This document shows positions 1 through 64,000 of a DNA stretch of 64,000 nt, one piece after another (within the stretch, counting starts at the first letter, position 1; each line of letters begins with the position of its first letter). The stretch covers positions 1 to 64,000 of the forward strand of contig CALMXZ010000007.1 of NCBI GenBank assembly GCA_937873495.1, in the 5' to 3' direction. The notes beneath the pieces were generated by a model, which saw only the letters and a list, made by a program, of their open reading frames with translations, was not told where the DNA came from and searched no databases. This DNA comes from an uncultured Trueperaceae bacterium (lineage in GTDB: Bacteria > Deinococcota > Deinococci > Deinococcales > Trueperaceae). A program made the position numbers and the translations under genes.

Positions 1-3000
1 GAAGCGGGGGGGGCGGCCGAGCAGCCCCCCGCGGTGATCAGGCCCCTCGGGGAGGACCCCGCGTTTCTCACGGGGGTGGGGGAGAGGGGGGGGGTCCTGC
101 CGCTGATGCTCGCCCACGGCGACATGACCTCGAGCTTCGAGACGCTGAGCCTCGAACTGCTGCCGCAGCGCGGCACCGCGCTCGAGCGCAACGCCATGGC
201 ATTCCACAGCCTGGGCGACGAGAGCATCAACGTGGTCGACGCGCTGGGCAAGCCCGTTCCAGCCAAGCACGACCTCGATCCCAAGCGCATCTTCGGCCCG
301 GCCGCGGGTGCCCCGCAGCCCGGCAAGACGCGGCTCGATCCCGCGACCGGCGCCTATCCTTCGCCGCTCCTGCCCCGCAAGGCGGCGCAGCATCGCGCTT
401 CGGAGGGCGACAAGACCTTGCAGGCAGAAGGCCGGTTCGCGGTAAACGGCGCCTTGCCCGCCCCCGGTGCGCCCTTCGCCGATCCGTGCGGCGCCCCGAT
501 GGTGTTCGCCCTGCCCGGCGGCCCGAGCCATCGCGTCTACGATGCCTACAATTCGGCCTGGAAAAGTGAAGAAAAGCGCTTCGCCTCCAGCACGGACAAC
601 GTCTTCTACCCCGGGCATCCGGTGGACGAGATCAGGCAGGCGCGACTGGTGGCCGATCCCGCCCTGCTCGGCTATCGCCGCTTCGATGTCTCGGCGGTGG
701 AGCTGACCCTGGTGGTGAACCGGGCCGGCTGGCACGATCCGCAGGGCCGCATCAACGTGCTGTCATCGCAGGCGGCGAAGTACAAGAACAAGACGCGCTG
801 GGATGCGGAGCCGTTCTTCTTCCGCGCCTTCTCCGGCGAATGCATCAGCTTCCACCACACCAACGAGACCCCGAAGAAGCTGAAGCTCGACGACTTCCAG
901 ATGGCGGTGCCCACCGACACCATCGGCCAGCACATCCACCTCGTGAAGTTCGACGTGACCTCCTCCGACGGCAGCGGCAACGGCTTCAACTACGAGGACG
1001 GCACGTTCGCGCCCGACGAGATCCTGGAACGGATCTGCAAGAGCGTATCGGCCGACAAGCGGCAGGGCGAGAAGGCGGACACCATCGACACCCTCGCCGA
1101 TCGCCGCGCGGAATGCACCGCGCTGGAGAACAGCGCCCCCGGTAGCGAATCCGTGAGGAAGGAGGATGGCGTCCCCGCCAGCGAATCCATGTGGAAGGAG
1201 GATCGCGCCAGCAAGCCGAAATATTTCCAGACCACGGTGCAGCGCTGGTTCGCCGATCCGATCCTGTCCTACACCGGCGACGACGCCACCAGCCCCGACA
1301 CCAACGTGGCCGACCGCACCCTGCGCACGGTCTTCACCCACGACCATTTCGGCCCCTCGAACATCCAGCAGCACGGCTTCTATTCGGCGCTGCTCATCGA
1401 GCCGGCCCAGCACGCCGTCTGCATCACGCGGGAGGCGTCGGCCAGCCCCGCGCAGGACCCCGATCCGGCCTGCGTCGAGGGGCCGGCGGCGCGCGTGCAC
1501 CCCGCCAACCCGGAGCCTCTCAAAACCGATGCGGAGAAGCTCGTCGGCGCCCGGGCCGACGTGTTCGTGGTCAAAGGAGACGTGCGCCCGGGAGAGCCCG
1601 CCATGCCTGCTATCAAGGCGCTCATCGGCGACCTGATCCATCCCGATGCGCGCGAGTATGCCATCGCAATCGCCGACTTCGCGCTGCTCTATGACGGCAG
1701 GACGCAGTCGAGCCCGACGCGGGCAGACGGCGAGACCTCCAACGGCCTCGACCGCCTGCTCTACGAAGCGGAGAAGGCAGCCGCCGGCTCCGCAGCCGAC
1801 CGCCATGTCGAGGACGAGGAGGCCGAGAGCGCCCCCGCCCGGGTGCTGCGCGATCGCGGCTTCGGCGCGCTGGCCACCAAAGCGGGCTATACGGCGCTGC
1901 AGGACCGCTGGCTCGAGCTGCGAACCCAAAACGGCAACCCGGTGGCTCCGCCGCCGCGCCCGGAGGCGATCTCGCAGAAGCACCACGACCCCTATCTCGT
2001 GAACTACCGCAACGAGCCCGTGCCGCTGCGCGTGGGGACCGACGCGGGGCACGCGCGGCCGTCCTTCCTCGCCAAGCCCTGCCGCTATGCGTCGAGCAAC
2101 GGCAGCCCGCCCCAGATCGGCTACGACAGCATCGTGCGCCAGCGCAGCGACCAGGGCGGCGACCTTGCCAACCTGTTTCGCTCCGCCGTGCATGGCGATC
2201 CCTGCACGCCGGTGATCGAAGCCCTGTCCAACGACCGGGTGGTGGTGCGCCTCATCCAGGGCGCGCAGGAGGTGCAGCACACCTTCGTGGTGGAGGGCCG
2301 CACCCTGCGCCGCAACGCCGATCAACCCTTCCCCGCCGAGCGGCCGAAGGGGCCGGAGCTGGCCGCCACCCATTCCCGCGCCGCCGCCTGCGCCCAGTTC
2401 GGCAACACCGGCCGCGCCCGGGAGTTTGCCGGCTGGGCCCTCACCGCCCGTGGCGACCCATACTGGGACAGAATACGGGCGCTGGCGGCCGGCTGCGACA
2501 ATATCCTCGGCTATGTGCCGGCGCAGGAGATCGGTATTTCCGAGCATTTCGAGGTGGGGGCAACCTTCTCCGCGCAGAGCGGCGAATACGCGCCGCGCTA
2601 TGAACCTAAATCTACCAGCGCGTCCATTGACACCCCCCAGAATTTGCCGACCCTGGACTATCTCTACCATTTCGGCTCCACCGATGCGCTGTGGAACGGC
2701 GCCTGGGGGCTGGTCCGCAGCTATGGCAACGAGTTCATGCCGGACATCAGCGCCTGCCTCGGCCAGGCCGGAGATAAGGCGGCTTTCGATCGGTGCATGA
2801 ACGGCCCGGCGGGCACGGGGGCGACCGCCCTCATCGGCAAACGCCTGCGACCGTTCGCGCAGCGGCGTGAGACGCTACAGAAAACGGACAACACCACCGC
2901 GACCGCCGCGAGCGGGCCAGCGGTGGCGGGAGATTTCATCCGCCCCGCTGACGACTCGCCCATCGCCTGGTGCCCGGCGGTGGCCGCCGGCGATGTGCCC

Positions 3001-4735
3001 GGTAACGTGGCGAAGATGGTGGAGGTTGCGGTGGTCGCCGTGCGCGCCCGCGACGTGTTGTCCGACCAGGGCGACTGGCCGGGCACCCGCTACCGTACCG
3101 GCCTCGCGGATCGCGACGGGTTGTTGTTGGTGCCGGTGGACAAGGCGGCGCTCGGCCTCAAAGCAGCGTTTGAGGAGTTGTTCTTGGTGAAGCCCCTCAC
3201 CCTGGAGATGACGAAGGCTGAGGTCCGCAAGCTGGTCCGCCAGACCCTCGCCGCGCGCAACGACCACGATGGCACGCCCTTCGTGCTGCGCGTGAATGCC
3301 GGGGACTGCATCGACCTGCTGCTGGTCAATGCGCTGCCCGCCTTCGAGGATGTGGGCGACGTTGCCGGCGACGCGCTGATGCCCCGCATCACCCCGCTCA
3401 ATGTCGATCCGGACGAGCGCCAATACCACGGCACCAAGCCGTTCGGCGCCAATCCGTGGGAGGGCAAGACCCGCCCGCAGGTCCTGCCGTCGCGGAGCAT
3501 CGCCCTGTCGCTGCCGCTGCCGGTGCCCATGCTGAACCCCCTGGGCACGCTGCCGGTGGGAAGCAATGACTCGTCTGCGCTCGCTCCGGCAGGCGATGCC
3601 AGCAGGACACCGGCCATCGCCAGGCGATACTATGCCGGCTTCACCTGGATCGATCGGGAAGCCTTGTGGGACTTCGTCAAGGAGCCGGTTGCGGGCTTCT
3701 TCCCGGGGTCCGATGTCAATGTCGAAGGTATGTCGGAGAGTGGCGGCTGCGCGGCGGAACGGCAGATCGTCGTCCTGGGCACTTACTTCTGCCTGAAAAA
3801 CGCCACCGCGACGGACGAGCTGCGCAAGAAGGTGGACGTGGCCGTCGCGCAGATGCTGGCCGGAAAAGCGGGGAACTCGGGGCAAGCGGTGATCACGGCG
3901 ATCCCGTACGCCTTCGGCACGCTACCCATCCGGCCCGTGGGCGACCTGATCTCCCATGGCGCCCACGGTCTTGCCGGCACCCTCGTGGTGGAACCCCAGG
4001 GAGCGGTGGTGGCCCACGCCACCGACCTCGAGAAGCGCCACGCGGCGGCGGCCCTGGTGACGGTGCCCGCGGTGGAGCTCGTGGCCGCCGGCGAGAGCGG
4101 CGCAACGCTCCCCGGCACCACCTTCAGCGAGCAGGTCCTGATGTGGCAGGACGGGCTGAACCTGCGGCGCAACCTGCGCTGGCCCCAGGGCTACGGCCTG
4201 CGCGGCCAGGTGAAGGATCTCGGCGTGCCGGGCCGGCCGGTACCGGACTGCATCGTCTGCGACGATTCCTACGACCTGGGTGAGCACGGCGTCAGCTACC
4301 GCGCCGCGCCCTTCGCCATGCGCCTGATGGACATGGCGAAGGAAAGGCTGCCGTGGGATTTTGGCGTCCACACCTATCCGCGCGACACCGACGATCTCAA
4401 CCGGCGGCTCTTTCCGGCCAAGTTCTTCGCGGAGCGGCCGCTCACCCCGACGATCAATGCGGCGCCGGACCAGGAGATCGCCGTGCGTATCGCAGCGCCG
4501 GTGGCACGGGCGCGGCAGCGTGCCTTCGTCTCCGCCGCAGCGGGATATGACGACCTATTCCCGGGCTTCGGCTCGGGCCATTCCGCGCTGATCGGGCCGG
4601 GCAAGGCGTTCACCGCCTGGAGCTGCGCCCCGCGCACGGCGGGTACCTATCTGTGGCGCGACGGCCCCCCGCCCCTCTTCGCCGCCCGGGGCTGGGGGCA
4701 CCCGTCCGTCCTATCCCGGCCGGGCCGGGCAATGA
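1..4735 (+). CDS. Very large multicopper-oxidase-like protein (5' partial, probable 3' frameshift)
   Basis: The frame is open at the window edge; the first in-frame start is a GTG at 34, but recognisable homology begins near LPLMLAHGD, so the N-terminus and any signal peptide are missing. Cupredoxin/oxidase motifs are visible: GQHIHLVKFDV at about residue 298, THDHFGPSNIQQHGFY at about 433 (like the MCO HxH...Q..GLYG copper motif), GDCIDLLLVNALP at about 1088, SHGAHGLAGTLVVEP at about 1310 and LWRDGP near 1545. A classical C-terminal HCHxxxH motif is not seen. The size (over 1,500 residues) matches the very large MCO group that includes MnxG/McoA-type Mn(II) oxidases of Pseudomonas; Mn oxidation here is inference only. 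The frame stays open past the expected end. A TGA in another frame at 4733-4735 overlaps an ATG at 4732, suggesting a one-base indel near 4690 and the true stop at 4735. The adjacent SCO and cytochrome c genes support a copper redox role. Confidence 0.7.
1144..1207 (+). repeat. In-frame 36-bp tandem duplication in the oxidase gene
   Basis: Two imperfect copies, starting at 1144 and 1180, encode SESVRKEDGVPA and SESMWKEDRASK. They lie in a charged linker between cupredoxin-like motifs and keep the frame, so they look like a recent internal duplication rather than a domain. Confidence 0.6.
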
Positions 4736-5001
4736 CCGAGCCGGCAGGTTTCGCGCCGCCGGCTCCCGGCGCCGAAGGGCTGGGCGCCTCGGCACCGCCG
4801 GCGCCCCGCGGGGGGCAGCGGTGCCCGGTGCACGGGACGATGCAGCGTCTCCGCAATGGGTTCGGCCTCTCCGCGGCGGCGGGACGCCGGTCCGCCCCCT
4901 GGCAGCATGCGCGCCGCCTCGTCCTCGATGGCGCGCCCGCCGAGCCGCGCCGTGCGGGTGCGTGGCTGGTCCCCGGCATCGCCGGCGGCGGGCGGTGCGG
5001 C

Positions 5002-6933
5002 ATGCGGCCGGGCCATCTCGCCGTTGCCGCCTCGGCCTGCGCGTTGCTTGCCTCGGCGTTGGTTCGCTCCGCGGTCCTTGGCTTCGCGGCCCTCGGCCGC
5101 ACGGTTCGGGTCCGTGTGCTTTTGGCCTGCGTGCTTCTGGCCTTCGTGCTGCTTGCCGCGGGCATCCGGCCGGCGGCGGCGCAGGACAAGGTGGCGGTGG
5201 GCGGTGCGGGTTCGCGCCTCGCGATCAGCGTCGTCGCCCCTGACGCGCCCGACGCGCCGCTGCGCAGCGGCACCGATCTGGAGGTCCGGCTCGCGGTGCT
5301 GCGGGCGGAGAGCGATGCGCCCCTCGATGCGGCTGCGCCCCTCGCCTGGGTCCGCCGCCTGGCGCCGGGCCAGCCGGCCTGCTCAACCGCTGCCTACACC
5401 GCCCGCGCCACCGGGGTGATCTCGCCCGACGACATCCCGCTGGCGCGCTCCTACCTGATCGCCGTCGGCGACGGAAACGGACGCGGCCGTGAGGACCACC
5501 TGCGAGTCGTCGACCTCACCCACCGCCTCAACACCGCCAACCAGATTAGCGTCACCCCGCTGGGCGGCCGCGCCGCCGCCCTCCTGGTCCATCCGGGCAA
5601 GCCGCGGGCCTTCCTGTCCCGTCCCGAGGTCGGCGACGTGGTTGCGGTCGACCTGCCCTGGGGCGGCGCCGCGCCCTTCGCCGCCGGCCTCGGTCGACCG
5701 GGAGCGCTGGCAGCGCTGGGCGGCGGCCTCGTGGTGGCGGAGGATGCCGCGACCGGTCGTATCGTCCGGCTCGATGCCGACGGGCGGCGCCTGGCGACGG
5801 TGGAGGTCGGCGCCGCACCGGTGCGCCTGCTGGGCGCCGGCTCCGGCGTTCTGGCGGCCGGCGCCGACGGCACCGCCGTGCTTCTTGCCGAGACCGGGGC
5901 CGTGGTCCGCCTCGCCGGCCTCAACGGCGCCCTCGCCGTGGGGCGCGATGCCCTGCTCGGCGCCGGCACCGGCGCCACGGCGCAATTGCGCTGGCTCGAC
6001 GATCCCGCCACCGCCCAGCCGCTGGTGCTGCCCTTCGCGCCTGACGGCTTCGCGTTCTCCGCCCACGAGCGCTTCGCCATCGCCTGGAGCGATGCCAGCC
6101 GCCGCGGCGTGGTCATTGATCTGGCCTCCGGCACCACGGGGCACGAGTTCGCTTTGCCCGACGCGGTGGAGGAGGCGGCGGTCGCCGGGCCGGCGCTGGT
6201 CCTTACCCATCCGCGCCTGCCGCTCGCCAGCGTGGTCGACCTGTCTCCGGTGGCCGCCGGGGCGCTGCCGGTGGTGCGACGCATCCGCCTGCCGCTGCCG
6301 TCCGGCGATCCCGCCGCGGCCAGTCCGGGGACCGCGCCTGCCGGCGGGCGGCTCATCGGCTCGCGCGAGGCGGCGAGCGCACTCACGGTGCGTCCCGGCT
6401 CCAACGTCGCCTTCGTGCTGGCGGCGGGCGGCGGGCTGTCGGACCAGCCCATGTCGGCCATCACCATCCGTGGCGACGTGCCGCGGCGGATCGCCCGCTT
6501 CGACCAGCAGCCCACCCGCACCGGCCCCGGGCGCTACAGCGCCCCACTCCGGCTGCAGCGCGGCGGACACTACGAGGTGGTGGCGACCTCCGGCGCGCGC
6601 GGGGCCACGCGATGCGAGGCATTCTTCGCCGCCGGCCCGGGGGCCGATGAAGCGCCACGCCCGGAGCTTCGGATGGTTGGCGAGGCGCCGCGGGCCGGGA
6701 CGGCGTCGGCGCTGGAGCTCGCCATCGCCGACGCGCCGCCCGGGCTCTCCGGCTCGGTCCAGGTCCGCTTCGACGACCTCTCCTTCGGCTGGTCGCGCAC
6801 GATGACGGCGGAACTCGGCCATGGGGCGCGGCTGCGCCTGCAGATGGCGTTCCCCGAGGCCGGCACATATGCCGTATCGCTGCCGGCGTTCGGCACCGCG
6901 GTGGCGCCGCTGCTGGTGGGCGTCTCGCCATGA
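5002..6933 (+). CDS. Exported beta-propeller-like protein
   Basis: The chosen ATG at 5002 gives 643 residues. The N-terminus has two hydrophobic stretches and a signal-peptide-like end (LLAAGIRPAAAQ), so the mature protein should be periplasmic or extracellular. The middle (about residues 170-420) has repeating short strands such as GRIVRLDADGRRLATVEVG and lists of Gly-Asp-hydrophobic blades, the look of a YVTN/NHL-type propeller. The C-terminal third looks like a beta-sandwich. No catalytic motif is recognised. The gene is in the same frame as the oxidase, without an intervening stop, which is probably a sequencing effect. An alternative start is the ATG at 4732, which would overlap a displaced oxidase stop (ATGA). 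It overlaps the SCO gene by 4 bp. It may be a partner or electron-transfer scaffold of the oxidase; this is inference. Confidence 0.6.
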   Translation: MRPGHLAVAASACALLASALVRSAVLGFAALGRTVRVRVLLACVLLAFVLLAAGIRPAAAQDKVAVGGAGSRLAISVVAPDAPDAPLRSGTDLEVRLAVLRAESDAPLDAAAPLAWVRRLAPGQPACSTAAYTARATGVISPDDIPLARSYLIAVGDGNGRGREDHLRVVDLTHRLNTANQISVTPLGGRAAALLVHPGKPRAFLSRPEVGDVVAVDLPWGGAAPFAAGLGRPGALAALGGGLVVAEDAATGRIVRLDADGRRLATVEVGAAPVRLLGAGSGVLAAGADGTAVLLAETGAVVRLAGLNGALAVGRDALLGAGTGATAQLRWLDDPATAQPLVLPFAPDGFAFSAHERFAIAWSDASRRGVVIDLASGTTGHEFALPDAVEEAAVAGPALVLTHPRLPLASVVDLSPVAAGALPVVRRIRLPLPSGDPAAASPGTAPAGGRLIGSREAASALTVRPGSNVAFVLAAGGGLSDQPMSAITIRGDVPRRIARFDQQPTRTGPGRYSAPLRLQRGGHYEVVATSGARGATRCEAFFAAGPGADEAPRPELRMVGEAPRAGTASALELAIADAPPGLSGSVQVRFDDLSFGWSRTMTAELGHGARLRLQMAFPEAGTYAVSLPAFGTAVAPLLVGVSP

Positions 6934-7514
6934 GTCGCCGAGCCGGGCCGCGTGCGGCCGTCCTTCTCGCAACTCTCCTCGCCGTCGCATGGGCCTCCGG
7001 CGAGGGGCGGGCCGACGGCCAGCGAGCCGAGCGCGCGGTCCGCCTCGTGGATCGGCCGCTGGTGGACACCGACGGGCGACGCCACCGCTTCGTCTCCGAC
7101 TTGGTCGGGCGCGGTGTGGTGGTGGTGTCGTTCACCTTCACCGCCTGCAGCACCTTGTGTCCGCCCTCCGACCTTGTGATGGATGCCCTTGCGGCACGGG
7201 TGCGCGCGGTCGACGGGGGCGTGCGGCTGGTGACGCTCACACTCGATCCGGTCACCGACACCCCCGAGGTGCTCGCGCGGGAGCGCGCGCGTCACTCCGA
7301 TGCCGGCCGCCTGTTCCTCACCGGCGATCCGCGCGACGTGTGGGCGGTGCTGGACGGCCTTGGCGTGGCGCCGACGCGGGACCAGGACCACGACGTGGAA
7401 TTCCTGGTGTTCTCGGCCGGCGGCAGCCGAGTGCATCCGCTCCCCGGGCTGGTGAGCCCGCAAGATCTCGACGCCGCGGTGAGACAGGCGGCCGGTCGCG
7501 GGGCGGCGCGTTGA
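6930..7514 (+). CDS. SCO1/SenC-family copper chaperone
   Basis: A 194-residue thioredoxin-fold protein with an N-terminal signal sequence. The copper ligands of the family are visible: CSTLC (Cys73 and Cys77) and a distal His at about 154 in DQDHDVEFLV. The TLDPVTDTP segment matches the conserved SVDPxxDTP strand of SCO proteins. SCO proteins deliver Cu to CuA sites or reduce the cysteines of cuproproteins in the periplasm. Here the gene overlaps the propeller gene by 4 bp (ATGA) and the cytochrome gene by 4 bp (TTGA), so it is translationally coupled to both. It probably metallates the large oxidase rather than cytochrome oxidase, since no cox genes are near (inference). Confidence 0.88.
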   Translation: MSRRAGPRAAVLLATLLAVAWASGEGRADGQRAERAVRLVDRPLVDTDGRRHRFVSDLVGRGVVVVSFTFTACSTLCPPSDLVMDALAARVRAVDGGVRLVTLTLDPVTDTPEVLARERARHSDAGRLFLTGDPRDVWAVLDGLGVAPTRDQDHDVEFLVFSAGGSRVHPLPGLVSPQDLDAAVRQAAGRGAAR

Positions 7515-8677
7515 GGTTGCGGCACGTACTTGTCGCCTGCGGCCTGGCGGCGGCGGGCATGGGCGAAGCCCGAGCGGATCCCCAGCAGGCGGAGGGCCGG
7601 GCCATCTACTTCGGCGCCGCCCGGCAGGCGCTCGCCGGGACCGTGGCGGGGGTGGCCGCCCGCGCCCTTCCGTGCGCAAACTGCCATGGTCGCGACGGCG
7701 GCGGCGGCGCGGAGGGGGCGCAGCGTATTCCGCCCATCGACCGCGAGAGCCTCGCCGGCCGCGGCTATGACCAGGACGCCTTCGCCGCCGCGCTGTCCCA
7801 CGGCCGCGCGCCCGGGGGACGGGCCCTGGCCCTTGCCATGCCGCGCTATGCGGTCACTCCGGACCAGGCGCAGGCGCTGTGGCGCTTTCTATCGGTGGCT
7901 TCGGCGGAGGACGCATCGGGCGTCAGCACTGATGCGGTCATCTTCCTGATCCCGGCGTCCGGCGCGCACATGAAGGCGGCCGCCTCGCTGGAGGCGGCGC
8001 TGGCAGCGGCCTTCGCCGAAACGGGGCGACTGTTCGGCCGGTGCATCGTCGTGCGCATGGCGCCGGTTCTGGACGGAGCGCCGCTGCCGCCCGGCTTTGC
8101 CGCCCTGGGCCTTGCCCTGGACGATGCGCCCGCGCGCGAGGCCACCCTGCGCGCCGGCCTTCCTGTCATCGCTCCGAGGGGGGACGCCACAAGCATCGAC
8201 CTGCCGGCTGACACCGTATTCATCCAGGCCGGCGAGGATGCGGTGCACGCCGGGTTGCGATCCCGGGATGCGGAGGCGGCCGCCGGGGCGGATGGTGGTG
8301 GGCTCGTGGTGCCGGATGCCGCGGCCCTTCGGCGCCTAGCTGAAAGCGCGGGGGACATGGGTGATCGGCGCATCGTCCTGTCCGCCCGGCTTGCGGAGGC
8401 CGATCCCGATGCCGTCGCCCGCTTGCGCCGTGCGGGAGCGCGGATCACGGCGTTCCGCCCGGCCGGCGATCCGACCGCATGGCCGCAGGTCTCCGCTGTC
8501 ATCACCGCCCTGGTGCGGACCGGGCTGCTGGCGGCCGGCCGGCCGCTGACGCGCCGGAGCTTCCTGGCCGGCCTGAGGACGGCTTCGGTGGCCGTGCCGC
8601 CATGGCCGCCGCTGGACTACCGCCAGGTTCCCGTCCGCGGGACGACGCAAATCGAAAGCACCGAAATATCCCCTTGA
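7511..8677 (+). CDS. c-type cytochrome fused to a periplasmic-binding-like domain
   Basis: The start is a TTG at 7511 that overlaps the SCO stop (TTGA) and gives MRLRHVLVACGLAAAG, a plausible signal peptide; total 388 residues. One haem site CANCH lies at residues 55-59, inside a short class-I-like cytochrome domain (to about residue 130). The rest, beginning TDAVIFLIPASGAHMKAAASLEAAL, has the alternating strand/helix pattern of a type 1 periplasmic binding fold (ABC branched-chain amino-acid receptor type), though ligand residues cannot be judged. Last gene of the copper/redox cluster. A role as electron acceptor or donor for the oxidase, with a sensing or docking domain, is inferred. The domain fusion itself is clear. 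Confidence 0.7.
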   Translation: MRLRHVLVACGLAAAGMGEARADPQQAEGRAIYFGAARQALAGTVAGVAARALPCANCHGRDGGGGAEGAQRIPPIDRESLAGRGYDQDAFAAALSHGRAPGGRALALAMPRYAVTPDQAQALWRFLSVASAEDASGVSTDAVIFLIPASGAHMKAAASLEAALAAAFAETGRLFGRCIVVRMAPVLDGAPLPPGFAALGLALDDAPAREATLRAGLPVIAPRGDATSIDLPADTVFIQAGEDAVHAGLRSRDAEAAAGADGGGLVVPDAAALRRLAESAGDMGDRRIVLSARLAEADPDAVARLRRAGARITAFRPAGDPTAWPQVSAVITALVRTGLLAAGRPLTRRSFLAGLRTASVAVPPWPPLDYRQVPVRGTTQIESTEISP

Positions 8678-8707
8678 GGATGCGATAGCGCCTCCTCCAG
8701 GGGCGGG

Positions 8708-8791
8708 ATCCCGCCCGGCTTCTGGAACGGCCCCTTGCCGCCGATCGGCTATCGCGTCGTCGCGGCCGAGAAGCGCGGCGCCAAGGTCTGA
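8708..8791 (+). pseudogene. Serine recombinase (resolvase/invertase family) fragment
   Basis: A 27-codon open stretch ending in TGA encodes IPPGFWNGPLPPIGYRVV followed by AAEKRGAKV. This closely resembles the GFWNGxxPPxGYRxV segment that follows the catalytic domain of large serine recombinases carried by integrative elements. There is no catalytic domain upstream, since the cytochrome gene stops at 8677, so only a remnant survives. It marks the left edge of the defence island and suggests the island arrived on, or replaced, an integrating element. Confidence 0.6.
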
Positions 8792-8846
8792 ACCGCCCTG
8801 GTTTCGTAGACGCCTTCTTCCCTAGATTTTGTGGCAAGAAGGCCCG

Positions 8847-9050
8847 ATGGGCAAAGCGAACGTCACCGAGGACTTCAAGCGCGACGCGGTCCTTCGCCGC
8901 CGATTCATCCGCATCGTGGGATCGAAAACGGAGCTTGTGAGGATGCTTATTGCTGACCAAACGCGGCAATTAAGCGTGCCCAGAGGAGGAGTGAAATGGC
9001 GGGCAGCGCCCGACGAAGATGAGCACTATGAGATCGTCCTAGCCCTTTGA
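8847..9050 (+). pseudogene. Possible IS3-type OrfA N-terminal remnant in a short unassigned frame
   Basis: The ATG at 8847 opens with MGKANVTEDFKRDAV, similar to the FTEDFKRDAV opening of IS3-family OrfA helix-turn-helix proteins. The remaining residues (67 in total) no longer look like OrfA, and no second transposase frame or clear terminal inverted repeats are visible. It is most simply a decayed insertion-sequence fragment fused to unrelated sequence. The rest of 8792-9256 shows no gene that can be supported. Confidence 0.3.
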
Positions 9051-9256
9051 AATCAATCGAGAGTTCTCAACGGATTCGGCATTCGGCGGTGATCGGTGTC
9101 ATTTGAGTGCTCATCGGCGGCAATATCGGGCTTTCGGCGGTTCGCGAGAACTTCGGAGAAGTTGATTGCCTCGGTTACTGTGTAGGGCAGCCCATGGCCC
9201 CGATCAGGGGCCGACCTGAACCCGCTCCACGGCCGGGATTCGCTGGCTGGTCAACC

Positions 9257-9285
9257 TTGAAAATCTCGACGGTATCGACGAGGAT
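9257..9285 (+). promoter_or_regulatory. Candidate retron promoter
   Basis: TTGAAA at 9257-9262 and GAGGAT at 9280-9285 are separated by 17 bp. Transcription would begin near 9292, exactly at the first base of the a1 repeat of the retron ncRNA. The -35 is good, the -10 is weak. The position is the main support. Confidence 0.4.
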
Positions 9286-9292
9286 CGCCGTA

Positions 9293-9427
9293 GGCTTACA
9301 GGCAGAGTTGTTATCGCGAATCGCGATATAAGACATTGATGTTGGGCAGTGATGCTTCCATCTACCCTTATTGCAGCTTTACGGCTGAGCGGACGATCGA
9401 TCGATCGCATAGGAGTGCCTGTAAGCC
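9293..9427 (+). ncRNA. Retron msr-msd non-coding RNA
   Basis: A perfect 12-bp inverted repeat, GGCTTACAGGCA at 9293-9304 and TGCCTGTAAGCC at 9416-9427, bounds a 135-nt segment immediately upstream of a retron-type reverse transcriptase. This is the a1/a2 arrangement that defines retron RNAs. Inside lie a stem TATCGCG-AAT-CGCGATA (9312-9328), a small stem at 9333-9342, and a right-hand portion including an ATCGATCGATCG palindromic stretch near 9395 that would be the msd template. The RT start follows a2 by 19 nt. The exact branching G and msDNA ends cannot be fixed from sequence alone. Confidence 0.8.
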
Positions 9428-9446
9428 GCCAGTTTAGGGGGGCGGA

Positions 9447-11189
9447 GTGTCGAGTCTGGCGAAACTGCAAGCGGCGAAGTCGCTGGACGATCTAGCTGCG
9501 ATCTTGGGGTATAAGCCAGCGGCTCTTGCCTATCTTCTCTACCACCTGCCCGCCACGCAAAAATATACAGCTTTCACCATTCCGAAGCGTGACGGGACGC
9601 CGCGAGAGATTTTGGCGCCGACACCAAAACTGAAGCTACTTCAGCGCCGTCTCGCGAACGTTCTCTATCTAGCACTGGCAGACATCGACAGAGCGGGATC
9701 ACCCCGCCGACACCTGTCGCATGGCTTTGCCAAGCATCTGTCGATCGTCACCAACGCAAATGCTCATCGGCGTCGGCGCTACGTGCTGAACCTCGATCTG
9801 AAAGATTTCTTCCCGTCGATCAATTTTGGTCGGGTGCGCGGTATGTTCATAAAGGACAAGCGCTTCAGTCTAGAACCCAAAATCGCTACCCTGATTGCGC
9901 AAATCGCCTGTCACGACGATGTGCTGCCACAAGGCAGCCCTTGCTCACCGGTCATCTCGAATATTGTTGGCCACCTTCTCGACATTCGGCTCGTCCGCTT
10001 TGCTAAGGCGCAGAAGTGCACCTATTCACGCTATGCCGATGACATCACTTTCTCCACGAACGCCAAAGCATTTCCCGCTGACGTCGCCGCCCCGATAACT
10101 GGATCGGACCACGAGTGGACGCTGGGTGCTGCGCTGCTCAAGGAGATCGACAAGGCTGGCTTCGTCATCAATCCGGCCAAGACCCGGATGCAATATCGCG
10201 GATCGCGTCAGGTGACGACCGGCCTGCTGGTCAACGAAAAGCCTAACATTCTGCCGGAATACTATCGCACCGTCCGAGCGATGTGCTGGTCGCTATTCAA
10301 CAAGGGCAGCTACTATCGTGTTGTCCCTGCCGCTTTGGCGGGGGGCAAGCCAGGTGATCCCGATGTGCAGGAACCAGCAACGTCGCTCGCGCCGTTGCAA
10401 GGGATGCTCGGCTACGTCTATCATGTGCGAGATCAAGTCGATCAACGGCCTTCTGCTGAAAAGAAGAAGGAGACGACAGCCACAGCGACACGCAAGCTCT
10501 ATCATCGATTTCTTTTCTACCGAAATTTCGTCGTCGCGCCCAAACCTCTCATCATCCCCGAAGGCAAAACGGACTCGATCTATCTTCGGGCAGCAATGGA
10601 AAAGCTTGTCGCCTATCACCCGCAGTTAGGCGTTATGGATAAGGCGAAATTTAAACCCGCGCTCAAGTTCATGAACTTTTCGAGCACGGTGCATGACGTG
10701 CTTCAGCTCGGCAACGGCGCCGGCGACCTCTTCCATTTCATCAGGAAGTACCCTGAGACGCTGAAGCAATACCGACACCGGCCCTTGCCCAGCCCGGTGA
10801 TTGTGCTGATCGACAACGACGACGGCGCCAAGGAAATTTTTGGTGCGGCCAAGGGGCTTGGCGCCACGGGGATTTCACTCACTTCCACGGACGCCTTCTA
10901 TCGGCTCGGCCCCAATCTCTATCTTATCAAGACCCCAGAGATGGCCTCCAAGGGTAAAAGTTGCATCGAAGACCTATTCGATCCGGCGCTGCTGAAAACG
11001 GAAATCGACGGCAAAAAGTTCGACGCCAACAAAAAGCATGGCGAACCTGGAAAATATGGGAAGCAGAGATTTGCCGAAAAGGTTGTGCAACCGCAGAAGG
11101 ACACAATCGACTTTTCAAAATTTTCGGGACTGCTTGATCGCATAGTCGCGGTTCTGAATGATTATACGGCCAATCCACCGCCACCTTAA
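9447..11189 (+). CDS. Retron reverse transcriptase fused to a TOPRIM domain (Ec67-like)
   Basis: A 580-residue protein from a GTG start preceded by a purine-rich GGGGGGCGGAG. Residues 1 to about 330 are a retron RT: the retron-specific NAxxH motif (NANAH, 103-107), the first catalytic Asp in LNLDLKDFFPSI (115-124), QGSPCSP (162-168), YADD (196-199) and a VTG-like VTTGLLVN (256-263). Residues from about 365 are a TOPRIM domain: IIPEGKTD (Glu372) and VIVLIDNDDG (Asp456/Asp458). The RT makes msDNA from the upstream ncRNA. In Ec67-type retrons the fused TOPRIM nuclease is the toxic effector of an anti-phage abortive response. GC content is clearly lower than in the copper cluster, consistent with transfer. 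It converges with the Argonaute gene; the 114 bp between them hold nothing recognisable. Confidence 0.92.
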   Translation: MSSLAKLQAAKSLDDLAAILGYKPAALAYLLYHLPATQKYTAFTIPKRDGTPREILAPTPKLKLLQRRLANVLYLALADIDRAGSPRRHLSHGFAKHLSIVTNANAHRRRRYVLNLDLKDFFPSINFGRVRGMFIKDKRFSLEPKIATLIAQIACHDDVLPQGSPCSPVISNIVGHLLDIRLVRFAKAQKCTYSRYADDITFSTNAKAFPADVAAPITGSDHEWTLGAALLKEIDKAGFVINPAKTRMQYRGSRQVTTGLLVNEKPNILPEYYRTVRAMCWSLFNKGSYYRVVPAALAGGKPGDPDVQEPATSLAPLQGMLGYVYHVRDQVDQRPSAEKKKETTATATRKLYHRFLFYRNFVVAPKPLIIPEGKTDSIYLRAAMEKLVAYHPQLGVMDKAKFKPALKFMNFSSTVHDVLQLGNGAGDLFHFIRKYPETLKQYRHRPLPSPVIVLIDNDDGAKEIFGAAKGLGATGISLTSTDAFYRLGPNLYLIKTPEMASKGKSCIEDLFDPALLKTEIDGKKFDANKKHGEPGKYGKQRFAEKVVQPQKDTIDFSKFSGLLDRIVAVLNDYTANPPPP

Positions 11190-11303
11190 GCAGTGGATAT
11201 GGGTGGCATTTGGTCGGCGTTGAGCCAACGATTCATGAGCGATAAGACGGCTGTATAAGGAGCCCCATCGGTGCCATCCTCTGGAGATATGGGCGCGGAA
11301 TGC

Positions 11304-12755
11304 TCACATAAACAGACGATAAGGATAGACGTTTCGAGGCAGATCGGGAACATTTGCAATTGTGCGCGCTAGTTTCTGTGAGTAGCGAATGCTGACCGGC
11401 ACCGGGTCGTAGAGCGCGTCGTTGTTCCAATCCATCTTGGTCAAGGCCAGCGCCTCGTGAGCGGTCAATTCGAGCGGCCCGCTGCCGGCATGACGAATTA
11501 ATTGAAGCGGTCGCGGTATACTATTCTTGCCCTGATAGTAATCGCCTTTGGTCGAGACATCTGGAGCATTGCCCGCCACCCACACCAAGGCGGAATTACC
11601 CGAGCGGACCACCATCGTGCCGCGGGGCACGGGAAATCCCGACGGTTTTGATGGCGGCTTCTCTACTCCCGACTTGATGAGCCAGACGCCGCGCCAGCAC
11701 GATGCCGAGCTGACCTCGACGCACTCTATTTCCGCTACGCCAGCAAGCGCGTCGAACGCGCCCTCGATTTCAGCCTCCTTGAAGGCCGTTGTCTTATGAA
11801 TGACCATGCGTTTTGGTAAGTTGCCGCCATTACGCCCCTGATAGAGTGCCAGGCTACGGGCGAGTACCGCGCGCATGTCGTCGCGGCTGAGAAAGGGGTT
11901 CCTGCGCGCTTCGGCCACGTCGGCAACCGGGTCTCGCGCCTCGAACGCTACGAACTGCATGCCGCCGCCGTCCATGTCGAACACCTGCGAGCAGCACGTC
12001 ACATAATGCGCGTCTTGTTGGTCACCGCGCAAGGCATAAGCCAACCCGATGTAGGCAGTGTCCGCAGGCACACCCTTCAGCGGCGCGAGCTTCCATGGCG
12101 TGCCCGAAGCCTTCACATACAGTGCGGTTGAAAGACGCCACGCGAGCGAGGCCTTAAAGCTGAAGGTGAAGACGCGATCATTCAGAACCTGGGTCGGAAT
12201 ATTATACTTGGCGCCCAGAGCCTTCAGCACGTCGTGTGCGTCAAAGAATTTTCCGCGTGTCGCCGTGTCCCAGTTGTCAGGAAAGTGGACCAGCACAACG
12301 TCGAACTCATTGCGAACGGCGTCGAGGCGGCGGAGCGCGGCATCCATTGCAAGGTATAGGCGATGCTGCGCGTTGCCGTCGCCCGGCAACTGGTCGAGGT
12401 GTTCAGGCCACTTGATGTGCGCGCTCGCTGGCGCGGCATCGAGCGACACGCGGAACAGGCGCTCAAAACCGGGATATTCCGGCACATATTCGGATCGGTC
12501 AGAAGGCCGATGCACGCCGCGCAACAGCTTCATCAGGTCGCCGCGACGATGGAAAGCGCCCTCCGGGCCAACCGTCGCGATTCGAATACGGGGAGTGTAT
12601 CCGCTAAACGATCCTTTCGAATACGGCCCGAAGTTCAGCAGGCCGCGCAATGGATGGACATCTACCTGGGTGGCGTCGGATGGCGAAAACGACAGGTCCG
12701 GCTCATCCAAGAGCGTGAATGGCGGCAGCTCGGTGAGGGCTGAGTTCGCCATCAT
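11304..12755 (-). CDS. Short prokaryotic Argonaute (MID-PIWI)
   Basis: A 483-residue protein without N or PAZ domains, the size and layout of short pAgo proteins. The MID-like region includes FDVVLVHFPDNWD and YNIPTQVLNDRV. The PIWI region begins at TAYIGLAYALRG and lacks the first catalytic Asp of slicing Argonautes (YIGLAYA instead of the usual D-containing strand). It is therefore expected to bind guide and target but not cleave, as is usual for short pAgos. The ATG overlaps the stop of the upstream SIR2-APAZ gene by 4 nt (ATGA), the coupling expected for obligate heterodimer partners. Guide-directed recognition of invader nucleic acid would activate the partner NADase. The identification rests on domain layout, partner gene and motifs. 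Confidence 0.85.
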   Translation of the reverse strand: MMANSALTELPPFTLLDEPDLSFSPSDATQVDVHPLRGLLNFGPYSKGSFSGYTPRIRIATVGPEGAFHRRGDLMKLLRGVHRPSDRSEYVPEYPGFERLFRVSLDAAPASAHIKWPEHLDQLPGDGNAQHRLYLAMDAALRRLDAVRNEFDVVLVHFPDNWDTATRGKFFDAHDVLKALGAKYNIPTQVLNDRVFTFSFKASLAWRLSTALYVKASGTPWKLAPLKGVPADTAYIGLAYALRGDQQDAHYVTCCSQVFDMDGGGMQFVAFEARDPVADVAEARRNPFLSRDDMRAVLARSLALYQGRNGGNLPKRMVIHKTTAFKEAEIEGAFDALAGVAEIECVEVSSASCWRGVWLIKSGVEKPPSKPSGFPVPRGTMVVRSGNSALVWVAGNAPDVSTKGDYYQGKNSIPRPLQLIRHAGSGPLELTAHEALALTKMDWNNDALYDPVPVSIRYSQKLARTIANVPDLPRNVYPYRLFM

Positions 12756-14635
12756 TTGCTCCTGTCGAAGTAGGTATGGTGATGCGATGGTCGGCTAAAT
12801 CCGGTGACGGGTGACACCTTGAACACAGCATCAATGCCGGTGCCCTCTTCGAGCCCGAAGGCACTTCGGGTCGTGCCTCCCGTTTCGGTTAGAAGCTGTG
12901 CCCAAGCCCCAATAATGCTGGCCCAATTCCTATTATAGCGCGGAGCCCATCGCTCGCGGCGCCAGTCACCGGCAGGATCACCTCGGCGCTCGGCTCGCAT
13001 ACCCATTTCAGCCGGAGCTTCTTCGGCGACCAAACCCTCCGCACTGTCCGTTTGGGAACTATCTTGCCGGGGCAACTGGACGAACGTGTAAGGCTCGAAG
13101 CCGCACCACCACTTTCCATCGACTTGTTCCAGCTTGAGGTGGACACCCTCCTGAAACGGCAAGCCAAGCTTGGGCACTGTGCCAAACAGACTGGTGCGGT
13201 AGGCATCGCGCAGCCGAGATAGGGTTTGCTGCTGACGCCGTGCTCGATCCGGATCATCGCCGTCGCGCGGTGTTGCAACGACGAGCGAATGGCCCGAACG
13301 CCTGTAGCGTGGGATGAGCGGGCGCTGTCGGGCGAGAGATCGCACGAGCGTGTCGTAGAGCAATCCCATCGCCCAGCTATCGGCGACCGGATCTAGGTCG
13401 ATCGTTCCAGCGAGCGATGGACCGAGCGGAGCCAAGGCATCCAGGATTTCTTGGTCCCGGCCGAACGCCGCTAGCTCACGCCCCAACGCGGCTGCCGTCG
13501 CTCGATATCCTTTCGCTTTGAAGATCTCGCGCACCTCTGCCGACGTCGTCGATTGGCTCAGCCTGATGCGTCTGGCTACGGTCGGCATCGATTGGAGCAG
13601 AATTGCCGAATAGCGCAGCACCGGGAAGGCGCGGGCTTTGGTATGTGGAATCTGAACGGGCACGAGGCGCGGCGTAGGTCGCCCTTCCATCACGCGATCA
13701 AGAAGCGGTTGGGGTAGGTCGGTTATCTTGATGATATCGGCAGCCAATTCGTCGAAGGTCGCGCACTCGACGACGGCCACGTCCACGCCGGCTGCTTGAG
13801 CGCGATCTAGGAATTCGATCACTGCTGGCAGCAAGCGTGAAACTGACGAGGTGAGCCAGTAAAGCCCGTTGGGAAATGGCGACGGCCCATCCAGAACCGT
13901 GTTCAGCGCCTCCATAATCGAAGCGTCGCGTCCGCTATAGCCCACGAATATCATTCCGAAGCGCTTGCCGGATTCCACCAGCACATGCCGCATCCGGGCA
14001 TCCTGCTTCTCAAGTTCCGATCCCGTATTCTTAATCGCGATCGATTGATAATCGCCATGAAGCTTAGCGACCAGCGGCCAGTCCGACTCATTGAGGCAAC
14101 GCATTGCACGGTCAGCGGAATCGATCGCCGCCACAGTCGGGCGGTTCTGGTCGTCTATCGGGAGGATCGCATTTGCCGAATGCGCCGACTCCTCGATAAG
14201 CGGATCGAAGTTAGTGGTGAAAACGCTATCGACCTTACCGGCGGCCATAAGGCTGCCAAGTACCTTGTGCCCAAAACAGGGAGTAGCCTTGGAGATCGCA
14301 TCGTCGATATATTGTCGACGATGCCGAGCCTCTGGATATACCGCTTCGAAGGCCTTGGCATATTCAGTAGGATCGCCGTCTGGCGGCAACAGTGACGTTT
14401 GCCGAAAAAAGGCATCGATCCTGTCGATCCACACTGGATCAGCCGTATCGATCTCTCGCTTTGACAGGTTTGTCTCACGGCAAAAGATTTGCGCCTTGAA
14501 GTCGCAGATCATGGCATAGCCTGTCGGGATGCCGGAGGCGGCCGACGCGCCAGCGCCAAGGAACCACGCCACGAGATTGGGCCTAAGATCGAAGGCGGTC
14601 GCGAATTGTACGGCAGATATAGTTTTTATCGGCAC
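12752..14635 (-). CDS. SIR2-APAZ effector subunit of a SPARSA-type short Argonaute system
   Basis: A 627-residue protein from a GTG start with an AAGGGGGAG ribosome site. Residues 1 to about 290 are a SIR2 NADase: GAGASAASGIP (27-37) binds NAD, FTTNFD carries Asn142 and KLHGD carries His193, matching the catalytic Asn and His of SIR2 defence effectors. The remainder (about 300-627) is the APAZ region that stands in for the missing N/PAZ domains and binds the short pAgo. In characterised SPARSA systems, the activated complex depletes NAD+ and kills or arrests the infected cell. All catalytic residues I can check are present, so the system looks functional. The gene starts 12 bp after the Fic stop. 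Confidence 0.88.
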   Translation of the reverse strand: MPIKTISAVQFATAFDLRPNLVAWFLGAGASAASGIPTGYAMICDFKAQIFCRETNLSKREIDTADPVWIDRIDAFFRQTSLLPPDGDPTEYAKAFEAVYPEARHRRQYIDDAISKATPCFGHKVLGSLMAAGKVDSVFTTNFDPLIEESAHSANAILPIDDQNRPTVAAIDSADRAMRCLNESDWPLVAKLHGDYQSIAIKNTGSELEKQDARMRHVLVESGKRFGMIFVGYSGRDASIMEALNTVLDGPSPFPNGLYWLTSSVSRLLPAVIEFLDRAQAAGVDVAVVECATFDELAADIIKITDLPQPLLDRVMEGRPTPRLVPVQIPHTKARAFPVLRYSAILLQSMPTVARRIRLSQSTTSAEVREIFKAKGYRATAAALGRELAAFGRDQEILDALAPLGPSLAGTIDLDPVADSWAMGLLYDTLVRSLARQRPLIPRYRRSGHSLVVATPRDGDDPDRARRQQQTLSRLRDAYRTSLFGTVPKLGLPFQEGVHLKLEQVDGKWWCGFEPYTFVQLPRQDSSQTDSAEGLVAEEAPAEMGMRAERRGDPAGDWRRERWAPRYNRNWASIIGAWAQLLTETGGTTRSAFGLEEGTGIDAVFKVSPVTGFSRPSHHHTYFDRSK

Positions 14636-14647
14636 AGGCTCCCCCTT

Positions 14648-15731
14648 TTAGACCGTTGTGGGGAGCGGGTCGGTTCCCTCGCTCAAGATGGCGAGATATC
14701 GCCGGTAACTGAACACGCGCCCCCGTTTGCGCCCGGTGATTTCCTCAACGATGCCGAACCGTTCCAGATCGGCGAGTGCCGCATTCACGGTCGGAGCCGA
14801 AAGCCCTGTTTGTTGGACGAGCTGGTTGGCCGTCAGGAACGGGTTCTGCTGAAACAGATCGTGGATACGCAGTGCAGAGCCTGCCCGGTCGCTCTCTGTC
14901 GTGATCCGCTCGCGGTCTTCCTTGAACAGATCAACAATACGGGTAGCGGCCTCGAACGCCTGATTGGCCGTATCCGCAATGCCGGTGAGGAAGAAATCGA
15001 GCCAGGCTTCCCATGCCCCATGCTCGCGCACCTCCTGAAGCAGCCGGTAATAGTCGGCGCGATGAGTTTTCAGGTACAGGCTCAAATAGAGAAGCGGCTT
15101 GCGCAGCACACCGTTGACGCAGAGATACAACGTCACCAGCAAGCGGCCGATCCTGCCATTGCCATCAAGGAACGGGTGGATGGTCTCGAATTGGACATGC
15201 AGCAGCCCGGCCTTTATGAGGGCGGGTAGACGGGAGCCGTCCTCGTGCATGAAGCGCTCCAGCGCATCGAGACAACCGTCCATCTCGGTCGGCGGCGGCG
15301 GCACGAACAGCGCGTTGGCTGGACGTGAGCCGCCGATCCAGTTCTGAGACCGCCGAAACTCGCCGGGATTTTTCGTCCCGCCGCGTCCGCTTTGCAGCAA
15401 GCGTTCGTGCATCTCGCGGATCAGACGCAGTGACAGCGGTAGCTCTTCCAGCCGTTCCAGCCCATACATCATCGCATCGACGTAGTTCGAGACTTCGCGG
15501 ATGTCGTCGATCGGCTGGCCGGCCTGCGCCTCGGTCTCGAAGCGGAGCAGGTCCGAAAGGGTTGATTGCGTTCCTTCTATCTGGGACGAAAGGACGGCCT
15601 CCTTCCGCACGTACATGTAGAGGAACAGTTCTTGGCGCGGCAGCAGCATAGTGATGCCGTCCAGGCGCCCCAAGGCACGTTCCGCCAGACTTAGCCGCTC
15701 CAGAAGGGTGAGCACGTCGATCGGCGGGTCT
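14648..15731 (-). CDS. Fic-domain AMPylase-like protein with C-terminal winged helix (5' truncated at the join)
   Basis: The visible protein is at least 355 residues from an internal GTG at 15715, but the frame continues upstream as PPDPPIDV into the G run, so the true N-terminus is lost. HPFLDGNGRIGR (residues 180-191 counted from the internal GTG) is the complete Fic catalytic motif. SSQIEGT (43-49) is an N-terminal inhibitory-helix motif of a self-inhibited Fic. The last 70 residues form a winged helix (LVQQTGLSAPTVNAAL), typical of Fic proteins that may bind DNA and autoregulate. Fic enzymes transfer AMP to target hydroxyls. The gene is co-directional with SIR2-APAZ and pAgo with a 12-bp gap, so all three probably share a transcript. 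A toxin or regulator role in the system is inference. Confidence 0.85.
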
Positions 15732-15743
15732 GGGGGGGGGGGG
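15732..15743. other. Probable chimeric assembly join in a 12-G homopolymer
   Basis: Twelve consecutive G residues separate two coding sequences that are both broken here. Left of the run, the Fic frame reads into an undefined proline tract. Right of it, the ABC exporter loses homology exactly at its H-loop: it reads RTPIRIAPPP where RTxIxIAHR is expected. Codon usage, GC and gene style change across the run. G runs like this are typical of low-quality read ends, and the first 100 bases of the window are also G-rich. Confidence 0.85.
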
Positions 15744-17376
15744 CGATCCGGATGGGGGTGCGCCCCGCCAGTAGGCGTTCCATGGCGGCCTCGAGGCGGC
15801 GCTCAGTAGCCGGGTCGAGGCGCGAGGAGGGCTCGTCGAGGACGATGAGCCCCGGGTCGGCCAGGAAGACGCGCGCGAACGCGATGAGCTGCGCCTCGCC
15901 GGCGGAGAGGTTGCGGCCGCCCGAATCGATGAGCGTGGCGAGGCCGTCGTCCTGCCGCTCGAGCCAATCGGTCATGCCGAGCTCGCTCAGCACTGCCATG
16001 ATGCGCTCGTCGCTCACACTGTCGTCGAAGAACGAGAGGTTGTGCCTCAGCGTCCCTCGGAAGAGCTGAACCTCCTGCGAGACGAGGCCGACGCGGGCCC
16101 GCAGTCCGTCGAGGTCGGCGTCCTTGGCGTCGGTGCCGCTGAGTTTCACGGAGCCGTCCGTCGGGTCGTAGAGGCGGAAGAGCAGGCGCGTGAGCGTCGT
16201 CTTGCCGGAGCCCGTGCGGCCGAGCAGACCGACGCGGGTGCCGGGCGCGAGGCGGAAGCTGACGCCGTCGAGGGTGAGCTGGTCGGGACCGACGTCGGGG
16301 TAGTGGAAGCTCACGTCGTCGAACTCGACGGACAGGGGGCCCTTGGGCAAGCGCACCGTACCGTCGCGCGGCAAGGCGGAGCTCATGCTCATGAGTTCGC
16401 CGATCCGCTGCACGCCGGCGCCGGCCTTCTGGAGCTCCTGGAGCTGCTGCGTGATCTGCTCGATGGGGTTCTGCAGCATGAGCAGGTACTGGAACACCAT
16501 GTACGCCGTGCCGACTGTGAGCGCCCCCTGCCCGACCAGGTAGATGGACGAGCCGACGGTGACGGCCATGCCGACGACGAACAGCGCGTAGCTCGAGAGC
16601 CACACGACCGAGCGCAGCATCCACGCCCGGCGGGTGTCGTGGTAGACCCTGCGCATCACGTCGCCGAAGCGGTGCATGGTGTACGCGCCCGCGCCGTTGC
16701 CGCGCAGGTCGTCCAGCCCCTGCAAGCGCTCCTCGATGAAGCCGAAGAGCTTCGCGTTCGCCTCGCGCTCCAACTGCGTGGCGGGCACGCCGGCGCGCCG
16801 CGTGCGGGAGAGCACGAGCCACTCGAGGATGACGAAGCCCGTCAGGACGGCCCCCATCAGCCTGTTCTCGAGCCAGAGCGCCACCAGGATGCCTACGAGG
16901 AGCAGGGCGCCGCCGAACACCCTCACGGAGAAGACGGAGAGGAAGTTGGTGAGCGAGGTCACGTCGCCGTCGATGCGCTCGATCATCTCGCCCGAGGTGC
17001 GCGCGTTGTGGAACGCCATGTCGAGCCCGAGCGTGTGCGCGGCGAGGTCTTCGCGCAGCAGGTTGGTGGCGGTCCAGCCGACGGACGCGGCCACGTAGGT
17101 GGCGACGGCGTTCATCACCTGCGTCAGCAACGCGACGACCAGGAAGGTGAGGGCGACGCGCGTGAGCTCCTCGCCGGGCGCGGTGCCTAGAGCGCCGTCG
17201 ATGAAGCGCCGCAGGAGCTGCGGTACGAGGAGCTGCAAGCCGGTCGCGGCGAGGAGCAGGAAGGCCATCGCGGCCGCCCAGCCCCGCTGGGGCGCGAGGT
17301 AGCGCAGGAGGATCGACGCCAACGACGTGGTGCCGCTCGCCGGGGGTCTACTGGTTGGGACCGTGCTGGTGGTCAT
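15744..17376 (-). CDS. Multidrug-type ABC exporter, fused permease-ATPase (3' truncated at the join)
   Basis: About 545 genuine residues of a half-size type IV exporter. The six-helix membrane domain spans about 20-310. The ATPase has GRTGSGKT (386-393), a Q-loop in LVSQEVQLF, signature LSAGE (490-494) and Walker B LIVLDEPSSRLD (510-521). The conserved H-loop His and the C-terminus are missing because the sequence is cut by the join. In this frame the ORF runs on to 15691 as nonsense. The signature is LSAGE rather than LSGGQ, as seen in one subunit of some heterodimeric exporters, so a partner gene may have followed downstream. The promoter, leader peptide and attenuator upstream resemble those of antibiotic-induced exporters such as Bacillus BmrCD. 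Confidence 0.85.
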
Positions 17377-17472
17377 TCTCGCCTCGAAGGTCTCAGATGC
17401 TTGGCTCTGGTGAGGGTCTGCTGTGGTGATCTTCGGGTTCTAGCGGCTCCTAGCGACCCACACGACGAGAAA

Positions 17473-17513
17473 GCGACCGTGGGGGCCTCGTTCTGGGGGC
17501 TGCCCACGGTCGC
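17473..17513 (-). terminator. Attenuator hairpin upstream of the ABC exporter
   Basis: A perfect 11-bp inverted repeat (GCGACCGTGGG at 17473-17483, CCCACGGTCGC at 17503-17513) is followed on the minus strand by TTTCTC. It lies 21 nt after the leader-peptide stop and about 100 nt before the exporter start, where an attenuator would act. Confidence 0.65.
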
Positions 17514-17534
17514 GTTGGTTTCGACGAGTTCTGT

Positions 17535-17630
17535 TCAGCGAGCGACGAGCAGGCAGTCCTCTCCCGTAAGCGGGTCGGCGGCACCGAGGTGCCGACGCAC
17601 GCGAACGTTGAGGAAGAAGAGCCCTGCCAT
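17535..17630 (-). CDS. 31-residue leader peptide of the ABC exporter
   Basis: The ATG lies 10 nt after a strong -10 box. The 31-codon frame encodes MAGLFFLNVRVRR then HLGAADPLTGEDCLLVAR. It ends just before an intrinsic terminator-like hairpin, and the large exporter gene follows. This order is the classic layout of ribosome-mediated attenuation: slow translation of the leader (for example in the presence of a ribosome-targeting antibiotic) would prevent terminator formation and switch on the exporter. The peptide is recognised by context, not by homology. Confidence 0.6.
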   Translation of the reverse strand: MAGLFFLNVRVRRHLGAADPLTGEDCLLVAR

Positions 17631-17640
17631 GACGAAGCGA

Positions 17641-17670
17641 ACTCTAGCGGCACGGTGCGGCGGTTGTCAA
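17641..17670 (-). promoter_or_regulatory. Strong sigma-A-type promoter for the exporter leader
   Basis: On the minus strand, TTGACA (17665-17670) and TAGAGT (17641-17646) are separated by 18 bp. The -35 is a perfect consensus match. Confidence 0.75.
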
Positions 17671-17763
17671 GCGCAACCGGGGGTGCACAGCGATGACTGA
17701 CCGTGGCGGGCGGAGCCGCCTGTAAGGGTTCCGTCATGCCGAGCGTCGCAACCTGGGGCTCCA

Positions 17764-18714
17764 GTGAGCAGCTCACCCGCGATCGCGGCGCCGCCGACCT
17801 CGTTACCGATGGGCCTGAGCATCGTCCCGTCGGGCGCGAGCCTGGAGTCGGTTGCCACCAAGGCCGGCACCCTGGACCTGCTGTCGTCGGCCCCGGGGAT
17901 CGAACTGGTGCGCGGCACCTTGAAGCGCGGCGAGCGCCTCAACTTCGTGCCGGCCGGGCCGGGCGAGGTCGGGGCTCACGAGGTGTGCCTGCTCACGGAC
18001 GGCACCCTCGTGGCGCCCGACACGCTGGGCGCCCAACGCCTGTCCGCCGGCAGCCTCATCACCTCGGAAGGGCTCCTGGAGCCCGTGAGCTTCACGGCGG
18101 AGACCTTCGTGCGCTTCGTCTACATCACCTCGTCCCCCATGTTCCATCACATCAGCCGCGACATGAACGAGTTGAGGCGGCTGGCCGTCGAGATAGAGGT
18201 GCGGGACGGCTACACGGCCGACCACTGCGAGCGTCTTCAACGCCTGTCCTACGCCACCGGCCTCGAGTTGGGCTTGAACCCCTCCCAGCTCTACGCCCTC
18301 GACTTCGGCTCCTACCTCCACGACGTCGGTAAGGTGCGCGTACCGGTCGCCATCCTCACGAAGCCGAGTGCGCTGGATGCCGGGGAGTGGGCGATCATCA
18401 AGCGGCACCCGTCCTTCGGCCGCGAGATGCTAGAGCCGACCTTCATGCGGGCGGCCAGCCCGATCGTCGAGCAGCACCACGAGCGCTCCGACGGCAGCGG
18501 CTATCCCTTCGGCCTCACCGAGAACGAGATCCTCGTCGAATCCGCCATCGTGGCCGTCGCAGACACGTACGACGCCATGACCTCGGATAGACCGTATTGC
18601 CGTGGCCGCTCGTCGGCCGAAGCCCTCGCCGAGCTCGATTCGCTGGCCGGCACCCGACTCCCCAAGGAGGTCGTCCGCGCTTTCCGGTCCGCGGTCAGCC
18701 AGTTACAGGAGTAG
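17764..18714 (+). CDS. HD-GYP phosphodiesterase with N-terminal cupin-like region
   Basis: A 316-residue protein from a GTG start. Residues about 45-115 look like a small beta-barrel (cupin-like) sensory region. From about 140 the HD-GYP signature is intact: YLHDVGK (His186, Asp187, Lys190), the metal-binding His215, QHHERSDGSGYP (238-248, including the GYP triad) and VADTYDAMT (267-273). HD-GYP enzymes hydrolyse cyclic di-GMP, and sometimes other cyclic dinucleotides, to linear products. No transmembrane segment is visible, so it should be cytosolic and respond to a ligand or partner through its N-terminus. It is transcribed away from the exporter. Confidence 0.88.
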   Translation: MSSSPAIAAPPTSLPMGLSIVPSGASLESVATKAGTLDLLSSAPGIELVRGTLKRGERLNFVPAGPGEVGAHEVCLLTDGTLVAPDTLGAQRLSAGSLITSEGLLEPVSFTAETFVRFVYITSSPMFHHISRDMNELRRLAVEIEVRDGYTADHCERLQRLSYATGLELGLNPSQLYALDFGSYLHDVGKVRVPVAILTKPSALDAGEWAIIKRHPSFGREMLEPTFMRAASPIVEQHHERSDGSGYPFGLTENEILVESAIVAVADTYDAMTSDRPYCRGRSSAEALAELDSLAGTRLPKEVVRAFRSAVSQLQE

Positions 18715-18785
18715 ACCGGAGTCTTTCGTCCCGACATCGACGTCCCGGCCGGCAGCCCAGGTGCCCGCCAGAACAGGAGAAGTTC

Positions 18786-19067
18786 TTGATAAACCGTCTG
18801 TCCAAACTACTCGTCGCCGTGCTGGCGCTGGCGGCGGTCGGCGGCGCCTTCGCGGCCGACCGGCACGTCACCGTGAGCCTGTCGCTGGTGACGGCCGTCC
18901 TCGACGTGCTGCCAACGGCAGGCCTCGGCGGGCCCCTGTACGACATGCAGGAGGGTGTCCATGCCGCGGTGACATCGCTTACCGGCGTCGCCGTGCCGCA
19001 CGACTACCTGTGGCTGCACGTCGGCAAGACGTCCATCCCGGTCGACCCCATCACGTTCAGCAAGTAG
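18786..19067 (+). CDS. Small secreted protein of unknown function
   Basis: The TTG at 18786 follows ACAGGAGAAG, a good ribosome site, and gives 93 residues starting MINRLSKLLVAVLALAAVGGAFAA, a clear signal peptide. The mature part is about 70 residues with no cysteines and ends VPVDPITFSK-like (DPITFSK). Longer in-frame starts upstream run into the preceding gene and are unlikely. A strong terminator follows directly, supporting a real transcription unit, possibly with the HD-GYP gene. Function unknown. Confidence 0.65.
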   Translation: MINRLSKLLVAVLALAAVGGAFAADRHVTVSLSLVTAVLDVLPTAGLGGPLYDMQEGVHAAVTSLTGVAVPHDYLWLHVGKTSIPVDPITFSK

Positions 19068-19085
19068 CGGCCCTTACTAGCACCA

Positions 19086-19123
19086 CGTCTTGCGGCCGGG
19101 CGAGATTGCCTGGCCGCAAGACG
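19086..19123 (+). terminator. Intrinsic terminator after the small secreted protein
   Basis: Perfect 12-bp stem CGTCTTGCGGCC / GGCCGCAAGACG with a 14-nt interval, followed by TTTGCTT. Confidence 0.8.
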
Positions 19124-19185
19124 TTTGCTTGCTGTCGAGAGAAGAAGTCCGCCGCGCCCGCCTTCGGGCAGCGGCAGAATGTCGC

Positions 19186-19989
19186 ATGCCCTCACAGGTA
19201 GACGCGCCGGCAGGCGCTCGCGTGACCTCCTACCGCGGAACGATCCTCGACCTGCTGATCGTGGCGCTGAACCTGCTCCTGTGGCCCTGGGCCACCGGGT
19301 GGCTGCTCGACCTCATCCGCGCCGCGCCGGACGAGCGGACCCGGGGTCTGATGATCGGCGTAGGGACGGCGGCGATGCTCATGCTCCCGGCCTGCGCCTC
19401 GATCCTGAAGCGCCGCCGCACCCAGGCGCGGCTCGCGGCCGAGGCCGAGCGCGCTGGCCTCGAGAGCGTCACCCTGCGAACGGGCTGCCTCTTCAACCCG
19501 ATCCTGTACCTGAGCACCAACCTGGTGCTCGGCTGCGCCGTCGTGGCCGGCCTCGGACCGATCGTGTTCGGGTCTGAGCTGATCGACCGTGGCGAGGTGT
19601 TCCTGCCGCTCATCTTCCTCGTCATCGGCGTGAGCATCTGGCAGACCGTCATCGTCTACGACTATTTCAAGCCCCTGCCCGCCAAGGCCCGTCCGTCGCG
19701 GTTCCTCGAGTCGCGCGCGGCGGAGTACCTCGGCGACGTCTGCATCTACGTCAACACGCTGTTCTTCCAGCTCGTGTGGGTGCTAGTAGCCAGCACGCAG
19801 TTCGAGCGCGTGAGTAGCTTCGCGGACCTGTTGGGCCGGCTCGGCTACATCTTCTTCGCCGCGCTGCTCGTGTACTTCCCGCCGCGCATGCTCTACCTGG
19901 TCGAGGAGCTGCGCAAGCCGAGAGGCTACGTGACGCTGCTGCTCGCCAACGCCGCGATGCTCTACCGGCTCGTCATGGGCGGCGGTTGA
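19186..19989 (+). CDS. Polytopic inner-membrane protein of unknown function
   Basis: The ATG at 19186 (MPSQVDAPAG) is preferred over the further-upstream start because the latter runs through the terminator region; it gives 267 residues. About six hydrophobic segments are visible, for example LLIVALNLLLWPWATGWLL, VFLPLIFLVIGVSIWQTVIV and LGYIFFAALLVYFPP, with a charged loop (ILKRRRTQARLAAEAER) after the second. No family motif is recognised. It converges with the ClC gene, leaving only 15 bp between stops. Confidence 0.6.
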   Translation: MPSQVDAPAGARVTSYRGTILDLLIVALNLLLWPWATGWLLDLIRAAPDERTRGLMIGVGTAAMLMLPACASILKRRRTQARLAAEAERAGLESVTLRTGCLFNPILYLSTNLVLGCAVVAGLGPIVFGSELIDRGEVFLPLIFLVIGVSIWQTVIVYDYFKPLPAKARPSRFLESRAAEYLGDVCIYVNTLFFQLVWVLVASTQFERVSSFADLLGRLGYIFFAALLVYFPPRMLYLVEELRKPRGYVTLLLANAAMLYRLVMGGG

Positions 19990-20004
19990 GGTAGCGGCGC
20001 AGCC

Positions 20005-21714
20005 TCAGGACCGCTCGCTCTCCCGAGTCAGGCGGCGCTTGAAGGCGCCCATCGACTCCTCCGTCGCAACCACCGTCAACCTGTCGCCGGCGTGCAGCTC
20101 GGTCGAGCCGTCGGGGATGATGGCCTCGTCGCCCCTCAGTACGCTCATCAGCAGCACCTCGGCAGGGAGCCCGAGCGCCCGCAGCGGGACCCCGGCCAGC
20201 CCGCTCCCCTCCGGGATCTGGGCCATGAACACGAGCTCCTGACCGCCGGCCAGCGGCACGCTGTCGCCCTGCTGGAGGCGCTTCACGAGTTCGCTGTCGA
20301 CGACGGCGGGGTCGAGTGTGACGGCGCGCTGCTTGAGCAGCCGCACCACGGTCTGCAGGTACTCCGCCTGATGCACGGGGCTGTCGCCCGGGTGCGGCAC
20401 GGCGTCCTCGTGGAGGGTGGGGTACTTCATGCCGCGGCTGAGGCGCTCCTGCACCATGAAGCTGATGGCCACCGCCATCATGGTCGGCAGGATGAGCTGG
20501 TAACCGCCCGTCATCTCGGCCACCATGATCAGCGTGGCCAGCGGGACCCGCGCGGCCCCGGCGAACACGGCCGCCATGCCGACCACCGCGAACGCCTGCA
20601 GGGGCGGCGCGGAGGGGGTGATGGCCCCCAACCCGGCGGCCATGAAGCCGCCGAGCATGACGCCGACGTACAGGCTCGGGGCGAAGGTACCGCCGGAGCC
20701 GCCTGAACCGATGGTCAGGGCCATGGTGACGAGCTTGCCTAGCGCCAACACGAGCATCAGCCATAGGCCAAGGTGACCGTCGAGAGCGAGCTGCATCCAG
20801 CCGTAGCCGCTGCCTAGCAGCTGCGGGAACACCATCCCGATCAGCCCCATCGCCAACCCGCCCAGCGCCGGCTTCAGGAAGGTGGGCGTCCTCAGCGCGG
20901 AGAACCAGTCGCGGACGGCGTAGTAGACGAGCGGGACGAGCACCGCCATGAGCCCGGCCGCCACGCCGAGGAGGGCGTACCAACCGAGTTCACGCACGCC
21001 CGTGAAGGCGATGCCGCCGCTCAGCTCGAACAGGGGCGCGAAGCCCGTGAAGGTGCCGCTGACGGCATACGCCGTGGCCGCGCCGATGAACGTGAAGACG
21101 AGGGCCGCGCTCTCGAAGGCCAGGCTGCTGTACAGCACCTCGACGGCGAAGATCGCCGTGCCGAGGGGGCTGCGGAAGATGGCGGACAGGCCGGCGGCCA
21201 TGCCCGCCAGCATGAGCGTGCGCCGCTCGTCGTCCGGCAGCCTCAACCAGGTGGCCGTGATGGCCCCGAAGCCCGACGCGATCTGCGCGGTGGGGCCCTC
21301 GCGGCCCGCCGAGCCGCCTGAGCCGATGGTGATGGCGCTCGCGATGGTCTTGACGATGGGGATGCGCGTCCTCACGTAGCCACCGAGGCGGTGGAACGAG
21401 CGGATCGCGGCGTCCGTGCCATGCCCCTCGGCCTCCGGCGCCAGCGCCACGATCAGCACCCCCACGAGCAGACCGCCGAGGGTCGTCGACACCGGGATCA
21501 ACCAGTTGAGCACGGGCTGCGCCGGAGCGGCGCCGAGCGCCACCGCCCGCTCCGGCTCGAGGGCGGGCATGCCAGCGATGCCGACGATGAACAGGTCGCT
21601 GGCGACGTTCACCATCCAGAGGAACAGGTGCGCCCCGCCCGCGCCGACGAAGCCGACGACGATGCTGAGGAGTATCAGCCTTGAGGTCTTGTCGAGTTTG
21701 AGGAGCCAGGTCAC
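20005..21714 (-). CDS. ClC-type chloride channel/transporter with C-terminal TrkA-C-like domain
   Basis: A 569-residue protein from a GTG start (AAGGGCG upstream). ClC selectivity-filter motifs are present: GSGGSAGREGP, GSGGSGGTFAPSL and the matching helix-N region, with about ten or more membrane segments. Residues from about 470 form a soluble regulatory domain like TrkA-C/RCK-C (VPLAGGQELVFMAQIPEGSGLAGVPLRAL), which binds nucleotides or ligands in related channels. Prokaryotic ClC proteins exchange Cl- for H+ or conduct Cl-. The gating Glu is present (GREGP). It may act in acid or osmotic response. Confidence 0.9.
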   Translation of the reverse strand: MTWLLKLDKTSRLILLSIVVGFVGAGGAHLFLWMVNVASDLFIVGIAGMPALEPERAVALGAAPAQPVLNWLIPVSTTLGGLLVGVLIVALAPEAEGHGTDAAIRSFHRLGGYVRTRIPIVKTIASAITIGSGGSAGREGPTAQIASGFGAITATWLRLPDDERRTLMLAGMAAGLSAIFRSPLGTAIFAVEVLYSSLAFESAALVFTFIGAATAYAVSGTFTGFAPLFELSGGIAFTGVRELGWYALLGVAAGLMAVLVPLVYYAVRDWFSALRTPTFLKPALGGLAMGLIGMVFPQLLGSGYGWMQLALDGHLGLWLMLVLALGKLVTMALTIGSGGSGGTFAPSLYVGVMLGGFMAAGLGAITPSAPPLQAFAVVGMAAVFAGAARVPLATLIMVAEMTGGYQLILPTMMAVAISFMVQERLSRGMKYPTLHEDAVPHPGDSPVHQAEYLQTVVRLLKQRAVTLDPAVVDSELVKRLQQGDSVPLAGGQELVFMAQIPEGSGLAGVPLRALGLPAEVLLMSVLRGDEAIIPDGSTELHAGDRLTVVATEESMGAFKRRLTRESERS

Positions 21715-21783
21715 GGACGCCCTTCTGAACCGGCATACGGTAACCCGCGCCGTCGCCCGTACGGCCCCGGTCCAACTAGCGGT

Positions 21784-22596
21784 TCAGCGCCCGCCGTCTC
21801 GAACTACCGGTCTGACGGTCAGGGCCTGCATCACGGTCCCGAAAGGGCCGCTCTCGTCGTGCAGGATGCAGTGGGTGACACCGAGGCCGGTCGGCCCGAA
21901 CGAGACGGACGTGTCAAGCCCCAACCAGCCGGCGCGGGGCGCGCGGAAGAAGTGCACAGTCAGGTCGAGGTTAGGGAAAGCCGCCTCGTCCATCGCCACG
22001 CGCGGGGAGACACCGTTGGCCACGTCGATGAGCCCGATGACCCTGGTCGTGGCGCTCGCCGGCTCGCCCTCGACCAGGTCAAGGTCCGTGCGCACCCAGC
22101 TCGTCGCGCGGCCAGGCCCTCGTTCGTGGCGCCTGAGCTCAACGCTGCGCACGAACTCGCCGTACCAGTACGCGCCGAGTCGCGCGGGAGGCGCGTCGTC
22201 GGGGCCAGGGATGCTCGGCAGGTCGGTGCCCGCCAGGTGGCTCGTCGGGAACTCCGCCGCCAGCCAGGCGCGCGCGACGACCGCGGGCCGACCGGCGTGG
22301 CTCAGCACGGCGCCGACGAGTTCGATTGTCTTGCCCGGCCGCACGAGCTCCACCGCGATGTCGACCGGCTCGACCGGGAGCACGCCGAGGATGTCGAAGG
22401 TAACGCGCGCCACCTGGAGGTCGCCGCGGCCCCGACGTGCCGCGTCGCCCGCGATGGCGTGAGCCAACGCCCCGAAGAGCGGGGCGACGTGGTACTCGGC
22501 GGGGTTCCAGGCGCCGCCCACGTGCTCGGTCGGGCGCAGGCGCGTGGCCGATTCGCGCACGAAGTAGGCGCCATGGGTCGCGTCACCGTCGGTCAT
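21784..22596 (-). CDS. Acyl-CoA thioesterase-like protein (double hot-dog)
   Basis: A 270-residue protein with two hot-dog repeats: the first around VGGAWNPAEYHVAPLFGALAHA, with strands RVTFDILGVLPVEPVDIAVELVRPGKTIELVGAVL, and the second around LTVHFFRAPRAGWLGLDTSVSFGPTGLG. This is the TesB/thioesterase-family layout; the substrate is unknown. The ATG lies 7 bp after the stop of the EamA gene, so both probably belong to the same ykkC-controlled transcript. No signal peptide, so cytosolic. Confidence 0.7.
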   Translation of the reverse strand: MTDGDATHGAYFVRESATRLRPTEHVGGAWNPAEYHVAPLFGALAHAIAGDAARRGRGDLQVARVTFDILGVLPVEPVDIAVELVRPGKTIELVGAVLSHAGRPAVVARAWLAAEFPTSHLAGTDLPSIPGPDDAPPARLGAYWYGEFVRSVELRRHERGPGRATSWVRTDLDLVEGEPASATTRVIGLIDVANGVSPRVAMDEAAFPNLDLTVHFFRAPRAGWLGLDTSVSFGPTGLGVTHCILHDESGPFGTVMQALTVRPVVRDGGR

Positions 22597-22603
22597 CTGG
22601 GCA

Positions 22604-23530
22604 TCATCGCATCCTCCGCCGCACCTGGACCACCACCGTCCCGACCACTACCAACCCGAACGCCATGAGTTGCCTGGCCCCGAGCGGCTCGCCGAGGAAG
22701 AAGTAGGCGAGCAACGCGATCTGGACGAGCATCGTGTTGTTGATGACGCTCGACTCGGTGGCCGAGAGCCGGCGCAGCGTCAGGTTCCAGAGCGTGAAGG
22801 CGAAAGCGGTGTTGACGAGGGCGAGCCACGCCACGATCAGCCAACCGCGTACGGAGAGCGTCGGGAGGCCCTGGACGGCCACACCCGCCCCCAGCAGCAC
22901 GAGCGCGCCAGCACCCATGCTCACGGCCGTTACGAGGAGCGGCGCCAGCTGACCGCCGCGGTTCACGGCGCGGCCGAGCAGCGCCGAGCCGGCGTTGGCC
23001 AGCGCGCCGACGCCCGCGACCAGCCAACCGACCGCGGCCCCCGCGGCAGCGATGCCGATGGTTTCCCCACCGGGCAGGAAGTACACGAGGACCCCGACCA
23101 GCACGAGCGCCACTCCGATCCATTGCAGCGGCTTGAGGGCCTCGGCGAGCAAGAAGGTGCCGAGCAGCGCGACGAGGACCGGAGTGAGCGAGAGCGCGAG
23201 GCTCACCGACTGCGCGGGAAGGTAGGCGAGGGCCACGAACTGGGCACCTTGCGTGACGCTGTACATGACGAGGCCGAGCAGCACGAGGTTCCGCCACGAC
23301 CGCCCGTCCAGCGCACGGACGGCCACCCGCCTCGCGGGACTGGCGAGCAGGGCCGCCCAGAGGACGACGGCGGCGAGCGCGTAGCGCAAGCCTGCGAAGG
23401 TCAGCGGCGGGATCTCGCCAAGGCCCTGCTTGATGAGCACCCACGAGCTCGACCAGAGCAGGGTGACGAACAGCGCTTGTAGGACCACGGCGAGGTGGTT
23501 GCCAGACAGTGATACGGGTTCTCGAGACAT
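22604..23530 (-). CDS. EamA/DMT-family transporter under a ykkC-class riboswitch
   Basis: A 308-residue protein with ten predicted helices in two EamA repeats, for example VVLQALFVTLLWSSSWVLIKQGLGEIPP at the start and SSVINNTMLVQIALLAYFFLGEPL near the end. A GGAGG site lies 9 bp before the ATG. DMT transporters move small metabolites or export toxic compounds. The long structured 5' leader matches ykkC riboswitch core sequences. If the ligand is guanidine, this protein would be a guanidine exporter, like the SMR proteins commonly under that riboswitch. The ligand class is not settled by sequence alone. Confidence 0.85.
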   Translation of the reverse strand: MSREPVSLSGNHLAVVLQALFVTLLWSSSWVLIKQGLGEIPPLTFAGLRYALAAVVLWAALLASPARRVAVRALDGRSWRNLVLLGLVMYSVTQGAQFVALAYLPAQSVSLALSLTPVLVALLGTFLLAEALKPLQWIGVALVLVGVLVYFLPGGETIGIAAAGAAVGWLVAGVGALANAGSALLGRAVNRGGQLAPLLVTAVSMGAGALVLLGAGVAVQGLPTLSVRGWLIVAWLALVNTAFAFTLWNLTLRRLSATESSVINNTMLVQIALLAYFFLGEPLGARQLMAFGLVVVGTVVVQVRRRMR

Positions 23531-23604
23531 GCCGTGCCTCCGGTTGGTTCGCGCGGCTCGCCCGGGCTGGATCGGGGCCCAGCTACCGCCTGCGCGAGAC
23601 CTAC

Positions 23605-23790
23605 CCCCTCGAGGCTTCTATCCGATGAGGTGCCTGCCGCCCACGTCCGCTTGCCTGTCTCGGCCGCCGCTCGAGCGGCGTTCGCGGAAGCGCGGAGCGA
23701 CGTTACGTGGCGCTCGGTCCTGGCCCGGTGATGCACGGTGTCATTGATCTCGTGCGGTGTCGACGGAACCCTAGCCACCCTTCGGTCGCC
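23605..23790 (-). promoter_or_regulatory. ykkC-class riboswitch (guanidine-I or related) in the EamA leader
   Basis: Read on the minus strand, three ykkC core elements occur in order: CUAGGGUUCCG at 23774-23764 (exact), CCAGGACCGAGCG (like ACUGGUCCGAGAG) about 65 nt further, and GGAUAGAAGCC at 23623-23613 (10 of 11 to GGAUAAAAGCC). The flanks GGCGACC and GGUCUCGC can pair as the P1 stem with a bulge. The variable arm between the elements carries a GC-rich hairpin (CCGCTCGAGCGG). The ribosome site of the transporter lies about 60 nt downstream. Motifs are recalled from the family consensus; subclass (guanidine, ppGpp, PRPP or other) is open. Confidence 0.72.
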
Positions 23791-24017
23791 AGGCAAGCGT
23801 AACCTGCGAGCGGCCGACTAGCCACTCTGGCCGCGATCAGGTAGATGATCAGGCAGAAGTGACAAGGCTAGCGCATTTTGTCATCGCTGGACCCGACTAA
23901 TCCAACACCGACAAAATCCACCTACCGCCTGGCCGGCCGCCCCTACCATCCACCCAACCGGGATCTCGGCTCAGTAACGACTACTCACGAGGCCAGCCGG
24001 CCCGGAAGTGGAGCACC
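23791..24017. other. Intergenic region with candidate minus-strand promoter
   Basis: No gene is supported here. On the minus strand, TTGTCA (23865-23860) and TACCTG (23843-23838), 16 bp apart, could drive the riboswitch transcript. Two GATCAG direct repeats flank the -10 (23835-23852) and may form an operator. The rest, 23866-24017, shows nothing recognisable. Confidence 0.35.
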
Positions 24018-25838
24018 TTACTCACCCGCCGCCACCACCCCATGCGTCTTCCGCAACGGCTTCTCGGGCAGGAACCAGGTGGCGAACCAGCCGACGAGGA
24101 TGATGAACACGACGATGAAGTAGATGTGCGTCACCGCCGACGCGAACGACACGCGGACGGCGCGCACCACCTGGGTGGTGACGGCCTGTTCCTGGCGCGT
24201 GAACTCCTCGCGCAACCTGTCGACGAAGGCGGACCGCGCGGCCTCGTTGCTCTTCGTGGCGCGGTAGCCGGTCATGACGCCGAGGATCGCCTCGTCCGGC
24301 ATGGCGGACCCGGCCAGGACCCGCGAGACCTCGCCGTCGTCGCCGGCCATCACGGCCGCAGCGAGCTCGTCGTAAGTCCGCTCGAACTGCTCCGCGATCC
24401 CCTGCGCGATGGCTTCCGGACCGCCGGAGGTCGCCCCCTCCGTCGAGATGCCGCTCGGTCCGCCGAGCCCGCCCGGCGCGGCGCCGGCCGGCATGTTGGT
24501 GGCGAACGCCGTCACGAGGCCGGTGGTCAGGACCGTGCCGAGCAGCGCCGTGCCCAGCGCGCCGCCGATCTGCCTGAAGAACTGGACGGCGCTGGTAGCC
24601 TGGCCGATCTTCCGGAAGTCGACGGAGTTCTGCACGGCCAAGGTGTAGAGAGGCATGGTGGGACCGAGGCCGAGGCCGGCGATCACCATGAAGAGGGTGA
24701 CGCGCCAGTAGGGCACGTCGGGGCCCATGCTCGAGAGCAGGTAGACGCCGACCAGGAGCACGCCGCCCCCGACGAGGAGGATGCGCCGGTAATGCCCGAA
24801 GCGCGAGACGAGCTGCCCGGCGATGGTCGAGCCGACCGTAACGCCGAGCGACAACGGCACGAGGCTCAGGCCCGCGCGCGTGGCGGACACGCCGAGCACG
24901 TTGACCATGAAGAGCGGCAGGAACGCGATGATGCTCAGGAAGGCCGCGCCGTGGAAGAACACGGCGATGTTCGCCGTGCGGAAGACCTTGTCCCGGAAGA
25001 GGGTCATGTCGAGGATGGGGCTCCTCGCGAACAGCGAGCGCAGCACGAACAGGGTGAGCACGACCACACCGACGCCGAGGAGCACCAAGGTCGTCGGCGA
25101 GCCCCACGGGTACTCGGTCTTGTCGAGCTGCAGCCCGAGGACCGCCGGCCCGAGCCCGCCGAAGAGGAGTGCGACGGAGAGCAGGTCGAGTCGGCCCTTC
25201 TCCCCCCTCGGCACCAGGCGCGGCATACGAGTTATGACGAACCAGAGGGCCAGGATGCCGAACGGCAGGTTCACGTAGAAGACCCAGCGCCAGCCGGCGA
25301 TGCCGGGGATGAGGCTGCCGCCGTGGTCGGTGAGGAAGCCGCCGATGAGCGGCCCGAGCACGCTGGCGATCCCGAACACGCTGCCGACCAGACCCTGGTA
25401 CCTGCCGCGCTCGGCAGGCGGGAAGAGGTCGGCGATGATTATGAACGCGAGCCCGAGCAGTCCTGCGCCGCCGAGGCCCTGGAAGGCGCGGAAGACGATC
25501 AACTGGGTCATGCCGTCGCCCAGCAGGGGTAGCGCTCCGAACTCGCCCGCCAACCCGCACAGGAACGAGCCGCTCAGGAAGAGCCCGATGGCCCAGAGTT
25601 CGACCTTCTTACGGTCGTACATGTCGGCGAGCTTGCCGTAGATGGGAACGAGCACCGTCGAGACCATCAGGTACGCGGTGAAGACCCACGCGTAGCGGTC
25701 GAGCCCGCCCAGGTCCTCGACGATCTTCGGGAGCGCGGTGGACACGATCGTCTGATCGATGGCCGCCAGGAACATGGCCAGGAGGATGCCGGCGAGGATG
25801 TAGTTCCGGTCGCGGATGGAGATCGGGGCGCTGCTCAC
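24018..25838 (-). CDS. MFS drug/proton antiporter, 14-TM DHA2 (EmrB/QacA) type
   Basis: The GTG at 25838 (VSSAPISIRDRNY) is chosen because a TACCAT box lies 7 nt upstream, the leaderless pattern of this genome; the longer frame to 25973 has no such support. 606 residues. The family motifs are clear: LAAIDQTIVSTALPKI in helix 1, the motif A-like loop GKLADMYDRKKV, RAFQGLGGAGLLG and motif C-like GPLIGGFLTD. An unusual 120-residue stretch between the last helices (about 450-570) is rich in acidic residues and Gly. It likely exports a hydrophobic drug or solute in exchange for protons. Confidence 0.9.
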   Translation of the reverse strand: MSSAPISIRDRNYILAGILLAMFLAAIDQTIVSTALPKIVEDLGGLDRYAWVFTAYLMVSTVLVPIYGKLADMYDRKKVELWAIGLFLSGSFLCGLAGEFGALPLLGDGMTQLIVFRAFQGLGGAGLLGLAFIIIADLFPPAERGRYQGLVGSVFGIASVLGPLIGGFLTDHGGSLIPGIAGWRWVFYVNLPFGILALWFVITRMPRLVPRGEKGRLDLLSVALLFGGLGPAVLGLQLDKTEYPWGSPTTLVLLGVGVVVLTLFVLRSLFARSPILDMTLFRDKVFRTANIAVFFHGAAFLSIIAFLPLFMVNVLGVSATRAGLSLVPLSLGVTVGSTIAGQLVSRFGHYRRILLVGGGVLLVGVYLLSSMGPDVPYWRVTLFMVIAGLGLGPTMPLYTLAVQNSVDFRKIGQATSAVQFFRQIGGALGTALLGTVLTTGLVTAFATNMPAGAAPGGLGGPSGISTEGATSGGPEAIAQGIAEQFERTYDELAAAVMAGDDGEVSRVLAGSAMPDEAILGVMTGYRATKSNEAARSAFVDRLREEFTRQEQAVTTQVVRAVRVSFASAVTHIYFIVVFIILVGWFATWFLPEKPLRKTHGVVAAGE

Positions 25839-25845
25839 GCGGCGA

Positions 25846-25851
25846 ATGGTA
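25846..25851 (-). promoter_or_regulatory. Leaderless -10 box, MFS exporter
   Basis: TACCAT on the minus strand lies 7 nt before the GTG start, so the transcript would begin at or next to the start codon. Confidence 0.5.
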
Positions 25852-26019
25852 TCGCAAGGCGCCACCGACGGACCATCCGGCGACACCGTCGCCACGCGCC
25901 GCGCGCGGCCCTGCCGTGAGGGGCTGTCTCCGCGCCGGGGCTCGGCGCGCGTTACGGCGCGCTCCACGCTCACGCGGCGCTATCTGTCGCGCCAGCGGGC
26001 TATCCTCGGCCTACCTGAG

Positions 26020-28680
26020 ATGGCAACGGTCTTCGAGCGCGTCACCTACGTCGTTCCGAACCGGCTGGCCGAGCGGCGCGTCCGCGATGAGCTGGCCGCC
26101 AAGGGGAGTAGCGGCCACGCCGTCACGGGCGCCGCCGGCCTGGCGAGCCGGCTCGCGGGCGGCTTCAGGCGCCCGGCCGGCCCGACCGAGGTCCTCGCCG
26201 CGCTGCGCGACCCGCCGCTCTCCGTGCTCGCGAGCCTGCGCGACGTAGCCGGCCTCCCCGGCTTCGGCCAGACCGCCGCGCGCTCGCTGGCGGCCGCCTG
26301 GCGGGCCGGCATCGACCTGCAGGCACGGGCGGGCACGGGCGAGCGGTGGTCCGAGCTGGCGGGGCTGGAACGTCACGTCGAGGCCTCGCTGGCACCGGGC
26401 GTGCTGCTGCCGCCGCGGCTCGTCGCAGCGGCGCTGACCCGCGCGCCGCTCGCCCCTACCCTCACGGGCCCCGTCGTCATCGACAGGGTGACGGACCTGC
26501 CGCCCCTCTACCACGGGCTCGTCGCGGCGCTGGCGGCTAACGTGAGCGTCGCCTGGCGCGGCGTCGGCGACGAGCGGCCGGCCTGGCTCCCCGCGAGCGT
26601 AGGTTGGTCGGCCCCAGTAGCCGCCGAGCCGCGCTTACGCGGCGCGAGCTGCGCCGACCCCGACCACGAGGCGCTCGCGGCGATCAGGTGGGCGCACGCG
26701 CTTCTCGCCGACGGTCGCCGCGCGGACGAGATCGCCATCGCCGCAGTCGACACGGCCACTTACGACGAAGGGCTGGCGCTGTACGCGTGCAGCGCCGGCG
26801 TTCGGCTGCACGCGGCCAACGGCGTGCCGGTCACGAGCACCCCGTCGGGGCAGCTCCTGGCCGCGCTCACCGACGCGCTCACGCGCGGCGTGTCGCAGAC
26901 ACGCGTAAGGCGCCTGATCGCCACCGCCCGCTCGGCGGATTCCGGTCCGCTCGCCCTCCTCCCGGACACCTGGGCAGACGCGGTGGACCCGGAGGCTTTC
27001 CTCCAGACCGCCCCGCAGTGGGAGCGCGCGCTGCGCCGCCTGGCCGCCCGCGAGCCGGAGCAGGCCGCGATCGTCATACGCCTCGTCGCCGACCTGGCGC
27101 AGGGGCTGCCGGCCGCCGCTGCCGTCGGCGACAGGTGGTTGGACGGCAAGGCGCGGTCGCTCTGGCGGCTCGCCCTCGCGGCGGGTCCGGCGACGGTCAT
27201 CGAACGTTCGCTCGCGAGCCTGCGCGTAGAAGACGAGGTGGACCCGGCAACGGCGGTGGTGTGGGGCCCGGCCGCCGCGCTGGTCGGTTGGCCCCGTCCC
27301 TTCACCCGGCTCATCGGTCTGAGCGGCCGCGCCTGGCCGCGCCTCGGCGACGACGAGGACGCCCTCCTACCCGAGCGCCTGTTAGGTGGCGCCAGGCTGC
27401 GAGAACGCAGCGTCGCCCGGGACGACGCGGCGGCGTTCGCGGCCCTCGTCGCCGGCTCCAGCGCGGAAGTCGTCGTCTCGTGGTCGCGGCGCGGGGACGA
27501 CGGGCGCAAGCTGGTGAGGAGCCCCCTCGTCGCGAACCTGCCGGCCGGCGCCACCGCGGTGCTGGCGAGGACGACCACCAGCCACGCCTGCAGCGAAGGC
27601 GACCGGCGGGCCGCCCGGCCGGCCGAGCTCGCGGCCGACTGGCGTCACCAACGAGCGCTGAGCGCGTTCAGGTCGCGCTTCTCCGGTGCGCTCACGGACC
27701 TCGACGGCGTCGTACGCCCCGGTCACCCCGCGGTCGTGAACGTGCTCAGGCGCAAGCACTCGGCCACCTCGCTGGAGTCCTTGCTCACCAACCCCCACGG
27801 CTTCGTAGCGGAGTACGCGCTCGGCTGGAAGAGGCCGGAGCCGCAAGTCGAGGGCCTCGCGCTGGAAGCGAACGCGCGCGGCACCATCCTTCACGAGGTG
27901 TTGCGGGTGGCGACTACGCTCATGGCGAACGAGCCTGGCATGCGAAGCGCCGGCGATGACGGGGTGGCGGAGGCCGTGCGGCGCGCCGTCGCGACCGTCG
28001 GCGAGCAGTGGGAGGCGACCCGACCGGTTCCGCCGGCCGCGCTGTGGCGTTCCGCCCTGCACGAGGTGGCCGAGTGGGCGACCTGGTCTCTCACGTTCGA
28101 CGAGGCCGCCAGGGAGAGCGCCGAGGCGTACGCGGAGCTGAAGTTCGGCGACGAGCCGAGCGACGAGGACCGGGCGACCGCGCTCCCTTGGGACCCGACC
28201 GCCGAGGTGATGGTACCGGGCACCGGCCTGCGTGTACGCGGCGTCATCGACCGCCTCGAGATCGACCGCGCCACCAAGCGCGTGCGCGTCCTCGATTACA
28301 AGTCGGGGAAGCAGCCACGTCGACCGGGCGGGCTGGACGGCGGCCACGAGTTGCAGCGTGCGCTGTACACGGTCGTCGTCCGCCAGCTCCTCGGCACGGA
28401 GTGGGCGCTGGAAGCGCTGCTCGTGCACCCTAGGCAACGACGGTCCTTCGAGCTCGTCGACCCCGCCGCTTGCCTCGCCGACCTGGCGGAGGCGATCGGG
28501 CTGGCCGTCGAGAGCCTGGTGGCAGGCAACGTCATCGCCGGACCCGGGCTGGACTCGCCCTTCGCAAAGACGGCGCTCGCCTTCCCCGCCGGCGGCGTGA
28601 AGTGGTACCTCGAGACGAAGGGCGCAGCCATCGCTGCGCTGCGCGAGAAGCTCGATGCCGTTCTGGACGGCAGGGCATGA
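26020..28680 (+). CDS. addB: AddB-like helicase-nuclease subunit
   Basis: The ATG at 26020 gives 886 residues. The N-terminal two thirds resemble the UvrD-like but degenerate helicase fold of AddB (for example YVVPNRLAERRVRDEL; no Walker A lysine motif). The C-terminal RecB-like nuclease is intact: RGTILHEVLR, RGVIDRLEID and VLDYKSGK (Asp759, Lys761). No four-Cys iron-sulphur pattern is evident. With AddA it processes double-strand breaks to make 3' tails for RecA. Its stop overlaps the addA start (ATGA), showing translational coupling. Upstream frame extension to 25816 overlaps the divergent MFS promoter and is unlikely to be coding. Confidence 0.85.
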   Translation: MATVFERVTYVVPNRLAERRVRDELAAKGSSGHAVTGAAGLASRLAGGFRRPAGPTEVLAALRDPPLSVLASLRDVAGLPGFGQTAARSLAAAWRAGIDLQARAGTGERWSELAGLERHVEASLAPGVLLPPRLVAAALTRAPLAPTLTGPVVIDRVTDLPPLYHGLVAALAANVSVAWRGVGDERPAWLPASVGWSAPVAAEPRLRGASCADPDHEALAAIRWAHALLADGRRADEIAIAAVDTATYDEGLALYACSAGVRLHAANGVPVTSTPSGQLLAALTDALTRGVSQTRVRRLIATARSADSGPLALLPDTWADAVDPEAFLQTAPQWERALRRLAAREPEQAAIVIRLVADLAQGLPAAAAVGDRWLDGKARSLWRLALAAGPATVIERSLASLRVEDEVDPATAVVWGPAAALVGWPRPFTRLIGLSGRAWPRLGDDEDALLPERLLGGARLRERSVARDDAAAFAALVAGSSAEVVVSWSRRGDDGRKLVRSPLVANLPAGATAVLARTTTSHACSEGDRRAARPAELAADWRHQRALSAFRSRFSGALTDLDGVVRPGHPAVVNVLRRKHSATSLESLLTNPHGFVAEYALGWKRPEPQVEGLALEANARGTILHEVLRVATTLMANEPGMRSAGDDGVAEAVRRAVATVGEQWEATRPVPPAALWRSALHEVAEWATWSLTFDEAARESAEAYAELKFGDEPSDEDRATALPWDPTAEVMVPGTGLRVRGVIDRLEIDRATKRVRVLDYKSGKQPRRPGGLDGGHELQRALYTVVVRQLLGTEWALEALLVHPRQRRSFELVDPAACLADLAEAIGLAVESLVAGNVIAGPGLDSPFAKTALAFPAGGVKWYLETKGAAIAALREKLDAVLDGRA

Positions 28681-31600
28681 CCGACCGCGAGCCTGGTGTG
28701 GCACCGGGTGCGGAGCCGGGAGCGACCGGCCTCGCCGGCCCGGCGGCACCCGTGAACGCACAGGCCGGCGCCCTCGAGGACACGCTCGCACGCCGCACCG
28801 CGCTCCTCGACACGAGTCACGGCCTGCTCGTCGAGGCCGGCGCCGGCTCGGGCAAGACGGCGATCCTCGCGGGGCGCGTGGCGCTCCTCCTGGCGTCAGG
28901 CGTGGCGCCCCGCAACGTGGCTGCCATAACGTTCACTGAGTTGGCCGCAGCCGAACTCGCGGCGCGCGTGCGCGAGTATGTCGACGAGCTGGCGGACGGG
29001 CGCGTCCCCGCCCCGCTCGAGGCCGCTTTCGCCCAGGACGGCGCCGGGCTCCACGAGGAGGCCGTGACCGGCGACGTAGGCGCAGCCGCCGGGCCGGGGG
29101 GTGCAGGCGCCGTCGCGCTCGCGCCGACCGCGGAGCAACGCACCAACCTCCGCGCGGCGCGCGACCGCCTCGACGAGCTCACGAGCACGACCATCCACGG
29201 CTTCGCCGGTGAGCTGACGCGGCCCTACCCCGTCGAGGCCGGCCTGGACCCCGGCGCTACCGTCATGGACGCTGCCGAGGCCGACTCGCTCTTCTCGGCC
29301 GTCTTCGACGCTTGGCTGCGCAGGCGGCTGGGGGCGGGCGCAGGCCCGGAAGGCGGCGCAGCCGACCCCTTCGTGCGCCTGCTCACGCGCCCGGGGGCGC
29401 CCGGCCCGCAGACCCTGAAGAAGCTGGCGAACCTCCTGCGCTCGCAGCCGGCCACGCGCTTGCCGGTCGTCGATCTCACGGCCCCAAGCCAAGCGTTCTC
29501 GGCCGCGGTCGAGCGCTTCTGTGCGCTGGTCGACGCCGAACCGGCTGCGCCTGACACGGCACTGGCGCGGCAAGCGAACGTTAGGGCGTACGCGCAGAGG
29601 GTCGCGGCCGCCGGCCACGCGGCGGACGTGGCGTGCGCCTGCCTCGAGGTCGATGAGGAGCCGCTCTTCACGGCGAAACGGACCGTGAAGGTGCTCCAGG
29701 TGAAGGGCGCTTGGGTGAGCGCCCTCAAGGCACGCGGCTTGCCCAACCTGGCGGCCGAGGACTCCCTCACCGCGCTGACCGAAGCCTACGGCGCCCTCAT
29801 CGCCGCCATCGGCGCGCTGATGGGCGCTGCGTCCGACCACCTCGCGGCTCTCCTCCTGCGCGAGCTGCGCGAGACCGTCGCGGAGTACGCGGCCGCCAAG
29901 CGGCAGCGCGCGGTGACGGACTTCGACGACCTGATCGCCGACGCGGCGCGCCTCCTGCGCGAGCGCGACGACGTCAGGCGCGAGCTGGCCGAGCGGTACC
30001 GGTACGTGCTCGTCGACGAGTTCCAGGACACGGACCCGCTGCAGGCCGAGATCGTATGGCGCCTCACCGGCGAGCCGAATGGCACGGATTGGCGCGCTTG
30101 GCCGTCGCGGCCGGGCGCCCGGTTCGTCGTCGGCGACCCCAACCAGTCCATCTACCGCTTCCGCGGTGCGGACCCGGCCACGTACGCGGCGCTGAAGGAC
30201 GGCCTCGCGCAAGACCCGGGCTCGCTGACGGTCGCGCTCACCACGAACTTCCGCTCGGTGCCCGATGTCCTCGCGAACGCCAACCTCTCCTTCGCCGCGC
30301 CGCTCTCCGAGGACGGCCAGGCGGGCTACACGGCGTTGGCCGCCCGGCGCCCAGGTGCGGCGCGCGCCGCGCTCGTCAGGCTCCCGGTCCCGCTCGACAC
30401 CGAGCGGCCCGACTCCGGGCAGGGCGACACCGAGAGCCCCGACTCGGAGCTGGGCGACGCCGACGACACGCCATACATGCGCAAGCAGCGCCAGCTGGAG
30501 GCGCAGGCGGTCGCCGACCTCTGCGTGCGGCTGGTGCACGGCACGAGCGGACTCCTGGAAGAGCCGATCGGACCAAACGAGATCGCCATGTTGGCACCCG
30601 GCTACACCGGTCTGGCCGAGTACGAGCGCGCCCTGGAGGAGCGGGGGCTGAACGTGGCCAGCCAGGCCGGCAAGGGGTTCTTCCGCCGCCAGGAAGTGCA
30701 GGACCTCGTCGCGCTCGCGGGCGCACTAGCAGACCCGGACAACACGCTCGCGCTCGGCGCCTTCCTGAGGGGTCCGATGATCGGGGTGACCGACGAGGAG
30801 TTGCTCGACGTGGCGCACGCGCTCGCGGCCGACGGCGCCAAGCGCGCGGCCGAAGGACGTGCGGGCGAGGCGACGACCGTGACCGACGCGCGCTTGACGC
30901 TGGCGACCGACCCCGGCCTGATCCCGGTCGCGCGCGTCGCCGAGGTCGTGAGGCTGCTCTCACCCCTATGCGCGCGGCGCTTCTCCACCGCCCCGCACGC
31001 CATCCTCTTCGAAGCCGTCGAGGCCTTGGAGGCGCGCGCCGTGCTCGTCAACCGTCACGGCGGGCAGGCGGCGCGTGCGCTCGCCAACCTGGAACGGTTC
31101 CTGCAGGGCGCCAAGGCGTACGCCCTGCGTGGGCTGCGAGCTTTCGCGGACGACATGTGGGCCGCGTGGAGCGCCGGCTCGACGGAGCGCGAGGGGCACG
31201 TGGACGCCTTGGAAGACGCCGTCACCCTGATCACGCTGCACTCGGCCAAGGGGCTCGAGTGGCGCGTGGTGATCCCCGTTGGTTCGATGGCCGACCCGGG
31301 CGGCTCGCGCGGCCCGTGGTACAGCAGACACGCGGCCAGGCCGGTCTTCAACGTGCTCGGCCACCCGGGGTCGGCCGGCGGGCGCCTGATCGAGCTCGAG
31401 AAGGCCGAGCAGCACGCGGAGCGTGTGCGCCTCTGGTACGTGGCGGCGACGCGAGCGCGCGACCTGCTCGTCGTGCCGAGGTTCGGCTTCGCCACCGGCG
31501 CCGCCGCCTGGTGCAACCTCATCGCGTGGCAGGAGGAGGTCGGGTGGGTCGAAGCCGCGCCGCCGACCTCGGACGAACCCCTGCGCCAAGTCGCGGCGGG

Positions 31601-32456
31601 CGGGCGGCAGGGCGCCGGACCGCGAACGACCGAGGCCCAGACGCCCGCGGAGTTCGCCGCTCAGACCGCGCTGATAGCCGCCGCCACCCGGCTCGTCGAG
31701 CGCCGGGCGCCCAGCCGCCAGGACGACGCGCGGCCGGACGACGCGGGGGTCTCCCAGCCGCAGCGGCTCGAGTTCACGGCGGAGCTCGGCGTCAGGATTC
31801 TCGCCGCGCTGGATGACACCGAAGCGGTCGAGCCGGACGACGCCCTCAACGTCGGCAGCGTGAGGGGCATCGTGCTCCACAAGCTCCTCGAGGAGATCAT
31901 CAACGGCGAGGTAGAGGGTGGCGCGGTCGAGGCTGGAGACGGCCCGGGCGACGGTCTTGGCAGCGGCGCAGGTGATGGCCCGAGCGACGGCCCGGGCGGC
32001 GCGGCGGGGCCGGCGACCGGTCTCTCGACCGGTGAACACGCTGTGCTCGACGCGCTGACGCGGCGGGCGGCCGGGCTCCTGCTGACCACCCTCGGCGACA
32101 CGGAGGGCGTCGTGGACGCCGCAGAAGTGGCCAGGCTGGCGCTTCGGGCGTGGAGCATACCGGAGGTGGTCGCCCTGCGCGGCCGCCTGGCCGCCGAGGT
32201 GCAGGTGGCCGGCACGGCCGTCGACCCGGCCACCGGTGCCGAGGTCGTGTGGAGCGGCGTCGCGGACGCGGTGGCGGTCGACGCCGCCGGCAAGCCGGAA
32301 GTGGTCATCGACTGGAAATCGGACCGCGCACCGTCGCCGGAGACCCTGACCCACTACCGCGAGCAGCTACGGGCCTACCTGCACCTCACGGGGGCGCGGC
32401 AGGGGCTGCTGGTGCTGGCGGCGCGGGGCGAGGTGCTGGCGGTGACGGAAGGCTGA
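28677..32456 (+). CDS. addA: AddA-like ATP-dependent helicase/nuclease subunit
   Basis: The ATG at 28677, overlapping the addB stop, gives 1,259 residues. UvrD-type helicase motifs are all visible: Walker A AGAGSGKT (54-61), VLVDEFQDTDPLQ (about 445), VVGDPNQSIYRFRGADP (about 485), TNFRS, LHSAKGLEW and WYVAATRARDLLVVP. The C-terminal nuclease has VLHKLLEEI and VVIDWKSD, the Asp and Lys of the PD-(D/E)XK site. A low-complexity Gly/Asp/Pro linker (about 1080-1120) precedes it. AddAB is the RecBCD counterpart for repair of double-strand breaks, relevant in a radiation-resistant phylum. Confidence 0.93.
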   Translation: MTDREPGVAPGAEPGATGLAGPAAPVNAQAGALEDTLARRTALLDTSHGLLVEAGAGSGKTAILAGRVALLLASGVAPRNVAAITFTELAAAELAARVREYVDELADGRVPAPLEAAFAQDGAGLHEEAVTGDVGAAAGPGGAGAVALAPTAEQRTNLRAARDRLDELTSTTIHGFAGELTRPYPVEAGLDPGATVMDAAEADSLFSAVFDAWLRRRLGAGAGPEGGAADPFVRLLTRPGAPGPQTLKKLANLLRSQPATRLPVVDLTAPSQAFSAAVERFCALVDAEPAAPDTALARQANVRAYAQRVAAAGHAADVACACLEVDEEPLFTAKRTVKVLQVKGAWVSALKARGLPNLAAEDSLTALTEAYGALIAAIGALMGAASDHLAALLLRELRETVAEYAAAKRQRAVTDFDDLIADAARLLRERDDVRRELAERYRYVLVDEFQDTDPLQAEIVWRLTGEPNGTDWRAWPSRPGARFVVGDPNQSIYRFRGADPATYAALKDGLAQDPGSLTVALTTNFRSVPDVLANANLSFAAPLSEDGQAGYTALAARRPGAARAALVRLPVPLDTERPDSGQGDTESPDSELGDADDTPYMRKQRQLEAQAVADLCVRLVHGTSGLLEEPIGPNEIAMLAPGYTGLAEYERALEERGLNVASQAGKGFFRRQEVQDLVALAGALADPDNTLALGAFLRGPMIGVTDEELLDVAHALAADGAKRAAEGRAGEATTVTDARLTLATDPGLIPVARVAEVVRLLSPLCARRFSTAPHAILFEAVEALEARAVLVNRHGGQAARALANLERFLQGAKAYALRGLRAFADDMWAAWSAGSTEREGHVDALEDAVTLITLHSAKGLEWRVVIPVGSMADPGGSRGPWYSRHAARPVFNVLGHPGSAGGRLIELEKAEQHAERVRLWYVAATRARDLLVVPRFGFATGAAAWCNLIAWQEEVGWVEAAPPTSDEPLRQVAAGGRQGAGPRTTEAQTPAEFAAQTALIAAATRLVERRAPSRQDDARPDDAGVSQPQRLEFTAELGVRILAALDDTEAVEPDDALNVGSVRGIVLHKLLEEIINGEVEGGAVEAGDGPGDGLGSGAGDGPSDGPGGAAGPATGLSTGEHAVLDALTRRAAGLLLTTLGDTEGVVDAAEVARLALRAWSIPEVVALRGRLAAEVQVAGTAVDPATGAEVVWSGVADAVAVDAAGKPEVVIDWKSDRAPSPETLTHYREQLRAYLHLTGARQGLLVLAARGEVLAVTEG

Positions 32457-32479
32457 GGCGAACGGGCGCTCCCCGCCCG

Positions 32480-32608
32480 ACCCGCGCGGGCGGGCGCCCC
32501 GCGCGGGCGGGCGCCCCGCGCGGGCGGGCGCAGGGCGCGGGCGGGCGCAGGGCGCGGGCGGGCGCAGGGCGCGGGCGGGCGCAGGGCGCGGGCGGGCGCA
32601 GGGCGCCC
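32480..32608 (+). repeat. 17-bp GC-only tandem repeat after addA
   Basis: About eight head-to-tail 17-bp units, the dominant one being CAGGGCGCGGGCGGGCG (five copies), preceded by CCCC-variant units. It lies between the addA stop and the leaderless permease promoter. No coding role is evident; G-rich strands could form unusual structures or act as a terminator. Confidence 0.85.
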
Positions 32609-32633
32609 GCGACCTCCGCACTCCGGACCCGCC

Positions 32634-32639
32634 TACACT
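32634..32639 (+). promoter_or_regulatory. Leaderless -10 box, thiamine-type permease
   Basis: TACACT lies 7 nt before the ATG at 32647. Confidence 0.5.
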
Positions 32640-32646
32640 GGACGGC

Positions 32647-34242
32647 ATGCGGCGAAGCCCGACGTCACACCTGGCCGGCGCCCTCGCCACGCTCTTCCTG
32701 GCGACGTTCCTAGGCGTGCCCCTGGTCATCATCCTGGCGCGCAGCCTCGCCCCCGGCGCCGACGAGCCCTTCGGCGCCGGGTTCCTCGCCGCGCTCACCG
32801 ACCCCTACTACCTCGGCCGGGTCGGCTTCACGCTCGCTCAAGCGCTCCTCTCGACGGTCCTCACCGTGGCGCTAGGCTTCCCGACCGCGCTGCTCCTGGC
32901 CCGCTACCGCTTCCGTGGCAAGCGCGCACTGACCGCAGCGTTCACCGTGCCGTTCGTCATGCCGACGGTCGTGGCCGGCATAGGCTTCCTGGCCCTGGTC
33001 GGCCCGCGCGGGGTGCTCGGCGTCGACCTGAGGAACACGCTCGCGCTGGTCCTCCTGGCGCACGTGTTCTACAACTTCGCGGTCGTGGCGCGCATGGTGT
33101 CCGGCTTCCTCGAGGGGGTGGCGCCTCGTCTCGAAGGGGCAGCGGCCACCCTCGGCGCGACGCCGTGGCGCGTCATGCTGCGCGTGACCCTGCCCTTGGC
33201 GGCGCCGGCCACGCTCGCGGCAGCGCTGCTCGTCTTCCTCTTCTGCTTCACGAGCTTCGGGGTCGTGCTCATCCTGGCGCCCGCGCCGACCTTCGCGACC
33301 CTCGAGGTCGAGGTGTACCGCCTGAGCGCGCGGCTGCTCGACCTGGACGCGGCCGCCGCGCTCGCCGTCTTGCAGCTGGCGCTCCTGCTCGTGGTCGGCT
33401 TCGTCTACACGCGCCTCCAGGAGCGCATGGCCGTTAGCGTCGCGCCGGGCGACGCCACGCGCCGGCCGCGCGGGCCGGAGCGCCTCCTGATCGTCGGGGT
33501 GCTCATCGTGACGGGGGCGTTGGTCCTCGGTCCGCTCGGGGCGCTCGTGGTGCGTTCGCTCGGCGCACCGAACGGCGCTTGGCCGTCGGCGAGGAACTAC
33601 GCCTCCCTCCTGGCCCCCGCCTCGACCGTCGGCTTCACGGGCCTCTGGAACGCGCTGCGCAACTCGCTGCTCTTCGCCGGCGCCAGCGCGACCCTCGCCC
33701 TAACGGTCGGTTTCCTCTTCTCCCACGCCATCGTCAGGGGCAAGTGGCGGTGGCTTGACCAGGCAAGCCTCCTGCCGTTGGTGGTCAGCCCGGTAACGCT
33801 CGCGTTCGGCTACCTGCTCACCTACCCGCTGCTCATCGGCTCGCCCTGGGGCGTACCCATCGCGCACGCGCTCCTCGCCTTCCCGTTCGTGACGCGCACG
33901 CTGCTGCCCGCGTACCGTTCGCAGCCGCCGGTCCTGGCGGCCGCGGCCGCCACGCTGGGCGCCGGACCGATCCGCACGCTCTGGCGCGTCGACCTCCCGC
34001 TCCTCAGACCCGCGTTCCTCACGGCGGCCGCCTTCGCGTTCGCGGTGTCGCTCGGCGAGTTCGGGGCCACGCTGCTCCTGGTGAGGCCCGAGTTCGCCAC
34101 CCTGCCGGTCGCCATCTTCGACCGCCTCGGTCGCCCTGGCGCCGCGAACTACGGGTCGGCGCTGGCGCTCGCCGTCGTCCTCATGGCGCTGACGGCCATC
34201 GTCATGCTCCTCCTGCAGCGGCGCGGCAGGAGCGAGTTCTGA
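32647..34242 (+). CDS. ABC transporter permease, two-domain ThiP/FbpB type
   Basis: A 531-residue double permease with about twelve helices and two EAA-type loops for the ATPase: EGAAATLGATPWRVMLRVTLPLAAP (about 160-185) and AAAATLGAGPIRTLWRVDLPLLRP (about 440-465). This layout is shared by thiamine (ThiP) and ferric iron (FbpB) permeases. The downstream ATPase and thiamine pyrophosphokinase gene favour thiamine or a thiamine precursor as substrate. The periplasmic binding protein (ThiB) is not in the window. The ATG is preceded by a leaderless -10 box. Confidence 0.85.
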   Translation: MRRSPTSHLAGALATLFLATFLGVPLVIILARSLAPGADEPFGAGFLAALTDPYYLGRVGFTLAQALLSTVLTVALGFPTALLLARYRFRGKRALTAAFTVPFVMPTVVAGIGFLALVGPRGVLGVDLRNTLALVLLAHVFYNFAVVARMVSGFLEGVAPRLEGAAATLGATPWRVMLRVTLPLAAPATLAAALLVFLFCFTSFGVVLILAPAPTFATLEVEVYRLSARLLDLDAAAALAVLQLALLLVVGFVYTRLQERMAVSVAPGDATRRPRGPERLLIVGVLIVTGALVLGPLGALVVRSLGAPNGAWPSARNYASLLAPASTVGFTGLWNALRNSLLFAGASATLALTVGFLFSHAIVRGKWRWLDQASLLPLVVSPVTLAFGYLLTYPLLIGSPWGVPIAHALLAFPFVTRTLLPAYRSQPPVLAAAAATLGAGPIRTLWRVDLPLLRPAFLTAAAFAFAVSLGEFGATLLLVRPEFATLPVAIFDRLGRPGAANYGSALALAVVLMALTAIVMLLLQRRGRSEF

Positions 34243-34336
34243 GGCGAGCGGCCGCGCCGCGAACCGCCGTGGCGCGATGGGTCGTGACCGCCGCCGAGTC
34301 TGACCGACCCACCGGTCATCCAGCCGAGCTACTGCT

Positions 34337-34342
34337 TATGAT
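34337..34342 (+). promoter_or_regulatory. Leaderless -10 box ahead of the ABC ATPase upstream ORF
   Basis: TATGAT lies 7 nt before the ATG of the 13-codon ORF at 34350, giving the ATPase its own transcript inside the operon. Confidence 0.45.
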
Positions 34343-34349
34343 GCCGGGG

Positions 34350-34391
34350 ATGAGGAACCGTCGTCCCCGACGCGCCGGACGCCGCGCGTGA
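34350..34391 (+). CDS. 13-residue arginine-rich upstream ORF coupled to the ABC ATPase
   Basis: ATG at 34350 encodes MRNRRPRRAGRRA and stops at a TGA that overlaps the ATPase start (GTGA at 34388-34391). The ATPase GTG has no clear Shine-Dalgarno sequence, so a leaderless ribosome loading on this short ORF and re-initiating at the GTG would explain its translation. Six of thirteen residues are Arg, so arginyl-tRNA supply could matter. Recognised by position only. Confidence 0.4.
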   Translation: MRNRRPRRAGRRA

Positions 34392-35392
34392 GCCTGCGGC
34401 TCGAAGGCGTAGCGAAACGCTACGGGAGCGTGGTGGCGGTCGACGGGGTGTCGCTCGAGCTCCCGCCGGCGACCACGCTCGCCCTCCTCGGCCCGAGTGG
34501 CTGCGGCAAGAGCACCTTGCTGCGGCTGATCGCGGGGCTGGAGGCGCCGGACGCAGGCACGGTGGCGCTCGACGGTGTCGACCTGGCCGCGACGCCGCCC
34601 GCCAAACGCCGGTTCGGCATGGTGTTCCAGGATTACGCCCTCTTCCCTTACCTTGACGTGGCGGGCAACGTAGCGTTCGGGCTGGTCGAGGCCCGCGTGC
34701 CGGCGCAGCGGCGCGCGGCGCGCGTGGCGGACCTGCTCGAACTCGTCGGGCTCGCCGGCTTCGAGCGGCGCAAGGTCGACGAGCTGAGCGGCGGCCAGCG
34801 GCAGCGGGTGGCGCTCGCCAGGGCGTTGGCGCCCGAGCCGCGCCTGCTGCTGCTCGACGAGCCCCTCTCCAACCTGGACGCGAAGCTCCGGGAGGCGCTG
34901 AAGTTCGAACTCCGCGGCATCCTGGCGGGCCTGCCGACCGGCGCCGTCTACGTGACGCACGACCAGGGCGAGGCGTTCACCGTCGCGGACCGGGTGGCAC
35001 TCATGCGCGAGGGCAGGATCGTGCAGGTTGGCGAGGGCGAGGAGCTGATCGCCCGGCCGGCCAACGCGTGGGCGGCGCGGTTCCTCGGGCACGACAACGT
35101 GTTCGAGGGCGCCGAGGCCCGCCGCCTGCCGCTCGGAACCGACGCGGCGCTCCTGCGGGCGGACCTCACGCGGCTCGTCGACCTCCAAGCCGGCGCCATC
35201 GCGGCGACCGTGACAGGCGCCGTCCGGGAAGGGCTCGAGTGGCGCCTGAGCCTGGCGGTGCCGGCCTGGGGCGTCACCGTGGCCTGGCGCGGCTTCGAGC
35301 GGGAGTTGTTGCCCGAACCCCCCGCGCCCGGGCGGCGCTACGGCCTGCAAGTGCCAGCGGCAGCGTGGCAAGCGCTCGAGGGTGACGCATGA
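34388..35392 (+). CDS. ABC transporter ATPase, ThiQ/PotA-like
   Basis: A 334-residue ATPase from a GTG start. Walker A GPSGCGKS (35-42), Q-loop VFQDYALFP (79-87), signature LSGGQ (133-137), Walker B LLLLDEP (153-159) and H-loop YVTHDQGEA. After about residue 240 a TOBE-like regulatory domain follows, as in the larger spermidine/iron/thiamine ATPases; E. coli ThiQ lacks this extension. It pairs with the upstream two-domain permease. Its stop overlaps the next gene (ATGA), tying it to thiamine pyrophosphokinase. Confidence 0.88.
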   Translation: MSLRLEGVAKRYGSVVAVDGVSLELPPATTLALLGPSGCGKSTLLRLIAGLEAPDAGTVALDGVDLAATPPAKRRFGMVFQDYALFPYLDVAGNVAFGLVEARVPAQRRAARVADLLELVGLAGFERRKVDELSGGQRQRVALARALAPEPRLLLLDEPLSNLDAKLREALKFELRGILAGLPTGAVYVTHDQGEAFTVADRVALMREGRIVQVGEGEELIARPANAWAARFLGHDNVFEGAEARRLPLGTDAALLRADLTRLVDLQAGAIAATVTGAVREGLEWRLSLAVPAWGVTVAWRGFERELLPEPPAPGRRYGLQVPAAAWQALEGDA

Positions 35393-36369
35393 CCCGCCGC
35401 ACGGCCCTGATCCTCGCGGGCGGCACGCTGCCCATCCCGGCGCTGTGGCCGGCGCTCCTCGAGGGCAGCGACGTCGTCATCGCCGCCGACGGGGGGTTGG
35501 CCCACGCGCGCGTGCTACGCGTCACGCCGGACCTGCTCGTCGGCGACCTCGACAGCGTCGAGGCGCGCGCGCTCGAACGCCACCGCGGCCTGCCCGTTGA
35601 GCGTCATCCGACCGACAAGGACGAACTCGACCTGGAACTGGCGCTCGCCGCGGCCTGGGTGCGCGGCGCCACGAGCGCGAAGGTAGCGGGCGCGCTCGGC
35701 GGCCGGCTCGACCAGACCGTGGCCGCGCTGTTCATCGCTGCCCGCTCCGCGCGGGCCGGGCGCGCCGTCGTCCTGTTCGGGGGCCGGAACGAGGCCCATC
35801 TCGTGGCGCATGGCACGGGGCTCGCGAGGGAGCTGGCCGGCGGCACGACGCTCAGCCTCCTGGCCATGCAGGAAGGTTGCCGCGTGAGCGTCACCGGGGT
35901 CCGCTACCCGCTGGCGGAGGCCGACCTGCCGTGGGGGTCCGGTCTCGGCGTCTCGAACGAGGCGACCGGCGGGGCCGTGCGCCTCGACGTGCTAGCCGGC
36001 ACCGTGGCGCTGCTGATCGAGCATCAGGAAGGCGACGCGCGCTCCGCCATCTGGGGCGCGCAGAAGGAGCGCATCGGGGAGGGCCTGGCCGCGGCCGACC
36101 CCGACCTCGCCGCGGCCATCGCGAGCTTCGTCTACGACGACATGTTCTCACGGCCCGGGCTTGACCTCGCCACGCGCGAACTGCTCGCGGTGGCCCTGTT
36201 GACGTCGCTAGGGGCGACCGAGGAGCTGACCACGCATCTGCGCGGCGCCCTGCGCACCGGCGCCACCGAGCGGCAGGTGCGCGAGGCCATCCTCCACGCG
36301 GCCGTGTTCGTCGGCTTCCCGCGCGCGCTCGCGGCCATGCGCGTCCTGCAGGCCTACCTGGAGGGCTAG
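35389..36369 (+). CDS. Thiamine pyrophosphokinase fused to a carboxymuconolactone-decarboxylase-like domain
   Basis: A 326-residue fusion. Residues 1 to about 212 are thiamine pyrophosphokinase: AADGG (32-36), VGDLDSV (51-57), DKDELDLELA (76-85), GALGGRLDQT (101-110) and SNEATGGAVRLDV near 189. Residues about 216-326 match the all-helical CMD/AhpD-like fold (TRELLAVALLTSLGATEEL, HLRGALRTGATERQVREAI), without the CxxC of peroxidatic AhpD. TPK transfers pyrophosphate from ATP to thiamine, giving TDP, which completes uptake and trapping with the ABC transporter. The role of the CMD half is unknown. The fusion could also reflect a lost stop, but the reading frame is smooth and of normal composition. 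Confidence 0.85.
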   Translation: MTRRTALILAGGTLPIPALWPALLEGSDVVIAADGGLAHARVLRVTPDLLVGDLDSVEARALERHRGLPVERHPTDKDELDLELALAAAWVRGATSAKVAGALGGRLDQTVAALFIAARSARAGRAVVLFGGRNEAHLVAHGTGLARELAGGTTLSLLAMQEGCRVSVTGVRYPLAEADLPWGSGLGVSNEATGGAVRLDVLAGTVALLIEHQEGDARSAIWGAQKERIGEGLAAADPDLAAAIASFVYDDMFSRPGLDLATRELLAVALLTSLGATEELTTHLRGALRTGATERQVREAILHAAVFVGFPRALAAMRVLQAYLEG

Positions 36370-36406
36370 CCGGTCAGCTCCCCTCGCAGGTGACCAGCCG
36401 AAACGA

Positions 36407-36437
36407 GCCTGAGGGGCCAAGCTAGCGCCCCTCAGGC
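36407..36437. terminator. Terminator hairpin 1 between TPK and aquaporin genes
   Basis: Perfect 11-bp stem GCCTGAGGGGC / GCCCCTCAGGC with a 9-nt loop, lying between convergent genes; it can serve either strand although no strong U tract follows. Confidence 0.6.
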
Positions 36438-36452
36438 AATCCGTTCGGTCAC

Positions 36453-36487
36453 GCGGCAGCTCCAGGAGTAGCTCGTGGAGCTGCCGC
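36453..36487. terminator. Terminator hairpin 2 between TPK and aquaporin genes
   Basis: Perfect 12-bp stem GCGGCAGCTCCA / TGGAGCTGCCGC with an 11-nt loop, just after the aquaporin stop on the minus strand. Confidence 0.6.
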
Positions 36488-36499
36488 GCTTGGAGCGGC

Positions 36500-37165
36500 T
36501 CAGTTGGCCTTGCCCTCCGGCGCCTCGATGAACGCCTTGTAGACGGCGCCCGCGATGATGCCGCCCAGCACGGGGCCCACCCAGTAGATCCAGAACTGGC
36601 CCAGAAACGAGCCTCCGGCCAGCAGCGCCGGGCCGAGATGGCGCGCGGGGTTGAGGGCGGCGCCCGTGATGGGGCCGGCCACCAGGATGCCCATGGTGAC
36701 GGACAGGCCGATGAGCAGGCCACCGAGCTTCGGCGCGCGCTTGTCGACCGCCGTACCGAGCACGGTGAAGACGAGGAAGAAGGTCAGCACGGCCTCGAGC
36801 AGGATGGCCGAGCCGACGCCGACGCCGGCCGCGAGCGCCGGGGTGCCCGTGCCTGCGACGGCTGTCGCGGCGGGCAGGCAGAGCTTGATCAGGACCGCCG
36901 CCACGAAGGCGCCCGCCACCTGGGCGACGAGGTAGCCGAGGATGTTGCCGGCCGGGAACTTGCCGGCCGCCCAGAGACCGATGGTGACGGCCGGGTTGAG
37001 GTGCCCGCCGCTCACGGCGGCGACGGCCGTGATCATGACGGCGAGGGCGATGCCGTGCGCCAGCGCGACTCCGACGAGGTCGGCACCGATGGCGATGGCG
37101 CCAACGCCGGCGAAGATGAGGGTGAAGGTGCCTATGAACTCGGCTACCAGGGGCTTGATGTTCAT
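36500..37165 (-). CDS. Aquaporin (MIP family)
   Basis: A 221-residue channel with six helices and both NPA boxes: GGHLNPAVT (NPA at 57-59) and GAALNPARHLGPALL (NPA at 172-174, followed by the filter Arg175). His or narrow-filter residues place it nearer water channels (AqpZ) than glycerol facilitators, since the Asp after the second NPA that marks GlpF is absent. It transports water across the inner membrane. An AGGATCC-like ribosome site precedes the ATG. Confidence 0.9.
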   Translation of the reverse strand: MNIKPLVAEFIGTFTLIFAGVGAIAIGADLVGVALAHGIALAVMITAVAAVSGGHLNPAVTIGLWAAGKFPAGNILGYLVAQVAGAFVAAVLIKLCLPAATAVAGTGTPALAAGVGVGSAILLEAVLTFFLVFTVLGTAVDKRAPKLGGLLIGLSVTMGILVAGPITGAALNPARHLGPALLAGGSFLGQFWIYWVGPVLGGIIAGAVYKAFIEAPEGKAN

Positions 37166-37352
37166 GCAGGATCCTTTCTCATTTGGGGCTCATGGAAGAT
37201 AGTAACCACTCGCGAGGCCCCCGTGCACGCCCCGCCCCGGAGCGCCGGCTCTCCGGAACGCCGGCTCTCCGGCGCGTCCTGCCGCAGTGTGCCCGCGCTT
37301 CCGCACGCGCCGGTCGAACCGGGCCGCTGCACGCCGACGCACGGCCCGAACG

Positions 37353-37358
37353 TATACT
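37353..37358 (+). promoter_or_regulatory. Leaderless -10 box, nucleotidyltransferase-like gene
   Basis: TATACT lies 6 nt before the GTG start at 37365, the clearest example of the pattern in this window. Confidence 0.6.
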
Positions 37359-37364
37359 CGCCGC

Positions 37365-37787
37365 GTGACCGCCTCGGACATCCAGCGCCGGCTCGCCGAA
37401 CTCGGGCTGCCGGAAGGCGACTACGCGCTGCACTCGAGCGCGGCGCTCGTGCTGCGCGGCATCCTCGACGAAGCGGGCGACCTCGACATCGTCGCGCGCG
37501 GCGGCGCCTGGCAGCGCGCCATCGCCATGTTGAGTGAGGGCGCCGTGCTTGACACCGGCCGTCAGGACCTCCGCGTCAGCGTCGGCGACGACGTGGAGAT
37601 CTACGACGGCTGGATGGGCGACGACGCCGACACCGTCATCGGACGCTCGGAACTCGTCGCCGGCGTGCCCTGCGCGAGCCTGGCCGACGTCATCGCCATG
37701 AAAGAGCGGCTCGGGCGACCCAAGGATCTGGCGCACCTCGCGCGCATAGCGGCTCATCTGGCCAGGCAGCGCGACCCGACCGGCTAG
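37365..37787 (+). CDS. Nucleotidyltransferase-fold protein, uncharacterised
   Basis: The GTG at 37365 gives 140 residues (MTASDIQRRLAELGLPEGDYALHSS is the opening region). HSSAALVLRGILDEAGDLDIVARGGAWQ has the pattern of the small nucleotidyltransferase-like fold (hG..LD.D with Asp-x-Asp at DLDIV), and the C-terminal ADVIAMKERLGRPKDLAHLARI resembles the helix that closes AbiEii-like and kanamycin-nucleotidyltransferase-like proteins. No partner antitoxin is adjacent. It converges with the large lipoprotein with only 4 bp between stops. Activity is not claimed. Confidence 0.6.
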   Translation: MTASDIQRRLAELGLPEGDYALHSSAALVLRGILDEAGDLDIVARGGAWQRAIAMLSEGAVLDTGRQDLRVSVGDDVEIYDGWMGDDADTVIGRSELVAGVPCASLADVIAMKERLGRPKDLAHLARIAAHLARQRDPTG

Positions 37788-37791
37788 AAGC

Positions 37792-40167
37792 TCACTTGTT
37801 GACCTTCACCTCGAACGTGGCGTTCGCCACCCAGCCGTACCAGAGGTTCACCCGCTCCGTGAGATTCACCGGGTTCAGCACGATCCCCGAGTAGTCGGCG
37901 TTGACGAAGAGGTACACGACGTACTCGTCGTTGGCCCGGTCGTAGTGGGCCGAGGTGCCGATGGGTTCGAGCGCGAACCGGGACGGGTCGTAAGGGGAGC
38001 GCCAGTCGCAGGTGCCGAAGTAGTCCGTCGTGAAACCGTCCTCGACGGTGCTGCCGTCGATCTTCGCGTTCGGATCGATGAAGACCGTCTGGTTGGGCCC
38101 ACGTAGGCGGAAGTCCTGGTTGGCGTTGCGCTCGTCTCCCTGACCGCCGACGCCCCTCAACGAGACCAGGTAGCTCTTGGCGTTCTTCTCGGCCTTGAAG
38201 CGCAGGAGCATCTCGGCGCAGCCGAAGCGCAGACCGTCCTTGAACATCCCCGTAGGCGTGGCGCCGTAGTTCACCTCCAGGCGCGAGTCGATGACGCGGT
38301 CGTCGCCCCGTACGGAGGCCGCCATGCGCGCGATCGGGCTCGCGCCGGCCGGGATGGTGGTCGCCCCGGCCGCGACCTCGAAGACCTCCACCTTGAGCGT
38401 GTCGTAGTCGGTGTCCTTGATGTTCAGGGGCGAGTTATGGAAGTACCACACGTCGGGTTCGCGGGTGTCGAGCGTCGTGCCGTCCTGGAGCAGGTCGCTG
38501 AGCTCGCCGTACGTCCCGCTCGTTGTCCAGCGGTAGAGGTAGTTCCCGGAAGTCCTGCCCTTGGGCACCACGGTGAAGCGAGCCGAGGCGTTGCTACGCG
38601 TGACGGTCGCCTCGCCCGGCGTCAGGGCGAAGAGCGCGGGGGCAGACACGGCCGTCCAGTCGACGACGCTCGGCGAGCCGACGAGGTCGTACATGATCTT
38701 CGCGACGTCGCCGCTCACGAGGACGGTCTGCACGGCGGCGGCGATGGCGCTGGCGCTGGCGCGCGCGCTGAGCCGCTTCTCCATGGCCTCGACGACCGCC
38801 TTGTTCTTGTCGCTCTCCTCCAGCGCCTCCGCGACCATGTTCATCATGTCGAGGCGGAAGCTGCGGTTCTCGACGAGTTCCTGGATCACGAACTTGAGGC
38901 CGTTGGCGTACGAGGCCGAACCGGGCTTCAAGTACACGCCCAGGCCGAGCAGGTGCTTGTCGTAGATGATCTTCACGCGCTCGCGCATCTTGGTGAGCTT
39001 GGCGGCGTCCATCTTCGCCATGTTCCCGAGGCCGTAGACCTCCATCAGCGGGATCAGGAGGTCGTCCAGGAAGAGCTCGACGGATTTGGCGATGGCGATG
39101 TCGCTCCACTCGTCGTGGAAGCCGGTGAAGAGCGGGTCGCTCATGATCGGCCACGCGGCGTCGGTGGCGCTCGGCCCCACCAGGACGAGGCGATAGTGCG
39201 TGCGGCTCGCGCCCTCGTGGCCGGCCAGCTTGAGGGCAGGGCTCGTGACGGGCGACCACGGCGAGTTGCCCGTCACCACGTCAAGCAGAGCGTTCATGAA
39301 CTCGAGCTGGCCAGTGGCGGGCACCTCGACGCGCTCCACCAGCACGGGCGGGTCGACGGGGTGCTCGACCCTGTCGGCATCCTCCCATGCCTCCTCGTAG
39401 GCGAGCAGCGCGGCCGGGCGGCGAAAGTGGTTCTGCGCCACGACGCCGGCACCGGCCGGGTTGTTGACTACGAAGACGCCGGCTTGGCGCGTCGTCGGCT
39501 CGACGATGATGTTGCTGCCGTCGATGGCCGCCGGGGCGACGGTCACGCTCACGCCGGCGTGAGCCGGAGCCGTGGCGGCGGCGAGGCCGGTCGGCCCGGC
39601 CAGCCGCGACTCGCCCAGCAGCGAGGCGTGCGCCGCCTCGAGCGCGGCCAGCACGCCGGCGTCCGGCTCCGCGACGCCGTTCTCACCTGCCGACAGCTGT
39701 CGCCCGAGCTCCGCAGCGAGGTCGGCGGCCTCGGGCACGCCACGCAGCAGCGAACGGACCTTGTCCTGCTGGGCCGGCGGCAGCCACATGCCCCCCACCA
39801 GGTAGTACAAGAGCGCCTCGGCCGTGCTCGTCAGCGAGACGGTCGCCCCGGCCCCGTCCGTGACGCCGAGGAGGAGCAGCGCGCCGTCGGCGGTCTCGAC
39901 ACCCAGCTCCGTCACCGCGCCCCCGAAGACGGAGACCGTGAACGCGCCGGTGGCCGAGACGGGGTAGGTGCCGAGCGGCGTGCTGACCGTGAGCATCGAG
40001 AGATCGAGGCCGTGAGCGCTCGGAAGGGTGACGGTGCCGTTGACCGTGAGCACGCCGCCTCCGGTGGGCGGCGGGTTGGGCGGGCCGCCGCAGGCGACCA
40101 ACAGCCACAGGAGCGGCGCCAAGAGCGGCAACGAAGCGTGCGGGGCCTTGCGGTTCGAGCTTCTCAT
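37792..40167 (-). CDS. Large lipoprotein of unknown function
   Basis: A 791-residue protein with a lipoprotein signal peptide (LLAPLLWLLVAC, lipobox LVAC then GG), followed by a Pro/Gly linker. The first 130 residues look like an Ig-like or carboxypeptidase-regulatory beta-sandwich (VTLPSAHGLDLSMLTVSTPLG). A helical middle (about 290-500) contains charged helices, and the C-terminal 250 residues are beta-rich with WYGWVANATFEVKV at the end. No enzyme motif is recognised. A TACTTT box 6 nt before the ATG indicates a leaderless transcript. Probably anchored to the outer or cell-surface membrane. Confidence 0.7.
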   Translation of the reverse strand: MRSSNRKAPHASLPLLAPLLWLLVACGGPPNPPPTGGGVLTVNGTVTLPSAHGLDLSMLTVSTPLGTYPVSATGAFTVSVFGGAVTELGVETADGALLLLGVTDGAGATVSLTSTAEALLYYLVGGMWLPPAQQDKVRSLLRGVPEAADLAAELGRQLSAGENGVAEPDAGVLAALEAAHASLLGESRLAGPTGLAAATAPAHAGVSVTVAPAAIDGSNIIVEPTTRQAGVFVVNNPAGAGVVAQNHFRRPAALLAYEEAWEDADRVEHPVDPPVLVERVEVPATGQLEFMNALLDVVTGNSPWSPVTSPALKLAGHEGASRTHYRLVLVGPSATDAAWPIMSDPLFTGFHDEWSDIAIAKSVELFLDDLLIPLMEVYGLGNMAKMDAAKLTKMRERVKIIYDKHLLGLGVYLKPGSASYANGLKFVIQELVENRSFRLDMMNMVAEALEESDKNKAVVEAMEKRLSARASASAIAAAVQTVLVSGDVAKIMYDLVGSPSVVDWTAVSAPALFALTPGEATVTRSNASARFTVVPKGRTSGNYLYRWTTSGTYGELSDLLQDGTTLDTREPDVWYFHNSPLNIKDTDYDTLKVEVFEVAAGATTIPAGASPIARMAASVRGDDRVIDSRLEVNYGATPTGMFKDGLRFGCAEMLLRFKAEKNAKSYLVSLRGVGGQGDERNANQDFRLRGPNQTVFIDPNAKIDGSTVEDGFTTDYFGTCDWRSPYDPSRFALEPIGTSAHYDRANDEYVVYLFVNADYSGIVLNPVNLTERVNLWYGWVANATFEVKVNK

Positions 40168-40173
40168 GGCCCG

Positions 40174-40179
40174 AAAGTA
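40174..40179 (-). promoter_or_regulatory. Leaderless -10 box, large lipoprotein
   Basis: TACTTT on the minus strand, 6 nt before the ATG at 40167. Confidence 0.5.
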
Positions 40180-40280
40180 GCCGACGGCGATTTAAATGCC
40201 GCTTAACCGTCGGTGACCTGCGTCACGCCCGCGCCTCGGCCAGGACTTAGAGTGTGCGCCGCTCGCTGGCGGCGAGCCTT

Positions 40281-42197
40281 ATGACGACCCCTACCTCCAC
40301 AGCCAAGCGACACCTGCCGCTCACCCTGATCGCGCTCGGCGTGGTCTTCGGCGACATCGGCACCAGCCCCCTGTACGCCATGCGGGAAGCGTTCGCCGAG
40401 ACGCATGGCCTGGCGGTCGAGCCCGAAACCGTGCTCGGAGTGCTCTCGCTCGTCCTCTGGTCGCTCTTCCTCATCGTCTCCGTGAAGTACGCCGTCATCG
40501 CCATGCGAGCGGACCGCAACGGGGAGGGCGGGATCCTCATCCTGACGTCGCTCGTCACGCCGCTGCGAGGACGCCCGGTCGGAGCACGGCGCGTGTTCGT
40601 GCTGCTCGGGCTCTTCGGAACGGCCCTGCTGGTAGGCGACGGCATGATCACGCCGTCCATCACGGTGCTGAGCGCCGTGGAAGGCCTCGCCATCGTGGCC
40701 CCACGCCTCGAGGCGTTCATGCTGCCCATCGCCATCGCCGTCCTGGTGGTCTTGTTCGTCGCGCAGCGCCGCGGCACGGACGCCGTCGGCAAGGTGTTCG
40801 GTCCGGTCATGCTCACGTGGTTCGTGGTGATCGCGGCGCTCGGCGTAGCGAGCGTAGTCAGGGAGCCCGGCGTCCTCGCGGCGCTCGACCCCCGCCACGC
40901 CGCCACCTTCTTCGCTCACGAGCGTTGGAAGGCGTTCATCGTCCTCGGCTCCGTGTTCCTCGCCGTCACGGGTGGGGAGGCGCTCTACGCCGACATCGGC
41001 CACGTCGGCAAGCGCGCCGCGCGCATCGGGTGGTTCGCCGTCGCGCTGCCTGCCCTGCTACTCAACTACGCCGGCCAGGGCGCGCTCCTGCTCGGCTCCC
41101 CCGCCGCCACCGGCAACCCCTTCTTCCGCCTCGCGCCGGCCTGGGCGCTCGCTCCGCTCGTCGGCCTCGCCACGCTGGCCGCCATCATCGCCTCCCAGGC
41201 CCTCATCTCGGGAGTCTTCTCGCTGACCATGCAGGCCGTTCGCCTCGGCTACCTGCCGCGCCTCAAGGTCGATCACACGTCCGCCAAGGCCTTCGGGCAG
41301 GTCTACGTCGGCGGCGTCAACTGGCTCCTGCTGTGCGCGTGCGTGGCGCTCGTCCTGGCGTTCGGCTCCTCGAGCGACCTGGCGGCGGCCTACGGCGTCG
41401 CCGTCACGGCGACCATGCTCATCACCTCGATACTCCTGGCCGTCGTCGCGCGCGAAGTCTGGCACTGGAGCCTCCCGGCCGTCGCCGCCTCCATGGGCCT
41501 GTTCCTCCTGATCGACACGGCATTCCTCGGCGCCAACCTCGCGAAGGTCTTGCACGGCGGCTGGTTCCCTCTCGTCGTTGGAGCACTCGTGTTCACGGTC
41601 ATGACGACGTGGCGGCGCGGGCGCCAGGAACTACGCGCGCGGTTCGGCTCCAGCGAACTGCCCATCGACCGCTTCCTCGACAGCATCCGGGCGGCACCGC
41701 CGCGGCGCGTGCCAGGGACGGCCGTGGTCATGCACGGCGTCAAGGGCGTCGTCCCTCCCGTGCTCCTTGCCAACCTGCGCCACAACCACGTCCTGCATCA
41801 GACGGTGGTGATGCTCACGGTGGAGACGGCAGAGGAGCCGCGGGTGCTGCGGGCCGAGCGAACCACCGTGAAGGTGTACGGCGACGGCTTCTTCCAGGTG
41901 GTGCTCCGGTTCGGGTTCATGGAACGCGCGAACGTCCCGGCGGCGCTCGCCGACCTGGTACACCCCGACCTCAACCTCGACCCCGACGTGACCACGTACT
42001 TCCTGGGGCGCGAGCTGGTAGTGCCGGCCGAACGCCGCCGCCCGCCGTCGCAAAGCGGTCGGAGGACCGGACGCCCGCTGCCGCTCTGGCGCAAACGGCT
42101 GTTCGCGCTCCTGGCGAGGAACGCCGCCAACGCGGCCTACTACTACTCGCTCCCTTCCGAGCACGTCATCGAGGTGGGCGTGCAGGTGGAGCTCTAG
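40281..42197 (+). CDS. kup: KUP-family potassium uptake permease
   Basis: The ATG at 40281 gives 638 residues and places GVVFGDIGTSPLYAMRE near residue 26, as in other Kup proteins; an in-frame GTG at 40254 would add nine residues but lies directly on a TAGAGT box (40248-40253). About twelve membrane segments occupy the first 440 residues, including VGDGMITPSITVLSAVEG and GGEALYADIGHVGKRAARIGW, both family hallmarks. The C-terminal 180 residues are cytosolic. Kup imports K+ with protons. No c-di-AMP riboswitch is visible in the short upstream region. Confidence 0.93.
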   Translation: MTTPTSTAKRHLPLTLIALGVVFGDIGTSPLYAMREAFAETHGLAVEPETVLGVLSLVLWSLFLIVSVKYAVIAMRADRNGEGGILILTSLVTPLRGRPVGARRVFVLLGLFGTALLVGDGMITPSITVLSAVEGLAIVAPRLEAFMLPIAIAVLVVLFVAQRRGTDAVGKVFGPVMLTWFVVIAALGVASVVREPGVLAALDPRHAATFFAHERWKAFIVLGSVFLAVTGGEALYADIGHVGKRAARIGWFAVALPALLLNYAGQGALLLGSPAATGNPFFRLAPAWALAPLVGLATLAAIIASQALISGVFSLTMQAVRLGYLPRLKVDHTSAKAFGQVYVGGVNWLLLCACVALVLAFGSSSDLAAAYGVAVTATMLITSILLAVVAREVWHWSLPAVAASMGLFLLIDTAFLGANLAKVLHGGWFPLVVGALVFTVMTTWRRGRQELRARFGSSELPIDRFLDSIRAAPPRRVPGTAVVMHGVKGVVPPVLLANLRHNHVLHQTVVMLTVETAEEPRVLRAERTTVKVYGDGFFQVVLRFGFMERANVPAALADLVHPDLNLDPDVTTYFLGRELVVPAERRRPPSQSGRRTGRPLPLWRKRLFALLARNAANAAYYYSLPSEHVIEVGVQVEL

Positions 42198-42210
42198 CGG
42201 GAGCCGCCGG

Positions 42211-42239
42211 TTGACTCCCTCTTACCCTCCTGCTAAGCT
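42211..42239 (+). promoter_or_regulatory. Promoter of the AspRS leader
   Basis: TTGACT (42211-42216) and TAAGCT (42234-42239) with a 17-bp spacer; the leader ATG follows 7 nt later, so the mRNA is nearly leaderless. Confidence 0.8.
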
Positions 42240-42246
42240 TCCGCGC

Positions 42247-42309
42247 ATGACGAACGCGCTCGCCCTGCGCACGGACGATAATTCGGATTCGAGGCCACTC
42301 GGGGCGTAG
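42247..42309 (+). CDS. 20-residue Asp/Asn-codon leader peptide of the AspRS gene
   Basis: The frame encodes MTNALALRTDDNSDSRPLGA and stops at 42307-42309, 25 nt before a strong attenuator. Four of seven residues in the central block TDDNSDS are Asp or Asn (GAC GAT AAT ... GAT). This is the layout of amino-acid biosynthetic leaders: when Asp-tRNA or Asn-tRNA is scarce the ribosome pauses in the block. CTCGGGG at 42298-42304, just inside the peptide end, is complementary to CCCCGAG at 42336-42342, giving a candidate antiterminator. The regulated gene charges exactly these tRNAs. Confidence 0.78.
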   Translation: MTNALALRTDDNSDSRPLGA

Positions 42310-42334
42310 GCGTCGTAACGGATCACTGCACTTA

Positions 42335-42364
42335 CCCCCGAGGAGCGCTCCTCGGGGGTTTCTC
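42335..42364 (+). terminator. Attenuator upstream of the AspRS gene
   Basis: CCCCCGAGGAGC followed directly by GCTCCTCGGGGG (42335-42358) forms a perfect hairpin, then TTTCTCGTT. It lies between the leader peptide and the synthetase start at 42451. Confidence 0.85.
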
Positions 42365-42450
42365 GTTATGGGCTCGAAGCCGAGCCCGAACGGCCGCCAC
42401 CAAGGCGAAGCAGTGACCCGGGAAGCAGTAGGACCCAAGGAGGCGGTCGG

Positions 42451-43779
42451 ATGTCGGGCAACGCAGAAGCGGTCGGAGAAGGCGAGACGCATAAGGGCGC
42501 CGCCACGAACAGGGTGCTGGTGCGGGACCTGGCCGCGCACGTCGACGAGCGCGTGCAGGTGGCCGGCTGGATCCTCACCCGCCGCGACCTCGGTGGCATC
42601 CGCTTCCTCGTCCTGCGCGATCGCACCGGCGTCGTCCAGTGCGTGCTGGAAGGCATCGACGTGCCGTTGCACGAGAGCTGCGTGCGTGTGACGGGCAGGG
42701 TGGTGAAGCAGCCGCGCGCCCCGGGCGGCATCGAGGTGCTGGCGTCCGGCCTCGAGATCGTCAGCGAGGCCACCGTCCCGCCACCGGTCGAGCTGGCCAA
42801 GGAGGAGTGGCAGGCCAACCCCGACACGCTCCTGCAGTACCGCCACGTGACCGTGCGCAGCCCGAAGGCGCGCGCCGTCCTCAAGGTCGAGGCGGAGCTC
42901 GTGCGCAGCTTCAGGGCGTACCTCGACGCGCAGGAGTTCACGGAGATCTTCACGCCCAAGCTCGTGTCGGCCGGCGCCGAGGGCGGGGCGAACCTGTTCG
43001 AGGTCGACTACTACGGGCGCCGCGCCTACCTAGCGCAGTCACCGCAGCTCTACAAGCAGATCATGGTCGGCGTCTTCGAGCGCGTGTACGAGACCGCGCC
43101 CGTCTACCGCGCCGAGAAGAGCCACACGCACCGCCACCTCTCCGAGTACCTGTCGCTCGACGTCGAGTTCGGCTTCATCGAGGACGACGGCGACGTCATG
43201 GACCTCGAGGAGGCCCTCCTCAAGAGCATGCTGACCAGCGTGGCCGAGCGCTGCGGCCGCGAGCTCGAGGCGCTCGGCGCCGTGCTACCGAACACGAGCG
43301 TGGCCTTCCCGCGCATCGAGTTGTTGAGCGCGCGCGAACTGGTGGCGGAGCGTTACGGGCACGTGTCCGGCGGCAAGGACCTCGACCCGGAGGCCGAGCG
43401 CCTCGTCGGCCGCTGGGCGAAGGAGGAGCACGACTCGGATTTCGTGTTCGTCACCCACTACCCGCAGGCGGCCAGACCGTTCTATACGTACCCGCTGGAC
43501 GGCGGTCTGACCCGCGGTCTCGACCTGCTCTTCCGCGGCGTCGAGATCACGTCCGGCGGGCAACGCGTGCATCGGCCGGAGGTGCTCGTCGAGGAGCTGC
43601 GCAAGCGCAATATGGACCCCGAGGCCTTCGGGGACTACCTGGAGGTGTTCCGGCACGGCATGCCGCCGCACGGCGGCTTCGCCATCGGTGCCGAGCGGCT
43701 CACCGCGCTCCTGCTCGGCATCCACAACGTGCGCTTCGCGCGCGCCTTCCCGCGGGACGCCCAGCGCCTCACGCCATGA
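42451..43779 (+). CDS. aspS: Archaeal-type aspartyl-tRNA synthetase, probably non-discriminating
   Basis: A 442-residue class II synthetase, shorter than bacterial AspRS (about 580) because it lacks the bacterial GAD insertion. An N-terminal OB fold (VQVAGWILTRRDLGGIRFLVLRDRTG) is followed by motif 2 (YRAEKSHTHRHLSEYLSLDVE) and motif 3 (GGFAIGAERLTALLLG). AAGGAGG precedes the ATG. Deinococcus and Thermus carry such an AspRS2, which charges both tRNA-Asp and tRNA-Asn with Asp; Asp-tRNA-Asn is then amidated by GatCAB. The leader peptide containing both Asp and Asn codons fits this dual specificity. Discrimination cannot be proved from sequence alone. Confidence 0.9.
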   Translation: MSGNAEAVGEGETHKGAATNRVLVRDLAAHVDERVQVAGWILTRRDLGGIRFLVLRDRTGVVQCVLEGIDVPLHESCVRVTGRVVKQPRAPGGIEVLASGLEIVSEATVPPPVELAKEEWQANPDTLLQYRHVTVRSPKARAVLKVEAELVRSFRAYLDAQEFTEIFTPKLVSAGAEGGANLFEVDYYGRRAYLAQSPQLYKQIMVGVFERVYETAPVYRAEKSHTHRHLSEYLSLDVEFGFIEDDGDVMDLEEALLKSMLTSVAERCGRELEALGAVLPNTSVAFPRIELLSARELVAERYGHVSGGKDLDPEAERLVGRWAKEEHDSDFVFVTHYPQAARPFYTYPLDGGLTRGLDLLFRGVEITSGGQRVHRPEVLVEELRKRNMDPEAFGDYLEVFRHGMPPHGGFAIGAERLTALLLGIHNVRFARAFPRDAQRLTP

Positions 43780-43932
43780 ACCCCGCGCCGAGCGGCGCGG
43801 CGAACCGGCCGCGCCCGCCCACGCAGCCGGACGCCCACGAGTGGAACCTTTGACGGCGGATTGACGCGGTTCTGCTAGCCTGATCGAGTAGCAGGACGGC
43901 TCGCTTCGACGCCGCCAGGAGGAGAACAGACC

Positions 43933-44580
43933 ATGCAACGTAGGACCCGTCTAGTCGTGCTCGTCGCAACCTTGGCCGCGCTCGTCGTGCTCGGCGCCTG
44001 CGCCCCCACAACGGAGTCCGCGGAGCAGCCCGCTGCGTGCGTGTCCAGCCCGATACCGACGGTGGCGGTGGTCGACTTCGAGAACACCTCCAGCCAGGGC
44101 GGCGGCGTGAGCGTCGTAGGCGTCGAGGAGGCCGCCACCGCGCGCCTCATCACCCTCCTCAAGGAGTCCGGCTGTTACGTGGTCGTGGAGCGCAGCGAGC
44201 TGCAGACCCTCATCGAGAAGCAGGGCATCGAGTCGCTCGACCCCGTCGGCCTCGCCAAGGCCGCCGGCGCGGGCTACGTCGTGACGGGCACGGTCACGCG
44301 CGCCACGGTCGCTCGACCAGGCGGCAGCCTCTTCGGCGTGACGCTCGGCCAGACCAAGGCCCAGATCGAGGTCGACGTGCGCGCCACCGACATCATCACT
44401 GGCGTCGTCGTGGTCTCCATGAAGGGCGCCGGCGAGGCGAGCAGCCCGAACATCAACATCAACAACGTACCGCTGGCCGGCAACGTCAGGTACGACGACC
44501 CGACCGTCGGCCCGCTCTTCGCCCAGGCCGCCAACTCGGCCATCAGCCAAGTGGTGGCGGCGCTGCGCGCCAAGTTCTAA
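43933..44580 (+). CDS. CsgG-like lipoprotein
   Basis: A 215-residue protein with a lipoprotein signal (LAALVVLGAC, Cys at about 23). The body matches the CsgG/FlgT-N-like fold: TVAVVDFENTS, the ATARLITLLKESGCYVVVERSELQTLIEKQ helix, and AKAAGAGYVVTGTVTRA. CsgG itself is the curli export pore, but many short relatives outside curli operons have unknown roles. No csg partners are adjacent. GGAGGAG lies before the ATG. Followed by a strong terminator. Confidence 0.75.
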   Translation: MQRRTRLVVLVATLAALVVLGACAPTTESAEQPAACVSSPIPTVAVVDFENTSSQGGGVSVVGVEEAATARLITLLKESGCYVVVERSELQTLIEKQGIESLDPVGLAKAAGAGYVVTGTVTRATVARPGGSLFGVTLGQTKAQIEVDVRATDIITGVVVVSMKGAGEASSPNININNVPLAGNVRYDDPTVGPLFAQAANSAISQVVAALRAKF

Positions 44581-44601
44581 GCGCCTCGACCGCGCGCAAG
44601 G

Positions 44602-44645
44602 AGCGGGGCCGACCCCCAAGCCTAACGGCAAGGGTCGGCCCCGCT
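44602..44645. terminator. Bidirectional terminator between CsgG-like and M20 genes
   Basis: Perfect 14-bp stem AGCGGGGCCGACCC / GGGTCGGCCCCGCT with a 16-nt loop; CTTCGTT follows on the plus strand and CTTGCGC on the minus strand. It separates convergent genes. Confidence 0.85.
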
Positions 44646-44668
44646 CTTCGTTACTCGCCGGAACTCCG

Positions 44669-45844
44669 TCAGTCTGCGCGCATGAGGTCGGCCACGCCGG
44701 AGGCCAGGACGCTGACGGCCACCTCAAGGCCGCGCTCGTCGAGGTCGAAGCGGGGGTGGTGGTGGGCCCACGACGAGTCGGGGCCGGAGCTGGTGCCGAC
44801 GAAGAAGTAGCACCCGCGCGCCTTGGCCAGCCAGAGGGCCATGTCGTCGCCGCCCATGATGGGCGCCTGCAGCGTCACGTTGTCCGGGCCGACGACGCGG
44901 GCGGCCACCTGGCGGAAGCGCTCGACGGACTCGGGGTCGTTGACGACCGCCGGCGTTCCCGGGATCCACTCCTCCTGCAGCGAGCACCTTGCCAGCGTGC
45001 ACGACGCCGCGCCGACCGCGAGGATGCGCTCACGCAGGCGCGCGCGCGTGGCCGCGTCGAAGGTGCGCAACGTGCCCTTGAGTTCCACCTCCTCCGGGAT
45101 GATGTTGAAGGCGGTACCGCCGTGGAAGCTCGTGATGCTGATGACCGACTGGTCGATCGGGTCCGTCTCGCGGCTCACGAGCGTCTGCAGCGCGAGGACG
45201 AGTTGCGACGCCGCCACGATCGGGTCGATGCAGACGTGCGGGTAGGCGGCGTGGCCGCCCCGGCCCCTCACGACGAACCGGAACGAGTCTGTCGCGGCCA
45301 TGGCCGGCCCCTCGCGCACGGCGACGGTGCCGAGCGGGTGGTTGCTGGAGAGGTGCAGGCCGATGACGAGGTCGATGGCGAGTCCATCGAGCGCCCCGTC
45401 GTCCAGCATCGCCTGCGCCCCCCGCACGACCTCCTCGGCCGGTTGGAACACGAACACGACGCGGCCGGCCAACTGCGCGGCGCGCGCCAGCACGATCTCG
45501 ACGACGCTGAGGAGCACGGCCACGTGGCCGTCGTGGCCGCAAGCGTGCATCTTCCCCGCCACGGTCGAGCGGTACTCGACCCCCTTCTCCTCCGGCACGG
45601 GCAGCGCGTCCATGTCGGCGCGCGCCAGCACCGTCGGGCCTGGCCGACCCGTGTCGAACACGGCCACCACCCCAGTGCCGCCGACGCCCTCGCGCGGCTC
45701 CAGCCCGAGTTCGCGCAAGCGAGCGGCGATGACGCCCATGGTGCGGCGCTCCTCGAAGGCGATCTCGGGGTGGCGGTGCAGGTCGCGGCGGACGGCGACC
45801 GTGCGCTCCTGCAGCGCTCTTGCCTGCTCGGCGATGGTGGGCAT
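44669..45844 (-). CDS. M20-family metallo-amidohydrolase (amino-acylase/hippurate hydrolase type)
   Basis: The ATG at 45844 with GTAGGAGAG upstream gives 391 residues (MPTIAEQARALQERTVAVRR). Metal and catalytic residues of the M20D group are present: DLHRHPE (21-27), ARADMDALP (75-82), HACGHDGH (100-107), QPAEE, and GGDDMALW near the C-terminus. A dimerisation domain lies at about 185-300 (GRGGHAAYPH). Such enzymes remove acyl groups from N-acyl amino acids or similar amides. The substrate is not determined. No signal peptide. Confidence 0.9.
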   Translation of the reverse strand: MPTIAEQARALQERTVAVRRDLHRHPEIAFEERRTMGVIAARLRELGLEPREGVGGTGVVAVFDTGRPGPTVLARADMDALPVPEEKGVEYRSTVAGKMHACGHDGHVAVLLSVVEIVLARAAQLAGRVVFVFQPAEEVVRGAQAMLDDGALDGLAIDLVIGLHLSSNHPLGTVAVREGPAMAATDSFRFVVRGRGGHAAYPHVCIDPIVAASQLVLALQTLVSRETDPIDQSVISITSFHGGTAFNIIPEEVELKGTLRTFDAATRARLRERILAVGAASCTLARCSLQEEWIPGTPAVVNDPESVERFRQVAARVVGPDNVTLQAPIMGGDDMALWLAKARGCYFFVGTSSGPDSSWAHHHPRFDLDERGLEVAVSVLASGVADLMRAD

Positions 45845-46013
45845 GCTCACTCTCCTACGGTGGTCTGGTTGGAGTCGTTGGACCTGCCCCAGCCTACCGC
45901 CGGGAGCGCGCACGGTGGGCTCGACCCGGCGGCCCCCGGGCTCGAGCTCGCGCGAAGCGCGGACGCATGAAGCGCGGGCGTGCGTGAAACGCGGACGCGC
46001 ACGAAGGGCGCGC

Positions 46014-49000
46014 CTAGTCGCCACCGACCGTGAGCACCACCTCCTTCTCGCCCGGCACGCGCACGCCCTTGAACTCCTCGACCTTGGCGAGGAGGACGCG
46101 CACGTCGTAGACGCCCATCTCGAGGCTCACGCTGTCGCCGCCCACGCGCCCCCGAGCCACCAGCTCCCCGCTGATCGCGTCGTAGACCTCGAAGGCGGGG
46201 TTGAGGGCCTCGGCCACCGCCTCCGCGAGGGCTTCGTAGGAACCGACGTCGACGTAGCTCGCCCCGACGTCCGCCGCGAGCTTCTGGAAGACGGCGAGCG
46301 CGTCGGGCTCGAGGCCGAGGGAGACGATGGCGAGGTCGAGCGAACCCTTGCTGCGCGCCTCGCGCACGGCCGCGGCGGGGTCGCCGCCGCATGACTCGGC
46401 CCCGTCGGTGATGAGGATGACGGTGCGGGCGCCGCCGGCCTGTGCGAGGTCCTGCGGGACGGCCGCGAGCGAGTCGGCGATGGGCGTCTGCGACAGGAGC
46501 TTGGGCGCAATCGCCTGCACGGCCGCGAGCGCCTTGGCGCGATCCAAGGGGGCGAGCGGCACGTCGAGGCGCGTCTCGCACGACGACGGCGCGATGTGCC
46601 CGAAGGCACGCAGCGCGAACGGCGCGCCTTCCGGCAGCACCTCGTTCACGAGGGCGGTGAGGGCGCGCTTGGCGGCCGTGATGCGCTGCTCGCCACTCGG
46701 GAGCTCACGACCCATGGAGCCGGACGCGTCGAAGATGACCTCGATGGCCGGCTGGGCCGCGCCGGCGGCGGCGCGCACGCTCAGGCTGCCCGGGCCGGGC
46801 AGGGCCTGGTTACGCGTAGCGAGCGCGACCGTGTACTGCTTCGGCCGCCTGAGCAGGCACGAGGCGCGGGAGAAGCCGGCGTCGAACTCCCCTACGCCTG
46901 CCGCCAGCGCGTACCTGCCGGAGTTGACGTCCGCCCAGTCCTGCATGAGGTCCTGCGCGTAGTCGTTGCCCGCGGAGCTGATCTCGAAGGTGAAGATGCG
47001 CGGTCGCGCCTCCTCGAACGCGCTCCATAGCTCGGGCGTCAGGTAGTCGGTGCCCGACTCCGCGTCGGTCATGAGCATGATGGCGCGGGTGCCCTCGCGG
47101 TCGGCCAACGCCTTGGTGGCCGCGAGGAGCGCCGTCTCGGAGTTGCTCGAGTCGGCCGAGCGGTCGAACTCGACGATGGAGCGCTGCACCCGCGCCGTAT
47201 CGCTCGACCAGAACGGGAGCAGCCACCGCGGGTTCGGGTCGTCGAAGGCAAGGAGTTGGACGGCCTCGCGTTCACCGTCCACGTCCGTCGCGAAGCTCGC
47301 GAGCGAGTTGTAGGTGATGGCGAGGTACGGGCTCACGGAGCCGCTCGTATCCCAGGCGAAGACGACCGTGCGCTTCGGCTCCCACAGGTGCAGATAGTAG
47401 TCGCCGGGGGCGGCGAACAGGGAGAGGGTGAGCGCGTCGCCGTCCTGCTTCTCGTCGTAGCTCACGGCGTGGCCGGAGGCGTCGACCAGCTCGTAGCGGT
47501 AGGCGATGGCCGGATCGCCGGCGAGGCTCAGCTCGAGGTAGTTCTGCCCCGCCGGGACGGTGAGGCGGTACCAGTCCTCGTCGACCGCCACCTGGACGGT
47601 GCCGGTGACCTGCTCGCCGGAGCGCAGGGGCGAGGCGGACTGGCGCGTGTCGTTGCCGGCGTCGCTGACGCCGACGGACACGTCGGCCGGGTTGAGGTAC
47701 TCGTAGACCGCCTCGCGCGAGCTCGACCCCCACTCGGCGAGCGCGGAACGGTAGTCGGTGTCGGCCGGGCGCTCGAACACGCGCACGGCGTCGGGAGGGT
47801 AGTAGTAGCGGCCGGGCGCGCCGTCCGCCCCCGCGACGGCCTTCCCGGTGAAGCGCAGGTAGCGTGCCCAGACCGGCGCGTCGAACTCGAGCTTGGCCAG
47901 GCCGGTCGCGTCGCGCCGGAAGGTCCAGTCGGTCAGCGGCGCCCACGGCCCCGCGCCGCCGCTCAGGCTCACCTCGACGGTTACCGAGGGGAAGATGGAC
48001 CCAGGCTTGCCGAGCGCTTCCGCCGCCTCCTGCCACTCGAGCCTCGAGACTTGGGCGGCGCGACCGTCGTTGAACCCGATCACGAAGCTGAACGCCCCCG
48101 TGTCACGCAGGTCGAGCGTCGCGCCGCGGCCGTCCGCCGTCAGGAGTTGGGCGCCGTAGCCGCTCACGTACGGTTCGGAGCGCACGACGTGGCCGCCGTT
48201 CTCAGGTGCGGCCAGGTTCAGCTCGCCGAAGTCGGTGTCCGCCGCTATGAGCTTCCATTCGCCCAGGTAGCCGGCGGTGCGCCTGTCCTGGCTGCTGACG
48301 AGGACGAGACGTGCGTAGCGGGCCCGCACCGGGGTATCGAACACGAACGGCTGCTCGATGCCTGCGGCCTTCAGCACGCCTTCGTAGGCGGTGGTGAAGC
48401 TCGAGCCGTCGAGCGAGGTCTCGATCCTGAACGCCGCCAGGTAGTCGCCGGTGCGCGCTTCCGAACGCGGGTCGAGGGTGGCGCCCAGCAGCGTCACCGG
48501 GGCGTCGCCCGCCAGGCGGTAGGTGGGCGAGTGGTCGAGGGCGAGGTAGCCGCCACCGGACGGCCCGACCCGACCGTCGATGAGAGCGAGGTCGCGGCGC
48601 TCGTAGTTCGTAGCGCCGAAGATGGCCGCGCCGAGGTTGGTGCGCAGCACGTCCATCCTGCCGAGGAGCGTGGCGGGCAGCGGCCAGTAGCCGAACGGGG
48701 CGACGGGCGGGGCGTCGCACGCCAGGGCGGTCTCGAGCGCGGCGCTGCCGGACCCCGCGGCGCCGACGGCGGCCACCTCGATGCGTAGCGGCAGGTCGTC
48801 GCGCATGTCGCTCGGCACCAGCACCTGGATGGGAACGTCGCGGCTCTCGCCCGGCGCCAGCCTGAGGTTCGGTTCGTAGTCGAGTTGCACGTTCGCGTGG
48901 CTGCTCGCCGCTTCAAGGCGCAGCTCCTGCGGCTCGGTTCCGCGGTTCTCGACCCGCGCGCTCGCGGCGAGGAGCTGCCCCTCGTGCCAGAACGCGGCCA

Positions 49001-51434
49001 GTTCGGTGGTCGGCGCGGTCAACGACACCGCCACGGCGCCCGAGGCGCGCGGCGGCCGCAGTTGGGCGCGGTCCGGCTCGCTTCCGAAGGTCACGACGAT
49101 CCGATAGGTCGTGGTGCCGCTCAGCCGCAGGTAGGCCTGTTGGCCGGCCGGGACCGTGCCGCGCCACGGCGTGCCGGCCTGGGCGTCGCCGCGCGTGGCG
49201 AAGTCCAGCGCGTTCGCTTCGCTGCGCAGCTCGATCGAGAGCCGTCCGGCGACGCCGTCGGCGCTCACCTCGATGGTCGTGTCGCTCGCGAACACGGGCA
49301 GGCGGTAGATGTCGTAGTCGTTGGAGTACTCGCCGACGTGGCCGGTCCATTCGAGCTCGGCCGGCAGGAGCGAGGCGGTGGCGTACTCGTCGTTCGGTTC
49401 GGCGTCCACCGCCGGCATGAGGCGCCCGAGCAGGTTGAACCTGAGTTGGTAGTAACCGTCCGTCTCCACGTCCGGGGCGTCGAGGTAGAAGGTGTGATCG
49501 CCGGCCAGGAAGAGGCGCTCGATCCGCACGGCCGCGCCCGGCTCGGCGTCGGGGAACCTGACCCAACCGAGGCCGTCGAACCACAGGTCGATGGTGGAAC
49601 CGCCGGCCGGCGGTACGACCTCCACCGCCACGTACTGGTCTTCCGCGAGGAAGAAGCGGTAGTAGTCGTCGCTGCCGCCCGTCAGGCGCCCGACGTGCAC
49701 GGCGCCCGGCACGAGCCGCATGGCGCGGCTGGCGTCGTCGTTCGGCTCGAGCTCCAGGATGCCGGGCGGCGGTGGCGGTCCGGCCTCGAGCACCGCCTTG
49801 TCAAGCGCCGCCGCCGCGTCTGCCGGGTCCTGGCCTGCGCTCCCCTGGGCGGCGGGCGTGAGCGGCTGATCGCTCGGCGGCGAGGAGGCGCCCACCTGGG
49901 CGGGGCCGAGGGAGAGGACCTTCAGCGCGTACTCGCCTGCCGCGCCGCGCACCTCGAAGTAGTGCCTGCCTGGCAGGAGGACGACGTCGTCCATGCGAAG
50001 GCGCTGCGCGCCGCGCACCTCGCTCAGGACCTCGCCAGAGACGTTGAGCTCGGCCAACCTGTCGATGGAGTTACCGACGAGTTGCACGCGGAAGCGTTGG
50101 GCCGTTCCTACGACGTCGAGGCTGTAGACGTCCGTCTCGGTGCCGTCTAGGCGCCCGCGCACCTGGTCGCCCGCGGGCAGCGGGCTGGCGGTGATGGGGT
50201 AGTCGTTCGGCTCGACCTCGCCGGTGGCGGGCGCCGTGGACCGGCCGAGGGCCATGCGGTACGCGGTACCGTCGCGGCCTTCGACGAGGAGCTGATAGCT
50301 GCCCGCCGCGAACGTGAGCCCGGTCCTCGGCCGGCCGGAGCGCGAGGCGAGGAGGGGCCTGCCCGCCTCGTCGCGCAGCGTGTAAGTGAGGTCGGCGTCC
50401 GCCTCGAAGGCGAGATCGTAGACGCCCGCGTCCGCCACGGCGACGTCGATGCGGTAGAAGTCGCGCCTGCCGAGGGTGGCGCGCATGTCGCTGCCCAACG
50501 GGAAGAGCGTGGCGGTGCCCCACTCGTCGTTCGGTTCGACGGCAGCGCCGTCACCAGGAACGCCTTGTGACTCGAGGCGAAAGCGGACCATGCCGCTGTC
50601 GCCGAGCACGCGGAGCGTGTACTGCCCTGCCGGGAGCCGCAGGCCGGGCAGGCGTAAGAGGCCGCTCGCGTCGACCTTGCCCTGCGCCACCACCCCGCTC
50701 GAGCCGACCAGCTCGGCACGGGGCTCAGTGCCGAGGGCCGCCCACAGCTCCACGCCCCAGACACGCTTGGCGCCGTCAGCGTCGATGGTGAACGGCTGCG
50801 CGAACTCGCCGGCGACCGCGCCGAACAGCCCGAAGGCGCCCGCGTAGCTCCTGCCGCCACCGTCGTCGTAGCGGTCCTCGCCCGCGCCGTAGCGCAAACC
50901 CATCACGGGCGTGAGATCGGCGACGTACTCGCCCGCGCCGCCCGAGGACGAGACGCGGAGGTAGTAGGTGCCGGGCTCGACGAGGAACTCCCCGGAGTTC
51001 GCCGTGCCGCCGGCTTGGCTGGTCACGCGCTCGTACTCAGTGACGACGCCGTCGGCGTTCGCTCGGAAGAGGACGGCGCTCGCGGAGCCGGTGGCAGGCC
51101 CCTGCAGCGCGAAGGACCAGCGATGCCGCGCGTCGAGCCCCGTGACCTCCCAGCGGTAGGTGTCCTCGTCGGAGCCGCCTATCTCGCCGGTGAGGCACCT
51201 GGCGCTCACCTCGCTGTACCGGTTCGGTCCGAACGGCTGCGGGCCGGCGTCCGTGAGGCGCGTGGCCGCCGCCATGGCGTCGTTCGGCTCCGACTCGTAA
51301 GTGCACTGCTGGGCGAACGCCGCCCCGAGCGTCGCGGCGCCGAGCACGAACGACGCGACCAGACCGAGGCGCTTCAGGCGCTTCCACTGCCACGAGAGCC
51401 TGCCATCCCGACTCGACCTGCGCTGTGCGGCCAC
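46014..51434 (-). CDS. Giant secreted protein: PPC repeats, discoidin-like domains and two VWA domains
   Basis: The GTG at 51434 has a perfect AGGAGGAG site and places a signal peptide (LGLVASFVLGAATLGAAFAQ) near residue 20; the longer start at 51578 overlaps the upstream gene but would bury the signal. 1,806 residues. In order: at least five PPC-like modules, most marked by an EPND start (YESEPNDAM, EPNDEWGTA, EPNDYPITA, EPNDDASRA, EPNDEYATA); a beta-rich region; two F5/8-type-C-like modules (SYDG-like LDGSSFTTAYEG and YARLVLVSSQD); a further PPC-like module (DAGNDTRQSA); a VWA with DTSGS; and a second VWA with VIFDASGSMG and VILITDGAESCGG. MIDAS residues are intact. Likely a cell-surface adhesion or scaffold protein. 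Rich domain mixing is clear; ligand unknown. Confidence 0.8.
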   Translation of the reverse strand: MAAQRRSSRDGRLSWQWKRLKRLGLVASFVLGAATLGAAFAQQCTYESEPNDAMAAATRLTDAGPQPFGPNRYSEVSARCLTGEIGGSDEDTYRWEVTGLDARHRWSFALQGPATGSASAVLFRANADGVVTEYERVTSQAGGTANSGEFLVEPGTYYLRVSSSGGAGEYVADLTPVMGLRYGAGEDRYDDGGGRSYAGAFGLFGAVAGEFAQPFTIDADGAKRVWGVELWAALGTEPRAELVGSSGVVAQGKVDASGLLRLPGLRLPAGQYTLRVLGDSGMVRFRLESQGVPGDGAAVEPNDEWGTATLFPLGSDMRATLGRRDFYRIDVAVADAGVYDLAFEADADLTYTLRDEAGRPLLASRSGRPRTGLTFAAGSYQLLVEGRDGTAYRMALGRSTAPATGEVEPNDYPITASPLPAGDQVRGRLDGTETDVYSLDVVGTAQRFRVQLVGNSIDRLAELNVSGEVLSEVRGAQRLRMDDVVLLPGRHYFEVRGAAGEYALKVLSLGPAQVGASSPPSDQPLTPAAQGSAGQDPADAAAALDKAVLEAGPPPPPGILELEPNDDASRAMRLVPGAVHVGRLTGGSDDYYRFFLAEDQYVAVEVVPPAGGSTIDLWFDGLGWVRFPDAEPGAAVRIERLFLAGDHTFYLDAPDVETDGYYQLRFNLLGRLMPAVDAEPNDEYATASLLPAELEWTGHVGEYSNDYDIYRLPVFASDTTIEVSADGVAGRLSIELRSEANALDFATRGDAQAGTPWRGTVPAGQQAYLRLSGTTTYRIVVTFGSEPDRAQLRPPRASGAVAVSLTAPTTELAAFWHEGQLLAASARVENRGTEPQELRLEAASSHANVQLDYEPNLRLAPGESRDVPIQVLVPSDMRDDLPLRIEVAAVGAAGSGSAALETALACDAPPVAPFGYWPLPATLLGRMDVLRTNLGAAIFGATNYERRDLALIDGRVGPSGGGYLALDHSPTYRLAGDAPVTLLGATLDPRSEARTGDYLAAFRIETSLDGSSFTTAYEGVLKAAGIEQPFVFDTPVRARYARLVLVSSQDRRTAGYLGEWKLIAADTDFGELNLAAPENGGHVVRSEPYVSGYGAQLLTADGRGATLDLRDTGAFSFVIGFNDGRAAQVSRLEWQEAAEALGKPGSIFPSVTVEVSLSGGAGPWAPLTDWTFRRDATGLAKLEFDAPVWARYLRFTGKAVAGADGAPGRYYYPPDAVRVFERPADTDYRSALAEWGSSSREAVYEYLNPADVSVGVSDAGNDTRQSASPLRSGEQVTGTVQVAVDEDWYRLTVPAGQNYLELSLAGDPAIAYRYELVDASGHAVSYDEKQDGDALTLSLFAAPGDYYLHLWEPKRTVVFAWDTSGSVSPYLAITYNSLASFATDVDGEREAVQLLAFDDPNPRWLLPFWSSDTARVQRSIVEFDRSADSSNSETALLAATKALADREGTRAIMLMTDAESGTDYLTPELWSAFEEARPRIFTFEISSAGNDYAQDLMQDWADVNSGRYALAAGVGEFDAGFSRASCLLRRPKQYTVALATRNQALPGPGSLSVRAAAGAAQPAIEVIFDASGSMGRELPSGEQRITAAKRALTALVNEVLPEGAPFALRAFGHIAPSSCETRLDVPLAPLDRAKALAAVQAIAPKLLSQTPIADSLAAVPQDLAQAGGARTVILITDGAESCGGDPAAAVREARSKGSLDLAIVSLGLEPDALAVFQKLAADVGASYVDVGSYEALAEAVAEALNPAFEVYDAISGELVARGRVGGDSVSLEMGVYDVRVLLAKVEEFKGVRVPGEKEVVLTVGGD

Positions 51435-51574
51435 TTGCTCCTCCTGGGGCGTCGTCCGGCTAGGACCGGACGGCGCGGTTGACGACCACGGGCGGCTGTC
51501 ACCCCTGGCTCTCGGGTCTGACCACCAGCTTGCACCGGCACCTGAGCCGCGCGTTGAGGGTTCCATCACGCCTC

Positions 51575-51847
51575 TCACGCCCCGTCGCGCTCCTCGTCTA
51601 GAGGGGCGACCCGCGCGGTCTCGACCGGCGCCGCCTCGCCCCGTGCCGTCTCTTCATGCGCCACCCCGCCCTCGTCGACCTCCGCGAGGCTCGTCAGGTA
51701 GGCGACCAGCTCCTGGGTGGCCGAGAACTCGTGAAGCGCACCGTCCGAGACGTCGCGCAGCGTGGCGCGCCACCCCGGCCGCCGACCCGCCGGCTGGTCG
51801 GGCTCGCTCCAGACCTTCAGTAGGAACCTACGGCTGTGATCGCCCAC
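51575..51847 (-). CDS. Small conserved-looking cytosolic protein upstream of the VWA giant
   Basis: The GTG at 51847 follows GAGGAG at normal spacing and gives 90 residues. FLLKVWSEPDQPAGRRPGWRATLRDVSDG followed by FSATQELVAYLTSL resembles a family of small proteins from multicellular or environmental bacteria (F-hydrophobic-V-hydrophobic-W-x-E, WRG..-hydrophobic..V..G). The last 30 residues are acidic and low-complexity. Its stop overlaps an alternative start of the giant gene by 4 bp, so co-expression is likely. Function unknown. Confidence 0.6.
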   Translation of the reverse strand: MGDHSRRFLLKVWSEPDQPAGRRPGWRATLRDVSDGALHEFSATQELVAYLTSLAEVDEGGVAHEETARGEAAPVETARVAPLDEERDGA

Positions 51848-51972
51848 GCTACTCCTCACATAGGCAGCGCGGCCGCCCCGACCTGCCGCCGCTCGGGGCG
51901 GCGGCGGCGAACGGGAGAGCCGGGCCGCTCTAGCGTCTGCGGCAGCTTAGGCGAGCGGGTGTCAACGGGGTG

Positions 51973-54528
51973 TCAAAGGTGGGGCAACCAGGTGGCCGGG
52001 GTCTCGAGCAACGCCTCCGCCAGCGCCTTCGGCAGCCCTGCCCCCTGCTCCCGCAGCTCGGCCAGCACGTCCGCCTGCGGCGCATGCGCGCCACCTGCGG
52101 CGGCGACCAACGGAGAGCCGAGCAGCGCGGAGTAGTAGCGCGCCTTCGGTCGCTCGACGACCTCGACCGCGCCCTCCAGCAACCCGGCGGCGGCGAGGCG
52201 CGCCCGGGCGGCCAACGCCGCCTCCACGACGCGGCCGGCCGACGCGCCGGAAGCGAGGAGGCCGACGCGCATGGTGGCGACGTCGCGCACGAGGCGTTGG
52301 TGGGCGCTCGGCAGCGCCTCGGGGCCGAGGCGCGCGAGCTGGGCGAGGGCGACCTCCGCGTCCGGCGTCCAGCTGGCGAGTTCGAGCCGCAGCCACGGCG
52401 CCACGTCCATGAGGCGGCTCTGCTCCAGCTCCTCGATCGCCCGCTCGGCCGCTCCGACGGCAGCGGGGTCGAGGCGCGCGCGTGCCACCAGCCGCTGGGC
52501 CTCCAACGCCTTGCGCTTGCGCTCGTCGCCCACCTGCTCGGCCAGGTGGCCGGCCGCCTCCAGCTCCTCCAAGGCGCGCCCGAGGTCGCCGCAGAGCCGC
52601 ACGATCTCGCCCCGCTGCTCTGCCACGCGCATGGCGACGCGCAGGTCGCCGAGTTCGGCCGCCAGTGCCTCCACCTCGAGCGTCGTGTTCCAGGCCGGCC
52701 CCAGCTGCCCCTGCCGGGCGTACACGACCGCCAGGTTGACGAGCATCTCGGCCTCGCGGCGGGCAGCCGACGTGCGGCGCGCCAACCCGATGCCCTCCCG
52801 GAAGTGCTGGACCGCGCGCCGGTAGTCGCCGAGCCGCTCGGCGCTGGCGGCGAGGTTGTTGAGGGTGGCGCTCACGTCGAGGTGGTTGGCGCTGCGCCTG
52901 GCGAGGGTCAGGGCGGCGTCGAAGTGGTGGTACGCCTCCTCCAGCCGCCCGCGCATGGCGTTGATGCTGCCCAGGTTGTTGTGCGCCCGGTAGCTCTCCA
53001 CGCCGTCGGCCCCGAGGTTGGCAGCGAAGGTGGCGGCCGCGCCGTCCAGGTCGCCGGCGTAGAAGTGCGCGGCCCCGACGGCGTTGCGCGCCCGCGCCAC
53101 CAGGTCGGCGTCGCGTACGCGCAGCGCGATCTCGAGAGCCTTCAACGCCGATTCGAGCGCCTCACCCACCTTGCCGCGCGTCAGCAGGAAGCGCGCGCGC
53201 CTCACGCAGCCCTCGGCCAGCGCCTTGTCGCTCTGCAGCTCCCACGCGAGCCGCTCGGCCTCGGTGAGGAGCGCTTCCTGGAGGGCGAAGTCGGCGCGCT
53301 GCGCGGCGACGCCCTCGAGCGCGAAGCACGCCTCGAGCCTGAGCCGCGGCTCGTCCTGCGCTGCCCAGAGGGCCAGGTAGAGCAGGTCGGTGGCGGGCGC
53401 CAACTGGCTGCGCTCCAGCGCGGCTCCCGCCGCAGCGAGCGCCCTGCGCGCCGCCTCGGACGGCTCCCCGGCGGCCAGGAGCTGCCGCGCCAACGCGCCC
53501 TGGTCCGCGTTGGCGTCGGCGCGCATGGTGGCCGCGATGCGCTCATGGAGCAGCCGCTTGAGAGGCGCCGACAGGCCCGCGAGCGCAGCGTGCCGTTGCT
53601 CGGCGCTCAGCTCGAGTTGTTCACTCATGACGCCGCGCTCCGCCAAGCGCGCGAGGTCGGCGGCGAGCTCGAACGCGGGGCGCTCGAGGACGGCTGCCAG
53701 CCCGTCCACGCGCAGCCCGCCGCGCGCCACCGCGAGCGCCTGCACGATGCGGCGCTCCTCCTCCGTCAGCGCCGCCAGCACGGCGCGCGGGGCGACGGGC
53801 TCCTTGCGCTCGATGCGCCCGGCCAACGCCCTGGTCTCGGCGGCCGGCTCCCCGGCCAGGTCAGCGGCCAGCCGGGCCACGAACTCGCGGTAGCCGGCCA
53901 GCGCGTCGTCCGGCTCCCCCGCCAGGTAGGCGAGGCGCATGGCGGCGCGCTGCAGCTCGTCGTCGTACGGGTCGAGCGCCGCGGCCCTCTGGACGAGGAG
54001 CATGGCCGAGCGCAGCTCGCCGAGCGCTTCGAGCTCGGCGGCGCGGCCGGCGAACGCGCTCCTGGCGCGCGCGGCGTACCGGGCGCGCTCGCGCGCCAAC
54101 CAGTCCTGGTACTCGCCGGGGAGCCGCTCGTCCAAGCCGGCGAGGAGCTCCGTTCCCTCGAGTCCGTCTGCCAGGCCCGGCAGTTCGGCGTCGGAAGCTT
54201 CCAGGAGCGCGGCCACGTCCGATGCGGCGTCGACGCCGACCTGCTGCGCGCCGTCGTCCAGCCACTCGTCCGCTCCCGGCAGCGAGCGCAACGTGTAAAG
54301 GGCCTGGCGGACGTTGGCCAGGCGTCCAGGACCCCAGAGCACGAGCGCCAGCTCGTCTCGCGGCACCGGCCTGCCCGCGACCACGAGGTAGGCGAGCAGC
54401 GCGAGCGCCTTGTAGGACGGTGGCACGACCGGCTCGCCCCTATGCGAGAAGCGCGGCGGCCCCCACAGGCGTGCGTCCAGCGTCGGACTGCCCCGCACGC
54501 TGGCCCTGCCGGAGGGGCCGTCCGTCAA
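51973..54528 (-). CDS. SARP/BTAD-type transcriptional regulator with TPR repeats
   Basis: An 851-residue protein from a TTG that overlaps the thymidine-kinase stop (TTGA). Residues about 15-100 resemble a winged helix of the SARP type ([28 protein letters not shown], then [19 protein letters not shown]). Residues about 100-250 are the BTAD helical domain. The rest is a long solenoid of TPR-like repeats (for example [27 protein letters not shown] and [21 protein letters not shown]). It lacks the ATPase found in the paralogue at 57826. The DNA target is probably local, and the downstream giant VWA protein is a candidate (inference). Confidence 0.8.
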
Positions 54529-55154
54529 CCGACGACCTCGCCGGCCGCTACCTCGAAGAGCGGCGTCTCGCGCGCACCCCTGAGGATGACGTGGCAGGCG
54601 CGGCAGCGAGGCTCGTAGCTCTCGGCCGCGCCGACGAGCACGGTCGGGTCGTCGTAGTGGGCGGGTTTGCCGCGGATGAGGCGCTGCGTCCTTGTGGCGG
54701 CGAGGCCGCAGCGGCAGATGGCCGTGAGCTTCTCGACGACCTCCGCCCGGGCGATGAGCTCTGGCATCGGACCGAACGGCTCGCCGCGGAAATCGAGGTC
54801 GAGCCCCGCCACGATGACACGCGTGCCGCCGTCCGCCAGGCGCTGCACGGCGCTTACCACCCCGGCATCGAGGAACTGCGCCTCGTCGATCGCGACGACC
54901 TGCGTATCGGGCTCGAGGCGGGCGAGCAGCTCGGTGGAGCCGGAGACGAGTTCGGCCTCCAGGGTGCGACCCGCGTGGGAGGCGACGGCCAGCTTGGCGT
55001 ACCGGTCGTCGATGGCGTGCTTGAAGACCTGGACGCGCTGTTTGGCGATGACGGCGCGGGTGACGCGGCGGATGAGCTCTTCGCTCTTGCCGGAGAACAT
55101 GGGGCCGGCGATCACTTCTACCCAGCCGCTCGAGAAGGCGTGTCCCAACTGCAT
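54525..55154 (-). CDS. tdk: Thymidine kinase, TK1 type
   Basis: The ATG at 55154 is chosen because a TACCAT box lies 7 nt upstream; an in-frame ATG at 55163 is inside that box. 209 residues. P-loop GPMFSGKS (17-24), the DEAQF motif ([14 protein letters not shown]), the [12 protein letters not shown] lasso region and zinc-binding cysteines (CRCG, CRACH) are all visible. It phosphorylates thymidine for nucleotide salvage. The gene leads a co-directional set with the SARP-like regulator, the 90-residue protein and the giant VWA gene. Confidence 0.93.
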
Positions 55155-55161
55155 GGCGCTC

Positions 55162-55167
55162 ATGGTA
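55162..55167 (-). promoter_or_regulatory. Leaderless -10 box, thymidine kinase
   Basis: TACCAT on the minus strand, 7 nt before the ATG at 55154. Confidence 0.5.
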
Positions 55168-55304
55168 TCGCCACGGCCAACGGGGCGGGCGGCCCCCGGC
55201 ATGGCGGCTGGCGCACCGGCACGCCCCGGTCGGCGGTGCGAGCGGCCCCGCCTTGGCCGGCGGCGCAAGGTAGCCCCGGCTTCTGGCGCGGCCTACGCCG
55301 GTGC

Positions 55305-55310
55305 TAGGCT
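55305..55310 (+). promoter_or_regulatory. Leaderless -10 box, hslV
   Basis: TAGGCT lies 6 nt before the GTG start at 55317. Confidence 0.5.
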
Positions 55311-55316
55311 CGGCTG

Positions 55317-55940
55317 GTGAACCGCATGCACGGCACCACCATCGTCGCCGTCCACAAGGACGGCGTGACCGCGATCGCAGGCGACGGCCAGGTGACCATG
55401 GGCGAGACCATCGTCAAGCGTGGGGCGGTGAAGGTCAGGCCGCTGGCGGACGGGGCCGTGCTGGCCGGCTTCGCCGGGACGGTGAGCGATGCCTTCACCC
55501 TGTTGGAGAAGTTCGAGGGCTACCTCGAGAGCGCCAAGGGGAACCTGGTCAGGGCCGCCGTCGAGACCGTGAAGGAATGGCGCACTGACCGCGCCCTGCG
55601 CAACCTGGAGGCGCTCCTCATCGTGGCGGACTCCGAGCAGATCCTCACGCTCTCCGGCGTGGGCGACGTGATCGCGCCGGACGAACCCGTGGCGGCCGTC
55701 GGCTCGGGCGGTCCGTACGCCCAGGCCGCGGCCACTGCCCTTATGCGCCATAGCGACATGAGCGCGGCCGAGATCGCCAGGACGGCCCTGCTGATCGCCG
55801 CCGAGATCGACATCTATACGAGCGGCAACGCCACCGTTCTCACGGTCGGCGACGACGAGCCCGCGGCGGACGCGGACGGCTCGGTCACGACCGATCCGGT
55901 GGTGCCCGGCGCCGCCGCGTCCGACGACGCGTCCGGCTGA
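55317..55940 (+). CDS. hslV: HslV (ClpQ) peptidase subunit of the HslUV protease
   Basis: A 207-residue protein from a leaderless GTG. MHGTTIVAV resembles the N-terminus of Gram-positive ClpQ (HATTI), where processing exposes the catalytic N-terminal Thr/Ser. AGDGQVTMGETIVK, GFAGTVSDAFTLLEKFE and GSGGPYAQAAATAL are HslV signatures. A 35-residue acidic tail (DDEPAADADGS...) extends beyond the usual end. HslV forms a double hexamer capped by HslU. The partner gene begins only at 63497, with three unrelated genes in between, unlike the usual hslVU operon. Confidence 0.93.
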   Translation: MNRMHGTTIVAVHKDGVTAIAGDGQVTMGETIVKRGAVKVRPLADGAVLAGFAGTVSDAFTLLEKFEGYLESAKGNLVRAAVETVKEWRTDRALRNLEALLIVADSEQILTLSGVGDVIAPDEPVAAVGSGGPYAQAAATALMRHSDMSAAEIARTALLIAAEIDIYTSGNATVLTVGDDEPAADADGSVTTDPVVPGAAASDDASG

Positions 55941-55982
55941 GGCGCCGGCGGCCCAGCGGCGCGGCACGGACGCCGCCGAGAG

Positions 55983-57659
55983 TCATGGGGTCACGACCAA
56001 CCGCGTGGCGAACGACCCGGTGGCGGGCACCGCCAACGAGTACGCCCCGCCTACCTCGGACAGCGCCGTGATGGTCCAGGTGATCGTCGCGCTGCCTGGG
56101 TACGGCGTTACCGGGGTCAGCCGCAGCACGCGCTGGTCGTCCTCGAAAGCGGCCGTCATCGGCACGGCGACGTTACCGCCCGCCGTACCGCGAACGACGG
56201 CGTAGGCCAGGGTGGCCGGCTCCATGCGCTCGCTGAACGTGAAGACGATGGCGGTGGTGTAACCAACGTTGAAGGCGCCGGAACGCGGCGTCACGCTCAC
56301 CAGGCGGGGGTAGAGGTTGCCGGTGACGTACTCCGACGTCCACGGCACCACCAGGGCGTTGCCGGCGACGTCCTTGGCCGAGGTGGCCACCACGAGCTGG
56401 TAGGTCGTGTACTGCTGCAGCCCGCTGCCGACGGTGCACTGCATGGTGGACGGGGTGAGCCAGGTCCAGGAGCAGGCCAGGCCGGGCGAACTGCCGAAGG
56501 CGCCCTGGGTCGCCTCCTGGTCCATCGCTTCGCTGAACTCGATCGCGACGGTGAGCCTGTTCGCGACCGCGTCCAACTCGTACGTGGCCTTGACGAACGT
56601 CGGAGCCTCGAGGTCAGGCTCGGAGGCGAGCTGGAACTGGACGCGCGTGCCGGTGGCGAGGGAGTTGCCGGCGAGGTCGGCGCCGTCGACCGTCACTCGG
56701 TAGGCGTGCCCCGCCTGGAACGCGGTCGGCGTCTCCCAACGGGCCGCCGTGCCGTCCGCGCTCATGGTCGGCGCCCCCGCGAGCGTCGTGGTCGTGGCCG
56801 GGCAGTCTCCCGCGAACGCCACGCTCTCCACCTCGCAGTAGTCGGCCGCGAGGCTGAGTGCGTCCATCGGCTCGGAGAACACGAAGCGCAGGAACGGGAC
56901 CGCCCCGAGGTCGACGGAGCCGGCGGCCGGGGTGCTCGAGGCGATCGTCGGCGGCGCCATGTCCATGGGGGTGACGTCGCCCGCGTACGCCTCGGACAGG
57001 TTGCCGCTCGTGTCGAGCGCCTGCAGCCGGTAGTAGACGGCGGCGCCGTTGGCGAGCCCATCCACCGTCCAGGTGTGGCCGGCGACGGGGACGAACACGC
57101 CGCCGGTCGGGGCGGTCGGGTCGGCGCCCCACTGGAGCTGGTAACCGGCCAGGTCGGCCTCGGCACCGAGCTCCCAGTCGAGGCGGAAGCCGCCGTCCAT
57201 GGCCGTGGCGACCACGCCCGTTGGCGTCGCGGGCGGAACGTCGTCGGTGACCACCAGCGCGGTCGAGAAGGTGAGGGTCGTGGCGCCCTCCAACGGCCTG
57301 CCATCGCGGTCGGTGGCCGCGATGCTCAGCTTCACAACTTCGCCTGCGGGCCAGAGCTCCGCCGGCGCCAGCACCGCCACGTTCGGCTCCGGCCAGCCGA
57401 CGTCGGCCAGCTCGACGTCCGGCGTCACCTCGACCTGAAGCGACGCCGGGAGGATCTCCTTCGAGAAGGTCAGGGTGACCTCGGCGTCGCGCGATACCCC
57501 CGACGTGCCGTTCGAGGGACTCGTCGACACCAGCGCGGGGCGCGACCCAGGCCCGACGGGCGCGTTGGCACAGGCGGCGAGGACCGCGGCTAGTACGGCG
57601 GCGAGGATGGCGGCGAAGACGCCGACCAGGCGGCGGCGGGGTGACGTTAGGGTCTGCAT
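55983..57659 (-). CDS. Lipoprotein with Ig-like (SbsA/Big_5) and fibronectin III domains
   Basis: The ATG at 57659 follows GGAGGAG and gives 558 residues with a lipoprotein signal (AAILAAVLAAVLAAC). At least three bacterial Ig-like modules of the SbsA type are seen: LVSTSPSNGTSGVSRDAEVTLTFSKEI, IASSTPAAGSVDLGAV...FSEPMDALS, and LVSVTPRSGAFNVGYTTAIVFTFSERM; one fibronectin III domain (PPATPTGVVATAMDGGFRLDWEL) lies between the first and second. Such modules occur in S-layer and surface proteins. It is divergent from the SARP-like ATPase regulator (166 bp apart), so it may be a regulatory target. Confidence 0.8.
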   Translation of the reverse strand: MQTLTSPRRRLVGVFAAILAAVLAAVLAACANAPVGPGSRPALVSTSPSNGTSGVSRDAEVTLTFSKEILPASLQVEVTPDVELADVGWPEPNVAVLAPAELWPAGEVVKLSIAATDRDGRPLEGATTLTFSTALVVTDDVPPATPTGVVATAMDGGFRLDWELGAEADLAGYQLQWGADPTAPTGGVFVPVAGHTWTVDGLANGAAVYYRLQALDTSGNLSEAYAGDVTPMDMAPPTIASSTPAAGSVDLGAVPFLRFVFSEPMDALSLAADYCEVESVAFAGDCPATTTTLAGAPTMSADGTAARWETPTAFQAGHAYRVTVDGADLAGNSLATGTRVQFQLASEPDLEAPTFVKATYELDAVANRLTVAIEFSEAMDQEATQGAFGSSPGLACSWTWLTPSTMQCTVGSGLQQYTTYQLVVATSAKDVAGNALVVPWTSEYVTGNLYPRLVSVTPRSGAFNVGYTTAIVFTFSERMEPATLAYAVVRGTAGGNVAVPMTAAFEDDQRVLRLTPVTPYPGSATITWTITALSEVGGAYSLAVPATGSFATRLVVTP

Positions 57660-57825
57660 GTGCTCCTCCAACACCAAGAGCTTGCACCAAGACTGCCACA
57701 GCACCGCCACAACCCTGGGCGCGCGGCCCGCCTGGCGGCCGGTGTGCCGCCTCGCCCCGATGCAAACGGCGTCACACGGCGGACCGGCCGCCGAACCGTA
57801 CACTTACGCCCACAGGAGTCGAGGC

Positions 57826-60800
57826 ATGGTGAGGCTGACTACGCTCGGGGGGCTGACGTTACACCCCGGGTCCTTCACGCAACCGAAGCCGCTGATGATG
57901 CTCGCCTACCTCGCCCTGGAGGGCCGGAAGCCGCGCCGGCACCTGGCCGAGCTGCTCTGGCCCGATGGCAACGGCCTGAAGAGCCTCTCGATGGCCGTCA
58001 CGCGCCTGCACCAGGCGGACCAACTCACCTGCGCCACCGACGCGAAGCTGGTATGGACCGAGCTCGAGTGCGACGCCACGAGCCTGCTGGCCGCGCTCGA
58101 GGCCGGCGACCTGCCCACGGCGTCCGAGCTGTACGGCGGCGCGTTCCTCGAAGGCGTCACGTTGCAAGGGGCGAGCGTCGAGCTGGAGGAATGGGTGCTG
58201 GAGACGCGCGAGCGGCTGGCGGAGGCCTTCCGCGGGCTCCTCGTGCGCCACGCGGAGGAAGAGCTGAGCGCCGGCAGGCCGGAACGCGCTGCGGAGGCGG
58301 CGGCGCGCGCCTACCGGCTGCCGGGGGCCGCGCCGGCCAGCCCTGAGGACTTGCAGCGGCTGCGCCGCCTCCTGGAGTTGACGCATCACGAGTTGGCCGG
58401 CGCCGTCCTCGCGGAGCTTCGCGAGCTGGGCGTCGAGCCGGACGACGCCGCGGCCACGCCGCTCGCGCGGCTGGCACGCGGGCTGTTCGCGACCCCGTTC
58501 GTCGGCCGCGAGACGGAACTCGCGACCATCGCGAGCCTGCTCGAGAGGCACGAGACGCGGGTCGTCACACTGCTCGGCCCCGGCGGCAGCGGCAAGACCC
58601 GCCTGGCCGTGCAGGCCGCGCTGGAGGCCGAAGCGCGGGGGGGCTTCGCCGGCGCCGTGCACATCGCGCTGCTCGACGACGTCGACCGGCCGGACCTGCT
58701 GCCGGCCAGGCTGGCCCAGGCGCTCGGCCTGCAGGCGCCGCCGAGCGACGACCCGTGGCCGCAGCTGGTCGGGGCCGTCGGCGATCGCCGCCTCCTGCTC
58801 GTGCTCGACAACATGGAGCAACTGCGCGGGGCGGCGAACGACCTCGGCCGCCTCGTCGCGGCGGCGCCAGGGCTCACGCTGCTGCTCACGAGCCGCGAGC
58901 TCCTTGGGCTGCCCGGTGAGCAGGCGCTGGTCGTCGACGGCCTGGGCGTCCCTGCTGCCGGCACCGCCTGGAGCGAGGCGCTACGCTACCCCGCCGTGCG
59001 GCTCCTGAACGACCTCGCCATGGCCACCAAGGCCAACCGCGAGCTCGGCTCACAGGCCGCCGGGGTGGTGCGCGTCTGTCAGGAGCTCGGCGGCCTACCG
59101 CTCGGCCTCGAGCTGGCCGCGGCCTGGCTGCGGGTCCTGCCGGCCGACGCGCTGGCGGAGCGCATCGCTCGCGACCCCGCGGTCCTCGCCGGCGAGCGCA
59201 GCGACCCGAAGGGCGAGCGCGGCACCGCCGACGCCGGCCACGCGAGCCTGCGAGCCGTGATCGACGCTTCGTGGAGCGTGCTTAGCGCCGCGGAGCAGGC
59301 GGCGCTCGCGCGGCTCGCCGTGTTCGTCGGCGGCTTCGCGGTCGAAGCGGCCGAGGCTGTCGCCAACGTGAGCCTGGACACCCTGAGCGCACTGCTCGAC
59401 AAGTCGTGGCTGCGCTCCCCGGCCGCCGGGCGCCTCGACCGCCATCAGCACGTCTACTCGTTCACCCGCGAGAAGCTGGTGCCGCTGACGGAGGCCGCCG
59501 CGCTCGAGGAGCGGCATGCGCGCTGGTTCGCCGACCTGGCCAAGCGCAGCGACGAGCGTCTGCGCGGCCCGGACCAGCTGGAGCACCTGCGGCTCCTCGA
59601 CACCGAGCACGCCAACCTCCGCCAGGCGCTCGCCCGCCTCGCCACGACGGACCCCGCGCGCGGCCTGGAGCTGGCGGCCGACCTCGGCACGTTCTGGTCG
59701 CTGCGCGGCCACGACGCCGAGGGGCTCGGCCAGCTACTGGCGCTCATCGGGGCCGCCGAGCAAGGTGACGGGCATGGCGCCACGCGCGGCGCGCCCGGCC
59801 CGCGGCGGCGCCCCGACGAGCGCCCACCGGAACCGGCCGTGCTCGTCAAGGCACGGATCCGCGCCGCGCAGCTGGCCGAGCGGCTCGGCCGCGACGGACC
59901 GGCCGGCTCCCTCTACGAGCGCGCCCTCGAGGGAGCGTTGGCGCTGGCCGACGCCAGGCTCGCGGCCGAGGCGCACCTCGGCATCGCCGTGTGCGTGCGG
60001 CAGAACCACGGCGACTACCCCGGGGCCATGCGGCACATGGAGGCCGCCCTCGAGCAGGCCCGCGCGGCCGGCTCGCCCCTGCTCGCCTCGGACGCGCTGC
60101 GCGTGATGGGCGACCTCGTCGCGAACTTAGGCGAGTACGAACGCGCCGTCTCCTACTTCGAAGAGGCCGCCGGACTGGCCGGCGAGGGCGGCGACGAGCT
60201 GAGCGAGGCGAAGGTGGAGCTGAGCCTCTCCTCCGTCCTCGTCTACATGCGCGAGGACGGCCGCGGGCGCTGGCTCGCCGAGCGCAGCCTGGCGACGTTC
60301 CGCAAGCTTGGCGACCGCCTCGGCGAGGCCTCCGCGCTCGCCAACCTGGGCACCCTCATCGACGAGCGCGGTGACGCGCACGAGTGCAAGCGCCTCTACC
60401 GCCAGAGCCTCGCCATCTTGCGGCAGTTGGGGGACCCGCGCACGACGGCGGGGCTGCTCAACAACCTCGGCAGCGTGTGCAACAGCCTCGGCGAGTACGA
60501 CGAGGCGCGCGAGCACCTCGAGGAGAGCCTGAACTGGCTGCGGCGCGCCAGCGACGCCGCGCTGACCACGCACGCCCTCTACCTGTACGGGCTCGTGCTG
60601 CTCAAGGTCGGCGACATGACGGCCTGCCGCCGCCGCCTCGACGAGTGCATCGAGCTGTGCCGGCGCCACGGCGAGGCCTGGTCGCTCATGCGGGCGCTCA
60701 CCGTGCTCGCCAGGTGGCACAGGGCGGTGGACGACCCCACCGCCGCCCTGGACTGCGCACGCGAGGCGCAGGCGTTGGCGGAGGCGGCGGGGGACGAGCG

Positions 60801-60885
60801 CACGAGCGCCAGGGCCAAGGAGTTCATCGCGGAGTTGCAGGCCGCGAACCCGGCTTGTGGCGCCCCTGTGGCGACCTCGGACTAG
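57826..60885 (+). CDS. SARP-like regulator with BTAD, NB-ARC-type ATPase and TPR domains
   Basis: The ATG at 57826 after CAGGAG gives 1,019 residues (AfsR-like size). N-terminal winged helix (MVRLTTLGGLTLHPG...LLWPDGNGLKSLSMAVTRLHQA), BTAD helices to about 220, then a STAND/NB-ARC ATPase: Walker A GPGGSGKT (251-258), Walker B LLLVLDN (323-329), LLTSRE sensor and GLPLGLELAA. From about 660 TPR-like repeats follow (ALANLGTLIDERGDAHECKRLY, LLNNLGSVCNSLGEYDEAREHL). STAND regulators oligomerise on ligand or partner binding. It is followed after 20 bp by the subtilisin lipoprotein and is divergent from the Ig-like lipoprotein, so both are candidate targets. Confidence 0.85.
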   Translation: MVRLTTLGGLTLHPGSFTQPKPLMMLAYLALEGRKPRRHLAELLWPDGNGLKSLSMAVTRLHQADQLTCATDAKLVWTELECDATSLLAALEAGDLPTASELYGGAFLEGVTLQGASVELEEWVLETRERLAEAFRGLLVRHAEEELSAGRPERAAEAAARAYRLPGAAPASPEDLQRLRRLLELTHHELAGAVLAELRELGVEPDDAAATPLARLARGLFATPFVGRETELATIASLLERHETRVVTLLGPGGSGKTRLAVQAALEAEARGGFAGAVHIALLDDVDRPDLLPARLAQALGLQAPPSDDPWPQLVGAVGDRRLLLVLDNMEQLRGAANDLGRLVAAAPGLTLLLTSRELLGLPGEQALVVDGLGVPAAGTAWSEALRYPAVRLLNDLAMATKANRELGSQAAGVVRVCQELGGLPLGLELAAAWLRVLPADALAERIARDPAVLAGERSDPKGERGTADAGHASLRAVIDASWSVLSAAEQAALARLAVFVGGFAVEAAEAVANVSLDTLSALLDKSWLRSPAAGRLDRHQHVYSFTREKLVPLTEAAALEERHARWFADLAKRSDERLRGPDQLEHLRLLDTEHANLRQALARLATTDPARGLELAADLGTFWSLRGHDAEGLGQLLALIGAAEQGDGHGATRGAPGPRRRPDERPPEPAVLVKARIRAAQLAERLGRDGPAGSLYERALEGALALADARLAAEAHLGIAVCVRQNHGDYPGAMRHMEAALEQARAAGSPLLASDALRVMGDLVANLGEYERAVSYFEEAAGLAGEGGDELSEAKVELSLSSVLVYMREDGRGRWLAERSLATFRKLGDRLGEASALANLGTLIDERGDAHECKRLYRQSLAILRQLGDPRTTAGLLNNLGSVCNSLGEYDEAREHLEESLNWLRRASDAALTTHALYLYGLVLLKVGDMTACRRRLDECIELCRRHGEAWSLMRALTVLARWHRAVDDPTAALDCAREAQALAEAAGDERTSARAKEFIAELQAANPACGAPVATSD

Positions 60886-60905
60886 CCTCCTGTACGGGAG
60901 GCAAA

Positions 60906-63338
60906 ATGCGCAATCGAACCCTAGACGCACTCAAGGTCCCGATGTGGTTCCTCTTGGCCGCGGCGTGGCTCTCCGCGTGCTCACCCGGCAACCCGCCGAC
61001 ACCGGCGGCGCTCGACATCGTCGTCGACACGACCGTCGTTCCGCACGTGGCCGAGCTGCCCCCGTTCGAGGACGGCGGCGCGCCGCGGCCCGTGGCCGCC
61101 ATCGTCGGAGCGACCGGGAAGCCGGCCGCCTTCGTGGCGAACGAGCTCTGGCTCCAGACCGACGACGCGGCGGCACTCGACGCCTTCCTCGCCCGCTGGC
61201 ACGGCACCGTCGTGAGCAGCCTGAGCAGCGCGGACCACGGTCTGGCCGACCTGCCGAGCCAGTACCTCGTGCGCGTCGACGCGTCGAGCGCCGATAGCGC
61301 CACGCTGGTCGCCGATCTACGCAAGCTCGACCCGACGTCGCAGGGCGACTACCGCGTGTCGAGCGAAGCCGGCCTGAACCTCCTCGCGGCCGTAGGGCAT
61401 GAAGCCGCTGCCGGCGCGCCGGTGGGCCTGAACTGGGTGGGGGCGGGGGACGACTACCGCGGCTTCAGCACCACCGAAGCGCCGTCGGGCGCCCCGCTCG
61501 GCGCCAACATCGACTACCAACCGAACGCGTTCCTCTGGCCCTCCCATGGCCGGGGGTTCCCGCAGGCGACCGGGGTGGCGGAGGCGTGGCGCGTGCTCGA
61601 CATGGCAGGCAAGCTCGGCAACCGCGTGAGCCTCGCCATCCTCGACATGGGCTTCAAGCCGGACGCCGATCTGCCCGCCGGCTGGACGGCCATCAGCCAC
61701 GTGCCGTTCACCAACCCGGTCGGCACGTCCAACCTGATCGGCTGCGGCGATAGCGACTGCCCCTGGCACGGCACCAACGTCGCGAGCGCGGCGCTGGCCG
61801 TGCCGAACAACGGATTCGGCGCCGCCGGTCCGGCGGGACCCATCGCCAAGCCGGTGCTCGTCTTCACGAGCTACGACTTCTTCACGTCCATCGCCGCCCT
61901 GGTCGAGGCGCGCATCGCGGGCGCGCGCATCGCCAACATGAGCTACAGCGCCGGCGTGCCGTGGCCGCTGGCGTTCACGGTGCTGCCGTTCGAGGCGGCC
62001 ACCGCCGCGCTGCACGCCGGCGGCGTCCTCATGTTCGCCGCGGCCGGCAACGACGGCGAGAACGTCGACTCGGAGAGCTGCCTTCCCATCGTCGGCTGCT
62101 GGGAGGACACGTGGGTCACGCCGTGCGAGAACGCCGGGGTGATCTGCGTCGGTGGCCTGCGTGCCAACAGCACGCAGCGCGCGACGAAGTCCAACTACGG
62201 CGCCGAGCAGGTCGACATCTACGGCCCGTTCACGCTCTGGGTCGGACCCGACCCGGACCACCCGGACAACCGAGCCCAGGTCGTGAGCGGCACGAGCTTC
62301 TCGTCTCCGTTCGTGGCGGGCATCGCAGCGCTGATCTGGGCCGCCGATCCGGGGCTGGACAGCGATGAGGTCGAGGAGGTCCTGCTGCGCACCGCCCACC
62401 CGGCCGACGCGAACGGACCCCGCCGCGTCGACGCCTACGCGGCGGTGCTCGACGTGCTCGGCAACGTCCCGCCGTCCTTGGACCTGCCAAGCTCGCTGAC
62501 CGCCCTGCTGAACGTGCCGGCCCAGCTCTCCGTCTCGGTCTTCGACATCGAGGACCCGTTCCCGTGCTGCACGGTGACTTGGAGCTCGAACGTCGACGGC
62601 GCGCTCGGCACGGGCTGGTCGATCGAGAGGACCTTCACGACGGTCGGCAGCCGCATCATCACCGTCAAGGCCACCGACTCGGCGGGCGCCTCCTCCACGC
62701 GCTCCGTCAGCCTGAACGTCATCAACGAGGCGCCCGACGTGACCCTCACCAGCCCCGCCGACGGCGCTTCGGTCTATCGCACCGGCCCGGTCCTGCTGCG
62801 CGCCCAGGCGAGCGACAGGAACGAGCCGAACGAGGCGCTCACCTGCGACCGGCTCGTGTGGACGAGCAGCATCCAGACGGACGCCTTCCCGCAGTCGGGC
62901 TGCCTGCTGCAGACCACGTTCGCGAGCAACGGCCCACGCACCCTCACCGTCACGGCCACCGACCCCCAGGGCGCCCAGGACGCGGCAAGCGTGACGATCA
63001 CCGTGGTCGACCCGCCCGCCAACCTCCCGCCGCTCGTCCAGATCGAGCACCCCACCTACCATCAGCGCGACCTGCCGGTGAACGCGCCCATGCAGTTGAC
63101 GGGCTCCGGCTTCGACCCCGAGGGCGCGACCGCGCTCACCTACCGCTGGACGGTCCAGCTCTTCGACCAGCCCGAGATCGAGGTCGGCACCGCCGCAAGC
63201 GCGTCCTGGACCCCGTCCAATAACTACAACTTCAACCAGGCCGGCACCTACACGGTGCGCATCAGGCTGTACGTCACCGATCCGGACGGCGCCACCGGCG
63301 TCGATCAGGTCGAACTCGAGTGGGTGGTCATCCTCTGA
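60906..63338 (+). CDS. Subtilisin-like (S8) lipoprotein protease with C-terminal PKD/Ig-like domains
   Basis: The ATG at 60906 after GGGAGG gives 810 residues. The signal peptide has a lipobox (LAAAWLSAC). A pro-region of about 190 residues is followed by the S8 domain with the full triad: Asp in LAILDMGF, His in CPWHGTNVAS and Ser in VSGTSFSSPFVAG; the oxyanion Asn lies in FAAAGNDGEN. Several Cys pairs (CGDSDC, CLPIVGC) suggest disulphides. The last 280 residues form three beta-sandwich (PKD/Ig-like) modules, for example VTITVVDPP and WTVQLFDQPEIEVG. It should act outside the cytoplasm, tethered by lipid. It shares a probable operon with the upstream SARP-like gene. Confidence 0.9.
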   Translation: MRNRTLDALKVPMWFLLAAAWLSACSPGNPPTPAALDIVVDTTVVPHVAELPPFEDGGAPRPVAAIVGATGKPAAFVANELWLQTDDAAALDAFLARWHGTVVSSLSSADHGLADLPSQYLVRVDASSADSATLVADLRKLDPTSQGDYRVSSEAGLNLLAAVGHEAAAGAPVGLNWVGAGDDYRGFSTTEAPSGAPLGANIDYQPNAFLWPSHGRGFPQATGVAEAWRVLDMAGKLGNRVSLAILDMGFKPDADLPAGWTAISHVPFTNPVGTSNLIGCGDSDCPWHGTNVASAALAVPNNGFGAAGPAGPIAKPVLVFTSYDFFTSIAALVEARIAGARIANMSYSAGVPWPLAFTVLPFEAATAALHAGGVLMFAAAGNDGENVDSESCLPIVGCWEDTWVTPCENAGVICVGGLRANSTQRATKSNYGAEQVDIYGPFTLWVGPDPDHPDNRAQVVSGTSFSSPFVAGIAALIWAADPGLDSDEVEEVLLRTAHPADANGPRRVDAYAAVLDVLGNVPPSLDLPSSLTALLNVPAQLSVSVFDIEDPFPCCTVTWSSNVDGALGTGWSIERTFTTVGSRIITVKATDSAGASSTRSVSLNVINEAPDVTLTSPADGASVYRTGPVLLRAQASDRNEPNEALTCDRLVWTSSIQTDAFPQSGCLLQTTFASNGPRTLTVTATDPQGAQDAASVTITVVDPPANLPPLVQIEHPTYHQRDLPVNAPMQLTGSGFDPEGATALTYRWTVQLFDQPEIEVGTAASASWTPSNNYNFNQAGTYTVRIRLYVTDPDGATGVDQVELEWVVIL

Positions 63339-63349
63339 AGCCGGTCGCC

Positions 63350-63377
63350 GGTTGCGGCCGCGGCCGTGGCCGCAACC
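63350..63377 (+). terminator. GC-rich hairpin after the S8 protease gene
   Basis: Perfect 10-bp stem GGTTGCGGCC / GGCCGCAACC with an 8-nt interval, 12 bp after the stop. No U tract follows, so termination efficiency is uncertain. Confidence 0.5.
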
Positions 63378-63398
63378 ACGTCGTCCTCGGGTCACGAT

Positions 63399-63448
63399 CC
63401 AGGCCCGGTCGGGTGTTACCGTCTTCGGTGACGCGCGACCGGGCCTGG
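63399..63448 (+). terminator. Long hairpin upstream of hslU
   Basis: A 13-bp stem CCAGGCCCGGTCG / CGACCGGGCCTGG encloses a smaller stem (GTTACC / GGTGAC). It lies about 50 nt before hslU; it may end the preceding transcript or structure the hslU leader. Confidence 0.5.
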
Positions 63449-63496
63449 ACGGCGGCGCGGTAGCAGCTACGACCACCAGGCGAGGAAGGACCACAG

Positions 63497-64000
63497 GTGA
63501 TCGGCGACCTGATCGCGCGCAACGCGGAGCTCACCCCCATCGAGATCGTGGAGGAGCTGGACCGCCACATCGTCGGACAGAGCAAGGCCAAGCGCATGAT
63601 GGCCGTGGCCCTCCGCAACCATTACCGCCGCAGGCGCTTGCCCCTCGAGGCACAAGCCGAGGTGACGCCCAAGAACATCATGCTCATCGGCCCCACCGGG
63701 GTCGGGAAGACCGAGATCGCCAGGCGCCTCGCGAAGCTCGCGCGGGCGCCCTTCCTCAAGGTGGAGGCCACCAAGTTCACCGAGGTCGGCTACGTCGGCC
63801 GCGACGTCGACTCGATCGTCCGCGACCTCGTGCACGCCGCGGCCGCCATGGTGGAGCGCGAGAAGAAGGAGGCCGTCATGGACCGCGCGCGCCAGGCGGC
63901 CGAGGAGCGCCTTCTCGACGTACTGCTGCCGGGAGGCGCGACGGACAGCCGCGAGCGCATGCGCGCCCTGCTCAAGGGGGGCGAGTTCGAGGACCGCACG
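63497..64000 (+). CDS. hslU: HslU (ClpY) ATPase subunit, N-terminal part (3' cut by window edge)
   Basis: The GTG at 63497 opens [28 protein letters not shown], the standard HslU N-terminus, and 168 codons are visible. [20 protein letters not shown] contains Walker A (GPTGVGKT), and [18 protein letters not shown] is the pore GYVG loop that grips substrate. The I domain begins at about residue 110 ([18 protein letters not shown]). HslU unfolds proteins for HslV. It has its own ribosome site (AGGAAGG) and is separated from hslV by 7.5 kb. Confidence 0.95.

Follow-up and report, generated by a model that had tools for sequence, protein, structure and literature searches.

The aspS2 gene in the DNA analysed here, a 64,000-nt stretch from an uncultured Trueperaceae bacterium (the window), is preceded by a short leader region that is very probably a ribosome-mediated transcription attenuator of aspS2, reading charged tRNA-Asn and usually also charged tRNA-Asp. 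The chief signal appears to be Asn-tRNA(Asn), and the arrangement resembles feedback control of tRNA-dependent Asn synthesis by its end product. Below we set out the parts of the leader in the window, their conservation and codon usage across the class, the competing RNA pairings in relation to ribosome position, and the likeness of the leader to known attenuators.

Leader elements upstream of aspS2

The order upstream of aspS2 in the window is promoter, ORF, hairpin (Table 1). The first-pass annotation had described a promoter, a near-leaderless 20-residue peptide, an alternative pairing and a terminator in this region, and all of their coordinates hold in the window sequence. The leader ATG lies 7 nt past the -10 element; in the window's ORF list the leader frame opens at an upstream TTG, with ATG 42247 lying inside it. 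We infer that transcription starts at the leader ATG or within 1-2 nt of it, which would make the message near-leaderless.

Table 1. Positions of the leader elements and of aspS2 in the window
Feature	Position (strand)	Description	Basis or remark
Promoter	42211..42239 (+)	-35 TTGACT 42211-42216, 17-nt spacer, -10 TAAGCT 42234-42239	Sequence; relatives alike
Leader peptide ORF, MTNALALRTDDNSDSRPLGA	42247..42309 (+)	ATG 42247-42249, 20 codons, stop TAG 42307-42309	ORF and ATG placement kept in relatives
Putative sensing codons	42274..42288 (+)	GAC GAT AAT TCG GAT (D D N S D)	AAT is the conserved Asn codon
Region 2, CTCGGGG	42298..42304 (+)	Predicted antiterminator 5' arm, overlaps last leader codons	Pairs with 42336-42342
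Region 3, terminator 5' arm	42334..42344 (+)	CCCCGAG 42336-42342 common to antiterminator and terminator	
Region 4, terminator 3' arm	42349..42359 (+)	Followed by T-rich tract TTCTCGTT 42360-42367	
aspS2, archaeal-type AspRS	42451..43779 (+)	NCBIfam aspartate--tRNA(Asn) ligase (aspS_nondisc)	Profile scores; PDB relatives

The terminator (42334-42359) consists of 11 pairs and a loop of 4, followed by the T-rich tract (terminator search: 1 found, 0.2 expected). Region 2 is perfectly complementary to the CCCCGAG stretch of region 3 and matches part of the terminator 3' arm in sequence. Compared with shuffles, a 69-nt segment with both regions has a better fold (z -2.9). The same holds for the 55-nt antiterminator form, which reaches as far as the terminator 5' arm and folds at -25.3 kcal/mol (z -3.0); once the 3' arm is included, the terminator outcompetes the antiterminator in the fold. 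The 7-bp region 2/3 pairing is by itself weak evidence, because 4% of shuffles equal it in the window sequence alone, and it is conservation in relatives that places the leader elements beyond chance. A pairing this moderately unusual would suit a plain promoter and terminator, or the terminator of the upstream transporter gene, accompanied by a meaningless short ORF. That reading is highly improbable, however: the terminator sits downstream of the promoter, and the layout, Asn codons, codon bias and geometry described below are kept beside aspS2 despite differing upstream sequence. The window fold also contains a hairpin within the leader ORF, a possible candidate for a 1:2 pausing hairpin.

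Right behind the leader stop, GCGTC(G) at 42310-42315 is well conserved in Trueperaceae and has no obvious pairing partner. We considered and rejected a pairing of GACGA, from the Asp codons, with this post-stop GCGTC: it shows no covariation, and by eye one relative (G016) has GCGTC beside GAAGAT.

The protein encoded by aspS2 scores above both curated cut-offs (TIGR00458, 391 bits against 368; NF003483, 550 bits against 353), and its closest PDB relative is Thermus thermophilus AspRS2 (1N9W/3KFU). On these matches, the product is probably a non-discriminating AspRS, which would feed GatCAB. We take His and Pro at two positions of the AspRS anticodon domain to be linked to tRNA-Asn acceptance; the Pro is kept, and at the His position, where most other relatives do have His, the window genus and G009 have Leu and G017 has Tyr. 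The stretch of the anticodon-binding domain with Leu for His reads GWILTRRDLGG in the window genus versus GWVHNRRDLGG in most relatives.

In T. thermophilus and D. radiodurans, an additional AspRS together with GatCAB makes Asn on tRNA(Asn) (PMC4206432). GatB was found in the window genome, and 45 of 46 good genomes have it. The window genome also carries a bacterial-type AspRS1, downstream of an apparent hisS, and we saw no leader in this genome before either hisS-aspS1 or gatB. Two asparagine-synthase-like proteins of the window genome score above the TIGR01536 cut-off, so AspRS2 is possibly not the sole Asn route there; of 61 relatives, just 19 genomes contain a match that exceeds this cut-off. 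Both of these asparagine-synthase-like amidotransferases lie at G000:C5:44696-56453 (L227), about 8 kb apart, and they also match XrtA-type models below cut-off.

Conservation and codon usage across the class

We compared the regions upstream of AspRS2 in 28 Trueperaceae loci, in Thermales and others, in a systematic set and in six more loci; the families in the sample were Trueperaceae (f1), f2, f3 and f4 (Thermales) and f5, and none of the genomes or named loci was identified as Deinococcus. In 93 complete leaders, drawn from five families, the promoter is followed in the same order by a near-leaderless short ORF, region 2 and a terminator-like hairpin, and essentially all usable genomes of the class have this layout ahead of AspRS2. 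The sole clear absence in the class sample is G037, with no leader within 420 nt upstream of AspRS2. Promoters of the relatives read TTGAC/TANNNT with a spacing of 17-18, and their ATG lies 7-11 nt past the -10 element. A pattern search within Trueperaceae showed the leader motif GGGGC-stop-CCCCGAGG to be essentially restricted to aspS2, and none of the other matches inspected was a second attenuator with the same motif; they were chance-like, in unrelated sequence. The first-pass annotation had staked its proposal on the Asp/Asn block and the hairpins being conserved among relatives, and the conservation found here strongly favours it.

The leader peptides are otherwise unlike one another and range from 7 to 37 aa, yet Asn occurs in 92 of the 93, most of which have Asp too. 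The lone leader without Asn, that of G005, comes from the same genus as the window and retains Asp. In f3 and f4, all 57 leaders contain Asn and 37 contain Asp, with the Asn placed 1-3 residues before the stop in nearly all of them; Thermus-like leaders carry NN and little else in common. Examples are MTHLAFSDDNSGSGRLGA and MTPTARRTDDNRDARALGA in Trueperaceae, MRAAARNFNDNNDRLRAA in f2, MKCFFNNSADDDN in f5, and MRPRLLNNG, MRLPQGNDA, MLRADDNL, MLWLANC and MRGLLNNDR in f3/f4. In G008 the hairpins are retained and the D/N block is lost, with a single Asn and no Asp.

Codon choice differs between the leaders and the gene downstream. AAT, the rare Asn codon in GC-rich Trueperaceae, accounts for 19 of 26 leader Asn codons versus 2 of 90 in aspS2 (Trueperaceae with GC3 > 0.7; odds ratio 119, p 4e-14, a value overstated because relatives are not independent), and the bias recurs across genera. 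For Asp, the codon GAT makes up 14 of 45 codons in leaders versus 31 of 443 in aspS2 in the same set of genomes.

The conservation of AAT and of the DDN nucleotides is unusual for GC-rich genomes, and GATAAT is similar to a -10 element, so the GAYGAYAAT block might be an RNA or DNA element, such as a -10-like pause signal, rather than a run of codons. We consider this very unlikely: several Trueperaceae, like Thermales, use AAC for the Asn or have its codon in unlike sequence (CTTAACAACGG, GTTAATTCC, AATAACGAC), Asn stays in frame, and it is the residues alone that are common to the leaders.

Competing pairings, ribosome position and the probable signal

To compare the region 2/3 pairing among Trueperaceae, we anchored the test on the stop codon and the terminator C-run, finding 166 of 175 cells paired, a result equalled or bettered by 2 of 2000 shuffles. 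RNAalifold recovers the 7-bp helix, with double changes in two of its seven pairs. In G012, where the pairing is TTGGGGT/ACCCCAA and the terminator arm ACCTTGGGGTT, regions 2, 3 and 4 vary jointly; in G002, where it is GCTTCGGG/CCCGAAGC, region 4 again varies along with regions 2 and 3. For the Thermales antiterminator there was no covariation to test, and the comparison is uninformative because this helix is nearly all G-C and inseparable from base composition.

We then placed the ribosome on each leader, assuming on general grounds that its leading edge lies 15 nt past the first base in the P site. The region 2/3 helix is found in 84 leaders, with at least 5 pairs in 83 of them. A ribosome at the stop codon fully covers region 2 in 83 of the 84, and 4 nt or more of region 2 stay free in 74 when the A site is occupied by an Asn codon; in the window leader, a stall at the Asn codon frees all 7 nt. 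Most of the ten exceptions are leaders ending in DDN[SLPC]-stop, where Asp stalls would expose more. In several Meiothermus-like leaders (ending in DDNS-stop), stalling at the Asn codon uncovers just 1-4 nt of region 2 and stalling at the Asp codons uncovers more, so that Asp, or both residues, would be favoured as the signal there.

In the mechanism that we propose, RNA polymerase would begin at or beside the leader ATG, and a ribosome would load onto the near-leaderless message. When Asn-tRNA(Asn) is plentiful, the ribosome would proceed to the stop codon and cover region 2, leaving regions 3 and 4 to form the terminator and aspS2 off. When Asn-tRNA(Asn) is scarce, the ribosome would stall on the Asp/Asn codons, its leading edge not yet at region 2. 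Region 2 would then be free to pair with region 3, the terminator would be blocked, and aspS2 would be transcribed. AspRS2 would charge tRNA(Asn) with Asp, and GatCAB would amidate the resulting Asp-tRNA(Asn) to Asn-tRNA(Asn), the end product that closes the loop. Since the AspRS2 product becomes Asn-tRNA(Asn) only on amidation, and Asp-tRNA(Asn) itself would not register as Asn, the sensor would report completion of the pathway. The attenuation first proposed for this leader appears largely right, judging from the conserved layout, codons, pairings and geometry.

The proposal that the leader senses Asp and Asn jointly stands in part. Asp codons are a frequent co-signal, but it is Asn and not Asp that is near-invariant, and AspRS1 has no such leader, so the leader is better read as Asn feedback on the step with which tRNA-dependent Asn synthesis begins; we infer on these grounds that Asn is dominant. 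The same attenuator might instead respond equally to Asp-tRNA(Asp) and Asn-tRNA(Asn), a possibility that overlaps the main reading without excluding it and to which we give somewhat less than an even chance. Asp makes up 10-30% of leader residues by family, too common for noise, GAT is over-used in the leaders, leaders of Trueperaceae and f5 most often have DDN as their core, and in Meiothermus-like leaders the Asp codons are the better placed to expose region 2. Equal weight for Asp is, however, hard to square with the 20 of 57 f3/f4 leaders that have none, all of which contain Asn, or with the lack of such a leader before the AspRS1 gene of the window genome. Taking Asn as the chief signal, we put at about even the chance of a broader proposal, that of a class-wide Asn sensor in which leaders of down to 7-10 codons would report GatCAB transamidation and feed back on the first enzyme, with a readout that would be mostly transcriptional and changed, perhaps to a translational one, in Thermus.

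The possible change in Thermus concerns the end of the hairpin. The T-rich tract past it has a mean of 6.0-7.7 T per 10 nt in f1, f3, f5 and most of f4. The mean is 2.7 in g20, a Thermus-like genus in which the U-tract is lost and the hairpin adjoins the aspS2 ribosome-binding site (e.g., L131, L134, L139). Given this loss, Thermus may use another readout. The T-rich tract is lost in G041 too.

Related leaders and known attenuators

Searching the window genome for the near-leaderless promoter pattern, we found 13 sites, compared with 1 for the reversed control. Six of the 13 open short leader ORFs, before aspS2, ilvB, leuC, pheS, leuS and DAHP synthase (the last five named from reading of their translations, not from a family search). 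These sister leaders (G000 L185, L187, L193, L195, L196) comprise MTVSLSGAITSWGLLITSSRGRAG at ilvB, MRSPLASESFTR at pheS and METAYPGTTFDYLSLRGRTRSG at leuS, together with those at leuC and DAHP synthase. Some have fitting codons, with four Tyr codons before DAHP synthase, and most have terminator-like hairpins; the codons likely to be regulated look rare (CTA for Leu at leuS and ilvB, TAT for Tyr at DAHP synthase). The sister leaders are probably a set of leader-peptide attenuators, and with six leader ORFs, leader-peptide control seems general in the window genome.

T-boxes often control aspS and asnS in other phyla, and T-box-like leaders do occur upstream of AspRS2 in Ktedonobacterales. That the aspS2 leader RNA itself is a T-box or riboswitch, binding tRNA or a metabolite, is nevertheless exceedingly improbable, given that most of it is coding and that a T-box would need a longer leader. 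An Rfam search of positions 41000-45000 of the window gave no match at E up to 1, including to T-box RF00230, and a search of the sister leaders in the window genome likewise gave none.

Outside the class, five Ktedonobacterales loci (L084, L086, L090, L093, L096) have a D/N-rich, Shine-Dalgarno-led short ORF behind a T-box-like leader, upstream of AspRS2, and a Chloroflexota MAG (L092) has a D/N-rich short ORF ahead of AspRS2. Such ORFs (e.g., MPMESDDGNDDDDNNTINILGST) lie within about 330 nt before AspRS2, and their 3' end can pair with a later segment. The Ktedonobacterales T-box was scored in two loci, with E of about 1e-10 and 3e-12, below the Rfam gathering score. Tandem control by T-box and leader peptide is possible in these Ktedonobacterales and Chloroflexota leaders, and the Ktedonobacterales leader looks like an independent origin.

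Ribosome-mediated attenuators are known in enterobacteria, of the trp, his, leu, thr, ilv, pheA and pheST type. The aspS2 leader resembles them in having, ahead of the matching gene, an ORF that contains codons of the regulated amino acid, in the predicted covering of region 2 by a ribosome at the stop codon, and in its mutually exclusive antiterminator and terminator. It differs in using Asn (with Asp), in being near-leaderless, in an ORF that shrinks to 7-10 codons in Thermales, in having no established 1:2 pause hairpin, and in its target, a non-discriminating AspRS acting in Asn synthesis on tRNA.

Leader-peptide attenuators have been predicted in Actinobacteria at trp, trpS, leuS and ilvB, and they too pair leader ORFs with a terminator and antiterminator at biosynthetic and tRNA-synthetase genes; these are in another phylum, however, and the text of that survey has no aspS, asnS or Asp/Asn terms (PMC1262725). 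The Firmicutes hisS/hisZ leader peptides, identified from premature-terminator analysis, similarly put a tRNA-synthetase gene under leader-peptide transcription attenuation outside the classical groups, but the amino acid is histidine, and the paper's text mentions none of aspS, aspartyl, asparagine, Thermus or Deinococcus (PMC2965389). T-box leaders of aspS and asnS (RF00230) control the same kind of gene by the aminoacylation of tRNA-Asp/Asn; in contrast to the aspS2 leader, a T-box binds tRNA directly and needs no leader ORF. Our search of the open-access literature found no described Asp/Asn leader peptide. We know of no described ribosome-mediated attenuator that senses asparagine, and of none in Deinococcota. 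The aspS2 leader would belong to a known class of switch, and what looks new is the amino acid, the near-leaderless and very short ORFs, and the loss of the U-tract in Thermus.

Together, these features suggest a specific, testable feedback control for tRNA-dependent asparagine synthesis. The class includes Thermus, which serves as a laboratory model and whose AspRS2 structure is solved. Such control would add a new amino acid to those known from ribosome-mediated attenuation, and a phylum in which we know of no described case. The near-leaderless leader ORFs would be useful for work on transcription-translation coupling when the ribosome loads on a 5'-terminal ATG, and the Thermus variant without a U-tract may provide a natural comparison of readouts.
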